From: Gilliamella sp. Lep-s35
Lineage (GTDB): Bacteria; Pseudomonadota; Gammaproteobacteria; Enterobacterales; Orbaceae
Direction of reading: 5' to 3'
DNA: 55,720 nt
NCBI RefSeq assembly: GCF_009795845.1
Contig: NZ_WTEX01000016.1
Span: forward strand, 1-55,720
Both the position numbers and the translations under genes were made by a program. Under the pieces are notes generated by a model, which saw only the letters and a list, made by a program, of their open reading frames with translations, was not told the DNA's origin and ran no database searches. Shown here in pieces: positions 1 to 55,720 of this stretch (the stretch's first letter is position 1; each line of letters begins with the position of its first letter).

Positions 1-126
1 TTTTTAGTCCATTTGTATTTACTTCTTTTTTTACTCAATAGAGTAGTTTAAAAATCAGCAAATACAAAAATTTATTTATAGGGTCAATTTTCTATGTGAG
101 TTTTTTGCTAAAAATGGGGTATTTAC

Positions 127-337
127 AAGAGTGATACGAGCTTTAAATTGAAATGTGGCATAATCAACAAATATTTAGTGATACAAAAAAGAAAACAGAA
201 GCTTAAGCGTTCTATTGATTTTTATAATACGGTTAAACCGCATAAAATGATTTCAGGCAAAACGCCTTATGCGTTTTTAGGGGACTATTTTAATCATGAA
301 GTGTAAATAACTCGGCGTTTTTCTACATATTGTATAA
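127..337 (+). pseudogene. IS3-like transposase C-terminal remnant (copy A)
   Basis: A reading frame ending at the TAA at 304-306 encodes FYNTVKPHKMISGKTPYAF followed by LGDYFNHEV. The H-x-x-x-x-G-K-T-P pattern is typical of the integrase-core C-terminus of IS3-family transposases. No upstream catalytic domain is visible in the window. The DNA continues to match copy B (13944-14148) past the stop into a shared tail reading CGTTTTTCTACATAT, probably the right end of the element. The two copies lie in the same orientation and bracket the ABC-transporter and citrate genes. Positions 1-126 show nothing else I can name. The IS3 assignment rests on the short C-terminal motif only. Confidence 0.6.
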
Positions 338-345
338 AAAATTGA

Positions 346-1167
346 TTATTTAGGAGAATAATCAGAACCAAAATAGTGATTACTAATTTTCGATAGCGTG
401 CCATTATTGATGATTTGTTGTATACCTTGGTTAATATCTTTGGTTAGCTGTTCACCTTTAGCTCCTTTACTAATTAAAAAATAACTGTATGGCGAGCCGA
501 TACGATTGCTATCATCTTTGTTTAATTCTATTATTTTAAGATTAAGATTATGTTCGTTAATCAATTGCGATAGCATTACTTTATCGATTAATTGAAAATC
601 ATATTGCCCTGTTTCAACATGTTGAAGTGCAGCCAATAAATCAGCTTCACTATAAACAATTTTAACAGGATTATTTGGATATTGTTCATTATATAGTTCT
701 AGTGCTGTAGCATAATTAAGCCCTGGTGTTACCTCGGTTGACTTGCCATTAAGATCGGTAAACTGTTTAATATCGTTATTGTTTTTTGCAACTGCAATTG
801 CATATTGATTTTTAAAAATAGGATCAGAATAAAAATACTTTTCTTTCCGTTTTTCATTCATGGCAAAATTATTAGCACCCACTTGATAACGCTGAGAATC
901 AAGTCCTGCTAAAACTGATGAAAACTCAGTAATTTCAAAGCTAATTTCATATTGCGGTAGCTTTGCAAAGATTGCTTTTACCACATCAATATCATACCCT
1001 ATTAATTCACCTTTTTTATCTACTGTTGTGAAAGGACTTGGAGCTCCTGAGGTTGCAATAATAATTTTTTCTTTACCTTTTGCTTGCGTATCTTTATTTT
1101 GATTATCACAGCCAGTAAAAAATAAAGTTCCTACTACTAAAATATTTAACCACTTTTTGTAATTCAT
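346..1167 (-). CDS. Amino-acid ABC transporter substrate-binding lipoprotein
   Basis: This 273-residue protein has a lysine-containing N-terminus, a hydrophobic stretch and a lipobox FFTGC with Cys20, so it should be a periplasm-facing lipoprotein. The remainder is a family-3 solute-binding (SBP_bac_3) fold: ATSGAPSPFTTVDKKGELIGYDIDVVKAI is reduced here to its key feature, the GYDIDVVKAI segment near residues 57-66, and a NNFAMNEKRKEKYFYSDPI region follows. The family binds polar amino acids, cystine or related thiol compounds. It is the last gene of a minus-strand run containing a GNAT enzyme, the ATPase, the permease and a glutathionyl-hydroquinone reductase. A cysteine- or thioether-type ligand is inferred from those neighbours, not from binding-site residues. 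Confidence 0.85.
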   Translation of the reverse strand: MNYKKWLNILVVGTLFFTGCDNQNKDTQAKGKEKIIIATSGAPSPFTTVDKKGELIGYDIDVVKAIFAKLPQYEISFEITEFSSVLAGLDSQRYQVGANNFAMNEKRKEKYFYSDPIFKNQYAIAVAKNNNDIKQFTDLNGKSTEVTPGLNYATALELYNEQYPNNPVKIVYSEADLLAALQHVETGQYDFQLIDKVMLSQLINEHNLNLKIIELNKDDSNRIGSPYSYFLISKGAKGEQLTKDINQGIQQIINNGTLSKISNHYFGSDYSPK

Positions 1168-1237
1168 AACGCTATTTCCTCCTTAAATTTGGCTCAATAT
1201 TGCCAACGGATTGATTGAAGTGTTTTTTATCTACATT

Positions 1238-1663
1238 TTAAATAAAACCCATGTTTCTCATTTCAGTTAGAGCATCGGATTGATAACGAACCATGCCGGT
1301 TTTCATTACTTCAAAGCCTAAATTCTTATAAAACTCAACAGTTTGTGGATGGGTGTAAAGAATAATATTGCACTGTATTATCTGCTCAACAAGTTTATCA
1401 ACTATCAGCCTTCCATACTGTAGCCCATGTAGATGTTTTGCCAACGCAATGTTATATATTGCAGCTTGACAAATACCATCAGATAATGCGCGACCAACAC
1501 CAACAACGTGCTCTCTTTCTAGCAAAAATACAACAGCATAGCTGTTACGAAACACTTGTTCTTGTCTCTTAGCGTCCAATGAACTAAGCCCGTAAAAAGC
1601 CAGTAAATCAGCGACATCTTGCCAATTAATACCATCACAATGTTGTTGAATAATAATATTCAT
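1238..1663 (-). CDS. GNAT-family N-acetyltransferase
   Basis: The 141-residue protein is a small single-domain GNAT acetyltransferase. The acetyl-CoA pyrophosphate-binding loop is LHGLQYGRLIVDKL (about residues 79-92), and the C-terminal half has the usual HPQTVEFYKNLGFEV motif of this fold. It lies between the transporter ATPase (15 bases upstream) and the binding-protein gene. In Bacillus subtilis, sulfur-salvage clusters that import cystine or S-modified cysteine also encode such enzymes (SnaA/YtmI and SnaB/YxeL), which N-acetylate S-substituted cysteines. A similar role here is inference from the arrangement. The acceptor substrate cannot be read from the sequence. Confidence 0.85.
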   Translation of the reverse strand: MNIIIQQHCDGINWQDVADLLAFYGLSSLDAKRQEQVFRNSYAVVFLLEREHVVGVGRALSDGICQAAIYNIALAKHLHGLQYGRLIVDKLVEQIIQCNIILYTHPQTVEFYKNLGFEVMKTGMVRYQSDALTEMRNMGFI

Positions 1664-1677
1664 TCATACTCCATTTA

Positions 1678-2436
1678 TTAAATTTCATAATTTATTTGTC
1701 CGGCAGAGTAATATCTTGCTAAAAAATCTTTGGTTCTTTGTTGAGTTGGATTTGAAAATACCTGCTGCGGTGAACCATCTTCAATGATTTTTCCTTTATC
1801 TAAAAATAACACCCGAGTTGCAATGTCATGAACAAAACTCATTTCATGAGAAACTAAAATCATAGTAATACCTGATTTAGCTGCTATTTTTATTGTTGCT
1901 AACACTTCTCCCACTAGCTCAGGATCGAGTGCCGAGGTTGGTTCATCAAGTAACAAAACTTTCGGTTCCATTGCTAATGCTCTGGCAATTGCAACTCGTT
2001 GCTGTTGTCCTCCTGATAACTGTTTTGGATAATGATAAATTCGTTCAGTAAGGCCGACCTGAGCTAGTTTTTCATATGCTATCTGCTTTGCCTTATCCTT
2101 TGAGTATTTTTTTACAATCATTAACCCTTCCATGACATTTTCTAATGCATTTTTTTGTTGAAATAAATTGAATTGTTGAAACACCATTGCTGTTTGTTGG
2201 CGAAATGCTACTACTTTATGCCTTTTTCTGCAGCTGACATCAAATTCAAAATTATCAATACAAATCTTACCTTGCTGTGGTTTTTCTAATAAATTTAAAC
2301 AACGTAAAAGCGTTGATTTACCCGCCCCCGATGCGCCAATAACTGCAACAATTTCATGAGGAAATATATGAAAGTTAAGTTGATTCAATATCAAATTATG
2401 ATGAAAAGATAATGTTAAGTTTTGAACATTAATCAT
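1678..2436 (-). CDS. Polar amino-acid ABC transporter ATP-binding protein
   Basis: A 252-residue ABC ATPase with Walker A GASGAGKST, the Q-loop near FQQFNLF, signature LSGGQQQRVAIARAL, Walker B VLLLDEPTSALD and the switch histidine in VSHEM. Similarity is to the GlnQ/HisP/TcyN (YecC) group that energises uptake of polar amino acids, including cystine. Its start overlaps the end of the permease gene by 4 bases, so translation is probably coupled. Length is normal for the family. It is expected to act at the cytoplasmic face with the adjacent permease and lipoprotein. Confidence 0.93.
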   Translation of the reverse strand: MINVQNLTLSFHHNLILNQLNFHIFPHEIVAVIGASGAGKSTLLRCLNLLEKPQQGKICIDNFEFDVSCRKRHKVVAFRQQTAMVFQQFNLFQQKNALENVMEGLMIVKKYSKDKAKQIAYEKLAQVGLTERIYHYPKQLSGGQQQRVAIARALAMEPKVLLLDEPTSALDPELVGEVLATIKIAAKSGITMILVSHEMSFVHDIATRVLFLDKGKIIEDGSPQQVFSNPTQQRTKDFLARYYSAGQINYEI

Positions 2437-3173
2437 AATAATTTTCCTCGGCGATAACTTGGAGTGTCAACACTGTCAGAAATCGTTAAACGTTTTTCTA
2501 AATATTTCATGGTTAGCTCAATAATAATGGTTAATGCCCAATAAATTAAAGCCAATGAAATATAAACTTCAAAATAACGGTAACTATGTCCTGCTAGAGT
2601 TTTCCCTCTAGCGGTCATTTCTGTCACCGAACAAACAAATGCTAATGATGTGCCTTTTAGTAAACCAATTAGTGCATTACCTAAATTAGGTAATGCCACA
2701 ATAACAGCTTCAGGAATCACAATTCTTCGTAACAACTGACTATAAGTCATTCCTAATGATTGCGCAGCTTCAATCTGACCTTTATTCACAGACAGTAACG
2801 CTGCACGAATAGTTTCTGAATTATAGGCAGCCTCGTTAAAAGAAAAGGCAATTAATACAAAAAATATTGGGGATATACCATTAATATTATAGTGAGTATC
2901 ATAAAAATAATTGATATAACGCAATAGGATAGGAATACCATAAAAACTTAAATAGAGCTGTACTAATAATGGGGTTCCTCTTATAAAAGAGACAAATATC
3001 GCCGATATCTGTGATAATATCGGTATTTTATTCATTTTGATGATAGCAATAATTAATCCCAACATCACCCCTAGTAGCATTGAGAAAAAGGTAATAAAAA
3101 GTGTTACAGGTAAATAAGCCAGTAATGTTGGAATTTGGGTGAAAATTAATCGAATATCTAATATATTTGGCAT
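2433..3173 (-). CDS. Polar amino-acid ABC transporter permease
   Basis: This 246-residue protein has several hydrophobic helices, beginning with PVTLFITFFSMLLGVMLGLI, and the inner-membrane permease EAA loop EAAQSLGMTYSQLLRRIVIPEA (about residues 136-157; key residues E, A, A, G and P), which contacts the ATPase. It fits the HisM/GlnP/TcyL (YecS) family. Only one permease gene is present, so the membrane unit would be a homodimer, as is usual for cystine-type importers. It follows the glutathionyl-hydroquinone reductase gene by 23 bases and overlaps the ATPase gene. Confidence 0.92.
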   Translation of the reverse strand: MPNILDIRLIFTQIPTLLAYLPVTLFITFFSMLLGVMLGLIIAIIKMNKIPILSQISAIFVSFIRGTPLLVQLYLSFYGIPILLRYINYFYDTHYNINGISPIFFVLIAFSFNEAAYNSETIRAALLSVNKGQIEAAQSLGMTYSQLLRRIVIPEAVIVALPNLGNALIGLLKGTSLAFVCSVTEMTARGKTLAGHSYRYFEVYISLALIYWALTIIIELTMKYLEKRLTISDSVDTPSYRRGKLL

Positions 3174-3196
3174 TATAATTACTCCGATTAATAAAA

Positions 3197-4168
3197 TTAG
3201 TTATTCGAACTGAACTGTTTTGCTCGGTTGTGTGGAGTGTGCCAATTACTGACATTGGGACCTAAAGGTAAAATATCATAAGGATTATTCGAATTAACGC
3301 CCAAAAAATAGCCTTTTTTTATTGCTTCAAAATCTGTTGTTTCACCAAAAGCGGGGATTTGATAAAGGTCTCGAGCATAAGCCCATAAGTTCGGGTAGTC
3401 GATAATTCGATTACGATTAGTTTTAAAGGCACAATAGTAGGCAACATCAAAGCGAGCCAACGTCACATAGAGGCGAATATCTGAATCAGTAATTTTATCA
3501 CCGAATAAGTAACGTGATTGGCTCAAACGCTGTTCTAACTTATCCAATTGATTAAAAACAAGGTAGTATGCTTCTTCATACGCTTTTTGCGAACGAGCAA
3601 AACCTGCTTTATACACACCATTATTCACCTCATGGAATATAACATCATTTAGTTCATCAATATCCGTTCGTAGTTTTTCAGGATAAAGATCAGGAGCACC
3701 CGCTTTATGAAAAGGTTTAAATGCAGTTTCCCAATAATAAGTAAGCTTAAAATAATCATTATTAACGACTTTTCCTGTTTTTACATCGACAACGGTTGGC
3801 ACCGTTGCTCTACCATTATATTGAGGATCCGTTAAGGCATAAATTTCGGGTAAATAACGGATTTTAAGTACAGGATCTTTGCCGTTAGCATCAAGCGAAA
3901 ATTCCCAGCCATCGGAGGTTCTAATTGGACTTACTTTTCCAACACTAATTACATCTTCTAATCCTAATAATTTAATAGCAATCATTGAGCGATGCGCCCA
4001 TGGGCAAACAGCCGCCCAAATTAAACGATAACGACCTGCTTCAACCGGTAGCTGTCCAGGTTCTTCGCCAAATGGTGTAACAAAGCGATTAGCCTGACGG
4101 ACAAATACACCATTTTCGTTAATCTCATTATTTTCAGTAGTAACAATCTTTCCTATAACTAAAGACAT
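3197..4168 (-). CDS. Glutathionyl-hydroquinone reductase (YqjG/ECM4-type GST)
   Basis: Starting at the ATG at 4168 (AGGAG seven bases upstream), the protein is 323 residues. It has a thioredoxin-fold N-domain with the catalytic motif CPWAH (Cys55), characteristic of Xi-class glutathione transferases, and an all-helical C-domain with DSDIRLYVTLARFD. This family uses glutathione to reduce glutathionyl-hydroquinones and some glutathione conjugates. An in-frame ATG 35 codons upstream lacks a good ribosome site and would add an unconserved stretch, so I reject it. As first gene of the run with the ABC transporter and GNAT enzyme, it suggests the operon deals with thiol conjugates; this is inference. 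Confidence 0.9.
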   Translation of the reverse strand: MSLVIGKIVTTENNEINENGVFVRQANRFVTPFGEEPGQLPVEAGRYRLIWAAVCPWAHRSMIAIKLLGLEDVISVGKVSPIRTSDGWEFSLDANGKDPVLKIRYLPEIYALTDPQYNGRATVPTVVDVKTGKVVNNDYFKLTYYWETAFKPFHKAGAPDLYPEKLRTDIDELNDVIFHEVNNGVYKAGFARSQKAYEEAYYLVFNQLDKLEQRLSQSRYLFGDKITDSDIRLYVTLARFDVAYYCAFKTNRNRIIDYPNLWAYARDLYQIPAFGETTDFEAIKKGYFLGVNSNNPYDILPLGPNVSNWHTPHNRAKQFSSNN

Positions 4169-4338
4169 ACACTTACTCCTTATTTTTTTGTACCGCAAAA
4201 TTTTAACTATTTGGCAACTAGGTGGGCTAAATTTAGCATCAAATATTTTGCAGTTAAAATAACAAATAAGCATATTTATATAATTATCAATTATATAGAA
4301 GATAAGTCACTATATGAAAATTATCTTAACTTAAATAT

Positions 4339-5040
4339 TTATTTTCCTAACCGTCTATATAATCTTTCTGGTCGTCCAATTTTTCCATGATTAAGTTCGA
4401 CTGTTAATAATTTGATTTGGACACAATATTCTAAATATCGCCTAGCTGTTGTTTTGCTAATATTGGCTTTTTCTACTATTTCGTCAACGGTGAGTGCTTG
4501 ATCGGTTTGCATAAATAAATCTTTGACTTTTTGTAGTGTGATTTCCTCAATACCTTTTGAGCGTCGATTCATATCAACAAAATCTTTAGTTTGCAAATTA
4601 AATAGTTCATCAATTCTGCGTTGATTAACGTGTTTTTGCAGGCTTTGACGATATAAAAAAAGCTCAAAACGTTCTAAAGAATGTTTTAATCGCTGATAAG
4701 ACACCGGTTTAATTAGATAATCAAAAGCGCCATAACGAATCGCTTTACTACAAGTATCCATATCGCTTGCTGCGGTAATAAAAATAACATAGCTGTCTAA
4801 GTGGTTATTGATTATGTATTCAAATAATTCGATTCCCTGCCCATCTGGTAAGTAGTTATCGAGTAAGATTAAAGTTGGTTTTAGTTTTTCAACCATAATT
4901 TTGGCTTCGTCTAAATTTGATGCAATCCCTATGACTTTAACTTTGGTATCTTTTTGAATAAACTCTGCATTTAATTCGGCTAATATTGGTTCGTCTTCGA
5001 CAATAAGTACTTTAATGGCGTTTTCTTGAAATTCGTTCAT
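4339..5040 (-). CDS. citB: CitB/DpiA-family response regulator
   Basis: The 233-residue protein starts with a receiver domain: acidic pocket VEDEP, phospho-acceptor Asp61 in LLDNYLPDG, conserved Thr/Ser in FITAAS and Lys in DYLIKPVSY. The C-terminus is a winged-helix DNA-binding region (about residues 160-230) with the KANISKTTARRYLEYC helix-turn-helix typical of CitB/DcuR regulators. It sits 15 bases after the kinase gene and should be the phosphorylation target of CitA. The expected targets are the divergent citS-citX operon and perhaps its own promoter. DcuR-like C4-dicarboxylate control is the alternative, less likely beside citrate lyase genes. Confidence 0.9.
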   Translation of the reverse strand: MNEFQENAIKVLIVEDEPILAELNAEFIQKDTKVKVIGIASNLDEAKIMVEKLKPTLILLDNYLPDGQGIELFEYIINNHLDSYVIFITAASDMDTCSKAIRYGAFDYLIKPVSYQRLKHSLERFELFLYRQSLQKHVNQRRIDELFNLQTKDFVDMNRRSKGIEEITLQKVKDLFMQTDQALTVDEIVEKANISKTTARRYLEYCVQIKLLTVELNHGKIGRPERLYRRLGK

Positions 5041-5055
5041 ACAATTACCTTCCTA

Positions 5056-6705
5056 TTATTTGGGAATAAATACAGAAAAAATTGTTCCATACGGAGTATT
5101 ATCTTCAAATGTAATATAACCATTAGCTTTTTTTATGTAGGTTGAAACAAGATGTAAGCCAATACCGTGCTCTTTACCTTCTTGAGAGGTAACTCCAGGT
5201 TCAAAGATAGAGCTACGAATACCTTGATCGATCCCACAACCTTGGTCGCTAATTTCAAGGACTATTTCGTTTGTTGCGTCACTAAGATATAAGTAAATTG
5301 TTTTATCGCCATGTTCATTTTTTAAGCTAGCGTTGAAAGCATTATCAAGTAAATTACCTAAAATTGACATAAATTCTGTTTCGGTGATAAGTGACGATAA
5401 TGCACTTAATTGGCATGCGGGGTCAAATATGAGCTTTAGACCGATTTCGTGCGCTTTTGAATATTTGCCAATGAGTAATCCGCAAATCGCGGGGATTTGA
5501 ATATTTTCGGTAATAAAATCCAGATTATTTTGGTTATCAGCAGATTGTAAGGCAATAAATGATTGCGCTTCTGCATACCGTTTCATATAAATCAATCCTG
5601 ATAACGTTGCCAACCAGTTAAGATGTTCATGCCTAATAGCACGTAGATTATCGACATATTGCGTCACTTGGGTTAATTGCATGCTCAGTAAGTTTATGTC
5701 GTTAAAATTACGAAATGTGATAACCCAACCTTGGATTTTTTCGTCTACAATAATACGGATTCTATTGGCAATGACGCTAATATTGTTAAAGTAACAGATG
5801 TGGTCATGTATATCTTGATGTTGATTGTCCTTGCCATAAATAAAATCGTTAGATTTTATAAAATCACTTAATTTGTGGTTGATTAAGGAATCATCGTTGT
5901 AGCTAATTTCTAACATGCATCTGGCCGATTGGTTAATATTGATTATTTTATAATTAAGATCGATTGCGATAACGCCTTCAAAAATCGACTCCATGATCGA
6001 CTTTTGGCTTTTTACGAGTAGCGCAATTGCTTTAGGTTCTAGATTCAGCATCTGATTTTTGATCGCTTTTGAAAAAAAGTATGAAAAAATAAATAATGCT
6101 AAAAACAATAAGGAACAAAAAACAATAAACGGTATAAATTGCTTAATACGCAATGCATAAATATCATCAATCAGGTAACCAACTGAAACAATTCCTATAA
6201 CTTTACCATGTTCAATAATTGGCGCTTTACCCCTTAGTGCTAACCCTAAAGATCCTTCGCTAATTGTGATACTACTATTGCCATTAAGCACCTCTTGATT
6301 ATCATTGCCTATCATGGGCGAAAATAAAGATCTACCAGATGTATGAAATAGGCGATTTGCATTCACATCGCCAATAACAATATAGCTCGCATCACTTTGT
6401 TCAAATATTTCCTTAATTAAAAGGGCTATTTTATTAATGTCTTTGTCTTGGACATATTGAATTAAATTTGGTAAAACAGATAACTCTTTTGCCTGAATTT
6501 GAGCCTTTTCGCCTAGGCTTCTGTATAAATTGGTTTCTGTTATATTCCAAATGTAGCTTTGTAATAACGCAAGAACAGTCAACGAAAACAACAAAAGCGA
6601 TAAAAAAAGCTTTGTTGTAAACGATAATTGAAGTTTTTTTTGCATTTTCACATGATTATGTCCTAGATTAAGTTGAAATAAGTGTAACACAGCATTAAAA
6701 AACAT
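5056..6705 (-). CDS. citA: CitA-family citrate sensor histidine kinase
   Basis: A 549-residue membrane kinase: first transmembrane helix about residues 33-50, periplasmic PAS sensor domain about 55-185, second helix about 188-212, cytoplasmic PAS about 235-335, H-box with His359 in RAIRHEHLNWL, then an HATPase domain with N-box LDNAFNAS and DQGCGID and GIGLHL glycine boxes. In the sensor domain NRLFH (Arg118, His121) and LRGKAP (Arg158, Lys160) resemble the citrate-contacting residues described for Klebsiella CitA, supporting citrate as ligand. The ATG at 6703-6705 has AAGGA unusually close; the ATG at 6643-6645, 20 codons downstream, is an alternative start. Confidence 0.9.
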   Translation of the reverse strand: MFFNAVLHLFQLNLGHNHVKMQKKLQLSFTTKLFLSLLLFSLTVLALLQSYIWNITETNLYRSLGEKAQIQAKELSVLPNLIQYVQDKDINKIALLIKEIFEQSDASYIVIGDVNANRLFHTSGRSLFSPMIGNDNQEVLNGNSSITISEGSLGLALRGKAPIIEHGKVIGIVSVGYLIDDIYALRIKQFIPFIVFCSLLFLALFIFSYFFSKAIKNQMLNLEPKAIALLVKSQKSIMESIFEGVIAIDLNYKIININQSARCMLEISYNDDSLINHKLSDFIKSNDFIYGKDNQHQDIHDHICYFNNISVIANRIRIIVDEKIQGWVITFRNFNDINLLSMQLTQVTQYVDNLRAIRHEHLNWLATLSGLIYMKRYAEAQSFIALQSADNQNNLDFITENIQIPAICGLLIGKYSKAHEIGLKLIFDPACQLSALSSLITETEFMSILGNLLDNAFNASLKNEHGDKTIYLYLSDATNEIVLEISDQGCGIDQGIRSSIFEPGVTSQEGKEHGIGLHLVSTYIKKANGYITFEDNTPYGTIFSVFIPK

Positions 6706-6736
6706 AGATCCTTTAAAATCATAAAAACCACAGTTA

Positions 6737-6758
6737 ATTTATGATTTATATCACAAAA
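6737..6758 (+). promoter_or_regulatory. CRP-like operator in the citA/citS divergent region
   Basis: TATGA (6740-6744), a six-base spacer and TCACA (6751-6755) match the CRP consensus TGTGA-N6-TCACA with one mismatch. Upstream ATTT and downstream AAAA extend the expected flanking pattern. The site lies about 75 bases before the citS start and just upstream of the citA start, so it could couple citrate use to carbon status, as known for citrate operons of enterics. An FNR reading of the same region is weaker. No experimental support is available from the sequence. Confidence 0.4.
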
Positions 6759-6831
6759 AATTAATTAATTTTTTGTAAAGATACCCGCCATTGATTTCGA
6801 ATAAATAAAATCATTTTTGGAGAAAAAATAC

Positions 6832-8217
6832 ATGGTGGATTTCAATTCAATTGGAAAAACGCATAATGAAGAAAAATCAGCAATTAATCATATAGAAGAA
6901 AAACAAACAGGGTGGCCATATAACTGGTGGCGACTGATGGACAATTATAAAATTGGTGTCATCCCACTTCCATTATTTATTATTGCCGGTATTCTTATTT
7001 GTTTAGAAGTGTTAGTAACCGGTAAATTACCTAGCGAAATTGTTGTAATGGTGGTAACTTGTGCTTTCTTTGGTTTTTTATGTGGCGAGATAGGTAAACG
7101 CTTACCGATTGTTGGGAAAATGGGTGCAGCTGCAATTTGTGCAACATTTATTCCATCTGCACTAGTTTATTATGGTATTTTGCCTAAACCCGTTGTTGAA
7201 GCAACAACTAAATTCTATAAAGATACCCATATCCTTTACTTATATATCTGCTGTATTATCGTGGGTAGTATTATGAATATGGATAAGCGAACACTTATCC
7301 AAGGCTTCTTAAGAATCTTTGCGCCAATGCTTTGTGGTGAAATTGTTGGTATGATCGTTGGTGTTTCTGTTGGTTATTTACTTGGTTTAACTCCGTTTGA
7401 AACATTTTTCTTCTTAGTATTACCAATTATGGCTGGTGGTGTTGGTGAAGGTGCTATTCCTCTTTCAATCGGTTATGCGACAATTTTAGGTATGGAACAA
7501 GGCGATGCGCTTGGTCGCGTGTTACCAATTGTTATGCTTGGTGGTTTAACAGGTATTATCTGTGGTGGTATTCTGAACCGTATTGGTAAAGCTTACCCGC
7601 ATTTAACTGGTAACGGTCGTTTATTACCAGCTTCTAAAGATGATCACTCAATGAACCAAAAAAATACTAAAATTGAAATGGCAATAGACGTTACAACATT
7701 TGCTTCAGGTGTTTTACTAGCAGCTATCCTTTATATGGTAGGTATGATTGGTCACAAATTAATCGGCCTTCCAGCGCCAGTTGGGATGTTATTTGCTGCC
7801 GTTTTTGTTAAGCTAGTATCAGGTGTTTCACCAAAAGTATTGAGCGGTTCACAAGTTGTTTATAAATTTTTCCAAACATCTGTAACTTATCCTATTTTAT
7901 TTGCAGTAGGTGTGGCAATTACTCCTTGGGAAAAAATTGTTGATGCTTTCACTATTACTAACTTAATTGTTATTGTTTGTACTGTTGTGAGCTTAGTGAC
8001 TACTGGTTTCTTTGTGTCAAAAGCGCTTGGTATGTATCCAGTTGATGCTGCGGTTATATCTTGTTGTCAAAGTGGTCAAGGCGGAACAGGTGACGTGGCA
8101 ATTCTAACTGCTGCCGAACGTATGGAATTAATGCCATTTGCACAAATTGCAACGCGTATTGGTGGCGCAATCAATGTGTCTGTATCATTACTCATTTTGG
8201 GCAATTTCTTAGTATAG
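6832..8217 (+). CDS. citS: Citrate/2-hydroxycarboxylate sodium symporter
   Basis: The ATG at 6832, with GGAG nine bases upstream, gives 461 residues; a TTG at 6817 would overlap that ribosome site. The protein is strongly hydrophobic with about eleven membrane segments and carries the two glycine-rich re-entrant-loop motifs of the 2-hydroxycarboxylate transporter family: AGGVGEGA (about residue 200) and QSGQGGTGDV (about residue 420). Klebsiella CitS, a sodium/citrate symporter of similar length, is the closest known type. It heads the citrate lyase operon and is divergent from citAB. Malate or citrate/malate transport (MaeN/CimH) is possible in this family, but the lyase genes favour citrate. 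Confidence 0.92.
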   Translation: MVDFNSIGKTHNEEKSAINHIEEKQTGWPYNWWRLMDNYKIGVIPLPLFIIAGILICLEVLVTGKLPSEIVVMVVTCAFFGFLCGEIGKRLPIVGKMGAAAICATFIPSALVYYGILPKPVVEATTKFYKDTHILYLYICCIIVGSIMNMDKRTLIQGFLRIFAPMLCGEIVGMIVGVSVGYLLGLTPFETFFFLVLPIMAGGVGEGAIPLSIGYATILGMEQGDALGRVLPIVMLGGLTGIICGGILNRIGKAYPHLTGNGRLLPASKDDHSMNQKNTKIEMAIDVTTFASGVLLAAILYMVGMIGHKLIGLPAPVGMLFAAVFVKLVSGVSPKVLSGSQVVYKFFQTSVTYPILFAVGVAITPWEKIVDAFTITNLIVIVCTVVSLVTTGFFVSKALGMYPVDAAVISCCQSGQGGTGDVAILTAAERMELMPFAQIATRIGGAINVSVSLLILGNFLV

Positions 8218-8233
8218 ATTTTACATTTCAAAA

Positions 8234-8262
8234 AACAACCTTAGTTTATACTAGGGTTGTTT
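8234..8262 (+). terminator. Hairpin with U-rich tail between citS and the FAH gene
   Basis: AACAACCTTAGT and ACTAGGGTTGTT pair over twelve positions (one G-U) around a five-base TTTAT-type loop and are followed by TATTTTAT. This looks like an intrinsic terminator inside the operon. It may be partial, so that citS mRNA exceeds that of the downstream enzymes, or it may mark the 3' end of a separate citS transcript. No obvious new promoter is visible in the 44 bases that follow. Confidence 0.6.
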
Positions 8263-8306
8263 ATTTTATAGTTACAATTAGTACAAACAGCTTTTAAGGA
8301 GTTTTC

Positions 8307-9152
8307 ATGAAGCTTATCAGTTATCTTGTCTCTGGTAGAGCAAGTTTTGGTCTTCTTACTCATAACGGTATTGTTGATTTAAAGCAAAAATTAGGTGATA
8401 AATACACCGATTTAAAATCACTACTTGCCGATGATGAAGGCCTAGTAATTGCTAAAACCTATCTTGATGCCCCAAGCGACATAGATGAACAAGATATTAC
8501 TTATTTACCTGTTATTCCAAATCCAAATAAGATTTTATGTGTTGGTATGAATTACGCTGAAAAACGCGCTGAATTTAATGAAACCAGTTCAGCACCAACA
8601 CTTTTTGTTCGCTTCCCTGATTCTCAAACAGGTCATAAAACTAATATTATTAAACCTGCTATCACTAATGAATTAGATTATGAAGGTGAATTAGCTATTA
8701 TCATTGGGAAAGCAGGTTTTCGTATTAGCCAAGAAGATGCGCTATCTTATGTAGCAGGTTATAGCTGTTATATGGATGGTTCAATTCGTGACTGGCAATA
8801 CACTTGGTTTACCGCAGGTAAGAACTGGCCAAGCACGGGAGCATTTGGTCCATGTATTACAACAAGTGATGAGATCCCAGATCCAACAGTATTATCGTTA
8901 ACCACTTATTTAAATGGTCAAGAAATGCAACATGATTCAGTCAAAAATCTGGTGCATACTGTTCCCGAGTTAATTTCTTATATTAGTACATTTACTCATT
9001 TATCATCTGGTGATGTAATTTTAACTGGTTCACCAGGCGGCGTGGGGAAAAAACGTAATCCTCCTGTGTTTATGCAAAATGGTGATACAATAGAAGTTGA
9101 AATAACTGGGATTGGTCGTTTAACCAATTATATAGTCGCTGAAAAAGGGTAA
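8307..9152 (+). CDS. Fumarylacetoacetase-fold protein, candidate soluble oxaloacetate decarboxylase
   Basis: A 281-residue FAH-superfamily protein. The C-terminal domain has the divalent-metal ligands Glu126 and Glu128 in LDYEGELAIIIG and Asp157 in YMDGSIRDWQ, plus the TGSPGGVG loop near residues 240-247. Family members cleave or decarboxylate 2-oxo acids; the bacterial Cg1458 protein and mammalian FAHD1 decarboxylate oxaloacetate. Here the gene lies between citS and citC with a good ribosome site (AAGGAG), in a cluster that makes oxaloacetate but has no oadGAB. Conversion of oxaloacetate to pyruvate and CO2 is therefore the favoured inference; acylpyruvate hydrolysis or a hydratase reaction cannot be excluded. 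Confidence 0.8.
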   Translation: MKLISYLVSGRASFGLLTHNGIVDLKQKLGDKYTDLKSLLADDEGLVIAKTYLDAPSDIDEQDITYLPVIPNPNKILCVGMNYAEKRAEFNETSSAPTLFVRFPDSQTGHKTNIIKPAITNELDYEGELAIIIGKAGFRISQEDALSYVAGYSCYMDGSIRDWQYTWFTAGKNWPSTGAFGPCITTSDEIPDPTVLSLTTYLNGQEMQHDSVKNLVHTVPELISYISTFTHLSSGDVILTGSPGGVGKKRNPPVFMQNGDTIEVEITGIGRLTNYIVAEKG

Positions 9153-9156
9153 ATTT

Positions 9157-10191
9157 ATGTACGATTTGGTTGATTATGCCGTTGTTGATATTTCTAAATC
9201 TGAGCAAGATTATCAAGAAATTAAGCAGTTATTATTACGTTCTGATCTTAATTTAGATTCACAAGTGACTATTTTTATCGTTGCTAAATTTAATACTAAA
9301 ATTATAGCTTGTGCAGGTATTGAGCGTGATATTATTAAATGTGTTGCTATTGATTCTGATTATCGTGGTAATCAACTAAATCTAACTTTAATGGATCACG
9401 CCATAAAATATGCCAACGATAATGGCTATTTTCACCTTTTTTTATATACTAAACCTGAAAATATTGACTTTTTTAAAGGATGTGGCTTTTACCCTATTGT
9501 AGAAATTACCGATCTGGTCGTCCTTATGGAAAACACCCCTGTTGGTATTAAGCAGTATTGTAAAAAACTCAATATACAGCAAAAAGAAGGGGGGAAAATT
9601 GGCAGTATTGTGATGAATGCCAACCCTTTTACAAAAGGACATCAGTATCTTGTGCAATATGCAGCGAGCCAATGTGACTGGTTGCATGTTTTTGTCGTCA
9701 ATGAAAATGCATCGTTATTTTCATTTGATACACGTTTGAAGTTAGTTAAAGATGGCACAAGACAAATAAAAAATGTTACAGTGCATGCAAGCTCGCCTTA
9801 TATCATTTCAAGAGCTACGTTTCCTACTTATTTTTTAAAAGATAAGACAAAAATAGATCAAGCTTATATGGGGATTGATCTGCTTATATTCCGAAATTAT
9901 ATTGCGCCAGCGCTTAACATTACCTATCGATTTGTTGGGACTGAACCTTATGATGAAGTGACGAAAGCTTATAATGAAGCAATGCGCTATTGGCTTGAAG
10001 ATAAAAAAGTCACTGCTCAATCAGTGATAAATGTGGTTGAAGTTCCACGAATAACCGAAGACGATACTATTGTATCAGCCTCATTAGTGAGGAAATTATT
10101 AGCATCTAAGCAATATGAGCAGGTAAAAAAACTAGTTCCACCAACAACGTGGGATTACCTTTCAGCTAATTTGGATCAATTTAAAATTTAA
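9157..10191 (+). CDS. citC: [Citrate (pro-3S)-lyase] ligase
   Basis: The 344-residue protein acetylates the thiol of the citrate lyase acyl carrier prosthetic group at the cost of ATP, activating the lyase. The N-terminal 125 residues are a GNAT-like domain (RGNQLNLTLMDHAI, CGFYPIVEI). The C-terminal part is a nucleotidyltransferase fold with NPFTKGHQYLV (about residues 156-166; the T-K-G-H motif binds ATP) and a later ISRATFPTYFLK segment. It follows the FAH gene by four bases and precedes citD by 21, so it is co-transcribed. Length is normal for CitC. Confidence 0.95.
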   Translation: MYDLVDYAVVDISKSEQDYQEIKQLLLRSDLNLDSQVTIFIVAKFNTKIIACAGIERDIIKCVAIDSDYRGNQLNLTLMDHAIKYANDNGYFHLFLYTKPENIDFFKGCGFYPIVEITDLVVLMENTPVGIKQYCKKLNIQQKEGGKIGSIVMNANPFTKGHQYLVQYAASQCDWLHVFVVNENASLFSFDTRLKLVKDGTRQIKNVTVHASSPYIISRATFPTYFLKDKTKIDQAYMGIDLLIFRNYIAPALNITYRFVGTEPYDEVTKAYNEAMRYWLEDKKVTAQSVINVVEVPRITEDDTIVSASLVRKLLASKQYEQVKKLVPPTTWDYLSANLDQFKI

Positions 10192-10212
10192 TACATTTTA
10201 AAAGGTAACAAA

Positions 10213-10503
10213 ATGAAAATACAAAAAGAAGCCATGGCAGGGACTCTCGAATCAAGTGATTTGTTAGTCAAAGTTATACCTAATACTGGGATTGAAATTG
10301 TTATTAATAGTGATGTTAATAAGCAATTTGGCGATCAAATTCGCGCTGTGGTTGAGCAAACATTACAAGACTTAAATGTAACCGATGGCCTAATTATTAT
10401 TGATGACAAAGGCGCACTTGATTGCGCTATTAAAGCAAGAATTCAATGTGCTGTATTACGTGGCGCAGAAGAAGAAAACTTAGATTGGAGTAAACTACTA
10501 TGA
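10213..10503 (+). CDS. citD: Citrate lyase acyl carrier protein (gamma subunit)
   Basis: A 96-residue protein with the invariant modification region AGTLESSD, in which Ser14 carries 2'-(5''-phosphoribosyl)-3'-dephospho-CoA. The later [14 protein letters not shown] and [14 protein letters not shown] segments are conserved in CitD. It shuttles acetyl and citryl groups between the CitF and CitE active sites. The ribosome site is AAAGGTAAC upstream of the ATG. Its stop overlaps the citE start as ATGA, implying translational coupling. Confidence 0.96.
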
Positions 10504-11387
10504 AAAAATTACGTCGAAGTATGCTATTTCTTCCTGGTGCAAATGCAGCAATGTTATCAACCTCTTTTGTTTATAAACCCGATTCAATTATGTTTGACCT
10601 TGAAGATGCGGTTTCAATCAAAGAAAAAGATTCAGCTCGTTTATTAGTTGCACAAACTTTACTTCTTCCTGTTTATAAAGAACATGGAATTGAAACAGTA
10701 GTACGAATCAACGCGCTTGATACTCCATTTGGTTTAAAAGACCTTGAAGCAGTAGTAAGAGCTGGTGTTGATGTTGTGCGTTTACCAATGACCAATAGCG
10801 CTGAAGATATCCATGAGCTAGAAGCGCATGTAGAACGAATTGAAAAAGAGTGTGGGCGCGAAGTAGGCAGCACTAAATTAATGGCTGCAATTGAATCTGC
10901 TCAAGGTGTGGTTAATGCGGTTTCGATCGCTCAATCTTCACCTCGTTTAATTGGTATTGCACTGGCGGCATTTGACTATCTTGTTGATATGCAAACTGAA
11001 CGTGGCGATGGTACTGAGTTATTTTATGCTCGTTGTGCCGTTTTACATGCTGCGCGTGTAGCTGGCATTGATGCCTTTGATGTGGTGTATTCAAATGTTA
11101 ATGATGATGAAGGCTTTTTAAAAGAAGTCAGCCTAATTAAAAAACTCGGATATAACGGTAAATCACTTATCAATCCAAGACAAATTGAACTGTTACATAA
11201 TGCTTATGCGCCAACTGCTGCTGAAGTTGAAAATGCCCAAAAAGTAGTTGAAGCTGCTGAAGAAGGTGAAAGAAAAGGCCTTGGTGTTATTTCTCTAAAT
11301 GGCAAAATGATTGATGCTCCGATTATTGCTCGTGCTAGAAAAGTGATTGAGTTAGCAAAATATTCCGGTGTACGTAAAGAAATTTGA
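10500..11387 (+). CDS. citE: Citrate lyase beta subunit (citryl-ACP lyase)
   Basis: The 295-residue TIM-barrel enzyme cleaves citryl-ACP to acetyl-ACP and oxaloacetate. Conserved family segments are [15 protein letters not shown] at the N-terminus, FDLEDAVS (metal-binding acidic residues), VVRINALDT, and [14 protein letters not shown] with the catalytic-site Glu. [14 protein letters not shown] and the [15 protein letters not shown] region complete a full-length CitE. It overlaps citD by four bases and is followed by citF after 12 bases. Confidence 0.96.
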
Positions 11388-11399
11388 TAGGATTGAAAA

Positions 11400-12929
11400 A
11401 TGACTACTTCTATAAACAAAAAAATTGATGATTTGCTTAAACAGCACCCTGATCTCAAGAATATTAAGCCTTTTATTGACGCTAATGCTACGACTCCATA
11501 TTTAAAAGATGAGTCTAAATACACGCGTAAATTGTGCGATTCTATTGAACAAGCAATTCATAAATGTGAATTGCGTGATGGTATGACAATTTCTTTCCAT
11601 CATGCATTTCGTGAGGGCGATAAAGTTATCAACAAAGTGGTTGAAACGATTAGCAAATTAGGAATTAAAAACCTAACATTAGCGTCAAGTTCTTTATTAA
11701 GTTGTAATGCAGCACTTATCCCTCATATCGAATCAGGTGTGATTACCAAGATCTATACATCGGGTTTGCGTGGTAAATTAGCTGATGCCATTTCACACGG
11801 TTTAATGGATAACCCTGTTCATATCCATTCTCATGGTGGACGTGTAAAACTGATTCAAAGTGGCGAAATTAATATTGATATCGCATTTTTAGCGGTTTCT
11901 ACTGCCGATGAACAAGGTAATGCGAATGGTGTATCGGGTAAATCACAATGTGGTGCATTAGGTTATGCCATGGTTGATGCACAATTTGCTAAGAAAGTGG
12001 TATTACTTACTGAAGATATTGTTGGCTACCCTAATCACCCTGCAAGTATCCGTCAAGATCAAGTGGACTATATTGTTAAAGTCGATGAAGTTGGTGATCC
12101 AACTAAAATCAGCGTTGGTGCTGCTCGTATTACTAGTAACCCTCGTGAACTGATGATTGCGCGTTATGCGGCAGATGTTATTGAGTATTCTGGTTATTTT
12201 AAAGATGGATTTTCTATTCAAACAGGTTCTGGTGCATCTTCAACCGCAGCAACACGTTTCCTAGAAAATCGTATGCGCGCTAAAAATATCACCGCATCAT
12301 TTGCTTTAGGTGGTATTACTGCAAGTATTGTTGATCTGCATGAAAAAGGTCTAGTAAAACGCTTACTTGATACACAAAGTTTTGATGGCGCAGCGGGACA
12401 ATCTTTAGGTCGAAATAAAGATCATATTGAAGTTTCAACGAATGTCTATGCAAACCCAGCCTCTAAAGGTGCGAGTGTCGATGAGTTAGATATTGTGATC
12501 CTTAGTGCGTTAGAAATTGACCTTGATTATAACGTTAACGTGTTAACCGGTTCTGACGGTGTTATGCGTGGCGCATCAGGTGGTCACTGTGATACCGCTG
12601 CTGGTGCAAATTTAACGATTATTGTTGCGCCACTCATTCGTAGCCGAATCCCTACTGTAATTAAGAAAGTGACAACAGTTGTAACGCCGGGTGAAAGTGT
12701 CGACGTTCTTGTTACTGACCATGGTATAGCGGTTAACCCTGCTCGCCCTGAAATTACAGAACGATTAAAAGCGGCTAATTTGCCAGTTATGAGTATTGAA
12801 GAGCTATATCAACGTGCTGTTTCCTTAACGGGTGAACCAAAACCAATTGAATTTAATGATAAAATCGTTGGTATTGTCCATTTCCGTGATGGTTCAGTCA
12901 TTGATGTGGTTCGTCAAGTTAAGGACTAA
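11400..12929 (+). CDS. citF: Citrate lyase alpha subunit (citrate:acetyl-ACP transferase)
   Basis: A 509-residue CoA-transferase-fold subunit that exchanges acetate for citrate on the acyl carrier protein. Visible family markers are FHHAFREGD (about residues 64-72), IHIHSHGGRVKLIQSGE (about 140), QTGSGASSTAATRFL (about 274-288) and the C-terminal LTGSDGVMRGASGGHCDTAAGA. Length matches other CitF proteins. With CitD and CitE it forms the cytoplasmic citrate lyase complex. A strong hairpin terminator follows only 12 bases after its stop. Confidence 0.96.
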   Translation: MTTSINKKIDDLLKQHPDLKNIKPFIDANATTPYLKDESKYTRKLCDSIEQAIHKCELRDGMTISFHHAFREGDKVINKVVETISKLGIKNLTLASSSLLSCNAALIPHIESGVITKIYTSGLRGKLADAISHGLMDNPVHIHSHGGRVKLIQSGEINIDIAFLAVSTADEQGNANGVSGKSQCGALGYAMVDAQFAKKVVLLTEDIVGYPNHPASIRQDQVDYIVKVDEVGDPTKISVGAARITSNPRELMIARYAADVIEYSGYFKDGFSIQTGSGASSTAATRFLENRMRAKNITASFALGGITASIVDLHEKGLVKRLLDTQSFDGAAGQSLGRNKDHIEVSTNVYANPASKGASVDELDIVILSALEIDLDYNVNVLTGSDGVMRGASGGHCDTAAGANLTIIVAPLIRSRIPTVIKKVTTVVTPGESVDVLVTDHGIAVNPARPEITERLKAANLPVMSIEELYQRAVSLTGEPKPIEFNDKIVGIVHFRDGSVIDVVRQVKD

Positions 12930-12940
12930 TTAACCACAAG

Positions 12941-12978
12941 GTAGCATGGCACTAGTCGATGTCATGCTGCTTATTTTT
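12941..12978 (+). terminator. Intrinsic terminator or attenuator between citF and citX
   Basis: GTAGCATGGCA (12941-12951) pairs with TGTCATGCTGC (12960-12970) over eleven positions with two G-U pairs and an eight-base loop, followed by TTATTTTT (12971-12978). This is the form of a rho-independent terminator placed upstream of the citX start at 12983. It should lower citX expression relative to citF. The apparent upstream citX ATG at 12959 lies inside this hairpin. Confidence 0.75.
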
Positions 12979-12982
12979 CATT

Positions 12983-13540
12983 ATGAATGATCTATTAATT
13001 AAATTTGATGATGGCACCCCTATCACACTTGAACAGATGCTTTTGGCTAAAGAAAAACGTGTACAAAGCCAACAAGAAGCAATAAAACGTTATCATTATC
13101 CGCTTATTTCATTAAGCTTAGTTATTCCCGGCCCAATAAAAAATAGTAGTGGCGCCAGTCGATTATTTAAAGAGGCCATTGCCACTATACACAACAGCTT
13201 ATCAAAAAACAGCATTCCATTAATACATGAAATCCAATTTCATCACATTACTGGCTATGAAGCCATTATTATCGCAAAATGCGCTGCCGATGTACTAAAG
13301 CAGTACTGTATTAATATCGAAGATAATCATCCTTTAGGTCGCCTGTGGGATATTGATGTCATAGACCCAATAACCCAACAAAGTATTTCTCGCGCTAAAT
13401 TTGATCACCACTCAAGGCAATGTTTAGTCTGCCAAGAAATGGCTAAAGTATGTAGTCGAAGCAGAAAACACACTATTGATGAGGTCTTTTCTGCCATTGA
13501 AAAAATAACAAACGACTATTTTAGCAAGCCAATGTATTAG
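12983..13540 (+). CDS. citX: Apo-citrate lyase phosphoribosyl-dephospho-CoA transferase
   Basis: From the ATG at 12983 the protein is 185 residues. It attaches the prosthetic group to Ser14 of CitD. The family signature HPLGRLWDIDV is present about residues 116-126, followed by the cysteine/arginine segment RQCLVCQEMAKVCSR. The N-terminal LISLSLVIPGPIKNS also matches CitX. No clear ribosome site precedes this ATG; the in-frame ATG at 12959 lies inside a terminator hairpin and adds eight non-conserved residues, so I prefer the later start. CitG, which makes the precursor, is not in the window. Confidence 0.9.
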   Translation: MNDLLIKFDDGTPITLEQMLLAKEKRVQSQQEAIKRYHYPLISLSLVIPGPIKNSSGASRLFKEAIATIHNSLSKNSIPLIHEIQFHHITGYEAIIIAKCAADVLKQYCINIEDNHPLGRLWDIDVIDPITQQSISRAKFDHHSRQCLVCQEMAKVCSRSRKHTIDEVFSAIEKITNDYFSKPMY

Positions 13541-13943
13541 ACGTAGAAATTAATTACGTTGTTTACAGTAATTTGAGAAACTACTGTAATAACTGTACAT
13601 AAAAAAACAACATCCCCAGTATCACAGACAAGCAATATGGTGCTGATATCATAAAAAAAATAACTGCTACTGATTTGCTAAACGCTATAAAAAATCTATC
13701 TTAGTAAAATACGACATATCGAGGCCAAGCGTCTATCTAGAACATGCTATTTATAATTCCCAAAAGTTCACATGACATTAAATAACATTACTGCGATGAA
13801 CATAAAAAACTAAAATAAACGATGTAATTTTTTAGGTAAGCTATGATCATTCTATTGAGTAATTACTCGATTGTTCGCTTTTTAGGTTATATTTTTGTAA
13901 AAAATATTCAGGATTCTATACCGTTTGGAGATTAAAAAAATCA

Positions 13944-14148
13944 AAAGAGTAATATGTATTTCAAATTAAAATGTGGCATAACTAGCAAATATTTAGCGGT
14001 TTAAATTATAAAAAACAGAACCTTAGAGATTTATTAACTTTCATAATACCGTTAAACCGTCCAAAACGATTTTGGGGAAAACGCCTTATGCGTTTAAAGG
14101 ATTATTTTAATCATGAAGTGTAAACAACCCGACGTTTTTCTACATATC
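13944..14148 (+). pseudogene. IS3-like transposase C-terminal remnant (copy B)
   Basis: This segment aligns along its length with copy A at 127-337, including AAATGTGGCATAA, the AAAACGCCTTATGCGTTT core and the tail CGTTTTTCTACATAT. Its reading frame FHNTVKPSKTILGKTPYAF ends early at LF-stop, so it is more decayed than copy A. It lies in the 689-base gap between citX and metB, in the same orientation as copy A. The remaining parts of the gap (13541-13943 and 14149-14229) contain only AT-rich DNA and a weak TACAGTA/TACTGTA inverted repeat at about 13565-13590. Confidence 0.6.
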
Positions 14149-14229
14149 AAAGAATATAAAAACAATAGGATTAACGAAATAAACCTATTTCATTAATCCA
14201 AATAGCTAACTGTAGATAAAACTTAAAAA

Positions 14230-15396
14230 TTAAACTTTTGCTAATGCTTGTTGTAAATCAGCAAGTAAATCGGCAATATCTTCCAACCCAACAGAAATAC
14301 GCAATAACTGATCGGAAATACCCGCTGTTTTTCGAGCCTCAGCACTAATGCCTGAATGAGTCATCGTTGCTGGATGGCATACAAGACTTTCAACACCACC
14401 AAGTGATTGAGCTAAGGTGAAAATTTTAAGCGATTGTAAAAACGTTGGCATGGTATCAGCATCACCTACTAATTCAAAACTAAGTAATGAGCCAAAGCCT
14501 TTTTGCTGTTTTTTGGCTATATCATGCCCAAGGTTTGAGGGTAAAGAGGGGTGGTAAACTTTAGCTATTTTGGGGTGATTAGCTAAAAACTGAACAACTT
14601 TTTGTGCATTGTCCTGCTGTAATTTTACTCGCGCTGAAAGTGTTCTTAATCCACGCAACAGAAGATAACTGTCAAATGATGATGTCATTGTGCCAATATT
14701 ATTAGCCCACCATAAAACATCTGTAGCTAGTTGCTGATCTTTAAAGACTAAAATTCCCGCTAATAAATCTGAATGTCCGTTTAAAAATTTAGTACAAGAA
14801 TGGCTAACAATATCGGCACCAAGTTCTAGTGGTTTTTGTAATATTGGGGTCATAAAAGTGTTATCAACTAAAACTAATGCCCCAACTTGATGAGCTTGCT
14901 CTGCAATTTTTTGAATATCAACAACCCGCAATAAAGGATTACTTGGTGTTTCAATTAATACTAATTTTGGGCGTAAACTAAGCGCTTCTTTTAATGCAAC
15001 AGGATCGGATTGATCAACAAATTTGGCTTTAAAATAGCCACGTTGACTTAAACTATTAAAAAGCCGGTAACTACCACCATAGCAATCATGTGGTGCCACA
15101 ACTAGATCATTAGGCGTTAATAATGCAACACTGATTAAATGAATCGCCGACATACCACAATTAGTTAAAATGGCATCAATGCCACCTTCAAGTTTAGCAA
15201 TTGTTTGCTCTACCAAGCGACGGCTAGGATTGGCTTTTCGAGCGTAGTCAAACTCTCTTGGTTTAGCAAATGCTTCATAGCGATAACAAGTAGATGGAGT
15301 AATAACGGGAACAACACTGCCATATTGATCATCAGTATTTAATCCACCGCGAACAGCAATAGTCCCTTGACTTAAGTTTTCAGTTTGAATAGTCAT
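14230..15396 (-). CDS. metB: Cystathionine gamma-synthase
   Basis: The ATG at 15394-15396 has GAGGG seven bases upstream and gives 388 residues; an upstream ATG would add MFEGII without support. It is a PLP enzyme of the Cys/Met metabolism family that joins O-succinylhomoserine and cysteine to cystathionine. The PLP lysine is Lys203 in SHSCTKFLNGHSD; NPSRRLVEQTIAKLEGG and WWANNIGTMTSSFDSYLLLRG-type segments match MetB more closely than MetC or MalY. It is divergent from metJ, sharing a regulatory region with five met boxes. The usual metL partner does not follow it here. Confidence 0.93.
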   Translation of the reverse strand: MTIQTENLSQGTIAVRGGLNTDDQYGSVVPVITPSTCYRYEAFAKPREFDYARKANPSRRLVEQTIAKLEGGIDAILTNCGMSAIHLISVALLTPNDLVVAPHDCYGGSYRLFNSLSQRGYFKAKFVDQSDPVALKEALSLRPKLVLIETPSNPLLRVVDIQKIAEQAHQVGALVLVDNTFMTPILQKPLELGADIVSHSCTKFLNGHSDLLAGILVFKDQQLATDVLWWANNIGTMTSSFDSYLLLRGLRTLSARVKLQQDNAQKVVQFLANHPKIAKVYHPSLPSNLGHDIAKKQQKGFGSLLSFELVGDADTMPTFLQSLKIFTLAQSLGGVESLVCHPATMTHSGISAEARKTAGISDQLLRISVGLEDIADLLADLQQALAKV

Positions 15397-15463
15397 GATA
15401 ATGCCCTCAAACAATATTTTATTTAATATAAGATTAGTTCTTTAAGCATAACACACAAAAAAA

Positions 15464-15503
15464 AGACGTCAACATGTCTAGACGTCTAACTGTCTTGATG
15501 TGT
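15464..15503. promoter_or_regulatory. Five tandem met boxes (MetJ operator)
   Basis: Contiguous 8-base units follow the consensus AGACGTCT: AGACGTCA (15464), ACATGTCT (15472), AGACGTCT (15480, perfect), AACTGTCT (15488) and TGATGTGT (15496). A sixth unit, AGATTGCA (15504), is marginal. MetJ dimers bind such repeats cooperatively with S-adenosylmethionine. The array lies between divergent metB and metJ, about 67 bases from each start, so it should repress both. Confidence 0.9.
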
Positions 15504-15570
15504 AGATTGCAGTAATCTGAAAAAAAAGATAAAATTACCCACATTATTTGTGATGTAATTTTGGTGAACA

Positions 15571-15888
15571 ATGATGGAATGGAACGGCGAATACATAAGC
15601 CCTTATGCAGAGCATGGTAAAAAAAGTGAGCAGGTAAAAAAAATCACAGTGTCAATTCCACTTAAAGTATTAAAAATTTTAACTGATGAGCGCACTCGCA
15701 GACAAGTGAATAATTTGCGTCATGCCACAAATAGTGAATTATTATGTGAAGCTTTTCTTCATGCTTACACAGGTCAACCTTTACCATGTGATGAAGATTT
15801 GCAAAAAGACCGAGAAGACGATATCCCGATGGAAACACAAAAAATGATGCGAAATTTAGGTATCGATCCAGATTTAATTGATGAGTAA
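15571..15888 (+). CDS. metJ: Methionine regulon repressor MetJ
   Basis: The 105-residue protein is a ribbon-helix-helix repressor using S-adenosylmethionine as corepressor. The N-terminal [19 protein letters not shown] and the DNA-binding strand [15 protein letters not shown] are nearly invariant among MetJ proteins, and [23 protein letters not shown] forms the helices and corepressor pocket. The C-terminus ([11 protein letters not shown]) differs from enteric MetJ. Two adjacent ATG codons (15571 and 15574) are possible starts. It is preceded by the met box array and followed by a strong terminator. Confidence 0.97.
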
Positions 15889-15925
15889 AAGGTTATTTTT
15901 CAATAACGACTTTTTCTTGAAAAAT

Positions 15926-15950
15926 AAAAAGGCGCATTAAGCGCCTTTTT
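15926..15950. terminator. Bidirectional terminator between metJ and rpmE
   Basis: AAAAAGGCGC and GCGCCTTTTT form a perfect ten-base stem around ATTAA. The A and T runs make it a working intrinsic terminator in either direction, serving metJ on the plus strand and rpmE on the minus strand. Confidence 0.93.
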
Positions 15951-15969
15951 ATTTTTGCTTATCGCAATA

Positions 15970-16185
15970 TTATTTTTTACCACCAACCATAGCAAAACGT
16001 TGTTTAAATTTATCTACACGTCCACCAGTTGCAACATCACGTTGTTTACCAGTATAAAACGGATGGCATTCACCACATACGTCAAGATGAATATCATGAC
16101 CAATAGTTGAATGAGTTTTAATTACGTTACCGCAAGAGCAAGTTGCATTAATTGCAGTATATTCTGGATGGATACCTTCTTTCAT
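15970..16185 (-). CDS. rpmE: 50S ribosomal protein L31 (zinc-binding form)
   Basis: A 71-residue L31 with all four zinc ligands: Cys16 and Cys18 in TCSCGN, and Cys37 and Cys40 in [13 protein letters not shown]. Conserved [10 protein letters not shown] follows. This is the zinc-containing paralogue; the zinc-free type B lacks these cysteines. The AGAGGTTTATT region just upstream of the ATG provides the ribosome site. Confidence 0.97.
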
Positions 16186-16326
16186 AATAAACCTCTAAAG
16201 TTTGTTCGTATCGCTATATAAATGGCTATAAAAGCAAAATCTATACACCATACGAGGGCTAAAAAACATGATAAGGCTGCAAATTATATGCCTTAAAGGT
16301 TAAATAATCAAGCTACAAAAGGATAA

Positions 16327-17379
16327 TTAAACAGGTAACTGTCCTATTGTTACTTGTAACTCAACTTTTTCACCATTTCGCAATACAATAATGGGGACTG
16401 TTGTGCCAGGTTTCAACTCAGCAATTTCATCCATTGTTTCAACTATTGATTTAACGGTTTTGTTATTTACCATAATCAAAATATCATTTGTTTGTATGCC
16501 TGCTTGTAACGAAGGACCTTCAGTATTGGTAACTAAAATACCTAATACCACTGGTATATCACTTGGATTTTGAGTTGGCGCAAACTCTAAACCATCAATC
16601 CCAATATAACCACGAATAATTTTTCCATCCTGGATTAATTTATTCATAATTTTTACAGCTAAAGAAGTTGGAATCGCAAATCCAATACCTTCTGGAACAT
16701 CGTTCCCTAAATTTTTTGCAAAGGTAAGCGTATTAATCCCCATTAATTCACCTTTGGTATTAACTAGTGCCCCGCCAGAATTACCGTGATTTATTGATGC
16801 ATCAGTTTGAATAAAATTTTGTCTTCGATAAGGACTTAATCCATCTCGCCCAGTAGCACTAATGATACCTTGTGTAATGGTTTGCCCTATATTATAAGGA
16901 TTACCAATTGCTAAAACCACATCACCAATCTTTGGTTCACGCTTGAGGTTTATGGATATAGTTGGAAGATTAGTTGCTTCAATTTTTAACACCGCAATAT
17001 CCACTAGCTTATCAGAACCAACAGACAGCGCCTCGAAAATTCGCCCATCTTGTAATGCAACAATAATTTGTTCTGCACCATCTATAACATGGTAATTAGT
17101 CACAATATATCCCTGCTTACTCATAATTACCCCAGAACCAAGCGGAGTTATTGCACTATCTTGTGATTCTTTAGATAAAGAATTAATAGAACGACTATAA
17201 ATATTAACTACTGCAGGAGCTGCAATTTTAACAGCACTAGAATAACTTAATGGGTTATCACTAAAAATTGAATTTGGAAAATTTGATTGAGTTCCTTTTT
17301 GTAAAGAAGGGAAAACAATCAATAAAACGATAGCTAAAACCGTACCAATTAATATTGGCCATAGAATTTTTTTAAGCAT
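16327..17379 (-). CDS. degS: Site-1 serine protease DegS
   Basis: A 350-residue inner-membrane-anchored protease that starts sigma-E release by cutting RseA when outer-membrane proteins misfold. One N-terminal transmembrane helix (about residues 6-24) is followed by a periplasmic trypsin-like domain with His97 (TNYHVID), Asp127 (DIAVL) and Ser201 (GNSGGAL), and a single PDZ domain (about 250-345). The single PDZ and uncleaved anchor separate it from DegP/DegQ. It lies downstream of degQ, as in enterics, with an inverted repeat between them. Confidence 0.94.
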   Translation of the reverse strand: MLKKILWPILIGTVLAIVLLIVFPSLQKGTQSNFPNSIFSDNPLSYSSAVKIAAPAVVNIYSRSINSLSKESQDSAITPLGSGVIMSKQGYIVTNYHVIDGAEQIIVALQDGRIFEALSVGSDKLVDIAVLKIEATNLPTISINLKREPKIGDVVLAIGNPYNIGQTITQGIISATGRDGLSPYRRQNFIQTDASINHGNSGGALVNTKGELMGINTLTFAKNLGNDVPEGIGFAIPTSLAVKIMNKLIQDGKIIRGYIGIDGLEFAPTQNPSDIPVVLGILVTNTEGPSLQAGIQTNDILIMVNNKTVKSIVETMDEIAELKPGTTVPIIVLRNGEKVELQVTIGQLPV

Positions 17380-17450
17380 TAATTTTAGGGGGTGTCATAG
17401 AAAGAATAGTAAAAATTTTAACACATTTGTATAAAGGTTAAAATTGGAGT

Positions 17451-17478
17451 TTTTGTCGATGCCAAGGCATCGACAAAA
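17451..17478. terminator. Inverted repeat between degQ and degS
   Basis: TTTTGTCGATGCC and GGCATCGACAAAA form a thirteen-base near-perfect palindrome with two central bases, 14 bases after the degQ stop. It is shaped like a terminator, but the tail beyond the stem on the minus strand is not U-rich, so it may instead stabilise or partly terminate the degQ message before degS. Confidence 0.5.
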
Positions 17479-17492
17479 TAAAGTTAAACTAA

Positions 17493-18866
17493 TTAACGCA
17501 AAATTAGATATAAACGACTATTACCACGAACTATATTCAATGCAATTACCGATGGGCTACTATCAATAATTTTACGAAGATCTGTAATATTCGTTACTCG
17601 TTCTTTATTAACACCAATAATAAGATCGCCCTCTTGCAAACTGAGTCGAGATGCAGACGAATTTTTAGCAATATCTTCTATTAAAACACCTTTTTGTCCT
17701 TTTATTTCGCCATTGATAAGCGTTGCACCATCAAGAGCAGAATGCAATGATTTTGCTTCTGCTGTTGTCTCGTCACTATTTTTCAATTTAACTTCAACAG
17801 TTATCTCTTTACCATCTCGAATTAATCCTAATTTTACTGTTCGGCCTGCGCCCGTTGTGGCAATTTTAGCGCGTAATTCAGCAAAACTATTTACTGGTTT
17901 ACCATCCATTGAAACGATAACGTCTCCTGACTTAATTCCAGCCGCTTTTGCCGCAGAATCGTCAAGAACTTCACTAACAAACGCTCCCTTTTGAATATCT
18001 AAATCAAATGCTTTTGCTATATCAGAAGTTAACTCATTACCTTTTATACCAAGTACACCACGTTTCACTTCACCATATTCAATAAGTTGAGAAGTTAGAT
18101 TTTTTACCATATTACTTGGAATTGCAAAACCGATACCAACATTACCTCCGTTAGGAGCAATAATTGCAGTATTGACACCAACTAACTCACCATTCAAGTT
18201 GACCAACGCACCACCTGAGTTACCCTGATTAATTGATGCATCAGTTTGAATAAAATTCTCAAAACCATTCATATTAAGCCCTGTTCGAGCAAGTGCTGAA
18301 ATAATTCCTGAGGTGACAGTTTGACCAATGCCAAATGGATTACCAATTGCAACAACGTAATCTCCCACACGTAATTTATCTGAATCAGCAAGCTTAATTG
18401 CAGTTAATTTTTTTGCATCTTCAAGTTTAAGCAAAGCTATATCACTTTGTGGATCTTTACCAATAAGTTTTGCTTTATATTCATGTCCATCATTTAATAA
18501 AACTGTGATTTTATCAGCATTATCAATAACATGATTATTGGTAACCACATAGCCTTTTTCAGCATCAATAATCACACCAGATCCCAAACCTGAAAAAGCT
18601 CTTGATTGACTATCAGGATAACCAAAAAATCGTCTAAATTCCTCAGGCATATTGTTTTGCATTTGCGCAGTGCCTTCAACTTTAATACTGACAACTGAAG
18701 GTAATACCGTTTCAAGCATAGGGGCTAAACTTGGTTGTTGTGCATTATTATCAGTTGAGATAGGAGGAAAAGAAGCATAAGCATTTGTAAGAGCAGATAA
18801 ACTTAACCCTAAACTTAATGCTATAATACTTAACAATTTTTTTTGTTTTTTTAATGAATCAATCAT
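17493..18866 (-). CDS. degQ: Periplasmic serine endoprotease DegQ/DegP
   Basis: A 457-residue HtrA protease. A signal peptide ends near LTNAYA (cleavage about residue 31). The catalytic triad is His112 (TNNHVID), Asp142 (SDIALL) and Ser217 (GNSGGAL), followed by two PDZ domains (about 255-345 and 365-455). It degrades or refolds misfolded envelope proteins. The length, the short LA loop and the degQ-degS-zapG neighbourhood favour DegQ over DegP; if it is the only such protein it could cover both roles. Confidence 0.93.
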   Translation of the reverse strand: MIDSLKKQKKLLSIIALSLGLSLSALTNAYASFPPISTDNNAQQPSLAPMLETVLPSVVSIKVEGTAQMQNNMPEEFRRFFGYPDSQSRAFSGLGSGVIIDAEKGYVVTNNHVIDNADKITVLLNDGHEYKAKLIGKDPQSDIALLKLEDAKKLTAIKLADSDKLRVGDYVVAIGNPFGIGQTVTSGIISALARTGLNMNGFENFIQTDASINQGNSGGALVNLNGELVGVNTAIIAPNGGNVGIGFAIPSNMVKNLTSQLIEYGEVKRGVLGIKGNELTSDIAKAFDLDIQKGAFVSEVLDDSAAKAAGIKSGDVIVSMDGKPVNSFAELRAKIATTGAGRTVKLGLIRDGKEITVEVKLKNSDETTAEAKSLHSALDGATLINGEIKGQKGVLIEDIAKNSSASRLSLQEGDLIIGVNKERVTNITDLRKIIDSSPSVIALNIVRGNSRLYLILR

Positions 18867-18957
18867 TTTATAACTCTCACTTTTACAAAAAATTAATCTC
18901 TATAAAAATATCTTGCCATTAATTAATGGCAAATAAAACTATCATAGTTAATCTTAG

Positions 18958-19359
18958 TTAAGATTTGTTTTCATCTTTAAATAAACCAGATGAATTATCT
19001 GAATAATCTCTTGGTTGCTTATCAAGCATAATTTCTTTTGGCTCATCTGAATCAGAGGTAGAGTCAAAATCCAAAGATGCTCCTTTATCACTATGAATAA
19101 ATTGAGTAGAATTTTCGGCCATATGTTGATAAAGGCGACGAAACTCTTTTGCCATATTATCCAATATTTCCGCACTGTGAGAAAAATGCTTGGCAATCAT
19201 TTGTTTTTGCTCAACTAATTCATCTTTTGCTTGATCTAGTTCCTGCTTAATTTTTGCATATTTACGAGCCTTAGGACTAATAATATTCATAAAAATAAAA
19301 CCAAGAATAAAACCAACCACTAACCCAATTATAAGATAAGTAAATATATATTTATCCAT
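18958..19359 (-). CDS. zapG: ZapG/YhcB-family (DUF1043) cell envelope protein
   Basis: The 133-residue protein has one N-terminal transmembrane helix (IIGLVVGFILGFIFM, about residues 10-24), then a coiled coil with KQELDQAKDELVEQKQMIAKHFSHSAEILDNMA, conserved RRLYQHMA, and the C-terminal PRDYSDNSSGLF. These match E. coli YhcB (ZapG), which links cell division and envelope growth. It lies next to degQ, as in enterics. A 133-residue product with this conservation excludes the overlapping alternate frame. Confidence 0.92.
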   Translation of the reverse strand: MDKYIFTYLIIGLVVGFILGFIFMNIISPKARKYAKIKQELDQAKDELVEQKQMIAKHFSHSAEILDNMAKEFRRLYQHMAENSTQFIHSDKGASLDFDSTSDSDEPKEIMLDKQPRDYSDNSSGLFKDENKS

Positions 19360-19411
19360 AACTCACTCCTTGTATCTTTAAGATATAAAATTAATGTATT
19401 GTTATCAGTGC

Positions 19412-19873
19412 TTATTTTGCATGGTTAGCAAGTTTTATCAATTGTTTTTTTAATTTGTTTGGTGCATTTTCTGCTAACGCATATAAAATCATTGAACTTT
19501 TAGCTGTCATTACACTCGGAGCCAACGATGACTTAGATGTTTGGGATTGGCGTTGTGATAACCTTGCTGATATATTTGGGTTAATCAAATATTGAATAGA
19601 TGACAGGGACGGTAAAACAGTTTTTCGTATCTCAGAGATTAAATTGCTTTGTTCATATTTCAATCTAGTCAACCAACTGGCGGTACTTACTTCTAAAATT
19701 AAGATACCTTGACGATAATTAGCAACACGACATTGTTCACTCAATGGCAAGGGCAATAAATCACTAACAACTTTAGATAATGTTTTTAATGCATTAGTTC
19801 TATCTTGAATTTTAGACAAACAAGAGGCATGCGTCACTATTGACGTTAACATTTGTGGTTCGTTATAACGCAT
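19412..19873 (-). CDS. dciA: DciA-like DUF721 protein
   Basis: From the ATG at 19871-19873 (GGAGAGG about ten bases upstream) the protein is 153 residues. An N-terminal DUF721 fold includes LLPLPLSEQCRVANYRQGILILEV and STASWLTRLKYEQSNLISEIRK, the conserved W-x-x-x-L-x-x segment. DciA proteins recruit or load the replicative DnaB helicase in bacteria lacking DnaC. A longer reading from a TTG at 19901-19903 overlaps the ribosome site and is unlikely. The usual gammaproteobacterial neighbours secM/secA are not seen on either side. Confidence 0.78.
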   Translation of the reverse strand: MRYNEPQMLTSIVTHASCLSKIQDRTNALKTLSKVVSDLLPLPLSEQCRVANYRQGILILEVSTASWLTRLKYEQSNLISEIRKTVLPSLSSIQYLINPNISARLSQRQSQTSKSSLAPSVMTAKSSMILYALAENAPNKLKKQLIKLANHAK

Positions 19874-20310
19874 ATTTTTAACTACCTCTCCTTTTTTAAA
19901 CAATAAAAGTTATTTTCTAAAAAACTGAAAGAATGGTTAGTGTAATAATTTATCTCATTTATAGGTAAAAGTCTTATTGAAAAACTTTATTTACAATTTG
20001 ATAAACATTTTTTTACTAGATTAGCATAATTTCTACAACATCTAAAAATAACTTACCATTTTATAATGAATTGAAAAATGAATAAATTTATGTTAACGTA
20101 AAATTTAGCTTGCTTGCAATTATTTTAAATATGTTAGCTAAATAAAATCAGGGATATATACATAAAGGGCTATAAAAATATACACTACAATTGAATCATA
20201 AATAACCTATTAGAGACCAATAAAAAAACAAAAAATTTTGGCCCCCCTTTTAATGTAATATGTCAAACAATAAAAATATAGAAATTTGATTATAAGGAAT
20301 TTTTTACTTT
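19874..20310. other. AT-rich intergenic region
   Basis: About 437 bases separate the dciA start from the lemA-like gene. They contain A/T runs and a short CCCCCC tract near 20243, but no reading frame, strong hairpin or recognised RNA. Promoters for both divergent genes should lie here; none was clear enough to mark. Confidence 0.5.
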
Positions 20311-20955
20311 ATGTTAATAAATTTTCTCCTAGTATTAATTATAGCTTTAATTTGGTTATTTTTTGCATACAATAAGCTTAGACATTTAGCTGAAAATGTT
20401 AAATAAAAACAATCAAATATTTATGTAACAATAAAGAAAAGACATGATATAGCACAAAGACTGTCTGATATAGCATCTAATTATGGTGATCACGAAAAGT
20501 TAGCTCATTTCACTATTACTGAGAGCGATAGTGTTTCTAATGCAAATATTACATCCTCTCAAACATCACGTATTATAGGCAATGTCCAGATGATGGCTAA
20601 CCGTTTTCCTGATTTAAAAGCGAATTCAATTTATCAACAATTGATGACACAGCTTGATGAAATTGAAAATACTATTTTAGAAAGAAGAGAGGCTTATAAC
20701 GCTGCTGTTCAAATTTATAATTCAACCCGTGGTAGTATTCCTCATTTATTTTATGCAAGTAAACTTGGTTTTGTTGAAGCTACCTATTTTGAAGTTGATG
20801 AAAATGGAATAGAGCAACTTCCATCATTTAAAACTGATGATGGCAAAATTTTAAGGGACACTATGGGTAGAATGGCATCTGTAGCAACTGAAAATGTAAA
20901 AAAAATTAAAGATCCGAAAGAGCACAAGAGTCAAGAGACGAACCAGCAAGAATAA
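20311..20955 (+). pseudogene. lemA-family gene interrupted by one in-frame stop
   Basis: An ATG at 20311 with AAGGA upstream opens 31 codons, mostly a transmembrane helix (FLLVLIIALIWLFFAY) followed by NKLRHLAENVK. A TAA at 20404-20406 interrupts it. The same frame then continues without interruption to 20955 as KQSNIYVTIKKRHDIAQRL and, later, ANRFPDLKANSIYQQL and NSTRGSIPHLFYASKLGF, all in LemA order. The full frame is 215 codons. LemA proteins are membrane-anchored helical proteins of uncertain function. A shorter product could start at the ATG at 20590, but it would lack the membrane anchor. No frame change is needed, so the lesion looks recent. Confidence 0.8.
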
Positions 20956-21048
20956 TCAGTAATCTCTTAATTTATCGATTAGGTCTTCTTTTTATATAAT
21001 TTAACTGAATTTAAGAAACTCATAGTTTGTTTGTATTTTCAACCAAAA

Positions 21049-21072
21049 TTTCGCCGACAATTGTCGGCGAAA
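21049..21072. terminator. Terminator downstream of mukB
   Basis: TTTCGCCGACAA and TTGTCGGCGAAA form a perfect twelve-base palindrome 21 bases past the mukB stop. On the minus strand it is followed by TTTTGG, giving a usable U tail for the mukFEB transcript; on the plus strand it could also end the lemA-like transcript. Confidence 0.8.
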
Positions 21073-21092
21073 AAGCAAAAAATAATAGAATA

Positions 21093-24000
21093 TTACGCAA
21101 AACCTTTCAAACCAACTACATGCACATGTTCTTGGTTATTAATAACTTTACGGACTAGCTTATAGGTTGTACCTTTTTCTGGGCTGATGTTTTCTGGAGC
21201 AGCAATGATTAATTGCATTTCTAATCGTTCACAAAGTTCAAATAGTGTTGCAATTGATTTGGCATCTAGTCGAGCTGCTTCGTCTAAGAATAGTAGACGA
21301 CATGGTAAAATATCTTTATTCCGAAGTCGTTTGGATTCTTCTTCCCAACTTTGAATCACCATAAGTAAAATTGACATACCTGTACCAATTGCTTCACCCG
21401 TTGATAATGCACCGCTTTCAGCACGTAACCAACCATCTGCACCTCGATTCACCTCAACATCCATTTCAAGATAATTTCGATAATCTAGCAGTTCTTCACC
21501 AATATTTTGAGCAGTTCGTTGTCCCATATCAATATGTGGATTTAAACGTTGATAAAGTTTAGCTAACGCTTCTGAGAAGGTAATACGATTATTACTAAAT
21601 AGATCTTGATGTTCATTTTGCTCATCGGCAAGTGCAGCTAAAAGAGTTGAATGAGCTTCGCGAACATTGACATTTAAACGCACGCCATTAACTTGACCAA
21701 ATGCCACTGCTTGTAATCCTTGGTTAAGCATACGAATACGATTTTGTTCGCGCTGTATGGTTTTACGAATAATATTCGATACACTCTTCGAGCTAATTGC
21801 CAGTTGCTGTTCACGCGAAGTGAGTTCTTCTGTTAAGCGTGACAATTCGATTTCCATCTGTTCAATGGCTTCAATTGGATCGTCAGTTTTAACAATATCT
21901 TGGCGAATCCGTTCACGCAAATGAGCATAAACAGCGATATAGAATTGAATTTTACGTTCTGGGCGTTTTGGATCTTCTGATAGTCTTAATACATCCCGTA
22001 AATGTTCATTGTCATTAACAGCTAAACGTAACGAACCTAATGCTTTATCTGACATTGAGCGCAATTCATCAGCACTTAAATAAGCAAGTTCACGTCGATG
22101 TAAACGCCGTTCAACACTATTTTCTTTAACAAGCCTTAAGACTAAACACCAACCCGCTTTGGCTTGCACTACCTGTTCCCGTAGTTGCTTATAATCTCGC
22201 AATGTTTGAGTTAGTCGTTTTTGCAATTGTGTCATTTCGCTTTCGCACATAATGAGTTGCTTTTCAAGCGATGTACAATGTTGACGATTGTTATTTAATT
22301 TTTGATGGATTTCATCACGACGTAATCGAGCACGTTCTTCAGTGATCGCATCGGCTTTTACCCCAATTTGTTCAATTTCTTTTTGTAGCTCATTAAGCAT
22401 ATCGCGCTTAGTTTCAAATGCACTTTTAAGCGAAGCTAGCGTTTGGTTATATTGATTGTATTTGTCTTGATACTGTTGCATCTGACTGCGAGCTTCAGTT
22501 CTTTGAACTTCGACGACTTCTAATCGAGAACGTAATTTTTCATTTAAATCACTATTTTCATTTAACATACCTGCCGAGTCTTCATAGCTAAAGTGGGCAC
22601 GACGTTGCATTACTTCAGTTAAGGCAAAAACTTGTTGGCGGATAGTCTGTTGTTGTGCTTTAACTGTATTGTATTGTTCTCGTAAAACCTCATTTTGTTC
22701 AGGATCACTTTGTAAAACAGCTAAAATTGGTTCAAGCTCTGAAACGGTATTACGATTACGGCTAACATATTGCGCAGATTCTTGTGCTTGTGCTACTTGT
22801 TCACGTAAATCGTCAACCCTATCGGCCAGATCATCATCAGCCAATAAATGCATTTGCGCAACCAAGCGATTTATGGTTGCTAATTGTTCTTTGCAATTAG
22901 TAACTTGTTGCTGATTTTGTTTATCAATACTTTCCTGAGACGATAATTGACGTTCAATTTCGTTGCGTCGTGACGAAAGCTTTTGCGCTTCGGCTTCAGG
23001 ATCAACATCGAAAGCTACAGCTAAATATTGACCAACAAATTGCCCAACATTTTGTTCAATACGTTGTAATTTCTGTAAATCAAATGAGATTGTCGCATAA
23101 CGTTCATGTAACTCATCACGCTCAGCAGATAGTTTTTCAAGATGAACTTCTCGAGCTGCTCGCCCAAATAGCGGTACTTGAGGAAAGCTTGAGAATCGCC
23201 ATTGACGATCGCCCGTTTTGACAAGTACCGCTTTATTCATTTCCTCACAATCAAAAACACTATCATCAAATGATGAAGGATCACCTTCGATAAAATAGAT
23301 ATCTTCAGGATAATCTTCATCACTTGCAGTAAGGTTTTCTAATTGCTGTTTAACTAATGATAAATCTGGTACAACAATAGCTTGTCTTGATGGACCATAT
23401 AATGCAGAAAAGTAAGGTGCATCATCAATTGTTACATCTTCATAAATTTCAGAAAGTAATACACCATTAAATCGTTCTGCTAACGAAGACAAACGGCCAT
23501 CATCGACACCACTAGGTTGATTTAGTTGTTCAATTTGAACATCTAATTGGTTGCGTCTAAAACTGATTTGATCTCGCTCAGTAACAAGTATTCGCTCTTT
23601 TTCTAGCAGTTTTTGCATATGTTGAGTGACATCTTGACTGTTATTAAACTGTTCGCTAGTTTGTTCTTGTAAAGCGATTAATGCATCTTGTGCTTTCAAC
23701 CATAATGGAGCTTTTTGACGATAATCAGCTATTTTTGATTGAATTTGTTCAAGCTCTTGTCTAAATTCGATACGTTTTTCGCTTGATTCATTAGCCAATA
23801 CTGCGTTGTTATCAAGTTGTACTTCAAGCTCTTGTTTTAGTTCATCAAGCTCATCATAATTAACTTGGCGACCAATACGTTTGCAAAATTGTGTTAATAA
23901 TAATTCGGCTTCTTTTTGTTCAAAAAATCGTTGTTCTAGCTCATCTAGTTGTAGCTGTAAATGCTCGGCTTGCTCTGCTTGGTAACATTGTGATGGCCAT

Positions 24001-25511
24001 TGTCTTAATGCTTCTTTCGCTGCCGCAAAAGCATCACTTCGGCTGACATCGCCGACTAATTTAATCACTAATTGATAAGCACGGTCAAATTGATTAATTG
24101 CCGCATCAGATACACTTAATTTTTGCTCAAGCTCAAGAATTTGTTCGGTGATCTCTTTTTGTTTTTCTTCAAACAATTCATAGTGATTTTCAATATTACT
24201 AATACCTAATTTTGGTAACTGGCATAAACTTTGCGCATTTTTTAATGCTTGTAAAGCCTGTTGGTATTGAATTGCACGAGTTTGTTGAACATCAAGCGCT
24301 TGTTGATAATCAGCTAATTGAGTCTTGATTTCGTCAACTTCTTGTTCTGTTTGTTCAACTTGATCACGATAGGTTTGATACTGTTCATTCGCTTCAAGCA
24401 CCACTTCGTTTTGTTCTTCTAACTTTAAGTTTAAATCATCTAAATCTGCTTGGTAACGATCAATTTTTTCTTGTTGGCGCAGCGCTGTTTGTGCTAAATT
24501 GAGGTGATCATTAGCAGCCTGTAAATCGGTTTCCAAATCATTTTGCGCATCTTGATATTCTTTAAGTTCTTTTGCCATTTCAACTTGGCGGTATTGATTG
24601 CTTATAAGCAGATCTTGCGTTTTAAACATATCACGACGCAGGCCAAGTACTGATTCTATATGAACCCGGCGTTCATTATTACGGCGCATATAATCAGCTG
24701 CCACATAATTAGTTGACTCAGTAATTAAGTGTTTAAATAAGTCACGATCTGATTGAGTTACTCGAATAGCTTCTAACGTCATCCGATTCTCGCGTAATGC
24801 GGCTTCCATATCTTGGAAAGCTTTTCGTACACCACTATTTTCTGGTAATAAATAATCACGCAAGGAACGAGTAATGGCACTTGAGATACCACCATAAAGT
24901 GAGGCCTCAATCAAACGGTAATATTTACTTCTATCGGATGGAGAGCGTAAGCGTTTTGGTAAAATACCAAAATCAAACATAACCGAATGATAATCAGTAA
25001 TTGAGTTAAATAGTTTAAAGATAACGCCTTCCATTGATTCGACTTTATCTTTTAACTCTGGTAACGATAAGATTCGCGCTTGTTTATCGTTTAAACGTTC
25101 GGTTACTAATTCAGTTGGACTAATACCAACAGGTAACCCCTGTAATAAAAATGGCTTGATGTCGACTTTTTTATCACGCCCTGCTACTTGTTGCAAACGT
25201 ACACCACAAATAATCCTTTGGTTCCGTGAGTTAATTACGTCCAGCATAGAATAACAGACACCTGGTTTTAATTTACCATGCAAGCCTTTATCTCGTGAGC
25301 CTGATGTGGCTCCAGCCTCGGTTGTATTTCTAAAGTGTAATAAAGTTAAGTCGGGTATTAATGCAGTTACAAATGCCGCCATGGTGGTTGATTTACCAGC
25401 ACCATTACCACCAGATAATGTCGTAACTAATTGGTCAAGCTCAAAAGTTCGTGCAAAAAAACCATTCCAGTTAATTAGCGTTAATGAGTGAAATTTACCG
25501 TGTCCAATCAT
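21093..25511 (-). CDS. mukB: Chromosome partition protein MukB
   Basis: A 1472-residue SMC-like ATPase that organises chromosomes with MukE and MukF. Walker A is GGNGAGKST (residues 34-42), and the C-terminal head has [14 protein letters not shown] (signature) and [11 protein letters not shown] (Walker B). Long coiled coils (about residues 280-660 and 830-1250) flank a hinge containing [13 protein letters not shown] and [13 protein letters not shown]-type sequence. Length is normal for MukB. It is the last gene of mukF-mukE-mukB, two bases after mukE. Confidence 0.97.
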
Positions 25512-25513
25512 GA

Positions 25514-26305
25514 TTATTCAGTCTCCTCATTAACATCTTCATCTTGTTCTTCATTATTATCATCTAAAATAAGTGCTGATTCGATTTTAATTGCTTCGCC
25601 ATCTCGAATTAGGCGTAATTGCGCTTCTTGTGCATCATCACTACTTCGTACATCGGCACCAAAACGGAAAATAGACTCGTTGATGCGAAAACGGCTACTG
25701 TCATTACCAACAATAAAAAAAATCATACCTAGTCGACGCAGGCGATTTAGCGCTGTTTTCACTTTATCAAATAGTTTTTGGCGATCTAAATCTGAACCTG
25801 TTGAACGTTGGTTTACTAATTTGAGTAACTTACTCTCATCGGCTAATGAAACTAGTTCATCAAACAATTCTTGTAAGGTAAAAATCCCTTCATGCGCTAA
25901 TCTTTCAGGACTTAAATACAAATAACAAAGTACTTTGCCAACAAGCATATCAAGCTCCGATAATACTGAACGAGGAATCAATGTTGTTGAGCGAGGGCGA
26001 AGATAGAAAAATCCTTCAGGCGCGCGAATTAGCTCAACATTATAACGTTGATAAAATTGTTCAAGCTCAAGTTGGAAATCCATTAAAAAAGCATGATGAT
26101 CAAGTTCATCAATACCAATATGGCGGCCAGAGCGTAGTAAACTATCCAGTTCTGGAAAGATCGGATTAGCAATTGCTTGAGCCAACTTAACCGGCATATA
26201 TTTATCGATGGACGCCTGAGAACTCGCTGCTATACGCCCCATAACTTCATCAAGATGAGGTGCGCTTTGTTGTGTTTCGAAATCGTTAGTATCTGTTGAT
26301 GACAT
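25514..26305 (-). CDS. mukE: Chromosome partition protein MukE
   Basis: The ATG at 26303-26305 (AAGGT eight bases upstream) starts MSSTD, the start seen in MukE, and gives 263 residues. Conserved segments are [52 protein letters not shown] and [15 protein letters not shown]-type sequence (two winged-helix domains). The N-terminus is about 25 residues longer than in E. coli between MSST and MPVKLAQ, and the acidic tail ([12 protein letters not shown]) is typical. It overlaps the mukF end by 20 bases. Confidence 0.96.
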
Positions 26306-27608
26306 GTGCTTGTACCTTAGCTCCATAATCGTTAATAGGTTTCCATTCGGCAGGAATTCCAAGCCAATCATCTTCAGCAATACCGAGACGAATAGCCTGA
26401 TCAATAAATAATCTCGCTATATCAAAATGTTGTTCACGCGGGAACTGAGCCAAATAGTTATGAATGGTAGCGCCCATATCAAGTGGTTTATTTTCTTGCT
26501 TAAATACCATTAAATTTTGTTCAATATGAGCAATAATATGTTCTTGAATCTCTTCAATCATTTCAAATTCAAGTTCCGACGGTAATTCCCCAGTTACTTC
26601 AGCATCATGTAAAGCCAATTCTTCATCACGCATATCAAGTAAGCGATCGGCATTAGCAAAAGTGAGTGACCAAGGCAGATCAAAGTATCCTTGAATTGAT
26701 TTTCGTAAACGTTGCGAAAATACACGATTTTTATCTAAATCAATAGCGGTACGAATAAATTTATGAACATGGCGATCATAACCGATCCAAAGGTCAATCG
26801 CTTTTTGCCCCCAACCAATAATTCGATCTAGTTTACCTTGCAGATCCATAACGATATTGTTGATTTTATCGAGTTCTGGATTATCAAGCGTCGCATCTTG
26901 TATTAAAAGTAAACTGGCTTGTAATTTATCACCTGCAGCAGCTAAAGTATCTTGCAGTTCACGCAATGTTTGTGATGTTTCAGTTAACAATCCTTCACAA
27001 CTGCTAATTGCTGCTTGCCAATCTTGACTTAATAGAGCAGAAATATTTTGTTTAACATCAGCCTGTTGTTCATCCATCACTCGTTGTGTGATATCGATAC
27101 TGTCAAAAATTTCAGCGACCGAATATTTTAATGGCGCAAAGACATTTCGATGCCAATGTAAATCATCACCACCTTCGACGGCTGCATCCGCAGCTCGTTT
27201 TAATTCTTGCGCAACAATAGATAACTGAATGGATAAGCGCAGCGTTGAAAATTCACGTTGGCGAATATAATAATCAGAAATGCCTATTCCTAATGGTGTT
27301 AGACGATAAATAGAAAAACCATCAGTCATATCACTTGTAAATCGGGTAATGAATCGCTGACGTACTAAATCGTTAATTGCATTATTAGCACGGATTGTGA
27401 TGGTATCTTCACTTTGTTCAAAAATTGACGAAACATGCCTAAAAGCATCAATTAATTCAGATTCGGTCATTTCACCATCAAAGCGTTCGCTATTTAATAC
27501 GGCAATGGCCAATAAAAAAGCTAACCTTTCAACCGGTAGCGTGATCGAAAAATCATTCTTTTTTGCCCAAGAGACCAGTTCCGGCACTGATTGGGAAAAA
27601 TCAATCAT
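26286..27608 (-). CDS. mukF: Chromosome partition kleisin MukF
   Basis: A 440-residue kleisin that bridges MukB heads and binds MukE. The N-terminal winged-helix/dimerisation part begins [19 protein letters not shown], followed by the helical middle ([44 protein letters not shown]) and the C-terminal winged helix ending [23 protein letters not shown]. It is the first gene of the operon; the enteric upstream partner cmoM (smtA) is absent. Confidence 0.97.
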
Positions 27609-27924
27609 AAACGTTCCTTAATTCAAGGAGAACAAAATAGAAACATACCGCAGAATATCCATTATTCACGGCATAGACAAAAATGACGTCAATTATATAA
27701 CAATATAGAGTAATTTTGTAATGGAATTCTAAGAAAGAATTAAAATGGCATCATTTAAATGATTACTGGTATATTTGAATTTATAATAATATTAATTAAT
27801 AAATATCATTAAAATAAATTAAAATCTTATTTCTTGAATAAAAAACTGATTCCCTACTCGCACTGATGCCTATTTATGCTAAAATCAACACACTCTCTAT
27901 AAACTAACATAAGGATGTAACAAA
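27609..27924 (+). promoter_or_regulatory. mukF/pntA divergent intergenic region with possible pntA promoter
   Basis: This 316-base AT-rich gap separates divergent mukF and pntA. TGCTAAAAT at 27877-27885 has the form of an extended -10 element about 40 bases before the pntA ATG, with no clear -35. AAGGA at 27911-27915 is the pntA ribosome site. No hairpin or RNA gene was seen. Confidence 0.35.
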
Positions 27925-29457
27925 ATGCATATCGGTATACCTAAAGAACGGTTAGCCAATGAAGCTAGAGTTGCAGCAACTCCTCAAACGGTTGGACAAC
28001 TGTTAAAACTTGGCTTTACAGTTTCTGTAGAACAAGGAGCTGGACATGCAGCTCATTTTGAAGACCAAGCTTTTATTGATGCTGGAGCAACAATCCAAAA
28101 CACACAAGATATTTGGCAAAATGATCTAATTTTGAAATTTCACGCACCAACTGATGATGAAATAGCTTTAATGAAAGAGGGTTCAACCCTTATTAGTTAT
28201 ATTTATCCAGCTCAGCATAAAGAATTATTAGAAAAATTAGCCGCCAAAAATATTACTGTCATGGCTATGGATTGTGTTCCACGTATTTCACGTGCGCAAT
28301 CTTTAGATGCTCTTAGCTCAATGTCTAATATTGCTGGTTATCGTTCAGTTATCGAAGCAGCAAATCAATTTGGTCGATTCTTTACAGGTCAAGTTACTGC
28401 AGCAGGTAAAGTGCCCCCTGCTAAAATATTAGTTATTGGAGCAGGTGTTGCAGGCCTTGCAGCAATTGGTGCTGCAGTAAGTTTAGGCGCAATTGTTCGC
28501 GCATTTGATACTCGCCCTGAGGTTGCCGAACAAATTAACAGCATGGGCGCTGACTTTTTAGAGTTAGATTTTGAAGAAGAAGCTGGTTCAGGTGACGGTT
28601 ATGCTAAACAGATGTCAGCGGCCTTTATTGAAGCTGAAATGGCACTATTTGCAGAACAAGCTAAAGATGTTGATATCATCATAACAACTGCACTAATTCC
28701 AGGTAAACCAGCTCCAAAACTCATTTCGAAAGAAATGGTTGAATCAATGAAACCGGGTAGTGTTATTGTTGATTTGGCTGCGTTAACTGGTGGTAACTGT
28801 GAGTTAACTAAACCAGGTGAGGTTTTCGAAACTGAGAATAATGTAAAAATTGTTGGTTATACTGATTTAGCTAATCGTATGCCAGCACAAGCATCACAGC
28901 TTTATGGTACTAATATTGTTAATCTATTAAAACTGCTTGCTAAAGAAAAAGATGGCAATATTGATATCAATTTTGAAGATGTTGTAATTCGTGGTGTAAC
29001 TGTAGTTAAGGATAAAGAAATCACTTGGCCAGCACCACCAATTCAAGTATCAGCTCAACCTCAGAAAAAAACTTCTGAGCCAATTGCTAAACCTGAACCA
29101 AAAACAATGGATCCACGTAAAAAATATGGAATTTTTGCATTAGCCATTCTTGCCTATTTCTGGCTTGCGAATTCTGTACCTGAAAGCTTTTTAGGGCATT
29201 TCACTGTTTTTGCATTATCTTGCGTTGTTGGTTACTACGTAGTGTGGAATGTTACACATTCTTTACATACACCACTCATGTCGGTAACTAATGCGATATC
29301 CGGAATTATATTAGTCGGAGCAATATTACAAGTCGGTGATGATAATGGCTTAACTACGGCAATTGCCTTTGTTGCTATTTTGATTGCTAGTATCAATATT
29401 TTTGGTGGATTCTTTGTTACGCAAAGAATGCTAAAAATGTTCCAACGTGGCAAGTAA
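27925..29457 (+). CDS. pntA: NAD(P) transhydrogenase alpha subunit
   Basis: The 510-residue subunit of the proton-translocating transhydrogenase reduces NADP+ with NADH using the proton gradient. The N-terminal NAD(H)-binding domain I (about residues 1-380) includes [40 protein letters not shown] (Rossmann glycine motif), and [21 protein letters not shown] linker is followed by four membrane helices (about 400-508). Length matches enteric PntA. pntB starts 15 bases downstream. Confidence 0.97.
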
Positions 29458-29472
29458 GAGAGGGAATAAACC

Positions 29473-30864
29473 ATGAGTAATGGAATCATTCAAGCAGCCT
29501 ATGTTATCGCTGCATTACTTTTTATCTTTAGTTTACGTGGTCTTTCTAACCAAGAATCAGCCAAATCAGGAAATATCTACGGTATGATTGGTATGGCTAT
29601 CGCTCTTATTGCTGCAGTTGCAAGTATTAAAGGTGGATTACACTGGATCGTAATCGCAATGATTATTGGTGCAGCAATTGGGTTATATCTTGCTAAGAAA
29701 GTTGAAATGACGCAAATGCCAGAACTTGTTGCGCTACTTCATAGCTTTGTTGGTATGGCTGCGGTTCTAGTTGGCCTAAACAGCTATTTAGATCCACACA
29801 TTCAAAATTTTCAAGGCGGGGAGTTAACCGTACATTTAGTTGAGATTTTTGTTGGTGTCTTTATCGGCGCAGTAACCTTCTCCGGCTCTGTTGTCGCATT
29901 TGGTAAATTAAATGGACGCATTAGCTCAAAACCACTTTCTATTCCTAATAAACATTATTGGAATTTAGCTGCAATTGTTGTTTCTATCATTTTAATGTTT
30001 ACCTTCATTGAAGTAGAAAGCGGAGCTGGTGCACTTATTAGTCTATTAATTATGGCAATAATTGCATTTGTATTTGGCTTCCACCTTGTCGCTTCAATTG
30101 GTGGTGCTGATATGCCTGTTGTAATCTCAATGCTAAACTCTTATTCTGGTTGGGCTGCAGCAGCAGCAGGCTTTATGTTAGGCAACGATCTATTAATTGT
30201 AACAGGCGCATTAGTTGGTTCATCAGGTGCAATTCTTTCATATATTATGTGTAAAGCAATGAACCGCTCATTTATCAGTGTTATTGCCGGTGGATTTGGT
30301 AGTGATGGCAGTTCAGCAAGTTCATCTGATGAAGAACAAGGTGAATACCGCGAAATGCAACCAGCGGAAGTTGCTCAAACATTAAAAGAAGCACGTTCTG
30401 TTATCATTGTTCCGGGGTATGGTATGGCTGTTGCGCAAGCTCAAGGAGCTGTCAGTAATATTACAGAAAAACTACGTGGTATGGGGATAGAAGTTCGTTT
30501 TGGTATTCACCCCGTTGCAGGGCGTTTACCTGGGCATATGAACGTATTATTAGCTGAAGCAAAAGTGCCTTATGATATTGTATTAGAAATGGATGAAATC
30601 AATGATGACTTCCCTGATACTGATGTTGTTTGGGTAATTGGAGCTAATGATACAGTTAACCCAGCGGCAGAAGAAGATCCTAATAGCCCAATAGCAGGCA
30701 TGCCTGTTCTTGAAGTTTGGAAATCAAAGACTGTTATCATTTCTAAACGTTCAATGAATACTGGTTATGCAGGCGTACAAAATCCACTATTTTTTAAAGA
30801 AAATAGCTATATGTTATTTGGTGATGCGAAAGACAGTGTTGAAAAAGTACTACAAAGCCTTTAA
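29473..30864 (+). CDS. pntB: NAD(P) transhydrogenase beta subunit
   Basis: A 463-residue protein with eight or nine membrane helices (about residues 1-260), including [13 protein letters not shown] and [19 protein letters not shown], and a C-terminal NADP(H)-binding domain [16 protein letters not shown] (nucleotide loop), [20 protein letters not shown] and [16 protein letters not shown]. With PntA it forms the inner-membrane complex. A hairpin follows 14 bases after the stop. Confidence 0.97.
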
Positions 30865-30878
30865 TGAGTAATTCATTA

Positions 30879-30908
30879 AATATACTGTGGCTCCTGCCGC
30901 AGTATATT
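30879..30908 (+). terminator. Terminator after pntB
   Basis: AATATACTGTGG and CCGCAGTATATT pair over twelve positions with one G-U pair around CTCCTG. The U tail (TCTAAAAT) is poor, but the position directly after pntB supports a transcription end or mRNA-stabilising hairpin. Confidence 0.65.
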
Positions 30909-30924
30909 TCTAAAATATAGGCGC

Positions 30925-31200
30925 TTAATTTAAATTCGCTTTAGCTAAAAAATCGATTATTCGATTTGTTATTTCACGGCGTATCTCTGTCCTTGTGCGA
31001 TTTCCACCATCTTTACAAATGATTGCTTCTCCTTTAGCCTCTTGCTCTAAGATATTTATAGCACTTGATTTACAAATTTTTATAGAACTAAAATGCATTG
31101 CATCAGGTATAGAAACGCTGAGTTGTTTACATTCATGATTAAAATAATCCTCTAACGGCTTTCCTATTGGTTTATGGGTAGGTGGTTTTTGTCGATTTTT
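30925..31200 (-). pseudogene. Third IS3-like transposase-end remnant read through into a small ORF (copy C)
   Basis: On the minus strand the frame KPPTHKPIGKPLEDYFNHE, then CKQLSVSIPDAMHF, and on to IIDFLAKANLN ends at the TAA at 30925-30927. The stretch at 31113-31150 (GATTATTTTAATCATGAA and following) closely matches copies A and B. Compared with A, it lacks about 12 bases (TPYA-F region), and one base is missing at the old stop, so translation runs on for about 70 more codons. The downstream 57-codon part, from an ATG at 31096-31098, is not recognised and has no ribosome site. Nothing shows it is expressed. Confidence 0.5.
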
Positions 31201-31666
31201 GCTTGATACGCTAGTTATCGCAGTTTATCTACATAAACATTTATCTAACCAACAAAGACAGCGCCATTTTTGTCAAGAAGTTTCAGGAACGCCCTGTGTT
31301 TATGTAAAAAAAACAAAAAATCATATTTATACCAACAAGCAAAAATTCTCTAGTTTGCTGTTTGGTTTTATTTTTAAGTAAAGGTAAACCTTTGGTATCA
31401 ACCTGCAGCATTTCTCTCAGGTAGGTTTTGTTATCGCCTTTAGCTTACTGTTTTAATTTATCTCCAATAGATTTTTCAAGTTTAACCAGATTCTTAATTC
31501 CCTAACTAATGGTTTTATTGCGTTTAAAATTATTTTACATCTCTATGACGCATAAATTTCACTCAACTAAGTGATATTTTTTAAGCTTGTCATAATAATA
31601 TCTTTAAAAATTATCTAAATAGGAGTAGATTATTTTTTTCAGTAAAAATAAAAAAAGAGTAAAATT
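31201..31666. other. Intergenic region upstream of alaA
   Basis: This 466-base stretch contains only short, unsupported frames. Its left part (to about 31300) may be further decayed mobile DNA attached to copy C. The right part is AT-rich and should hold the alaA promoter; an AGGAG motif at about 31621 is too far from the alaA ATG, whose probable ribosome site is AAAGAG at about 31654. Confidence 0.4.
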
Positions 31667-32881
31667 ATGGTAAATTTCCAAAAATCCAACAAATTGGATA
31701 ATGTTTGTTATGACATCCGAGGACCAATCCTTGAACACGCAAAACGATTAGAAGAAGAAGGTCAAACAATCTTAAAACTCAACATTGGAAATCCAGCCCC
31801 ATTCGGTTTTGCCGCGCCAGATGAATTATTGGTTGATGTTATTCGCAATTTACCTGCATCACAAGGGTATTGTGATTCAAAAGGACTTTACTCTGCACGA
31901 AAAGCAATTATGCAACATTATCAGGCTAGAGGGATCACAAGCTTGGATGTTGAAGATATTTATATTGGTAATGGCGTATCTGAGCTTATTGTTCAGTCCA
32001 TGCAAGCATTACTTAACACTGGTGATGAAATACTTGTGCCTATGCCAGACTATCCATTATGGACAGCGGCGGTTAGCTTGTCTGGAGGTAACGCCGTACA
32101 TTATCTTTGTGATGAAGAAGCAAACTGGTCGCCAGATTTAGATGATATTAAACAAAAAATCACACCAAGAACAAAAGGTATTGTCATTATTAACCCGAAT
32201 AACCCAACGGGAGCTGTTTATAGTAAAGAAGTATTACTTGAGATCGCAGAAATAGCTCGTCAAAATAACTTAATTATTTTTGCTGATGAGATTTACGACA
32301 AAATTTTATATGATGATGCTGTGCATCATTCCATTGCTGCATTAGCACCAGATTTATTTGTCATTACTATGAGTGGGCTGTCAAAAACATATCGTGTAGC
32401 TGGATTTAGGCAAGGTTGGATGGCGCTTTGTGGCCCAAAACACCATGTAAAAGGCTATATTGAAGGTTTGAATATGCTTGCTTCCATGCGTTTATGTGCT
32501 AATGTGCCATTACAACATGCTATTCAAGGAGCGCTAGGCGGCTACCAAAGTATTAATGAATTTATCACTCCTGGCGGACGTTTGTACGATCAATGTATGC
32601 TAGCATGGCGTTTGCTTAATGATATTCCTGGAGTTTCATGCACCAAACCACAAGGTGCATTGTATTTATTTCCAAAACTTGATCAAAAAAAGTTTAATAT
32701 TCACAATGATCAGAAATTAGTTTTAGATTTTTTATTACAAGAAAAAGTCTTACTTGTGCAAGGAACTGGTTTTAACTGGCATAAACCAGATCATGTTAGG
32801 ATGGTTGCTTTACCTCATTTAGGTGAACTTGAAGATGCTATTGGAAGGTTTGCTAAATTTTTATCTCAATATAAACAGTAA
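31667..32881 (+). CDS. alaA: Glutamate-pyruvate aminotransferase AlaA
   Basis: A 404-residue fold-type I aminotransferase that makes alanine from pyruvate and glutamate. It begins like enteric AlaA (SNKLDNVCYDIRGP) and keeps NIGNPAPFGF, QGYCDSKGLYSARKAI, VIINPNNPTGAVYSKE, FADEIYDKILYDD and the PLP lysine Lys240 in MSGLSKTYRVAGFRQGWM. High identity to AlaA and equal length make the call firm. A hairpin terminator follows 16 bases after the stop. Confidence 0.96.
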   Translation: MVNFQKSNKLDNVCYDIRGPILEHAKRLEEEGQTILKLNIGNPAPFGFAAPDELLVDVIRNLPASQGYCDSKGLYSARKAIMQHYQARGITSLDVEDIYIGNGVSELIVQSMQALLNTGDEILVPMPDYPLWTAAVSLSGGNAVHYLCDEEANWSPDLDDIKQKITPRTKGIVIINPNNPTGAVYSKEVLLEIAEIARQNNLIIFADEIYDKILYDDAVHHSIAALAPDLFVITMSGLSKTYRVAGFRQGWMALCGPKHHVKGYIEGLNMLASMRLCANVPLQHAIQGALGGYQSINEFITPGGRLYDQCMLAWRLLNDIPGVSCTKPQGALYLFPKLDQKKFNIHNDQKLVLDFLLQEKVLLVQGTGFNWHKPDHVRMVALPHLGELEDAIGRFAKFLSQYKQ

Positions 32882-32897
32882 AAGAAAATTTTAATTA

Positions 32898-32922
32898 AAT
32901 CCCCCAATATAATTGGGGATTG
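32898..32922 (+). terminator. Terminator after alaA
   Basis: AATCCCC and GGGGATT pair, extended by AAT/ATT on the far side of a bulged C, followed by TGTACTATT. It lies between the alaA stop and the IS30-family element and probably ends the alaA transcript. Confidence 0.65.
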
Positions 32923-32974
32923 TACTATTAAATTAACCCCATTATCTATAATTCAAATCGCATTAATTGATATT

Positions 32975-34004
32975 CCTGGATTCAAACATGAAGTGCAATT
33001 TTAGACACGGTGGAGTGAAGAAAGTAGGAAGGTGATTTATACTAGCCCCTTCGCACCACCACAGTTTGGAGATTGCTATGTATTATAATCACCTTTCTGG
33101 GAAGGAAAGATACCAGATTTTTGTATTATTACAAGCTGGAAAGAATAAAAAGAGATAACGCAGCTACTCAATAGACATCCTTATCAAGCCTATCAAGCAC
33201 ATGAGGCGGTGACACTTGCTAGGAAAAGGCGAAAAAACAGCGGTAATGGTAAGGCAATAGAGTATTCGGTATGGCGTCAAGTTGAAAAATACCTCATGCT
33301 TTATTACAGCCCAGAGCAGATTGCTGCACGTTTAAAGAAAATCAGCGTCCAATCAGTCTATAACTACCTTTATCAAAATAAAGCACGCTATGAACAATTC
33401 AAACCTTATCTAAGGCGAAAAGGTAAAGCTTATCGGCATTGCAAGGCACCGAGTATTAAAGAAGGAGGCCGTCGATATAAACGGCCAATTAAACAACGTC
33501 CAAGTTATGTAGAAAGCCGGAAAACGCAAGGACATTGGGAGGGCGATACCATAATTAGCCGTAAAGATAAGCAAGCATTATTGACGTTAGTTGAGCGCAA
33601 AACTGGACTAGTACTCATTGAACGCCTCAATCAACGTACCGCCGCCAAAACGAGAGATATGATAATAAAATTGCTAACGCCGTTTAAAAAGATGGTTAAA
33701 AGCATCACCTTTGATAATGGGATGGAATTTAATTATCATCATGCGATTGAGCATTATTTAAATACTAGCGTATACTTTGCGGAGCCTTATAAAAGCTGGC
33801 AAAGAGGCACAAATGAAAACACCAATGGCTTAATACGTCAGTTTATACCAAAGTCAGCGGCCATTTCATTAGTTGACGACGAACAGATAAAGAAAATACA
33901 ATATCTATTGAACACACGCCCAAGAAAACGGCATAAGTTTAAAAGCCCTGCCTCCTTTTATTCGAAGGAGTTAAGACAAATTGCACTTCATGGTGGAATC
34001 TAGG
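32975..34004 (+). mobile_element. IS30-family insertion sequence, degenerate
   Basis: The element is bounded by 27-base imperfect inverted repeats, at 32975-33001 and 33978-34004, sharing the inner block CATGAAGTGCAATTT. Total length is about 1030 bases, normal for IS30. The transposase stop at 34001-34003 lies within the right repeat. No convincing target duplication is visible. It sits between alaA and rsgA and disrupts no recognised gene. Confidence 0.82.
33078..34003 (+). pseudogene. IS30-family transposase, frameshifted
   Basis: The ATG at 33078 starts MYYNHLSGKERYQIFVLL, the classical IS30 N-terminus, but frame 0 stops at a TAA at 33156-33158. Codons AAA AAG just before it (33147-33152) mark where the reading must move to the -1 frame to continue as EITQLLNRHP and on to the C-terminus. 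Between NRHP and QAHEAV about 20 residues of the helix-turn-helix region appear deleted. The catalytic core is intact: Asp in HWEGDTI, Asp in FDNGMEF and Glu in GTNENTNGLIRQF. Programmed slippage at AAAAAG is conceivable, but the deletion argues for an inactive copy. Confidence 0.8.
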
Positions 34005-34041
34005 TGATTTACCTAACTGCCCACTAAAATAGTATAACTGA

Positions 34042-35079
34042 TTATTTATAACTTTTATTAGTTTTTGCCTTTACTTCTTGCATTGTCTGTAAAATTCGAT
34101 GATAGTTATCAAGCCTTGATGGGGCAATTTGACCGTCTTGCATTGCTTTTTGTAGCAAACAACCTGGCGTATCAAGGTGATTACAATCACGAAAATGGCA
34201 ACCACCTAAATAATTGTCAAATTCTTTAAACCCCCTAATTACCTGTTCTGGCTCTAAATGCCATAAACCAAATTCGCGGATCCCTGGTGAGTCTATAATA
34301 TCGCCACCATTTGGTAAGTGGTAAAGCCGAGAGGATGTGGTTGTATGTTGACCAAGACCTGATATTTCTGAAATATCTCCAGTCATCACTGATTGTGATT
34401 GATGAGGTAACAGTAAATTAATAATACTTGATTTACCCACACCAGATTGCCCAACTAAAATAGAAACCTTACCTTGCAAGGCATCTTGCAATACCGCAAT
34501 ACCTTGTTGATTTTGGCATGAAACATATAATAATTGATAACCAATATGAGTATAAATCGCCAATTGTTTTTCAACATCAGCGCGTTGCTGATCATTGAGT
34601 AAATCAATTTTGTTTAAAACAATAATCGGTTGTATATCAGTATTTTCACAAGCCACTAAATAGCGATCGATAATATTTAGTGATAGTTCTGGCAAGACAG
34701 CCGAAATAATCACGATTTGATCAACATTTGCGGCAACGGGTTTAACACCATCATAAAAATCAGGCCGAACAAGTTCAGAATGCCGAGGATGAACCGCTTC
34801 AATGATGCCATTGGTGTTCGGCTCTAAACTTTCGCGCCACAAAACTTTATCGCCAGTGACTAACGACGGTAACGTGCGCCGAATACTACAACGATAAATA
34901 AGGCCGGCATCATCTTCGACATCAGCCGATTTACCAAAACGACTGATCACCACGCCATCACGAGGGGATGAAAAATTTGATAGACTTTCATCTTGTTTTA
35001 TAGCTAATCGTTGCTGGTGTTTTGCCGCTACGCGCCTTTTTTGATTTTGGGAGAGTTGATTTTTTGCCATAGCACTCAT
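34042..35079 (-). CDS. rsgA: Small-subunit ribosome biogenesis GTPase RsgA
   Basis: A 345-residue circularly permuted GTPase that assists 30S maturation. After a basic N-terminus and OB-fold domain comes NKID (G4), then [10 protein letters not shown] (G1/P-loop) and DSPGIREF (G3), in the permuted order typical of RsgA/YjeQ. The C-terminal zinc domain has [14 protein letters not shown] (Cys, Cys, His, Cys). It is divergent from orn, as in enterics. Confidence 0.96.
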
Positions 35080-35149
35080 TTTTTACTAAAACAGATTGTC
35101 AGTTATGCTACACTACTCAGTATCAAAAAGAAAATGTCTATCGCAAATT

Positions 35150-35713
35150 ATGAGCAAACAACCACAAATTAACAGTAGCAATCTTATTTGGATCGATCTT
35201 GAAATGACAGGACTTAATCCAACCACTGATCGCATTATTGAAATTGCAACCATTGTTACCGATTCTAATTTAAATATCCTTGCTGAAGGACCAGTCATTG
35301 CCGTTCATCAATCTGATGAGCAATTAGCATTAATGGATGAATGGAATCAAAATACCCACGGCAAATCAGGACTTATTGAGCGTGTTCGTACAAGTACTAT
35401 TAGCGAACAACAAGCAGAACAACAAACCATCGAATTTTTAAAACAATGGGTACCTGAAAACTGTTCACCAATTTGTGGTAATACTATTGGGCAAGATCGT
35501 CGTTTTTTATTTAACTATATGCCTAATTTAGAACGTTATTTTCATTATCGTTATTTAGATGTTAGTACAATTAAAGAATTAGCTAAACGCTGGAAACCTG
35601 AAATGTTAAAAGGGATTAGCAAACAGAGTTCGCACCAAGCGCTTGATGATATTCGTGATTCGATTGCCGAACTGGTTTATTACCGCGAACATTTTTTTGA
35701 TCTAACCCAATAA
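35150..35713 (+). CDS. orn: Oligoribonuclease
   Basis: The preferred ATG at 35150 gives 187 residues, close to the 181 of E. coli Orn; an ORF start at 35096 would add 18 unconserved residues. The DEDDh exonuclease motifs are present: [12 protein letters not shown] (Asp, Glu), [16 protein letters not shown] (Asp) and [13 protein letters not shown] (His, Asp). The enzyme degrades 2-5-mer RNA, finishing mRNA decay. The ribosome site before the chosen start is weak. waaA begins 5 bases after the stop. Confidence 0.95.
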
Positions 35714-35718
35714 TTAGC

Positions 35719-36990
35719 ATGCAAATTTTATATACTGTTTTATTATATTTGATTCAACCCTTTGTTTGGCTCAGGCTACTTTGGCGTAGCTGTAAAGCGC
35801 CTGCTTACCGTAAGCGTTGGCTTGAACGCTATGGTTTTTGCCAAAATAAAGTTGAATCTAACGGTATTTTACTGCATGCCGTATCAGTGGGGGAAACGAT
35901 TGCCGCTATCCCACTAATCGAAGCATTGCAACAACAATATCCTAATTTACCTATCACCGTAACCACTATGACGCCAACAGGCTCAGAGCGAGTGAAATCG
36001 TTACTCGGTGATAGTGTTCATCATGTTTATTTACCTTATGATTTGCCTTGCGCAATAAATCGTTTTTTAAAAACCATTCAGCCCAAATTAGTGATTATTA
36101 TGGAAACTGAACTTTGGCCTAATTTTATTTGTCAGTGTTACAAACGAAATATTCCGCTGGTTCTTGCCAACGCTAGATTATCAGAACGATCAGCTAACCG
36201 ATATCGCAAACTAGGACGAGCGATTAGCCATTTACTATCAAAAATCAGCGCCATTGCCGCACAAAATAAGCAAGACGGAGAGCGTTTTGTATCACTGGGT
36301 TTGCCGAGTGATCATTTAGCCATAACCGGTAGTATTAAATTTGATATTGATTTAACGGCTCAACAGCAGCAAAAAATTGCAATGCTAAAACAACAATGGC
36401 AATTAAATCGCCCTGTCTTTATTGCTGCAAGTACACATAGTGGCGAAGATGAAATCATCTTGTCTGCCTTTGAACGATTATTACAAACATGCCCTGATTT
36501 GTTATTAATCGTTGTTCCCCGCCACCCTGAACGCTTTAAAACCGTCGAAAAATTAATTAATGACCGCGGGTTAAATTATATCAACCGCAGTAGCAACCAA
36601 GTTCCGACTAAACAAACACAAGTCATTTTGGGCAATACAATGGGAGAGTTAATAGAACTTTATGGCATTGCTGATATTGCCTTTGTTGGAGGTAGTTTAG
36701 TGAAGCATGGTGGGCATAACCCATTAGAGCCAGCACTCCACCACATCCCAATCATTAGTGGCGAGCACTTTTTCAATTTTAAAGTTATTTGTGAACAGCT
36801 CATTTCAGCTAACGGGATGATCATTTGTGCTAGCTCAGCAGACGCCCTTTATTCGGCGGTTAATACGCTTTTGGCAAATAAAAGTAATAGTCAGCAAATT
36901 GGTGAACAGGCATATCAAGTATTAAAACAAAATCAAGGGGCACTGGATCGGCTGCTTAACATTATCAACCATTATCTTTACTCTAAATAA
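35719..36990 (+). CDS. waaA: 3-deoxy-D-manno-octulosonic acid (Kdo) transferase
   Basis: The 423-residue inner-membrane-associated glycosyltransferase adds Kdo to lipid IVA. An N-terminal hydrophobic anchor (LYTVLLYLIQPFVWLRLLW) precedes a GT-B fold: LHAVSVGETIAAIPLI, TTMTPTGSERVK, ETELWPNFI, and the C-terminal GGSLVKHGGHNPLEPALH. Length matches WaaA/KdtA. It probably shares a transcript with orn and hemH. Confidence 0.96.
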   Translation: MQILYTVLLYLIQPFVWLRLLWRSCKAPAYRKRWLERYGFCQNKVESNGILLHAVSVGETIAAIPLIEALQQQYPNLPITVTTMTPTGSERVKSLLGDSVHHVYLPYDLPCAINRFLKTIQPKLVIIMETELWPNFICQCYKRNIPLVLANARLSERSANRYRKLGRAISHLLSKISAIAAQNKQDGERFVSLGLPSDHLAITGSIKFDIDLTAQQQQKIAMLKQQWQLNRPVFIAASTHSGEDEIILSAFERLLQTCPDLLLIVVPRHPERFKTVEKLINDRGLNYINRSSNQVPTKQTQVILGNTMGELIELYGIADIAFVGGSLVKHGGHNPLEPALHHIPIISGEHFFNFKVICEQLISANGMIICASSADALYSAVNTLLANKSNSQQIGEQAYQVLKQNQGALDRLLNIINHYLYSK

Positions 36991-36999
36991 GGATTGCTT

Positions 37000-37995
37000 G
37001 TGGAAAAAAAACAAGGTCTATTATTGGTTAATTTAGGCACGCCAAGTGCAGCAACGCCAGATGCAATAAAGCAGTATTTAACTGAGTTTTTGCTCGATCG
37101 GCATGTAGTTGATTTACCTAAGCTGTTTTGGTCACCCATTTTAAAGTATATTGTGATACCTAAACGAGTACCTTATATTATTCACCATTACCAAAAAATT
37201 TGGATAAATGGCGCATCACCTTTATTACATTACAGCCAATTATTATGTAACAAGTTACAGCAGCGTTTACCTAATATCCAATGTGAATTAGCCATGACCT
37301 ATGGCGAACCGGATATGCAAACGGCGTTGAACAAGCTTCAATCATGCTCAAAAATTACCGTATTGCCACTCTTTCCACAGTATTCCACAACCACAACTCT
37401 GGCAGTACTTGACAAACTTAAACAAATTATCGCCTCTGATCAAATCATCGATAACATCTGCTATATTCGTGATTATGCTGATCATCCAAGTTATATTAAT
37501 GCACTTTATTTACAAATTAAGCAGGCTTTTGAAGATCAAGGAGAGCCTGAAGTGCTCGTACTTTCTTATCATGGTATTCCAGAGAGCTATATTCACAAAC
37601 GAAAAGAAGATTATATTAAACGTTGTGAAATGACCACACAGTTATTAATCGAAAAATGTCGAGCAAATGGTATAAATCGACCAATCCAAATGGCGTACCA
37701 ATCCAAATTTGGTAAAGGTAAATGGGTTACACCAAGTACCAGTGACACACTACAAACACTAGCGCAAAGTGGCGTTAAAAACGTGCACGTTATCTGCCCG
37801 GGTTTCTCGGTAGATTGTATTGAAACCCTTTATGAAATTGATGAAGAAAATCGAGAACTGTTTTTTAATGCAGGCGGAAAAATGTTTTATTATATTCCTG
37901 CATTAAATGAGAGCGACTTACAGATTAGTTTTATCATAGAGCTAATTAATCATACTCAACCGCTTACATTTAAAAACTTATACTCAAACTCATAG
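37000..37995 (+). CDS. hemH: Ferrochelatase
   Basis: The GTG at 37000 with AAGGA six bases upstream gives 331 residues; a TTG at 36994 sits against the ribosome site. The enzyme inserts ferrous iron into protoporphyrin IX. Conserved signs are LLLVNLGTPSAATPDAIKQYL, LPLFPQYSTTTT, the active-site His in LSYHGIPESY and Glu in CPGFSVDCIETLYEID. It follows waaA closely. Confidence 0.95.
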   Translation: MEKKQGLLLVNLGTPSAATPDAIKQYLTEFLLDRHVVDLPKLFWSPILKYIVIPKRVPYIIHHYQKIWINGASPLLHYSQLLCNKLQQRLPNIQCELAMTYGEPDMQTALNKLQSCSKITVLPLFPQYSTTTTLAVLDKLKQIIASDQIIDNICYIRDYADHPSYINALYLQIKQAFEDQGEPEVLVLSYHGIPESYIHKRKEDYIKRCEMTTQLLIEKCRANGINRPIQMAYQSKFGKGKWVTPSTSDTLQTLAQSGVKNVHVICPGFSVDCIETLYEIDEENRELFFNAGGKMFYYIPALNESDLQISFIIELINHTQPLTFKNLYSNS

Positions 37996-38182
37996 TCTCC
38001 TAAAATTTTTTACATAAGTAATGTGACTTAAAAAGATTATGCAAGACTGGTGATTGTAAATGTTCAAATGATTCAAATTTACAAATATTAATGCTAAATA
38101 GCTGTCTATCTCTCCTATAATTTATGGCGTATGATAGGATATTATTAATAATTGAGTATCTGAGCACTGAGGAGTAAATAAA

Positions 38183-39514
38183 ATGAAAATCATCATCATT
38201 GGCGCTCAAGCCGCAGGCGCAAGTGCCGCCGCAAAAGCCAAAAGAATGAACCCAGAGGCAACCATCCGTATTTATGAAAAATCAAATATTGTCTCGTTTG
38301 GCGCTTGTGGTTTACCCTATTTCATTGGTAACCACTTTACTGATGCCAATGAAATGATATCTCGAACACCAGAACAATTTCAAAAAGATGGTATTGAAAT
38401 TAAAACGTTACATGAAGTAATGGCGATTGATGTTAATCAAAAAAAATTAACCATTAAAGATCACAATACTGGGCATTGCTTTGATGACAGCTACGATAAA
38501 TTATTATTGGCGGTTGGCGCAAGTCCTATTATGCCGGTTTTTAAAAATGGTCAGCTAAAAAATATTTTTACATTACGTGATCTGCGCGATGGATTAGCAA
38601 TCAAACACGTATTATCAGACCAAAATACCCAAAATGTTATTGTTGTCGGTGCTGGCTATATTGGGCTTGAAATCGCTGAATCGCTGGTCGCCTTACAAAA
38701 AAAGGTTAAATTGATTCAATTGGATGACAGAATCCTTGTCGATGCGTTTGATGAACAAATTACCGACCTAATTGAAGATAATATTAAACAACATTGCGAC
38801 CTACACTTGCAAGAGCGAGTACTTGGCTTTGAAGGCTCACACAATGTCACGCATGTGATTACCGATAAAGGACGATATCCCGCTGATATGGTTATTATTG
38901 CAACGGGAGTAAAACCAAATAGTGATATCTATAAAGGTCTTAACATCAACACACTTGAAAATGGTGCCATAATCACTAACAGCTTTGGACAAACTAATAT
39001 GGCAGATATTTATGCCGCTGGCGATTGCACCGCGCTTTACCATAAAGTTAGCCATTCAATGGTATATATCCCGCTCGCCACAGGAGCAAACAAGCTTGGT
39101 AAAATTGTAGGCGAAAATTTAGGTGGTGGACATTGCGAATATCCCGGCACGATTGGCACTTCAGCGTTAAAAGTTTTTGATATCGAAGCAGGGCGCACTG
39201 GTTTAACTGAAAACGAAGCCAAAAAAGCCGCAATCCCCTATAAAACTGTCATAGTTAAAGATAAAAATCACAGTAATTATGTTGCTAGGCAAACAAGTGT
39301 AACAGCAAAACTTATTTATCATGCCGATACCCGCGTGATTTTAGGTGGACAAATAGCCGGTGGGCAAGGCGCGGTATTAAGAGTGAACACGTTAGCAACC
39401 GCTATATGGGCGAATGTGAAAATTGATGAATTGGCCATGATGGATTTTCTGTATGCGCCACCTTTTTCCAGACCTTGGGATATTTTAAATATTGCCGGCT
39501 CTATAGCCAAATAA
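38183..39514 (+). CDS. CoA-disulfide-reductase/NADH-oxidase-like flavoprotein
   Basis: A 443-residue pyridine nucleotide-disulfide oxidoreductase. FAD-binding IIIGAQAAGASAAAKAKR is N-terminal, with single redox-active Cys42 in SFGACGLPYFIG. This single-cysteine arrangement is that of CoA-disulfide reductase and NADH oxidase/peroxidase. The NAD(P)-binding VVVGAGYIGLEIAESL-type motif is at about residues 154-169 and ATGVKPNSD and YAAGDC close the FAD site. A C-terminal dimerisation domain ends the protein. Adjacent tcyP suggests disulfide handling, but NADH oxidase activity is equally possible from the sequence. Confidence 0.85.
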   Translation: MKIIIIGAQAAGASAAAKAKRMNPEATIRIYEKSNIVSFGACGLPYFIGNHFTDANEMISRTPEQFQKDGIEIKTLHEVMAIDVNQKKLTIKDHNTGHCFDDSYDKLLLAVGASPIMPVFKNGQLKNIFTLRDLRDGLAIKHVLSDQNTQNVIVVGAGYIGLEIAESLVALQKKVKLIQLDDRILVDAFDEQITDLIEDNIKQHCDLHLQERVLGFEGSHNVTHVITDKGRYPADMVIIATGVKPNSDIYKGLNINTLENGAIITNSFGQTNMADIYAAGDCTALYHKVSHSMVYIPLATGANKLGKIVGENLGGGHCEYPGTIGTSALKVFDIEAGRTGLTENEAKKAAIPYKTVIVKDKNHSNYVARQTSVTAKLIYHADTRVILGGQIAGGQGAVLRVNTLATAIWANVKIDELAMMDFLYAPPFSRPWDILNIAGSIAK

Positions 39515-39607
39515 GCAGCATTAATGTATTTATAGTTAAACAGAAAGTCATGTGATTAAATATAGATTGTTAACCAGATAATTGAATTATCAAAAGAGAG
39601 GCTAATT

Positions 39608-41023
39608 ATGTCAGATGCCATTTTTCAGGGGACTTTTTTTGAAAAGTTCCTATCAATTACTCATTATCAAACGCTCATTGGTATTGGGCTACTTCTCATC
39701 TGTTTTTTTGCGGTGATGAAACCGTTACAAGATAAAAAAGTCAATTTTTCAGTTCGTATGTTAGTTGGCTTAATCCTTGGTGCTGTACTTGGCTTAGGCA
39801 TTCAAGCTGTAGCGGGCTTTCCTGATACATCAACCCTCTGGATGCAAGAAACCGCAACATGGTATGGGCTATTTGGTCGAGCATTTATTGCCTTTATCCG
39901 AATGTTAGTGATACCACTTATTTTTGTATCGATTGTTAAAGTGATTATCGACTTTTCGGGCAAAAAAAATCTACCTCAAATTGCATTTAGAGGGATTTTT
40001 TGGTTACTGTTTACAACAGCCATTGCCTGTGTCGTTGGTATTTTGCTAGCGAATCTATTTGCTTTAGGTGAAATAAGCTCAAGCTCTGTACATCAAGCCC
40101 AAGCAAAACAATACACTAATATTATTGATACCTTTATAAATCTAATCCCAAGTAATATTATTGCCTCAATGGTAAATGAAAACATTGTTGGATTAGTCAT
40201 TTTCTCGGCTTTAATGGGGCTTGCCGCTAATAGAATGGAAAAGAAAAATCCACAACCTATTGCACTCTTTAAAACATTTATCGAAGCGCTTTACAAAATC
40301 GTGATGTCCATTGCAATGACAATCATAAAATACATGCCTTACGCAGTCATTGCGTTACTGGCTCGCACCATTATTTCTAATGGAATACCGGCTATTATTC
40401 AGGTTTCTAGCTTTGTTGCCGCCATCTATATTGCCACATTGATTATGTTAATTGTGCATATTGCCATTGTTTCGATTCATGGTATTTCACCAACTATGTT
40501 TATAAAAAAAGCGCTAGGAACATGGTTATTAGCCTTTACTAGTCGCTCATCAGTTGGCTCATTACCAATGACTATCTCAACGTTAACCATTCGAATGGGA
40601 GTGAATACCGGCACTGCAAATTTAGTCGGCTCACTTGGCAGTACAATGGGAATGAATGGGTGTGCAGGTTTTTTCCCTGCTTTACTTGCCGTGATGGTAG
40701 CCCATATGGTTGGCATTGAAACAAATATCCAATTTTATATTATGCTTGTCATTGTGGTCGTTATTGGTTCAATCGGCATCGCCGGCATTCCCGGCACAGC
40801 AACAGTTGCCGCAACTGTTGTTTTATCGGGGATGGGGATGGCCGAATACTTCCCATTAATTGGGATGGTTTTAGCCGTGGATCCAATTATTGATATGGCA
40901 AGAACTTTAGCCAATGTATCTGGCGCTATGACAGCGGCAGTGGCAACCGATCGTGAAATTGGCCTTATGGATATGGCTGTGTATAACGATCCTAATATTA
41001 CTCTTGAAAATGAGCAGCCCTAA
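39608..41023 (+). CDS. tcyP: L-cystine symporter TcyP/YdjN family
   Basis: A 471-residue dicarboxylate/amino-acid:cation symporter (DAACS) protein with about eight membrane helices and the two hairpin regions. FTSRSSVGSLPMTI (about residue 313) is the serine-rich HP1 motif, GSTMGMNGCAGFFPALLAVM follows, and DPIIDMARTLANVSGAMTAAV is HP2/TM8. The arrangement and motifs agree with the cystine carriers TcyP/YdjN rather than GltP or DctA. It is 93 bases downstream of the disulfide-reductase-like gene, in the same direction. Confidence 0.88.
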   Translation: MSDAIFQGTFFEKFLSITHYQTLIGIGLLLICFFAVMKPLQDKKVNFSVRMLVGLILGAVLGLGIQAVAGFPDTSTLWMQETATWYGLFGRAFIAFIRMLVIPLIFVSIVKVIIDFSGKKNLPQIAFRGIFWLLFTTAIACVVGILLANLFALGEISSSSVHQAQAKQYTNIIDTFINLIPSNIIASMVNENIVGLVIFSALMGLAANRMEKKNPQPIALFKTFIEALYKIVMSIAMTIIKYMPYAVIALLARTIISNGIPAIIQVSSFVAAIYIATLIMLIVHIAIVSIHGISPTMFIKKALGTWLLAFTSRSSVGSLPMTISTLTIRMGVNTGTANLVGSLGSTMGMNGCAGFFPALLAVMVAHMVGIETNIQFYIMLVIVVVIGSIGIAGIPGTATVAATVVLSGMGMAEYFPLIGMVLAVDPIIDMARTLANVSGAMTAAVATDREIGLMDMAVYNDPNITLENEQP

Positions 41024-41283
41024 AAGTGATCCTCGCAAAAAGCGGACATACCATGTTTTGTCATTATATTTCTGAGTTGGCTATACAGTATTTACATATG
41101 AATTGTCATTTTAATGAAAGATTGACTTAACAAAACTATTTCTAAAAATGAGGGGAAATAACTTTTGAATTGAATTATTTTAGGAGATAGTTACAAAAAT
41201 GAGCAGCAGTTTATATTTTTGAGGAAGTCTTGTTACATAGCAAATGCATTAATAAACTTAGCTGAGGAAAAATAGCTAATACC

Positions 41284-41335
41284 AGAGCGATTGAAAAATT
41301 ATTTTATTCATCGGACTCACATTTTCCTAAAATAA
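41284..41335 (+). mobile_element. Decayed IS481 3'-end remnant
   Basis: The bases from AGCGATTGAAAAATTATTTT to CACATTTTCCTAAAATAA align with the 3' end of the adjacent IS481 transposase (42410-42475; encoding KQLENLFCSSDTHFVK) with substitutions and indels. The segment lies just outside the left inverted repeat of the complete element and in the same orientation, suggesting a tandem or earlier insertion now mostly deleted. The rest of the 376-base gap after tcyP shows nothing recognisable. Confidence 0.65.
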
Positions 41336-41350
41336 CTTGTAATAGTCTTC

Positions 41351-42502
41351 ACTCAATCTGACATTTTAGTTATTTTATAACACAAAAGGAGAGTCAGAAA
41401 TGAATCAAACCGCCAAAATCATTAAACCTAAATTAGGACTTTTAGAATTAGCTAAGCAACTCGGTAACGTTCAACAAGCTTGCAAAGTCATGGGATACAG
41501 TCGAGATAGCTATTATCGCTTTAAAAAACTGTATGAGCAAGGGGGTGAGCTTGCGCTTCAAGAAATCAGTCGTAAAAAGCCTATCGAAAAAAATCGGGTA
41601 GAGCCACATATAGAACAAGCCGTTGTCAATATGGCCTATGAATATCCAGCTTATGGGCAACATCGGGTTGCCAATCAACTCCGCCAAGAAGGCATCATGG
41701 TGTCAGGGAGTGGTGTACGCTCTATTTGGCTACGTCACGATTTAGAAAGTTTTAAAAAACGCCTAATTGCGCTAGAAACCAAAGTGGCACAAGAAGGATG
41801 TGTGCTCACGGAAAATCAATTACAGCCCTTGAAAAAGCCAAAGCATCAAAAGAAGCGCATGGTGAAATTGAGACACATCATCCGGGTTATTTATGTGCAC
41901 AAGATACCTACTATGTAGGGCACATTAAAGGCATAGGGAAAATATACCAACAAACATTTATTGATACCTATTCCAGACTCGCTTTTGCTAAAGTCTATAC
42001 CGAAAAAAACAGTCTGATTGCAGCCGATATGCTCAATGATAAAGTGCTTTCTTTCTTTTACAGCGAACAAGTCCCCCTTTTACGCATTCTTACCGACCGA
42101 GGGACGGAATATAATGGCCATAAAAAGAGCCATGCTTATGAACTTTATCTTAATCTAGAAGATATTGAACACACCAAGACCAAAGCCTACAGCCCACAAA
42201 CTAACGGTATTTGTGAGCGATTCCATAAGACGATGAAAACAGAATGTTATGATATTTTATTTCGACGTAAGATTTACACACAATTGAGTGAAATACAAAA
42301 CGATATTGAGCAATGGCTTGAGTTTTACAATCGAGAAAGAGCACACTCTGGAAAATATTGTTATGGGAAGACACCATGGCAAACATGGAATGATGCAAAG
42401 GGATTGGTTAAGGAAAAGCAATTGGAGAATTTATTTTGCTCATCGGACACGCATTTTGTTAAAATGAAAGCCGATGAGTAATACGTGTCTGTCAGATTAA
42501 GT
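41351..42502 (+). mobile_element. IS481-family insertion sequence
   Basis: About 1152 bases bounded by inverted repeats ACTCAATCTGACA (41351-41363) and its complement TGTCAGATTAAGT (42490-42502), with one mismatch. Between them is a single transposase frame split by a frameshift. No clear target duplication was found. It lies between tcyP and hldE. Confidence 0.8.
41400..42481 (+). pseudogene. IS481-family transposase, frameshifted
   Basis: The N-terminal half from the ATG at 41400 carries a helix-turn-helix ([21 protein letters not shown]) up to VLTENQLQ. About 41825, at TTACAGCCCTT, the reading changes to the -1 frame, where it continues as [22 protein letters not shown] through the DDE core (Asp in AQDTYYVG, Asp in ILTDRGTEY, Glu in NGICERFHKTMK) to KADE. 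A single missing base explains the shift. All other parts appear complete, so the element was probably inactivated recently. Confidence 0.85.
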
Positions 42503-42954
42503 TTGAGCTACTACAGCGCCAGTTAGCTAGTTGCATAGCTAGCATAATCTGTTCCTACCAACAAACAATAAAGTAGATAATGCAGAAGATACGTCCAATC
42601 TATGAAATGAAAGGGAATCGTATTTAGTATGATGTTTCATCACTAAAGCAATATAATCAACAACTGACTTCGCCATATTTACCTAAATTCCTTTATAAAG
42701 TATTAAGAAATCGAAAAATATATGCATTTGCTTATTTCAAGAGAGGTTATTTTATCATCTATGACAGGTAAGGCAATATTTTTTTGTTATCCCAAATAAG
42801 GTTATCAGCTATTTTTATATTCGTCTCGATATTTGCTTTAGTACGTTAAGATAGAGGCAAGTATATTAGATAAGCAAAACAAGCATCGATTAATTTAAGG
42901 GGAAGTAATTTTTGTATTTTGTTATATTATTATAAAAAAATACAATGTGATATA
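42503..42954. other. Intergenic region between IS481 and hldE
   Basis: About 450 bases with no convincing frame longer than a few dozen codons and no recognised RNA. GTTAGCTAGTTGCATAGCTAGC near 42523 contains a short inverted repeat (GCTAG). It may be decayed coding DNA, but I could not identify a source gene. Confidence 0.4.
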
Positions 42955-42985
42955 AAAATCGGTTACTTAGCAACTAACCGATTTT
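42955..42985 (-). terminator. Terminator after hldE
   Basis: AAAATCGGTTA and TAACCGATTTT form an eleven-base stem with loop CTTAGCAAC, 12 bases past the hldE stop. On the minus strand the stem is followed by TATATCAC after a T run contained in the stem, so it should function as an intrinsic terminator. Confidence 0.82.
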
Positions 42986-42997
42986 ATTGATTATGGT

Positions 42998-44422
42998 TTA
43001 TTGATTTTTTATCGCATTGATAATATTAGTTGTTGAGCAACCGTCTTCAAAGTTAAGTACTTTAACGCATCCACCTGCAGCAATAACTTCTTTACCCCCT
43101 GCTATATCTTCCGGTTTATAATCGCCACCTTTGACTAAGACATCAGGTAAGATATTAGCAATGAGTCGTTGTGGGGTTTGTTCTTCAAATGGAACAACCC
43201 AATCAACCGAATCAAGCGCACCTAGTACAATCATTCGTTGCATGAGTGGGTTAATCGGTCTCAATTCTCCTTTTAGTTTTTTAACCGAAGCATCGCTATT
43301 TACTGCAACAATTAGTCGATCGCCAAGTTTTCGAGCATTTGCCAAATAAGAAACATGACCTGCATGTAAAATATCAAAACAGCCATTAGTCATGACAATC
43401 TTTTCACCACGCATGCGTGCTTTTTTGACTTCTTCTTTTAGTTCGTCTTCACTCATAACGCCAAAGCCATCATCAGCACGGGCGCGGATGGCGTTTTCTA
43501 ATTCAACTTGTGAAACGGTCGATGTGCCAAGTTTGCCCACAACTACGCCTGCTGCGGCATTGGCTAAAAAGCAGCTTTCTTCTAAAGACTGCCCTGCGGC
43601 TAAGGAAGCAGCTAAGGTTGCAATAACAGTATCGCCAGCGCCAGTGACATCAAAGACTTCTTTGGCTTGAGTTGGTAAGTGGTAAATCGGTTTGTTTAAT
43701 TGGAGTAGTGTCATGCCCTTTTCACTACGAGTGACAAGCAAGGCTTTGAGATCATACTTTTTGATAAGCTGATAACCTTTTTCGACAATCTCTTCTTCAT
43801 TTTGACAATGTCCAACTACCGCTTCAAATTCAGTCATATTTGGTGTTAATAATGTTGCACCACGGTAGCGCTCAAAATCGGTACCTTTGGGGTCGACTAA
43901 AATCGGTACATTGGCTTGATTTGCTAACTTAATCATTGCTTGAACTGCTGATAATGCACCTTTAGCATAGTCCGACAGAACTAACACTTTATTGGTCTTC
44001 AAGGCTGTTTGAATACGTTCAAGAAGAGGCGCAGGATCGACATTACCAAAACCTTCTTCGAAATCGATTCGAATCAATTGTTGATTGCGTGACAAAACCC
44101 GTAGTTTGGTGATAGTTGGGTGCGTTGAAACAGAAACAAAATCAAATTGTACTTTGTGTTTACTTAGCTGTTCATCAAGAACTTTAGCAGGTTCATCAAT
44201 GCCAGTTAATCCAATCAGTCGTGCGTTACCACAAAGTGAAGTTATATTCATTGCAACATTAGCTGCACCACCAGGTCTTTCTTCTAAAGAGTCAATTTTA
44301 ACTACAGGCACTGGAGCTTCGGGTGATATGCGATTAGTTCCCCCATACCAATAGCGATCTAACATAATATCACCGACAACTAATACATTGGCACGATTAA
44401 AATCTGGTAATGATGTTTTCAT
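42998..44422 (-). CDS. hldE: Bifunctional heptose kinase/adenylyltransferase HldE
   Basis: A 474-residue two-domain enzyme for ADP-L-glycero-D-manno-heptose synthesis. The N-terminal ribokinase-like domain (about 1-315) has [25 protein letters not shown] and the catalytic [14 protein letters not shown]. The C-terminal cytidylyltransferase-like domain has [17 protein letters not shown] (HxGH) and [12 protein letters not shown]. Together with gmhA at 51.7 kb it supplies LPS core heptose. Confidence 0.96.
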
Positions 44423-44469
44423 TATTAATGCTTATCCTTTACTTATCATTTTAACCACTATTCCCTTAT

Positions 44470-45237
44470 TTATTGTTCATTATTTGAGTCATGATAATAC
44501 TCATCGTCATTGTCTTTTTTGCGTGGTTGATAGAACCTTGCAAAAAAAGTACCAATTTCAAACAGTAAACAGATAGGTACAGCTAATAATATTTGTGAAA
44601 ATACATCTGGTGGTGTAACAAACATGGCAATGGCAAATACACCAACAATAATATATGGGCGTTTTTTGCGCAAACTTTTAGGTGTAGTAATACCTGTCCA
44701 ACAGAGTAAAATAATCGCAACAGGCACTTCAAAAGCAAAACCAAACACCACAAAAAGAGTCATAACAAAATCAAGGTATTTAGTAATGTCGGTATTAATT
44801 GCAACGTCAATGGGTGCGGTATGAATAAAAAAGTAAAATGCGAGTGGAAACACCACAAAGTAAGCAAATGCTATACCCATATAAAAAAGGATCGTGCTTG
44901 ATACAATTAGGGGCATAACCAAGCGTTTTTCATGCTGATAGAGTGCTGGTGCAATAAAGCCCCAAACTTGGTATAACACATACGGTATAGAGATAAATAT
45001 TGCCACCACTGCAGTTAGTTTAATCGGTGTAAAAAATGGCGCAGCAATATCGGTTGCGATCATACTACTACCTTGAGGTAACTGGCTAATGAGCGGATTG
45101 GCAACAATATGATAAATATCATTAGAAAAATAGAGCAAACAGGCTAATACTAGCAAAATACAGATAATTGAGCGTAAAAGCCGTGTTCTAAGTTCAACAA
45201 GGTGGCCAATTAATGGTTGAGTAGCGTCGTCTGTCAT
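44470..45237 (-). CDS. tatC: Twin-arginine translocase subunit TatC
   Basis: A 255-residue inner-membrane protein with six transmembrane helices. Conserved markers are [16 protein letters not shown] at the N-terminus, the FxxP-type loop [30 protein letters not shown], and [14 protein letters not shown]. TatC recognises twin-arginine signal peptides. It overlaps tatB by four bases. The tail ([18 protein letters not shown]-like, charged) is species-variable. Confidence 0.96.
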
Positions 45238-45590
45238 GATTTTTTATCTGAATTTGTTTGTGAATCAACTTGTGTTTGTGGTTCGATTTGTGTTGCCGAG
45301 CTGATTTCGTTTTTTAATGACTCAGCTACACGTTTTAAGTCATCAATAGATTCTTGAATTTCGGGTGTAAGTGTTGTTAGTCCACTTTGTTCGGCTTTTT
45401 TTAGGCTATCTTGCAATTCTTGCAATTTTAGCTCTTTATTTAATTCTAACTGTACCGTGGCTGACATTCGGCGTAATACTTTTATCCACCCTGCCACGGT
45501 TTTTATTGCAATAGGCAATCGTTCTGGCCCTAATACCACCAGACCAATAATTAATACTAATAATAATTGCCCAAAGCTGATGTCAAACAT
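45234..45590 (-). CDS. tatB: Twin-arginine translocase subunit TatB
   Basis: A 118-residue protein with the N-terminal transmembrane helix and Glu/Gly-Pro hinge of Tat[28 protein letters not shown], of which the G-P-E-R-L-P motif is diagnostic. An amphipathic helix and a charged, variable tail follow. It is shorter than E. coli TatB (171), with the lost part in the nonessential tail. It lies between tatA and tatC. Confidence 0.94.
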
Positions 45591-45593
45591 GGG

Positions 45594-45830
45594 TTACTCT
45601 TTTTTGTTATTATTGGTATTAGAATCAGATGAGTCGGTATTTTCGATTTTTTGTGAATTATCACTATCTTTTTTACCGTCATCATCACTCATCGCTTTTT
45701 TAAAGCCTTTAATTGACTCACCAAGATCTGAGCCTAATGAACGTAATTTTTTTGTTCCGAATAATAATACTACTACAGCTATTAATATAAGTAGTTGCGG
45801 CAAGCTTGGCATCATGATGGTTGTCTCCAA
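45594..45830 (-). CDS. tatA: Twin-arginine translocase subunit TatA
   Basis: A 78-residue protein. The transmembrane helix [22 protein letters not shown] is followed by the amphipathic helix [13 protein letters not shown], with the FGTKKLR hinge typical of TatA, and a polar acidic tail. It forms the protein-conducting oligomer. tatB follows after three bases. Confidence 0.95.
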
Positions 45831-45911
45831 TAGTGGTATTTAACCAAATTATACACGTAAATTATAATATTCCAATATGTCCAACTTAATGTGTATTGTT
45901 AATACCCAGTT

Positions 45912-47453
45912 TTAATTTATTATTAGTATAGTAATACATAAAGCACAAACTAATCCTAGCATTCCACATAGGTTTCGTTCACGTTTTTTGCTTCGCTGTA
46001 GTTGTTGTTCAATTTGCTTTAATTGCGCATCCATCTGTTTGGTGATGCGTTCGTAGTCGTTTAATTTATCTGGCAATTGAGGCAATATGTTGCGCCATTT
46101 AGGTAGTGATCCCCAAGCTTGTTGTAGTATTTTTTTTGCGCTGTATTTATCTTGATACCACTCCTCTAAAAAAGGTTTTGCCGTTTGCCATAAATCAAGC
46201 TCAGGGTAAAGCTGACGACCAAGCCCTTCAATATAAAAAAGCGTTTTTTCAAGAAGTGTAAGTTGCGGTTGAATGTCCATTTCAAATTGCCCTGCTACTT
46301 GAAATAATTGCAGTAAAATTTGTGAAAATGAGATTTCAGCCAGTGGTTTGGCAAATGCAGGCTCACAGACATTGCGCATTGCCATTTCAAGTGCGATAAC
46401 ATCGGTTGTTGCAGGAACCCAACCTGATGCAATATAGGTTTCAGCTATTTTTTGATAATCTCGATTAAAAAATGCTAAGAAATTTTCAGCAAGGTAGTGC
46501 TGGTCGTCATCGCTCAATATACCAACAATGGCACAATCAATGCCAATATAGCGTGGATTTTGTGGATCGGTAATATCAACAAAAATATTACCTGGATGCA
46601 TATCAGCGTGGAAAAAGTTATCACGAAAAACTTGAGTGAAAAAGGCTTGAACTCCACGTTCTGCAAGTAATTTCATATTAACATTATGTTGTTTAAGCTG
46701 GTCAATATCAGCGATCGGCACGCCTTTAATACGCTGTTCAACTAGAATATTTTTTCGACATAAATCTTGGTATACATAAGGAATATACAGAATATCGCTA
46801 TTGATAAAATTATCGCGTAGTCTTGCTGTGTTGTAAGCCTCTTTGCGTAAATCTAGCTCTTTTAGTAGAGTTATTTCATAATCATGCACAATTTCAACCG
46901 CGCGTAATCTTTCGCCTGATTTTATTCGTTTTGTAAATTGGTTGGCAACCCAATACATTAAACCTATATCGGCTTGGATAACAGGTAAAATATTAGGCCG
47001 TAAAACTTTGATAACAACCTCGGCATTGCTAGACTTTAATATCGCCGTGTGAACTTGTGCAATTGATGCCGATGCGAGTGGTTTTTCGTCAAAATCACTA
47101 AAATAATAATCAATTGGTTGTTCTAATGCTTGTTCAATCAGTTGTTTCGCTATTTTACCGTCAAAAGGGGGAACTTGGTCTTGTAATTTTGCTAAAGCAT
47201 CGGCTATGTGTTTAGGTAAAACATCACGCCGAGTTGAGATCATTTGTCCAAACTTGATCCAAACTGGTCCTAACTCTTGTAGTGCTTGCCGTAAACGTTC
47301 ACCAATTTCTTGGTGTTTTGCTTTAGGTCTAATCCAAAAAAGACAGAATAACAAAGCGCGGAGCCATTTTGATGAACGGTGTTTAGGTAACAGTTCATTT
47401 AATTGATAAGCTCGAAATATAGTTAATATTTTAAAAATTCGAAAGAATGTCAT
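45912..47453 (-). CDS. ubiB: UbiB ubiquinone biosynthesis kinase-like protein
   Basis: A 513-residue ADCK/UbiB atypical kinase with LGPVWIKFGQMISTRRDVLP (the KxGQ motif), the A-rich loop PLASASIAQVH, the catalytic-loop ADMHPGNIFV and IDCAIVG (the metal-binding DFG-like segment, here with C-A in place of F-G). The C-terminus has one hydrophobic anchor. It supports ubiquinone synthesis or lipid extraction at the inner membrane. It starts 14 bases after ubiE, without ubiJ between. Confidence 0.94.
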   Translation of the reverse strand: MTFFRIFKILTIFRAYQLNELLPKHRSSKWLRALLFCLFWIRPKAKHQEIGERLRQALQELGPVWIKFGQMISTRRDVLPKHIADALAKLQDQVPPFDGKIAKQLIEQALEQPIDYYFSDFDEKPLASASIAQVHTAILKSSNAEVVIKVLRPNILPVIQADIGLMYWVANQFTKRIKSGERLRAVEIVHDYEITLLKELDLRKEAYNTARLRDNFINSDILYIPYVYQDLCRKNILVEQRIKGVPIADIDQLKQHNVNMKLLAERGVQAFFTQVFRDNFFHADMHPGNIFVDITDPQNPRYIGIDCAIVGILSDDDQHYLAENFLAFFNRDYQKIAETYIASGWVPATTDVIALEMAMRNVCEPAFAKPLAEISFSQILLQLFQVAGQFEMDIQPQLTLLEKTLFYIEGLGRQLYPELDLWQTAKPFLEEWYQDKYSAKKILQQAWGSLPKWRNILPQLPDKLNDYERITKQMDAQLKQIEQQLQRSKKRERNLCGMLGLVCALCITILIIN

Positions 47454-47467
47454 TATGTTTTATCGCA

Positions 47468-48244
47468 TCAAAATTTAAAACCAGTATGTAACGCTACAAT
47501 TCCACCAGTCATATTGTGATATTTCACATCAACAAATCCAGCATCTTCCATCATTTTTTTCAATGTGTTTTGATCTGGATGCATACGAATTGATTCAGCT
47601 AAATAGCGATAACTTTCAGAATCATTTGCTACAATTTTGCCCATTAGCGGTAACATGGTAAATGAATACAGATCATAGGCTTTATTTAAAATTTGATATT
47701 GCGGTTTAGAAAACTCAAGGATTAATAAACGTCCACCAGGTTTTAATACACGCCACATAGAGCGTAAGGCTTTTTCTTTATCGGTAACATTGCGTAAACC
47801 AAATGAGATAGTGATACAATCAAAATAGTTATCAGCAAAGGGAAGTTCTTCAGCATTTGCTTGTACATATTCAATATTTTTAATTAAGCCTTTGTCACGT
47901 AATTTGTCTCGCCCAACTTTTAACATTGATTCGTTAATATCGGCTAAAATAACTAATCCATCATCGCCAACAAGTTGTGAAAATTTTGCAGTTAAATCAC
48001 CTGTGCCACCGGCAAGGTCTAAAACTTTTTGACCTTTGCGCACACTACTATATTCAATGGTGATTTTTTTCCAAATACGATGTATGCCAAACGACATCAG
48101 ATCATTCATAACATCATATTTATCAGCAACTGAGTGAAATACTTCAGCCACACGTTTTACTTTTTCCTGTTTGGGTACTTGCGTGTAACCAAAATCAATT
48201 TTTTCTTGGTTTGTGTTGTCTGATTTATCAAAAGATTGAGACAT
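47468..48244 (-). CDS. ubiE: Ubiquinone/menaquinone C-methyltransferase
   Basis: A 258-residue class I SAM-dependent methyltransferase acting on demethylmenaquinone and 2-polyprenyl-methoxy-benzoquinol. The SAM loop is [34 protein letters not shown] and [15 protein letters not shown] are UbiE signatures, and [18 protein letters not shown] closes the fold. Length is normal. Its promoter should lie in the 61-base gap before nadR. Confidence 0.97.
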
Positions 48245-48305
48245 AAAATTTACCTAGCACAAAGATTTAGCTTATTTTAACACAAGCCATAATAAATGTG
48301 ATGAA

Positions 48306-49268
48306 CTAAATCAATAATGCTTTAACCTTCTTTGAAATTGTTTCAAAATATTCCAGTTGGGAGCATTGTTGTTTTAAGTCTTTTTCGTGAATGACTAAAT
48401 CAAATTGGTAACTGTTTTTTAGGGCTTGTAAAACATCGTTTTCTTTTTCGAAGATTTGGCTGTAATACTGCGCTAATGTTTCAAAATCAATCGAGGTAAA
48501 AACAAGTTTATTCGCAGTTTCAACTGCTTTTGATAGTCGTTCAACATGTAGCATTGCAATTTTAATATAATCACATTCACTTAAATAGTTATGACGGTTC
48601 GAAATTTCCCGCTCGATATAATTAATATAGCCATTAGGCACATATTGCGTATTATAAATATTAGCCAGTTGAATAGGTAATTCACAAAATCTACCTTGAC
48701 CAATAATAGCCACTTTTTTAACAAAAAAAGGTTTTGCTGACTGCGCAATAAACGACCAGTTTTTATAGGGGGTTTCACGGATTTGTGTGGCACTGATATT
48801 CATAAAGTGCCGATCAGCATCAACAATGGAAACTGAACAATCAAAATAGTGTTCATGGTTTTTGACATCTTGAGCTTCACTGGTAAAAATAACATCGGGA
48901 GTAATTTTATGTTCGGTAAGGAGCTTCTTAACACGACAACTCCAATCTTGCCAACCATTAGGGTAAAAATCAATACCTGTTTCATCAAGAATATGAATAT
49001 GAATATTATGACGATCTTTAAATGTCGTTTTTAACCATGAAAAACGATCACTGACTTGAGGTTGTTTAGAAAGTCGGCTTTTATTAAATAGTTGTTTATC
49101 TCGTGATGCTTCACAACCAAGTAAAATATGCAACTCATCAACTTGACTTGCAGCTTTTTCAATTAAATAAATATGACCACAATGTAAAGGATAAAACTTA
49201 CCAAAAATTAAACCAACTTTATATTTAGACGACATAACTGCTACCGACATATTCAAATATTTGCTCAC
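48306..49268 (-). CDS. nadR: NadR-like NMN adenylyltransferase with degenerate kinase domain
   Basis: A 320-residue relative of NadR without the N-terminal helix-turn-helix. The NMN adenylyltransferase domain is intact: IFGKFYPLHCGHIYLI with His29-x-Gly-His32, and ISATQIRE (Ser159, Thr161, Arg164). The C-terminal part aligns with the nicotinamide-riboside kinase domain (KPFFVKKVAIIG then LANIYNT), but the P-loop is QGRFCELP in place of GGESSGKST. The later IDTDF segment is TSIDF. The kinase is therefore probably inactive. GTG at 49268, ATG at 49250 or ATG at 49235 could be the start; none has a strong ribosome site. Confidence 0.85.
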   Translation of the reverse strand: MSKYLNMSVAVMSSKYKVGLIFGKFYPLHCGHIYLIEKAASQVDELHILLGCEASRDKQLFNKSRLSKQPQVSDRFSWLKTTFKDRHNIHIHILDETGIDFYPNGWQDWSCRVKKLLTEHKITPDVIFTSEAQDVKNHEHYFDCSVSIVDADRHFMNISATQIRETPYKNWSFIAQSAKPFFVKKVAIIGQGRFCELPIQLANIYNTQYVPNGYINYIEREISNRHNYLSECDYIKIAMLHVERLSKAVETANKLVFTSIDFETLAQYYSQIFEKENDVLQALKNSYQFDLVIHEKDLKQQCSQLEYFETISKKVKALLI

Positions 49269-49395
49269 ACTTTACAGAAAAAAAATGCAATTTCTAACCA
49301 AATGATGCTATTGATATCTATCATCAGTAAAAAATAGCATTATCATTTTAATCATTGATTGAACATCGGATGATAAAGATGAATTTCGCAAAGGT

Positions 49396-50451
49396 TTACT
49401 TTTGCAAATTTGATAATAAAATCCCCGTTGCTACAGAAATATTAAGTGCCGGCATATTTTCATTACCTTGTAAATGCAAGATAATATCTGCATTATTAAC
49501 CAACTTCATATTGATTTGCTGAAAAATAACCAAAGCTACTTTTTTGTTAAATCGGGTTTTATGCAATTCGCTTGACGCAATAGATTTTGCCTGACAAGGT
49601 AATAGTGCAACAACTTGGTAACCATGTTGTTTAAGCATATCGATTGAAGCAATAAAATCATCACTTTTAATTGCCGTAATAGCTTCTATTCCACCTTCTG
49701 ATACCCGCATAGCTGCACCCGTATCAAGTAAATTGGTTTGGCGTAACATAACACCATTAACACCATAAAAAGCAGCACTTCGTATTAAGCCACCTAGATT
49801 GTGAGGGTTGTTCACATCATCAATCGCTAAAATACAATCATGATCTTTACCGCCATTATTTTCTAAATAATTCAACAAGGTAAGTGGCGTACGCTTTTTA
49901 ACAATTAAACAAACACCACCATGGTGCTGAGTTTCGGTTATTTTATTCAGTTGTTCATTTGTAACAACGTCATAACCTAAACGCTGTTGAACTAACCAGC
50001 TGATTAATTCCTTAAACTGATAGGTCATTTCTTGAATAATAAATAATTTAATAATGGCTGTGCGTCGATGTTTGAAAACCGCTTTACAGCTATTTTCGCT
50101 ATAAACTAATGTCTCTTCTTTGCGTTGACGATAACCATCATAACCAAATGTAGGGGTTTGATCATTTGCACGCACCTTTTTCTGCCATGGTGAATTGTTG
50201 TCAATAGCAGATTGAGATTGATTAAGTTCAACTGTAAAACGTTTTTTGACAAATTTTGCTTGGTCACTTTTAGGTTTAAACGTTTCAATTCGATCATTAT
50301 GATCGTGTTTAGACTTAAACTGAGATGAATTATCCTTACGATTACCTTTCCACGCTGTAGGCTTTTTCTGAGCTGAGCGAGAGTGCTTTTTAGGTTCGCT
50401 ATTTTTAGTATAAAAAATAGTTGGTTTGCTTTTTTCGGTATTGTCGTTCAT
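49396..50451 (-). CDS. YfiF-like SPOUT (TrmH-family) RNA methyltransferase-like protein
   Basis: A 351-residue protein. About 110 residues of basic, low-complexity N-terminus precede the substrate-binding domain (VYSENSCKAVFKHRR; HHGGVCLIVKKR) and the SPOUT domain: LAIDDVNNPHNLGGLIRSAAFYGVNGVML (motif I) and ALNISVATGILLSNL (motif III). Motif II, normally GxExxGL, is replaced by VIFQQINMKLVNNADI. The sequence resembles E. coli YfiF throughout. Activity is doubtful because of the missing motif. It lies downstream of nusB. Confidence 0.82.
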   Translation of the reverse strand: MNDNTEKSKPTIFYTKNSEPKKHSRSAQKKPTAWKGNRKDNSSQFKSKHDHNDRIETFKPKSDQAKFVKKRFTVELNQSQSAIDNNSPWQKKVRANDQTPTFGYDGYRQRKEETLVYSENSCKAVFKHRRTAIIKLFIIQEMTYQFKELISWLVQQRLGYDVVTNEQLNKITETQHHGGVCLIVKKRTPLTLLNYLENNGGKDHDCILAIDDVNNPHNLGGLIRSAAFYGVNGVMLRQTNLLDTGAAMRVSEGGIEAITAIKSDDFIASIDMLKQHGYQVVALLPCQAKSIASSELHKTRFNKKVALVIFQQINMKLVNNADIILHLQGNENMPALNISVATGILLSNLQK

Positions 50452-50472
50452 ATCAATCTCACTATTAATCGA

Positions 50473-50892
50473 TTATCGCGTACGAATAGTCGGGGCGATT
50501 TTATCTAATACACCATTAACAAATTTATGGCTGTCAGCTGCACCAAACGTTTTTGTGAGTTCAATCGCTTCGTTAATCACAACTTTGTAAGGTACATCTT
50601 GACGTTTCATTAATTCGTACAGCGCAATTCTAAGTATCGCTAATTCAATTTGACCTAATTCATCAACAGTACGTTCGGTAAGGTACGGTGCCATTTTGGC
50701 ATCTAATTCGGCGGTATTTTTTGCCACACCGTTTAATAATTCACGAAAGTACTTGGCATCAACGCCTTTCATATCTTGTTCTGCAATAAAGCTACTCTCA
50801 ACATCTGCAAGATCGTTTTTAGACACTTGCCAAGAATAAATTGCTTGTACCGCACACTCTCTTGCTCGACGACGAGGATTAATTAATGCCAC
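50473..50892 (-). CDS. nusB: Transcription antitermination factor NusB
   Basis: A 139-residue all-helical protein that binds boxA RNA with S10 in rRNA antitermination. Conserved [16 protein letters not shown] begins it; [16 protein letters not shown] and [29 protein letters not shown] are diagnostic. It follows ribH by four bases, the usual ribH-nusB pairing. Confidence 0.97.
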
Positions 50893-50896
50893 TAAA

Positions 50897-51367
50897 TTAC
50901 TCCTTAATTGCTTTAATAATATTTAGCATTTCCAGTGCAGTTAATGCCGCTTCCGCACCTTTATTACCCGCTTTAGTACCTGCACGTTCAATGGCTTGTT
51001 CGATACTTTCAGTCGTTAAAATACCAAATCCAACAGGAATAGTGTTATCTAAGCTTGCACTTAATAAACCTGAACTTGATTCACCAGCAACAAAATCAAA
51101 ATGTGCAGTACTTCCACGAATAACTGTACCTAATGCCACAATTGCATCATATTTTTTTGACTGTGCCGCTACTTTTGCGGCAAGTGGAATTTCATAAGCA
51201 CCTGGAACCCAGATAACTGTAATATTGTTATCATCGACTTGCCCAATACGCGTTAATGCATCAATTGCACCGCTGACTAAGCTATCATTAATAAAATGAT
51301 TAAAACGTGCCACCACAATTGCAATTTTGGCTTTCGGCGTAGCTACTTTACCTTCAATTGTTTGCAT
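50897..51367 (-). CDS. ribH: 6,7-dimethyl-8-ribityllumazine synthase
   Basis: A 156-residue enzyme of riboflavin synthesis. Markers are [53 protein letters not shown] (catalytic His) and [17 protein letters not shown]. The upstream region shows no FMN riboswitch. It heads a minus-strand operon with nusB and probably the YfiF-like gene. Confidence 0.97.
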
Positions 51368-51696
51368 ATAAATTCCTTATTGATTTTATTTTAAATGCTG
51401 TTTCATTTTCTTTTAAATGAAAAAATACTGAATAAATTGTATCACGAATTAAAGGCTTATCCTATTAACAAATAGCGTTACGACCAAGTTATATACAAGA
51501 TATTATTTAAAAAAAAATGCAAAGAATTTTACTATTGTAAAAACAGTACTTGTTAACATTAAAATTAATTTAAATTTTGTTGTGATTTTGTTTTTTGTTA
51601 ATAGTAATAATTTTAGTTTATTTTTATTTAGATATTTTTTTATGCTTAAACATATGCCTTTCTGAAAGTATTGTTCAAAATTGATAATTTTATTAC
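51368..51696. other. AT-rich divergent region between ribH and gmhA
   Basis: About 330 bases with long A/T runs, no frame of note and no visible RNA structure. Promoters for ribH (minus) and gmhA (plus) should lie here and immediately to the right. Confidence 0.4.
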
Positions 51697-51724
51697 TTGC
51701 AAGCTATTTGGAACGAATTAAAAT
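51697..51724 (+). promoter_or_regulatory. Probable sigma-70 promoter of gmhA
   Basis: TTGCAA at 51697-51702 and TAAAAT at 51719-51724 are separated by 16 bases, about 30 bases upstream of the gmhA GTG. Both hexamers differ little from the consensus. Confidence 0.5.
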
Positions 51725-51753
51725 GGTGTATAAATTTATTGAGGAGAATAGTA

Positions 51754-52332
51754 GTGTACATTGACGATATTCGTAATGAGTTAAATCAAGCCATTGACGT
51801 ATTAACTAAATTTGTTTCAGATGATAAAAACCTTGAACAAATTCAACAAGCGGCAATTTTAATTGCCGATTCATTTAAACAAGGTGGCAAAGTCCTATCA
51901 TGTGGTAATGGCGGTTCTCATTGTGATGCAATGCATTTTGCTGAAGAATTAACGGGGCGTTATCGGGATAATCGTCCAGCTTACCCTGCAATAGCAATAT
52001 CTGATGTAAGCCATATTTCTTGTGTTGGTAATGATTTTGGATTCGATTCTATTTTTTCACGTTATGTTGAGGGTGTTGGGCAAAAAGGTGATGTGCTGTT
52101 AGGTATTTCAACTTCAGGTAATTCAACTAATGTATTAAAAGCAATTGATGCAGCTAAACAAAAAGGCATGAAAATCATTACATTAACAGGTAAAGATGGT
52201 GGTAAGATGAATGGGCTTGCCGATGTTGATATTCGTGTTCCACACTTTGGTTATGCTGATCGTGTGCAAGAAATACACATCAAAGTTATTCATATTCTTA
52301 TTATGCTTATTGAAAAAGAGATGGCTAAATAA
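51754..52332 (+). CDS. gmhA: Phosphoheptose isomerase GmhA
   Basis: The GTG at 51754 with GAGGAG seven bases upstream gives 192 residues, the same as enteric GmhA. It converts sedoheptulose-7-phosphate to D-glycero-D-manno-heptose-7-phosphate for LPS core. The SIS-fold markers are [38 protein letters not shown] and [20 protein letters not shown] (metal and catalytic residues). An upstream TTG start at 51697 lies in the promoter. The yafJ remnant begins one base after the stop. Confidence 0.97.
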
Positions 52333-52333
52333 T

Positions 52334-52666
52334 ATGTGCGAATTATTGGGTATACGCGCCAATGTGCCAACCGATATTTGTTTTAGTTTACAAGCCTAAT
52401 AAAATGAGGAGGGATAAAGACTCTCACAAAGATGGTTGGGGAATTACTTTTTATGAAGGAAAAGGTTGCCGAACATTTAAAGCTCCCGAGGCCTGTAGCT
52501 ATTCACCTATTACTAAAATGGTGAAGGAGTATTCTATTAAATCTAAAGCAGTGATTGCTCATATTCGACAAGCAAACCGTGGTGTGTTGCGCTAGAAAAT
52601 ACCCATCCCCTTACCAGTAAACTTTGGGGTAAAAACTGTACTTTTGCCCAAAATGGGCAATTAAAC
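52334..52666 (+). pseudogene. yafJ (class II glutamine amidotransferase) remnant
   Basis: [21 protein letters not shown], with the N-terminal catalytic Cys2, ends at a TAA at 52397. After a frame change it continues as HKDGWGITFYEGKGCRTF and AHIRQANRG. An extra GT near 52590 shifts frame again to VALENTHPLTSKLWG and AQNGQLNW, where the IS3-derived element begins. The remaining two thirds of the gene are absent. Gene order gmhA-yafJ is that of enterics. No functional product is expected. Confidence 0.88.
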
Positions 52667-52985
52667 TGGTCGTCGCCAAAAAAGTAGAAAAAAGTCGCCC
52701 CTATGATATATACAAAAATCATAGAGGAAAAATATTATGGTCAAAAAATTTAGTATCAAATTTAAACAACAATCTGTTGATTATGCGTTATCTTATTCTC
52801 ACTTTTTTGTCAATGAACTCACTGACAAAGCACTATTTGAATATAATGAAATCTATTACAATCCTATCCATCGTCACTCAGCCAATGGCTGGGTATCGCC
52901 TCTGCAATATGAACAACAATATTACCAAAACGATAAAATGATAAAATAATAGAGGTGGTACTGCCTAATATTTTGGCAAGGATCA
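52667..52985 (+). mobile_element. Internally deleted IS3-family mini-element
   Basis: The ends are imperfect inverted repeats: left TGGTCGTCGCCAAAAAAGTAG and right TTGGCAAGGATCA read in complement as TGATCCTTGCCAAAATATTAG. The 319 bases between hold an ORF fusing the start of orfA to the end of orfB, so most of the transposase is deleted. It could be moved only by a related transposase supplied elsewhere. No 3-base target duplication is evident, and the left end coincides with the yafJ break. Confidence 0.75.
52737..52949 (+). pseudogene. orfA-orfB fusion remnant of IS3-family transposase
   Basis: A 70-codon frame with a GAGG-like ribosome site. It begins MVKKFSIKFKQQSVDYALS, the usual orfA N-terminus, and after SYSHFFVNEL joins FEYNEIYYNPIHRHSANGW and LQYEQQYY, the orfB C-terminus. 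The catalytic core is missing. The frame is open and could be translated, but no function can be assigned. Confidence 0.75.
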
Positions 52986-52989
52986 ATAT

Positions 52990-54819
52990 TTATCCCCCTA
53001 AAAATCCACCACTTTGATGTTTCCAAAGTTGTGCATATAATCCATTTTTCTTAAGCAATTCTTGGTGAGTTCCTTGTTCAATAATTTTACCTTGATCAAT
53101 TACAACTAATCTATCCATTGCCGCAATGGTTGATAAACGGTGAGCAATAGCGATCACCGTTTTCCCTTCCATTAATGTGTATAGGCTTTCTTGAATTGCT
53201 TGTTCAATTTCAGAATCTAGCGCACTTGTTGCTTCATCTAATAATAAAATAGGCGCATTTTTAAGAATGACGCGTGCAATGGCAATTCGTTGTCTTTGGC
53301 CACCCGATAATTTTATTCCTCGCTCACCAACAAATGCGTCATACCCAACTCTACCATTTGCGTCAACTAATGCTTGAATAAAGTTATCAGCGTGTGCTTT
53401 TTTGGCTGCGATAATCATTTGGTCTTCAGTCGCTTGATTGTTACCATAGAGCAAGTTTTCTCGAACTGTTCGATGTAGTAATGACGTATCTTGTGTAACC
53501 ATACCAATTTGAGATCGTAGGCTTTCTTGTGTGACAGTTGTAATATCTTGTCCATCAATTATAATTTTGCCACTCTGTAAATCATAAAAACGGAGTAACA
53601 AATTGATAAGCGATGATTTTCCTGCTCCTGAACGACCAACTAAACCAATTTTTTCACCTGGTTTTATCGTTAGATCTAAATTTTTAATTATTGAACTTTG
53701 TTTTTTTTCATCATAGCTGAAATTAATATGTTTAAACTCGATTTTTCCTTCAGTTACATTAAGTTTAGAAGCGTTAGGTTGATCGACAACAGTTTTAGTT
53801 ATAGAAAAAGTATTAATACCATCTTTCACAACACCAATATTTTCAAATAGGGCTGTCATTTCCCACATGATCCAGTGTGAAAAACCATTTAATCGAAGCG
53901 CTACAGCTGTTGTTGTTGCAATTGCTCCAACACCAATTAATTGATTTGTCCATAGCCATAAGGCAACGCCTGTTGTGCTTAATACTAACAAAATAGATAA
54001 TAAATGATTAACAATTTCAAAACTACTGACTAAGCGCATTTGCTTATTAACAGTAACTAAAAACTCATCCATTGATTCTTGGGCATATTTTGCCTCATTA
54101 CCAGAGTGAGAAAATAGTTTGACTGTCATAATATTGGTATAGGCGTCTGTTACACGCCCTGTCATCGTAGAACGAGCATTAGCTTGCATACTAGCCACTT
54201 TACTTAAGCGGGGAATAAAATAATACATAGCTATACCATAAATAAGACACCAACACATAAATGGAATTAATAACCAAATATTTAATTGTCCGATGATAGT
54301 TGCCATAGTAATAAACGAAATCAAAACATAGATAAAAATATCTGTTACTAAAAAGCAAGTATCACGCACTGCAAGGGCTGTTTGCATGACTTTTGCTGAT
54401 ATTCTTCCTGCAAATTCGTCTTGAAAAAAGCGCATACTATGATTTAGGACTAATCGGTGTAGATTCCAACGCATTCGCATTGGAAAATTTCCAGCTAGGC
54501 ACTGATGTTTAATTATAGTTTGCAGTCCAATAATAATGGTACTTGCTAAGATGATTAAGGCTAATAGTGCTAATGTTGTTTTTTCTTGTTGCCAAAATTT
54601 GTTGGGTTCAACAACAGCAAGCCAGTCAATAACTTTACCTAGGGCCGCATATAAAAAAGCCTCAAAAGCTCCAGCTAATGCACTAAAAATAATTAATAAT
54701 AGTAAAAATAATCGAGTTCCTTTAGTTGATTGCCAGATGAAACTAAAAAAATTTTTAGCCATAGGTTTAGGTTCATCTTTTGGATAAGATGACACCAATT
54801 TTTCAAAAAATTGATACAT
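52990..54819 (-). CDS. ABC exporter (fused transmembrane and ATPase domains)
   Basis: From the ATG at 54817-54819 the protein is 609 residues; an upstream start adds an unlikely 24 residues. The N-terminal half has about six membrane helices (about residues 35-300), and the C-terminal half a full ATPase: Walker A VGRSGAGKSS, Q-loop VTQDTSLL, signature LSGGQRQRIAIARV, Walker B ILLLDEATSALD and H-loop IAHRLSTI. It resembles MsbA/MdlB-type multidrug or lipid exporters. The substrate is not clear. Two decayed mobile elements flank it. Confidence 0.9.
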   Translation of the reverse strand: MYQFFEKLVSSYPKDEPKPMAKNFFSFIWQSTKGTRLFLLLLIIFSALAGAFEAFLYAALGKVIDWLAVVEPNKFWQQEKTTLALLALIILASTIIIGLQTIIKHQCLAGNFPMRMRWNLHRLVLNHSMRFFQDEFAGRISAKVMQTALAVRDTCFLVTDIFIYVLISFITMATIIGQLNIWLLIPFMCWCLIYGIAMYYFIPRLSKVASMQANARSTMTGRVTDAYTNIMTVKLFSHSGNEAKYAQESMDEFLVTVNKQMRLVSSFEIVNHLLSILLVLSTTGVALWLWTNQLIGVGAIATTTAVALRLNGFSHWIMWEMTALFENIGVVKDGINTFSITKTVVDQPNASKLNVTEGKIEFKHINFSYDEKKQSSIIKNLDLTIKPGEKIGLVGRSGAGKSSLINLLLRFYDLQSGKIIIDGQDITTVTQESLRSQIGMVTQDTSLLHRTVRENLLYGNNQATEDQMIIAAKKAHADNFIQALVDANGRVGYDAFVGERGIKLSGGQRQRIAIARVILKNAPILLLDEATSALDSEIEQAIQESLYTLMEGKTVIAIAHRLSTIAAMDRLVVIDQGKIIEQGTHQELLKKNGLYAQLWKHQSGGFLGG

Positions 54820-54999
54820 ATCAGGCCTAATTAATAATAAGAATTTTATTGATGATATTTTCAATAATATAGAAAAATGAAAGGAGTGCAAATAGATACA
54901 AATGCTTTTTTCACTAAGGTTGTATTTAATGTGTTAAATAAAGAACGCTTAGCTATATATTTAAGATCGTTGGTGTTAAAAATATTAAATAAACCTAGA

Positions 55000-55720
55000 C
55001 TCTATCGCGTTAGTTATATAAACCGCCTTACGGATATCTTGCGGATAAACAAAAAAGATACTGAGGTTTTCCCAGTGCCGTCGCCAAGCCTGACCAATAT
55101 ATGGGTATTTATCATCCCATACCTCTTAAAAATGAGTCAGCGCCTGTAATGCCAGTTCTTGTGTCGGTGCCTGATAAATCGATTTTAAGTCCTTGGTTAG
55201 GGCTTTATAATCCTTCCAACTAACAAACTTCAAACTGTTGCGCACCATATGAATAATGCATAGCTGAATTTTAGTCTCTGGATAAACCGAATTAATCGCA
55301 TCAGGAAAACCTTTCAAACCATCAACACAAGCAATTAAAATATCCTCCACCCCTCGATTTTACAGCTCTGTTAATACCGATAGCCAGAATTTAGCCCCTT
55401 CATTTTCAGCTATTCATAAGCCTAAAAGTTCTTTTTTACCTTCCAAATTGATAGCTAAGGTAAGAAAAATCGACTTATTGATAATGCTGCCATCTTGTTT
55501 CACTTTTAAACAAGACAGTCCAAATAAGCAATCGGATACAGATTATCAAGTGGGCGATTTTGCCATTCAATCACTTGTTCTTTCACTGAATCTGTCACTT
55601 TAGAAATGAGCGTTGGAGAGATATCAACATCATATATTGCTTTGAACGTATCCATAATTTCTCTTGTGGTCATGCCTTTAGCGTACAAAAATAAGATTTG
55701 ATGATTGATTTTATCGATTC
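55000..55720 (-). pseudogene. IS256-family transposase, decayed and partial
   Basis: Fragments of an IS256-type transposase lie on the minus strand and run off the right edge. The N-terminal side reads MYAKGMTTREIMDTF and LYPIAYLDCLV. After several frame breaks comes VEDILIACVDGLKGFPDAI (catalytic Asp) and QLCIIHMVRNSLKFV. A stop then splits off EVWDDKYPYIGQAW and PQDIRKAVYITNAIES (catalytic Glu). The C-terminus is cut at about 55000. It is clearly inactive. Positions 54820-54999 contain nothing recognisable. Confidence 0.85.

Follow-up and report, generated by a model that had tools for sequence, protein, structure and literature searches.

The citrate lyase operon of Gilliamella sp. Lep-s35 contains, directly before citC, a gene for a protein of the fumarylacetoacetase (FAH) fold that is probably (at roughly 60%) a soluble, non-pumping, Mg/Mn-dependent oxaloacetate decarboxylase replacing OadGAB, a reaction that we infer from gene context, genome content and active site. 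The window (the whole stretch of DNA analysed, 55,720 bases) is one whole contig of a 2.47 Mb assembly that is 99.99% complete. It contains the following features.

4339..5040, minus strand: citB-like response regulator (DpiA/CitB type), divergent from the operon (Pfam Response_reg and a DpiA-like HTH)
5056..6705, minus strand: citA-like sensor kinase (DpiB/CitA type), divergent from the operon (sCache_3_2 and HATPase_c)
6817..8217, plus strand: 2HCT-family carrier, probably for citrate, not CitS by the curated model (PF03390, 3.4e-140)
8233..8262, plus strand: 13-pair stem-loop between the carrier and FAH genes (terminator-like scan)
8307..9152, plus strand: FAH-fold protein, candidate soluble oxaloacetate decarboxylase (PF01557, 2.5e-58; invariant residues; fold model)
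9157..10191, plus strand: citC, citrate lyase ligase (TIGR00124, 404.6 bits, cut-off 262.1)
10213..10503, plus strand: citD, citrate lyase acyl carrier protein (TIGR01608, 107.4 bits, cut-off 63.5)
10500..11387, plus strand: citE, citrate lyase beta subunit (TIGR01588, 468.7 bits, cut-off 443.4)
11400..12929, plus strand: citF, citrate lyase alpha subunit (TIGR01584, 768.8 bits, cut-off 501.45)
12959..13540, plus strand: citX, citrate lyase holo-ACP synthase (TIGR03124, 190.2 bits, cut-off 105.25)

The FAH gene encodes 281 residues and starts with ATG downstream of an AAGGAG motif; 89 nt separate it from the carrier gene and 4 nt from citC. Its product has a full FAA_hydrolase domain (PF01557; 197.7 bits against a cut-off of 23.9) and is the sole PF01557 match in the whole assembly; with the reading frame intact and the domain well over its cut-off, an FAH-fold gene does lie within the citrate lyase operon, as an earlier note made from the sequence alone had claimed. 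The closest named match among the best 80 of 567 relatives is from Gilliamella sp. Choc5-1 (99% identical).

The divergent regulatory genes have DpiA (212 bits, cut-off 264) and DpiB (485 bits, cut-off 656) as their best NCBIfam matches, both under the cut-off, and citG, required for the cofactor of citrate lyase, is away from the operon on another contig (G000:C29:12240-13043). Terminator-like sites number eight in the window against 4.7 (sd 2.5) in shuffles. In the stem-loop between the carrier and FAH genes, 96.7% of cells are paired across 14 Gilliamella and Frischella sequences and four pairs are changed on both sides; it could tune carrier versus enzyme expression. The promoter scan of the window gives 10 sites, fewer than in shuffles (mean 30.1), and carries no weight.

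The FAH–citC arrangement recurs in other genomes. In a scan of named genomes, evaluated for the best 80 of 567 confirmed relatives (a set weighted towards close relatives, in which some genomes are represented more than once), the FAH gene lies directly before citC and on the same strand at 74 of the 80 loci, within 94 nt of it or overlapping it by the called starts. The gene order that the earlier note expected elsewhere is thus found for FAH and citC, and this recurrence rules out a chance neighbour. Gammaproteobacterial loci include those of Gilliamella, Frischella, Orbus, Lonsdalea, Rahnella, Pectobacterium, Enterobacter, Kosakonia and Aeromonas; beyond them are Rubrivivax (Betaproteobacteria) and a Telmatospirillum MAG (Alphaproteobacteria). 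Six loci are exceptions: two have no cit gene on the available piece (L115, L119), one has cit genes in the opposite direction (L124), and three are in other gene contexts (L129, L157, L163).

The family of the window (Orbaceae) was sampled with 44 genomes: citF is present in 39, and the identical 39 have an FAH relative of at least 56% identity. The relative found in G034, an 86% complete genome among these, is tartrate-linked (see below) and on another contig, and the contig with citF is only 5.7 kb long. Among the five genomes without citF, G011 has an FAH relative of 38% identity, and G006, G033, G035 and G043 have no match to it at E 1e-20. The FAH relative (at least 56% identical) therefore follows citF and does not show the housekeeping occurrence, independent of citrate lyase, of an OAT1-like enzyme. 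Extra FAH copies (L077, L078, L083) are present in two genomes of another genus of the family (G037, G040), one of them Orbus hercynius by its named copy; in these genomes an extra copy precedes citCDEF and has, where the 2HCT gene would be, a gene for a PF03547 carrier (tested in L077), and G037 has a third copy beside an IclR regulator.

The gene upstream of FAH is less uniform. The earlier note had placed the FAH gene between citS and citC; its position between a carrier gene and citC stands, but the carrier fails the NCBIfam CitS model (225.2 bits, cut-off 600), reaches 422 bits on the citrate:cation symporter model (cut-off 549) and is only 30–32% identical to the CitS proteins of two oad-type clusters. 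The curated models thus place it in the 2HCT family but in a subfamily other than CitS, so that the energetic argument of that note needs a different carrier. At the equivalent place in Klebsiella aerogenes the carrier gene is labelled cimH. A 2HCT gene lies directly upstream of FAH at 57 of the 80 scan loci, with products 58–99% identical to the window carrier. Twelve other loci have an unassigned ORF of 411–415 residues there, and both of those tested (L110, L148) encode MFS carriers; two (L106, L155) have a PF03547-type carrier. By the rule applied, the remaining nine have another gene or none, including L116 and L142, where an upstream 2HCT gene is hidden from the rule by an over-long ORF call.

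The relationship between FAH and oadGAB was examined in 297 genomes of the window's order, drawn evenly and at least 95% complete, in which 50 citF loci occur across 45 genomes. FAH (within 8 kb of citF) is present at 33 loci, oadB (OAD_beta, within 10 kb) at three, neither at 14 and both at none. The proposal of the earlier note that FAH excludes oadGAB agrees with 0 of 50 loci having both, a count on which only the three oad clusters bear; without the window's family the counts drop to 7, 3, 14 and 0, which is not enough to establish exclusion, and the genomes do not count as independent samples. The 14 loci with neither gene nearby count against the decarboxylase reading. OAD_beta occurs in 142 of the 297 genomes, mostly away from citF, and eight FAH matches are away from citF. 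By genome, 29 have citF and FAH, 6 FAH only, 16 citF only and 246 neither; the Fisher test on these counts ignores relatedness, and 24 of the 29 genomes with both are from one family. No OadA- or OadB-like ORF is present in the available flanks of the 80 scan loci, some of which are ended by contig ends.

Of the three oad-type clusters, two encode a CitS that passes the curated model (735.6 and 703.3 bits; cut-off 600), and the stretch examined around the third (L173) shows no 2HCT gene. A DASS-family carrier, which we take to be of the family of E. coli CitT, is near all three of the clusters examined among the 14 with neither decarboxylase, and would fit a succinate-exchange route there. One genome (G199) has an oadA–oadB cluster with a true CitS (L171) as well as an MFS–FAH–citCDEF cluster (L174), together with a third, broken cluster (L175), where two short ORFs share the citC matches and the 16 kb examined shows no citDEF.

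The other routes for oxaloacetate that were searched for have no match over the cut-off. In the whole assembly the oadB (OAD_beta) profile and malic enzyme (PF00390) have no match, and oadA gives five short partial matches, the best of 49 bits against a cut-off of 756.5. The absence of oadGAB, which the earlier note could see for the window only, thus extends to the whole assembly for oadA (over the cut-off) and oadB, and on these searches both a Na+-pumping OadGAB and a malic-enzyme-type decarboxylase elsewhere in the genome are rejected. None of the 44 family genomes has oadA over the cut-off: in six (L067–L072) an oadA-model match lies in a frame of 1157–1188 codons, the size of pyruvate carboxylase, and the remaining 38 have no oadA-model match at E 1e-50. 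Malate dehydrogenase (TIGR01772) is matched in 0 of the 44 at E 0.001 and in 13 of 14 control genomes. A survey of Gilliamella reports, in the excerpted text, citrate lyase genes in all 95 genomes and oxaloacetate-to-fumarate genes in none (PMC11325843); in contrast, two complete genomes of the same genus in the family sample (G006, G011) lack citF. With no malate dehydrogenase match and no fumarate-synthesis genes, an E. coli-type reductive route looks closed in a Gilliamella-type genome, and it is unlikely for the family. Among the routes covered (oadA over the cut-off, oadB and malic enzyme in the genome, malate dehydrogenase in the family sample), no other catabolic exit for oxaloacetate was found.

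The active site is strongly conserved. The metal ligands Glu126, Glu128 and Asp157, described as intact in the earlier note, occur without exception in the window protein and the 14 relatives aligned with it (62–92% identity). Among 105 aligned sequences, three of them distant and some from genomes entered under two handles, E89, E126, E128, D157, R161, Q164 and K172 are unchanged. Lid position 86 is Lys in all 102 subfamily sequences (Lys86-x-x-Glu89) and His in the three distant relatives; the lid His-x-x-Glu dyad of the Cg1458/FAHD1 type is accordingly absent from the subfamily. Equivalents of the Gln (FAHD1 Q109, Cg1458 Q154) and Lys (K123) of those enzymes are present as Q164 and K172, residues being matched by motif to a sequence that we take to be that of FAHD1.

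An AlphaFold2 model (mean pLDDT 78.7, pTM 0.82) has the FAH fold, with segments 82–86, 161–177 and 243–249 under pLDDT 50, the first two forming part of the active site. PDB sequence searches give 23 and 24 general FAH matches, the best including HpcE and fumarylpyruvate hydrolase; in the five PDB chains among the alignments listed the lid residue is His in each and Lys in none. The top Foldseek match of the model is YisK (E 5.1e-27), which reportedly decarboxylates oxaloacetate as a minor activity (PMC10825186, excerpt).

In FAHD1, E71, E73 and D102 bind Mg, Q109 sets the substrate conformation, K123 transfers a proton and the lid dyad H30/E33 holds a water (PMC7116474; PMC7056447, excerpt). 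Decarboxylation is abolished by Q154A in Cg1458 and K123A in FAHD1 (PMC7116474), the loss for Q154A being given as 98% (PMC8398924, excerpt). Taken together, the missing water-positioning His and the kept Gln and Lys would favour decarboxylation or tautomerisation over hydrolysis, and the lid Lys means that FAHD1 is not a close guide to the FAH protein.

Under the decarboxylase reading, the FAH protein would take over the role of the membrane-bound Na+ pump OadGAB and split the oxaloacetate from the citrate lyase reaction into pyruvate and CO2. By analogy with FAHD1 and Cg1458, oxaloacetate would chelate the metal bound by E126, E128 and D157, Q164 would turn the C3–C4 bond for cleavage, K172 would handle the enol proton and CO2 would leave; Lys86, in place of the water-positioning lid His of relatives, would disfavour hydrolysis. 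Release of CO2 would consume a proton and pump no sodium, so energy would then have to come from the carrier, e.g. by citrate/product exchange.

The best hint to the substrate comes from a second gene context. In two genomes of the same genus (L085, L086) an FAH relative of 55% identity lies beside an MFS gene and a dehydratase pair; in L086 these are L(+)-tartrate dehydratase alpha (535 bits, cut-off 365) and beta (372.4 bits, cut-off 264), and the L085 pair matches them at 100%. The same FAH subfamily thus occurs beside two unrelated oxaloacetate-forming enzymes, the best single hint that oxaloacetate is its substrate, and oadGAB also occurs near tartrate dehydratase genes (PMC2735749, excerpt). 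Counting against this, members of the subfamily also adjoin a DHDPS-family protein, an enolase-superfamily protein, peptidases and, on a Klebsiella plasmid, LeuCD-like proteins, none of which has a known link to oxaloacetate.

The earlier note had proposed a soluble route from citrate to pyruvate, and this is still the best fit to gene context, genome gaps and active site, but it left the lid change from His to Lys unremarked and did not consider that the protein could be an oxaloacetate keto-enol tautomerase (OAT1-like), which would hold oxaloacetate as the keto tautomer for the enzyme that follows, its removal falling to something else; this alternative and the small number of oad clusters (three) weaken the proposal. 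Tautomerisation is described as the main activity of the FAHD enzymes tested, which come from three domains of life, about 2x10^4 above decarboxylation on average, with YisK and YcgM among the enzymes tabled; decarboxylase values are 0.003 to 0.3 and tautomerase values 1.7 to 717, YisK included (PMC10825186, excerpt). Such decarboxylase values would be very slow for a catabolic step and count against the decarboxylase reading: if the FAH protein behaves like these enzymes, it could not sustain the flux from citrate to pyruvate. An excerpted review of FAHD1, in turn, holds decarboxylation not to be a minor side activity (PMC12176266), Cg1458 is credited with oxaloacetate decarboxylase activity (PMC7116474, excerpt), and the soluble C. 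glutamicum enzyme is described as an oxaloacetate decarboxylase (PMC8100219). The FAH subfamily is distant from FAHD1, Cg1458 and the tested FAHD enzymes alike.

Gene context bears on the tautomerase from both sides. Tartrate dehydratase and the other dehydratase partners would be expected to release the enol first, and the genome has no other FAH gene for the task. Against this, citrate lyase should release oxaloacetate in the keto form, as expected from established chemistry; in the family sample, genomes that lack citF lack the FAH gene too, which would not be expected of a housekeeping repair enzyme; none of the three oad clusters shows it; and a tautomerase alone would leave oxaloacetate with no identified catabolic exit in the genome. 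A tautomerase is judged unlikely, though it is the foremost competitor of the decarboxylase.

Quite improbable is a hydrolase or isomerase that cleans up another beta-diketo or 2-oxo acid arising in citrate breakdown. Many bacterial FAH enzymes are of this kind, HpcE and fumarylpyruvate hydrolase among the PDB matches, and the subfamily is found in varied operons, but the Lys at the position of the water-positioning lid His throughout the subfamily speaks against hydrolysis, and we know of no beta-diketo or 2-oxo acid by-product of citrate lyase that would fit. Least probable of all, and very improbable, is an accessory FAH gene with oxaloacetate leaving by PEP carboxykinase, aspartate or another decarboxylase, since the FAH–citC linkage recurs in distant bacteria, even though a path from oxaloacetate through aspartate to cystathionine synthesis is reported for all 95 Gilliamella genomes (PMC11325843, excerpt).

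A broader version of the decarboxylase reading is put forward tentatively, and is less probable than the reading itself: the Lys-lid subfamily may be an unrecognised dedicated class of oxaloacetate decarboxylase for citrate and L-tartrate fermentation across proteobacteria, in which sodium pump and carrier are both replaced and energy comes from electrogenic citrate/product exchange and proton-consuming decarboxylation. Lactic acid bacteria combine citrate/product exchange and proton-consuming decarboxylation with an unrelated enzyme.

Comparison with known systems places the FAH protein among several partial counterparts. It shares with Cg1458 and FAHD1 the FAA_hydrolase domain, the metal triad and the mechanistic Gln and Lys, but is only 26–33% identical to them in fold alignments, has Lys where they have the lid His, and is encoded in a catabolic operon; a 2020 review, by contrast, describes what the soluble FAH-type decarboxylase does as "not quite clear" (PMC8100219). 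With OadGAB it has in common the genomic partners citrate lyase and tartrate dehydratase and the proposed reaction; OadGAB, however, is unrelated, biotin-dependent and membrane-bound, and accompanies a true CitS in the two clusters tested. The malic-enzyme-related decarboxylase of Lactococcus and Enterococcus is likewise soluble, metal-dependent and for citrate fermentation (PMC8100219), but belongs to a different family, that of PF00390. The tautomerase OAT1/YcgM is of the same superfamily, and oxaloacetate is a likely substrate of both; it is, however, described as a universal repair enzyme (PMC10825186, excerpt), whereas presence of the FAH protein follows citF. The citYZ–citWX region of Klebsiella pneumoniae has divergent two-component genes, a carrier and citX as in the window, but no FAH or citCDEF is named in the excerpted description, by which it was compared (PMC2735749).

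An FAH gene tied to a citrate lyase operon was not found in the open-licence literature (titles and the starts of abstracts, among the matches listed), and prior notice is possible; one paper, on Burkholderia pseudomallei genomes, mentions citrate lyase and a fumarylacetoacetate enzyme once each. The arrangement, a known fold with a changed lid residue in a pathway where it was not found described, is real and conserved. The main activity of FAHD enzymes is disputed between decarboxylation and tautomerisation (PMC10825186 and PMC12176266, excerpts), and an FAH gene fixed in citrate lyase operons with no other oxaloacetate outlet identified provides a clean case for function. Should the decarboxylase reading be true, citrate fermentation with a Na+ pump would have a common soluble alternative in enterobacteria and their relatives, and a function would be available for genes labelled 'fumarylacetoacetate hydrolase family protein', 'ureidoglycolate lyase' or '5-oxopent-3-ene-1,2,5-tricarboxylate decarboxylase'.

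In a FastTree tree of 103 sequences, members from non-citrate contexts (L084, L085, L086, L177–L180 and L184) fall outside the main citrate group and L129, L157 and L163 fall inside it, several deep supports being weak. One of the outlying members (L184, 6001–6870; 59% identical) is on a Klebsiella pneumoniae plasmid, together with an MFS carrier, a LeuCD-like pair and a LysR regulator. Matching plasmid records include 66 of Klebsiella among 169, of which one from K. pneumoniae and one from K. aerogenes were looked at.
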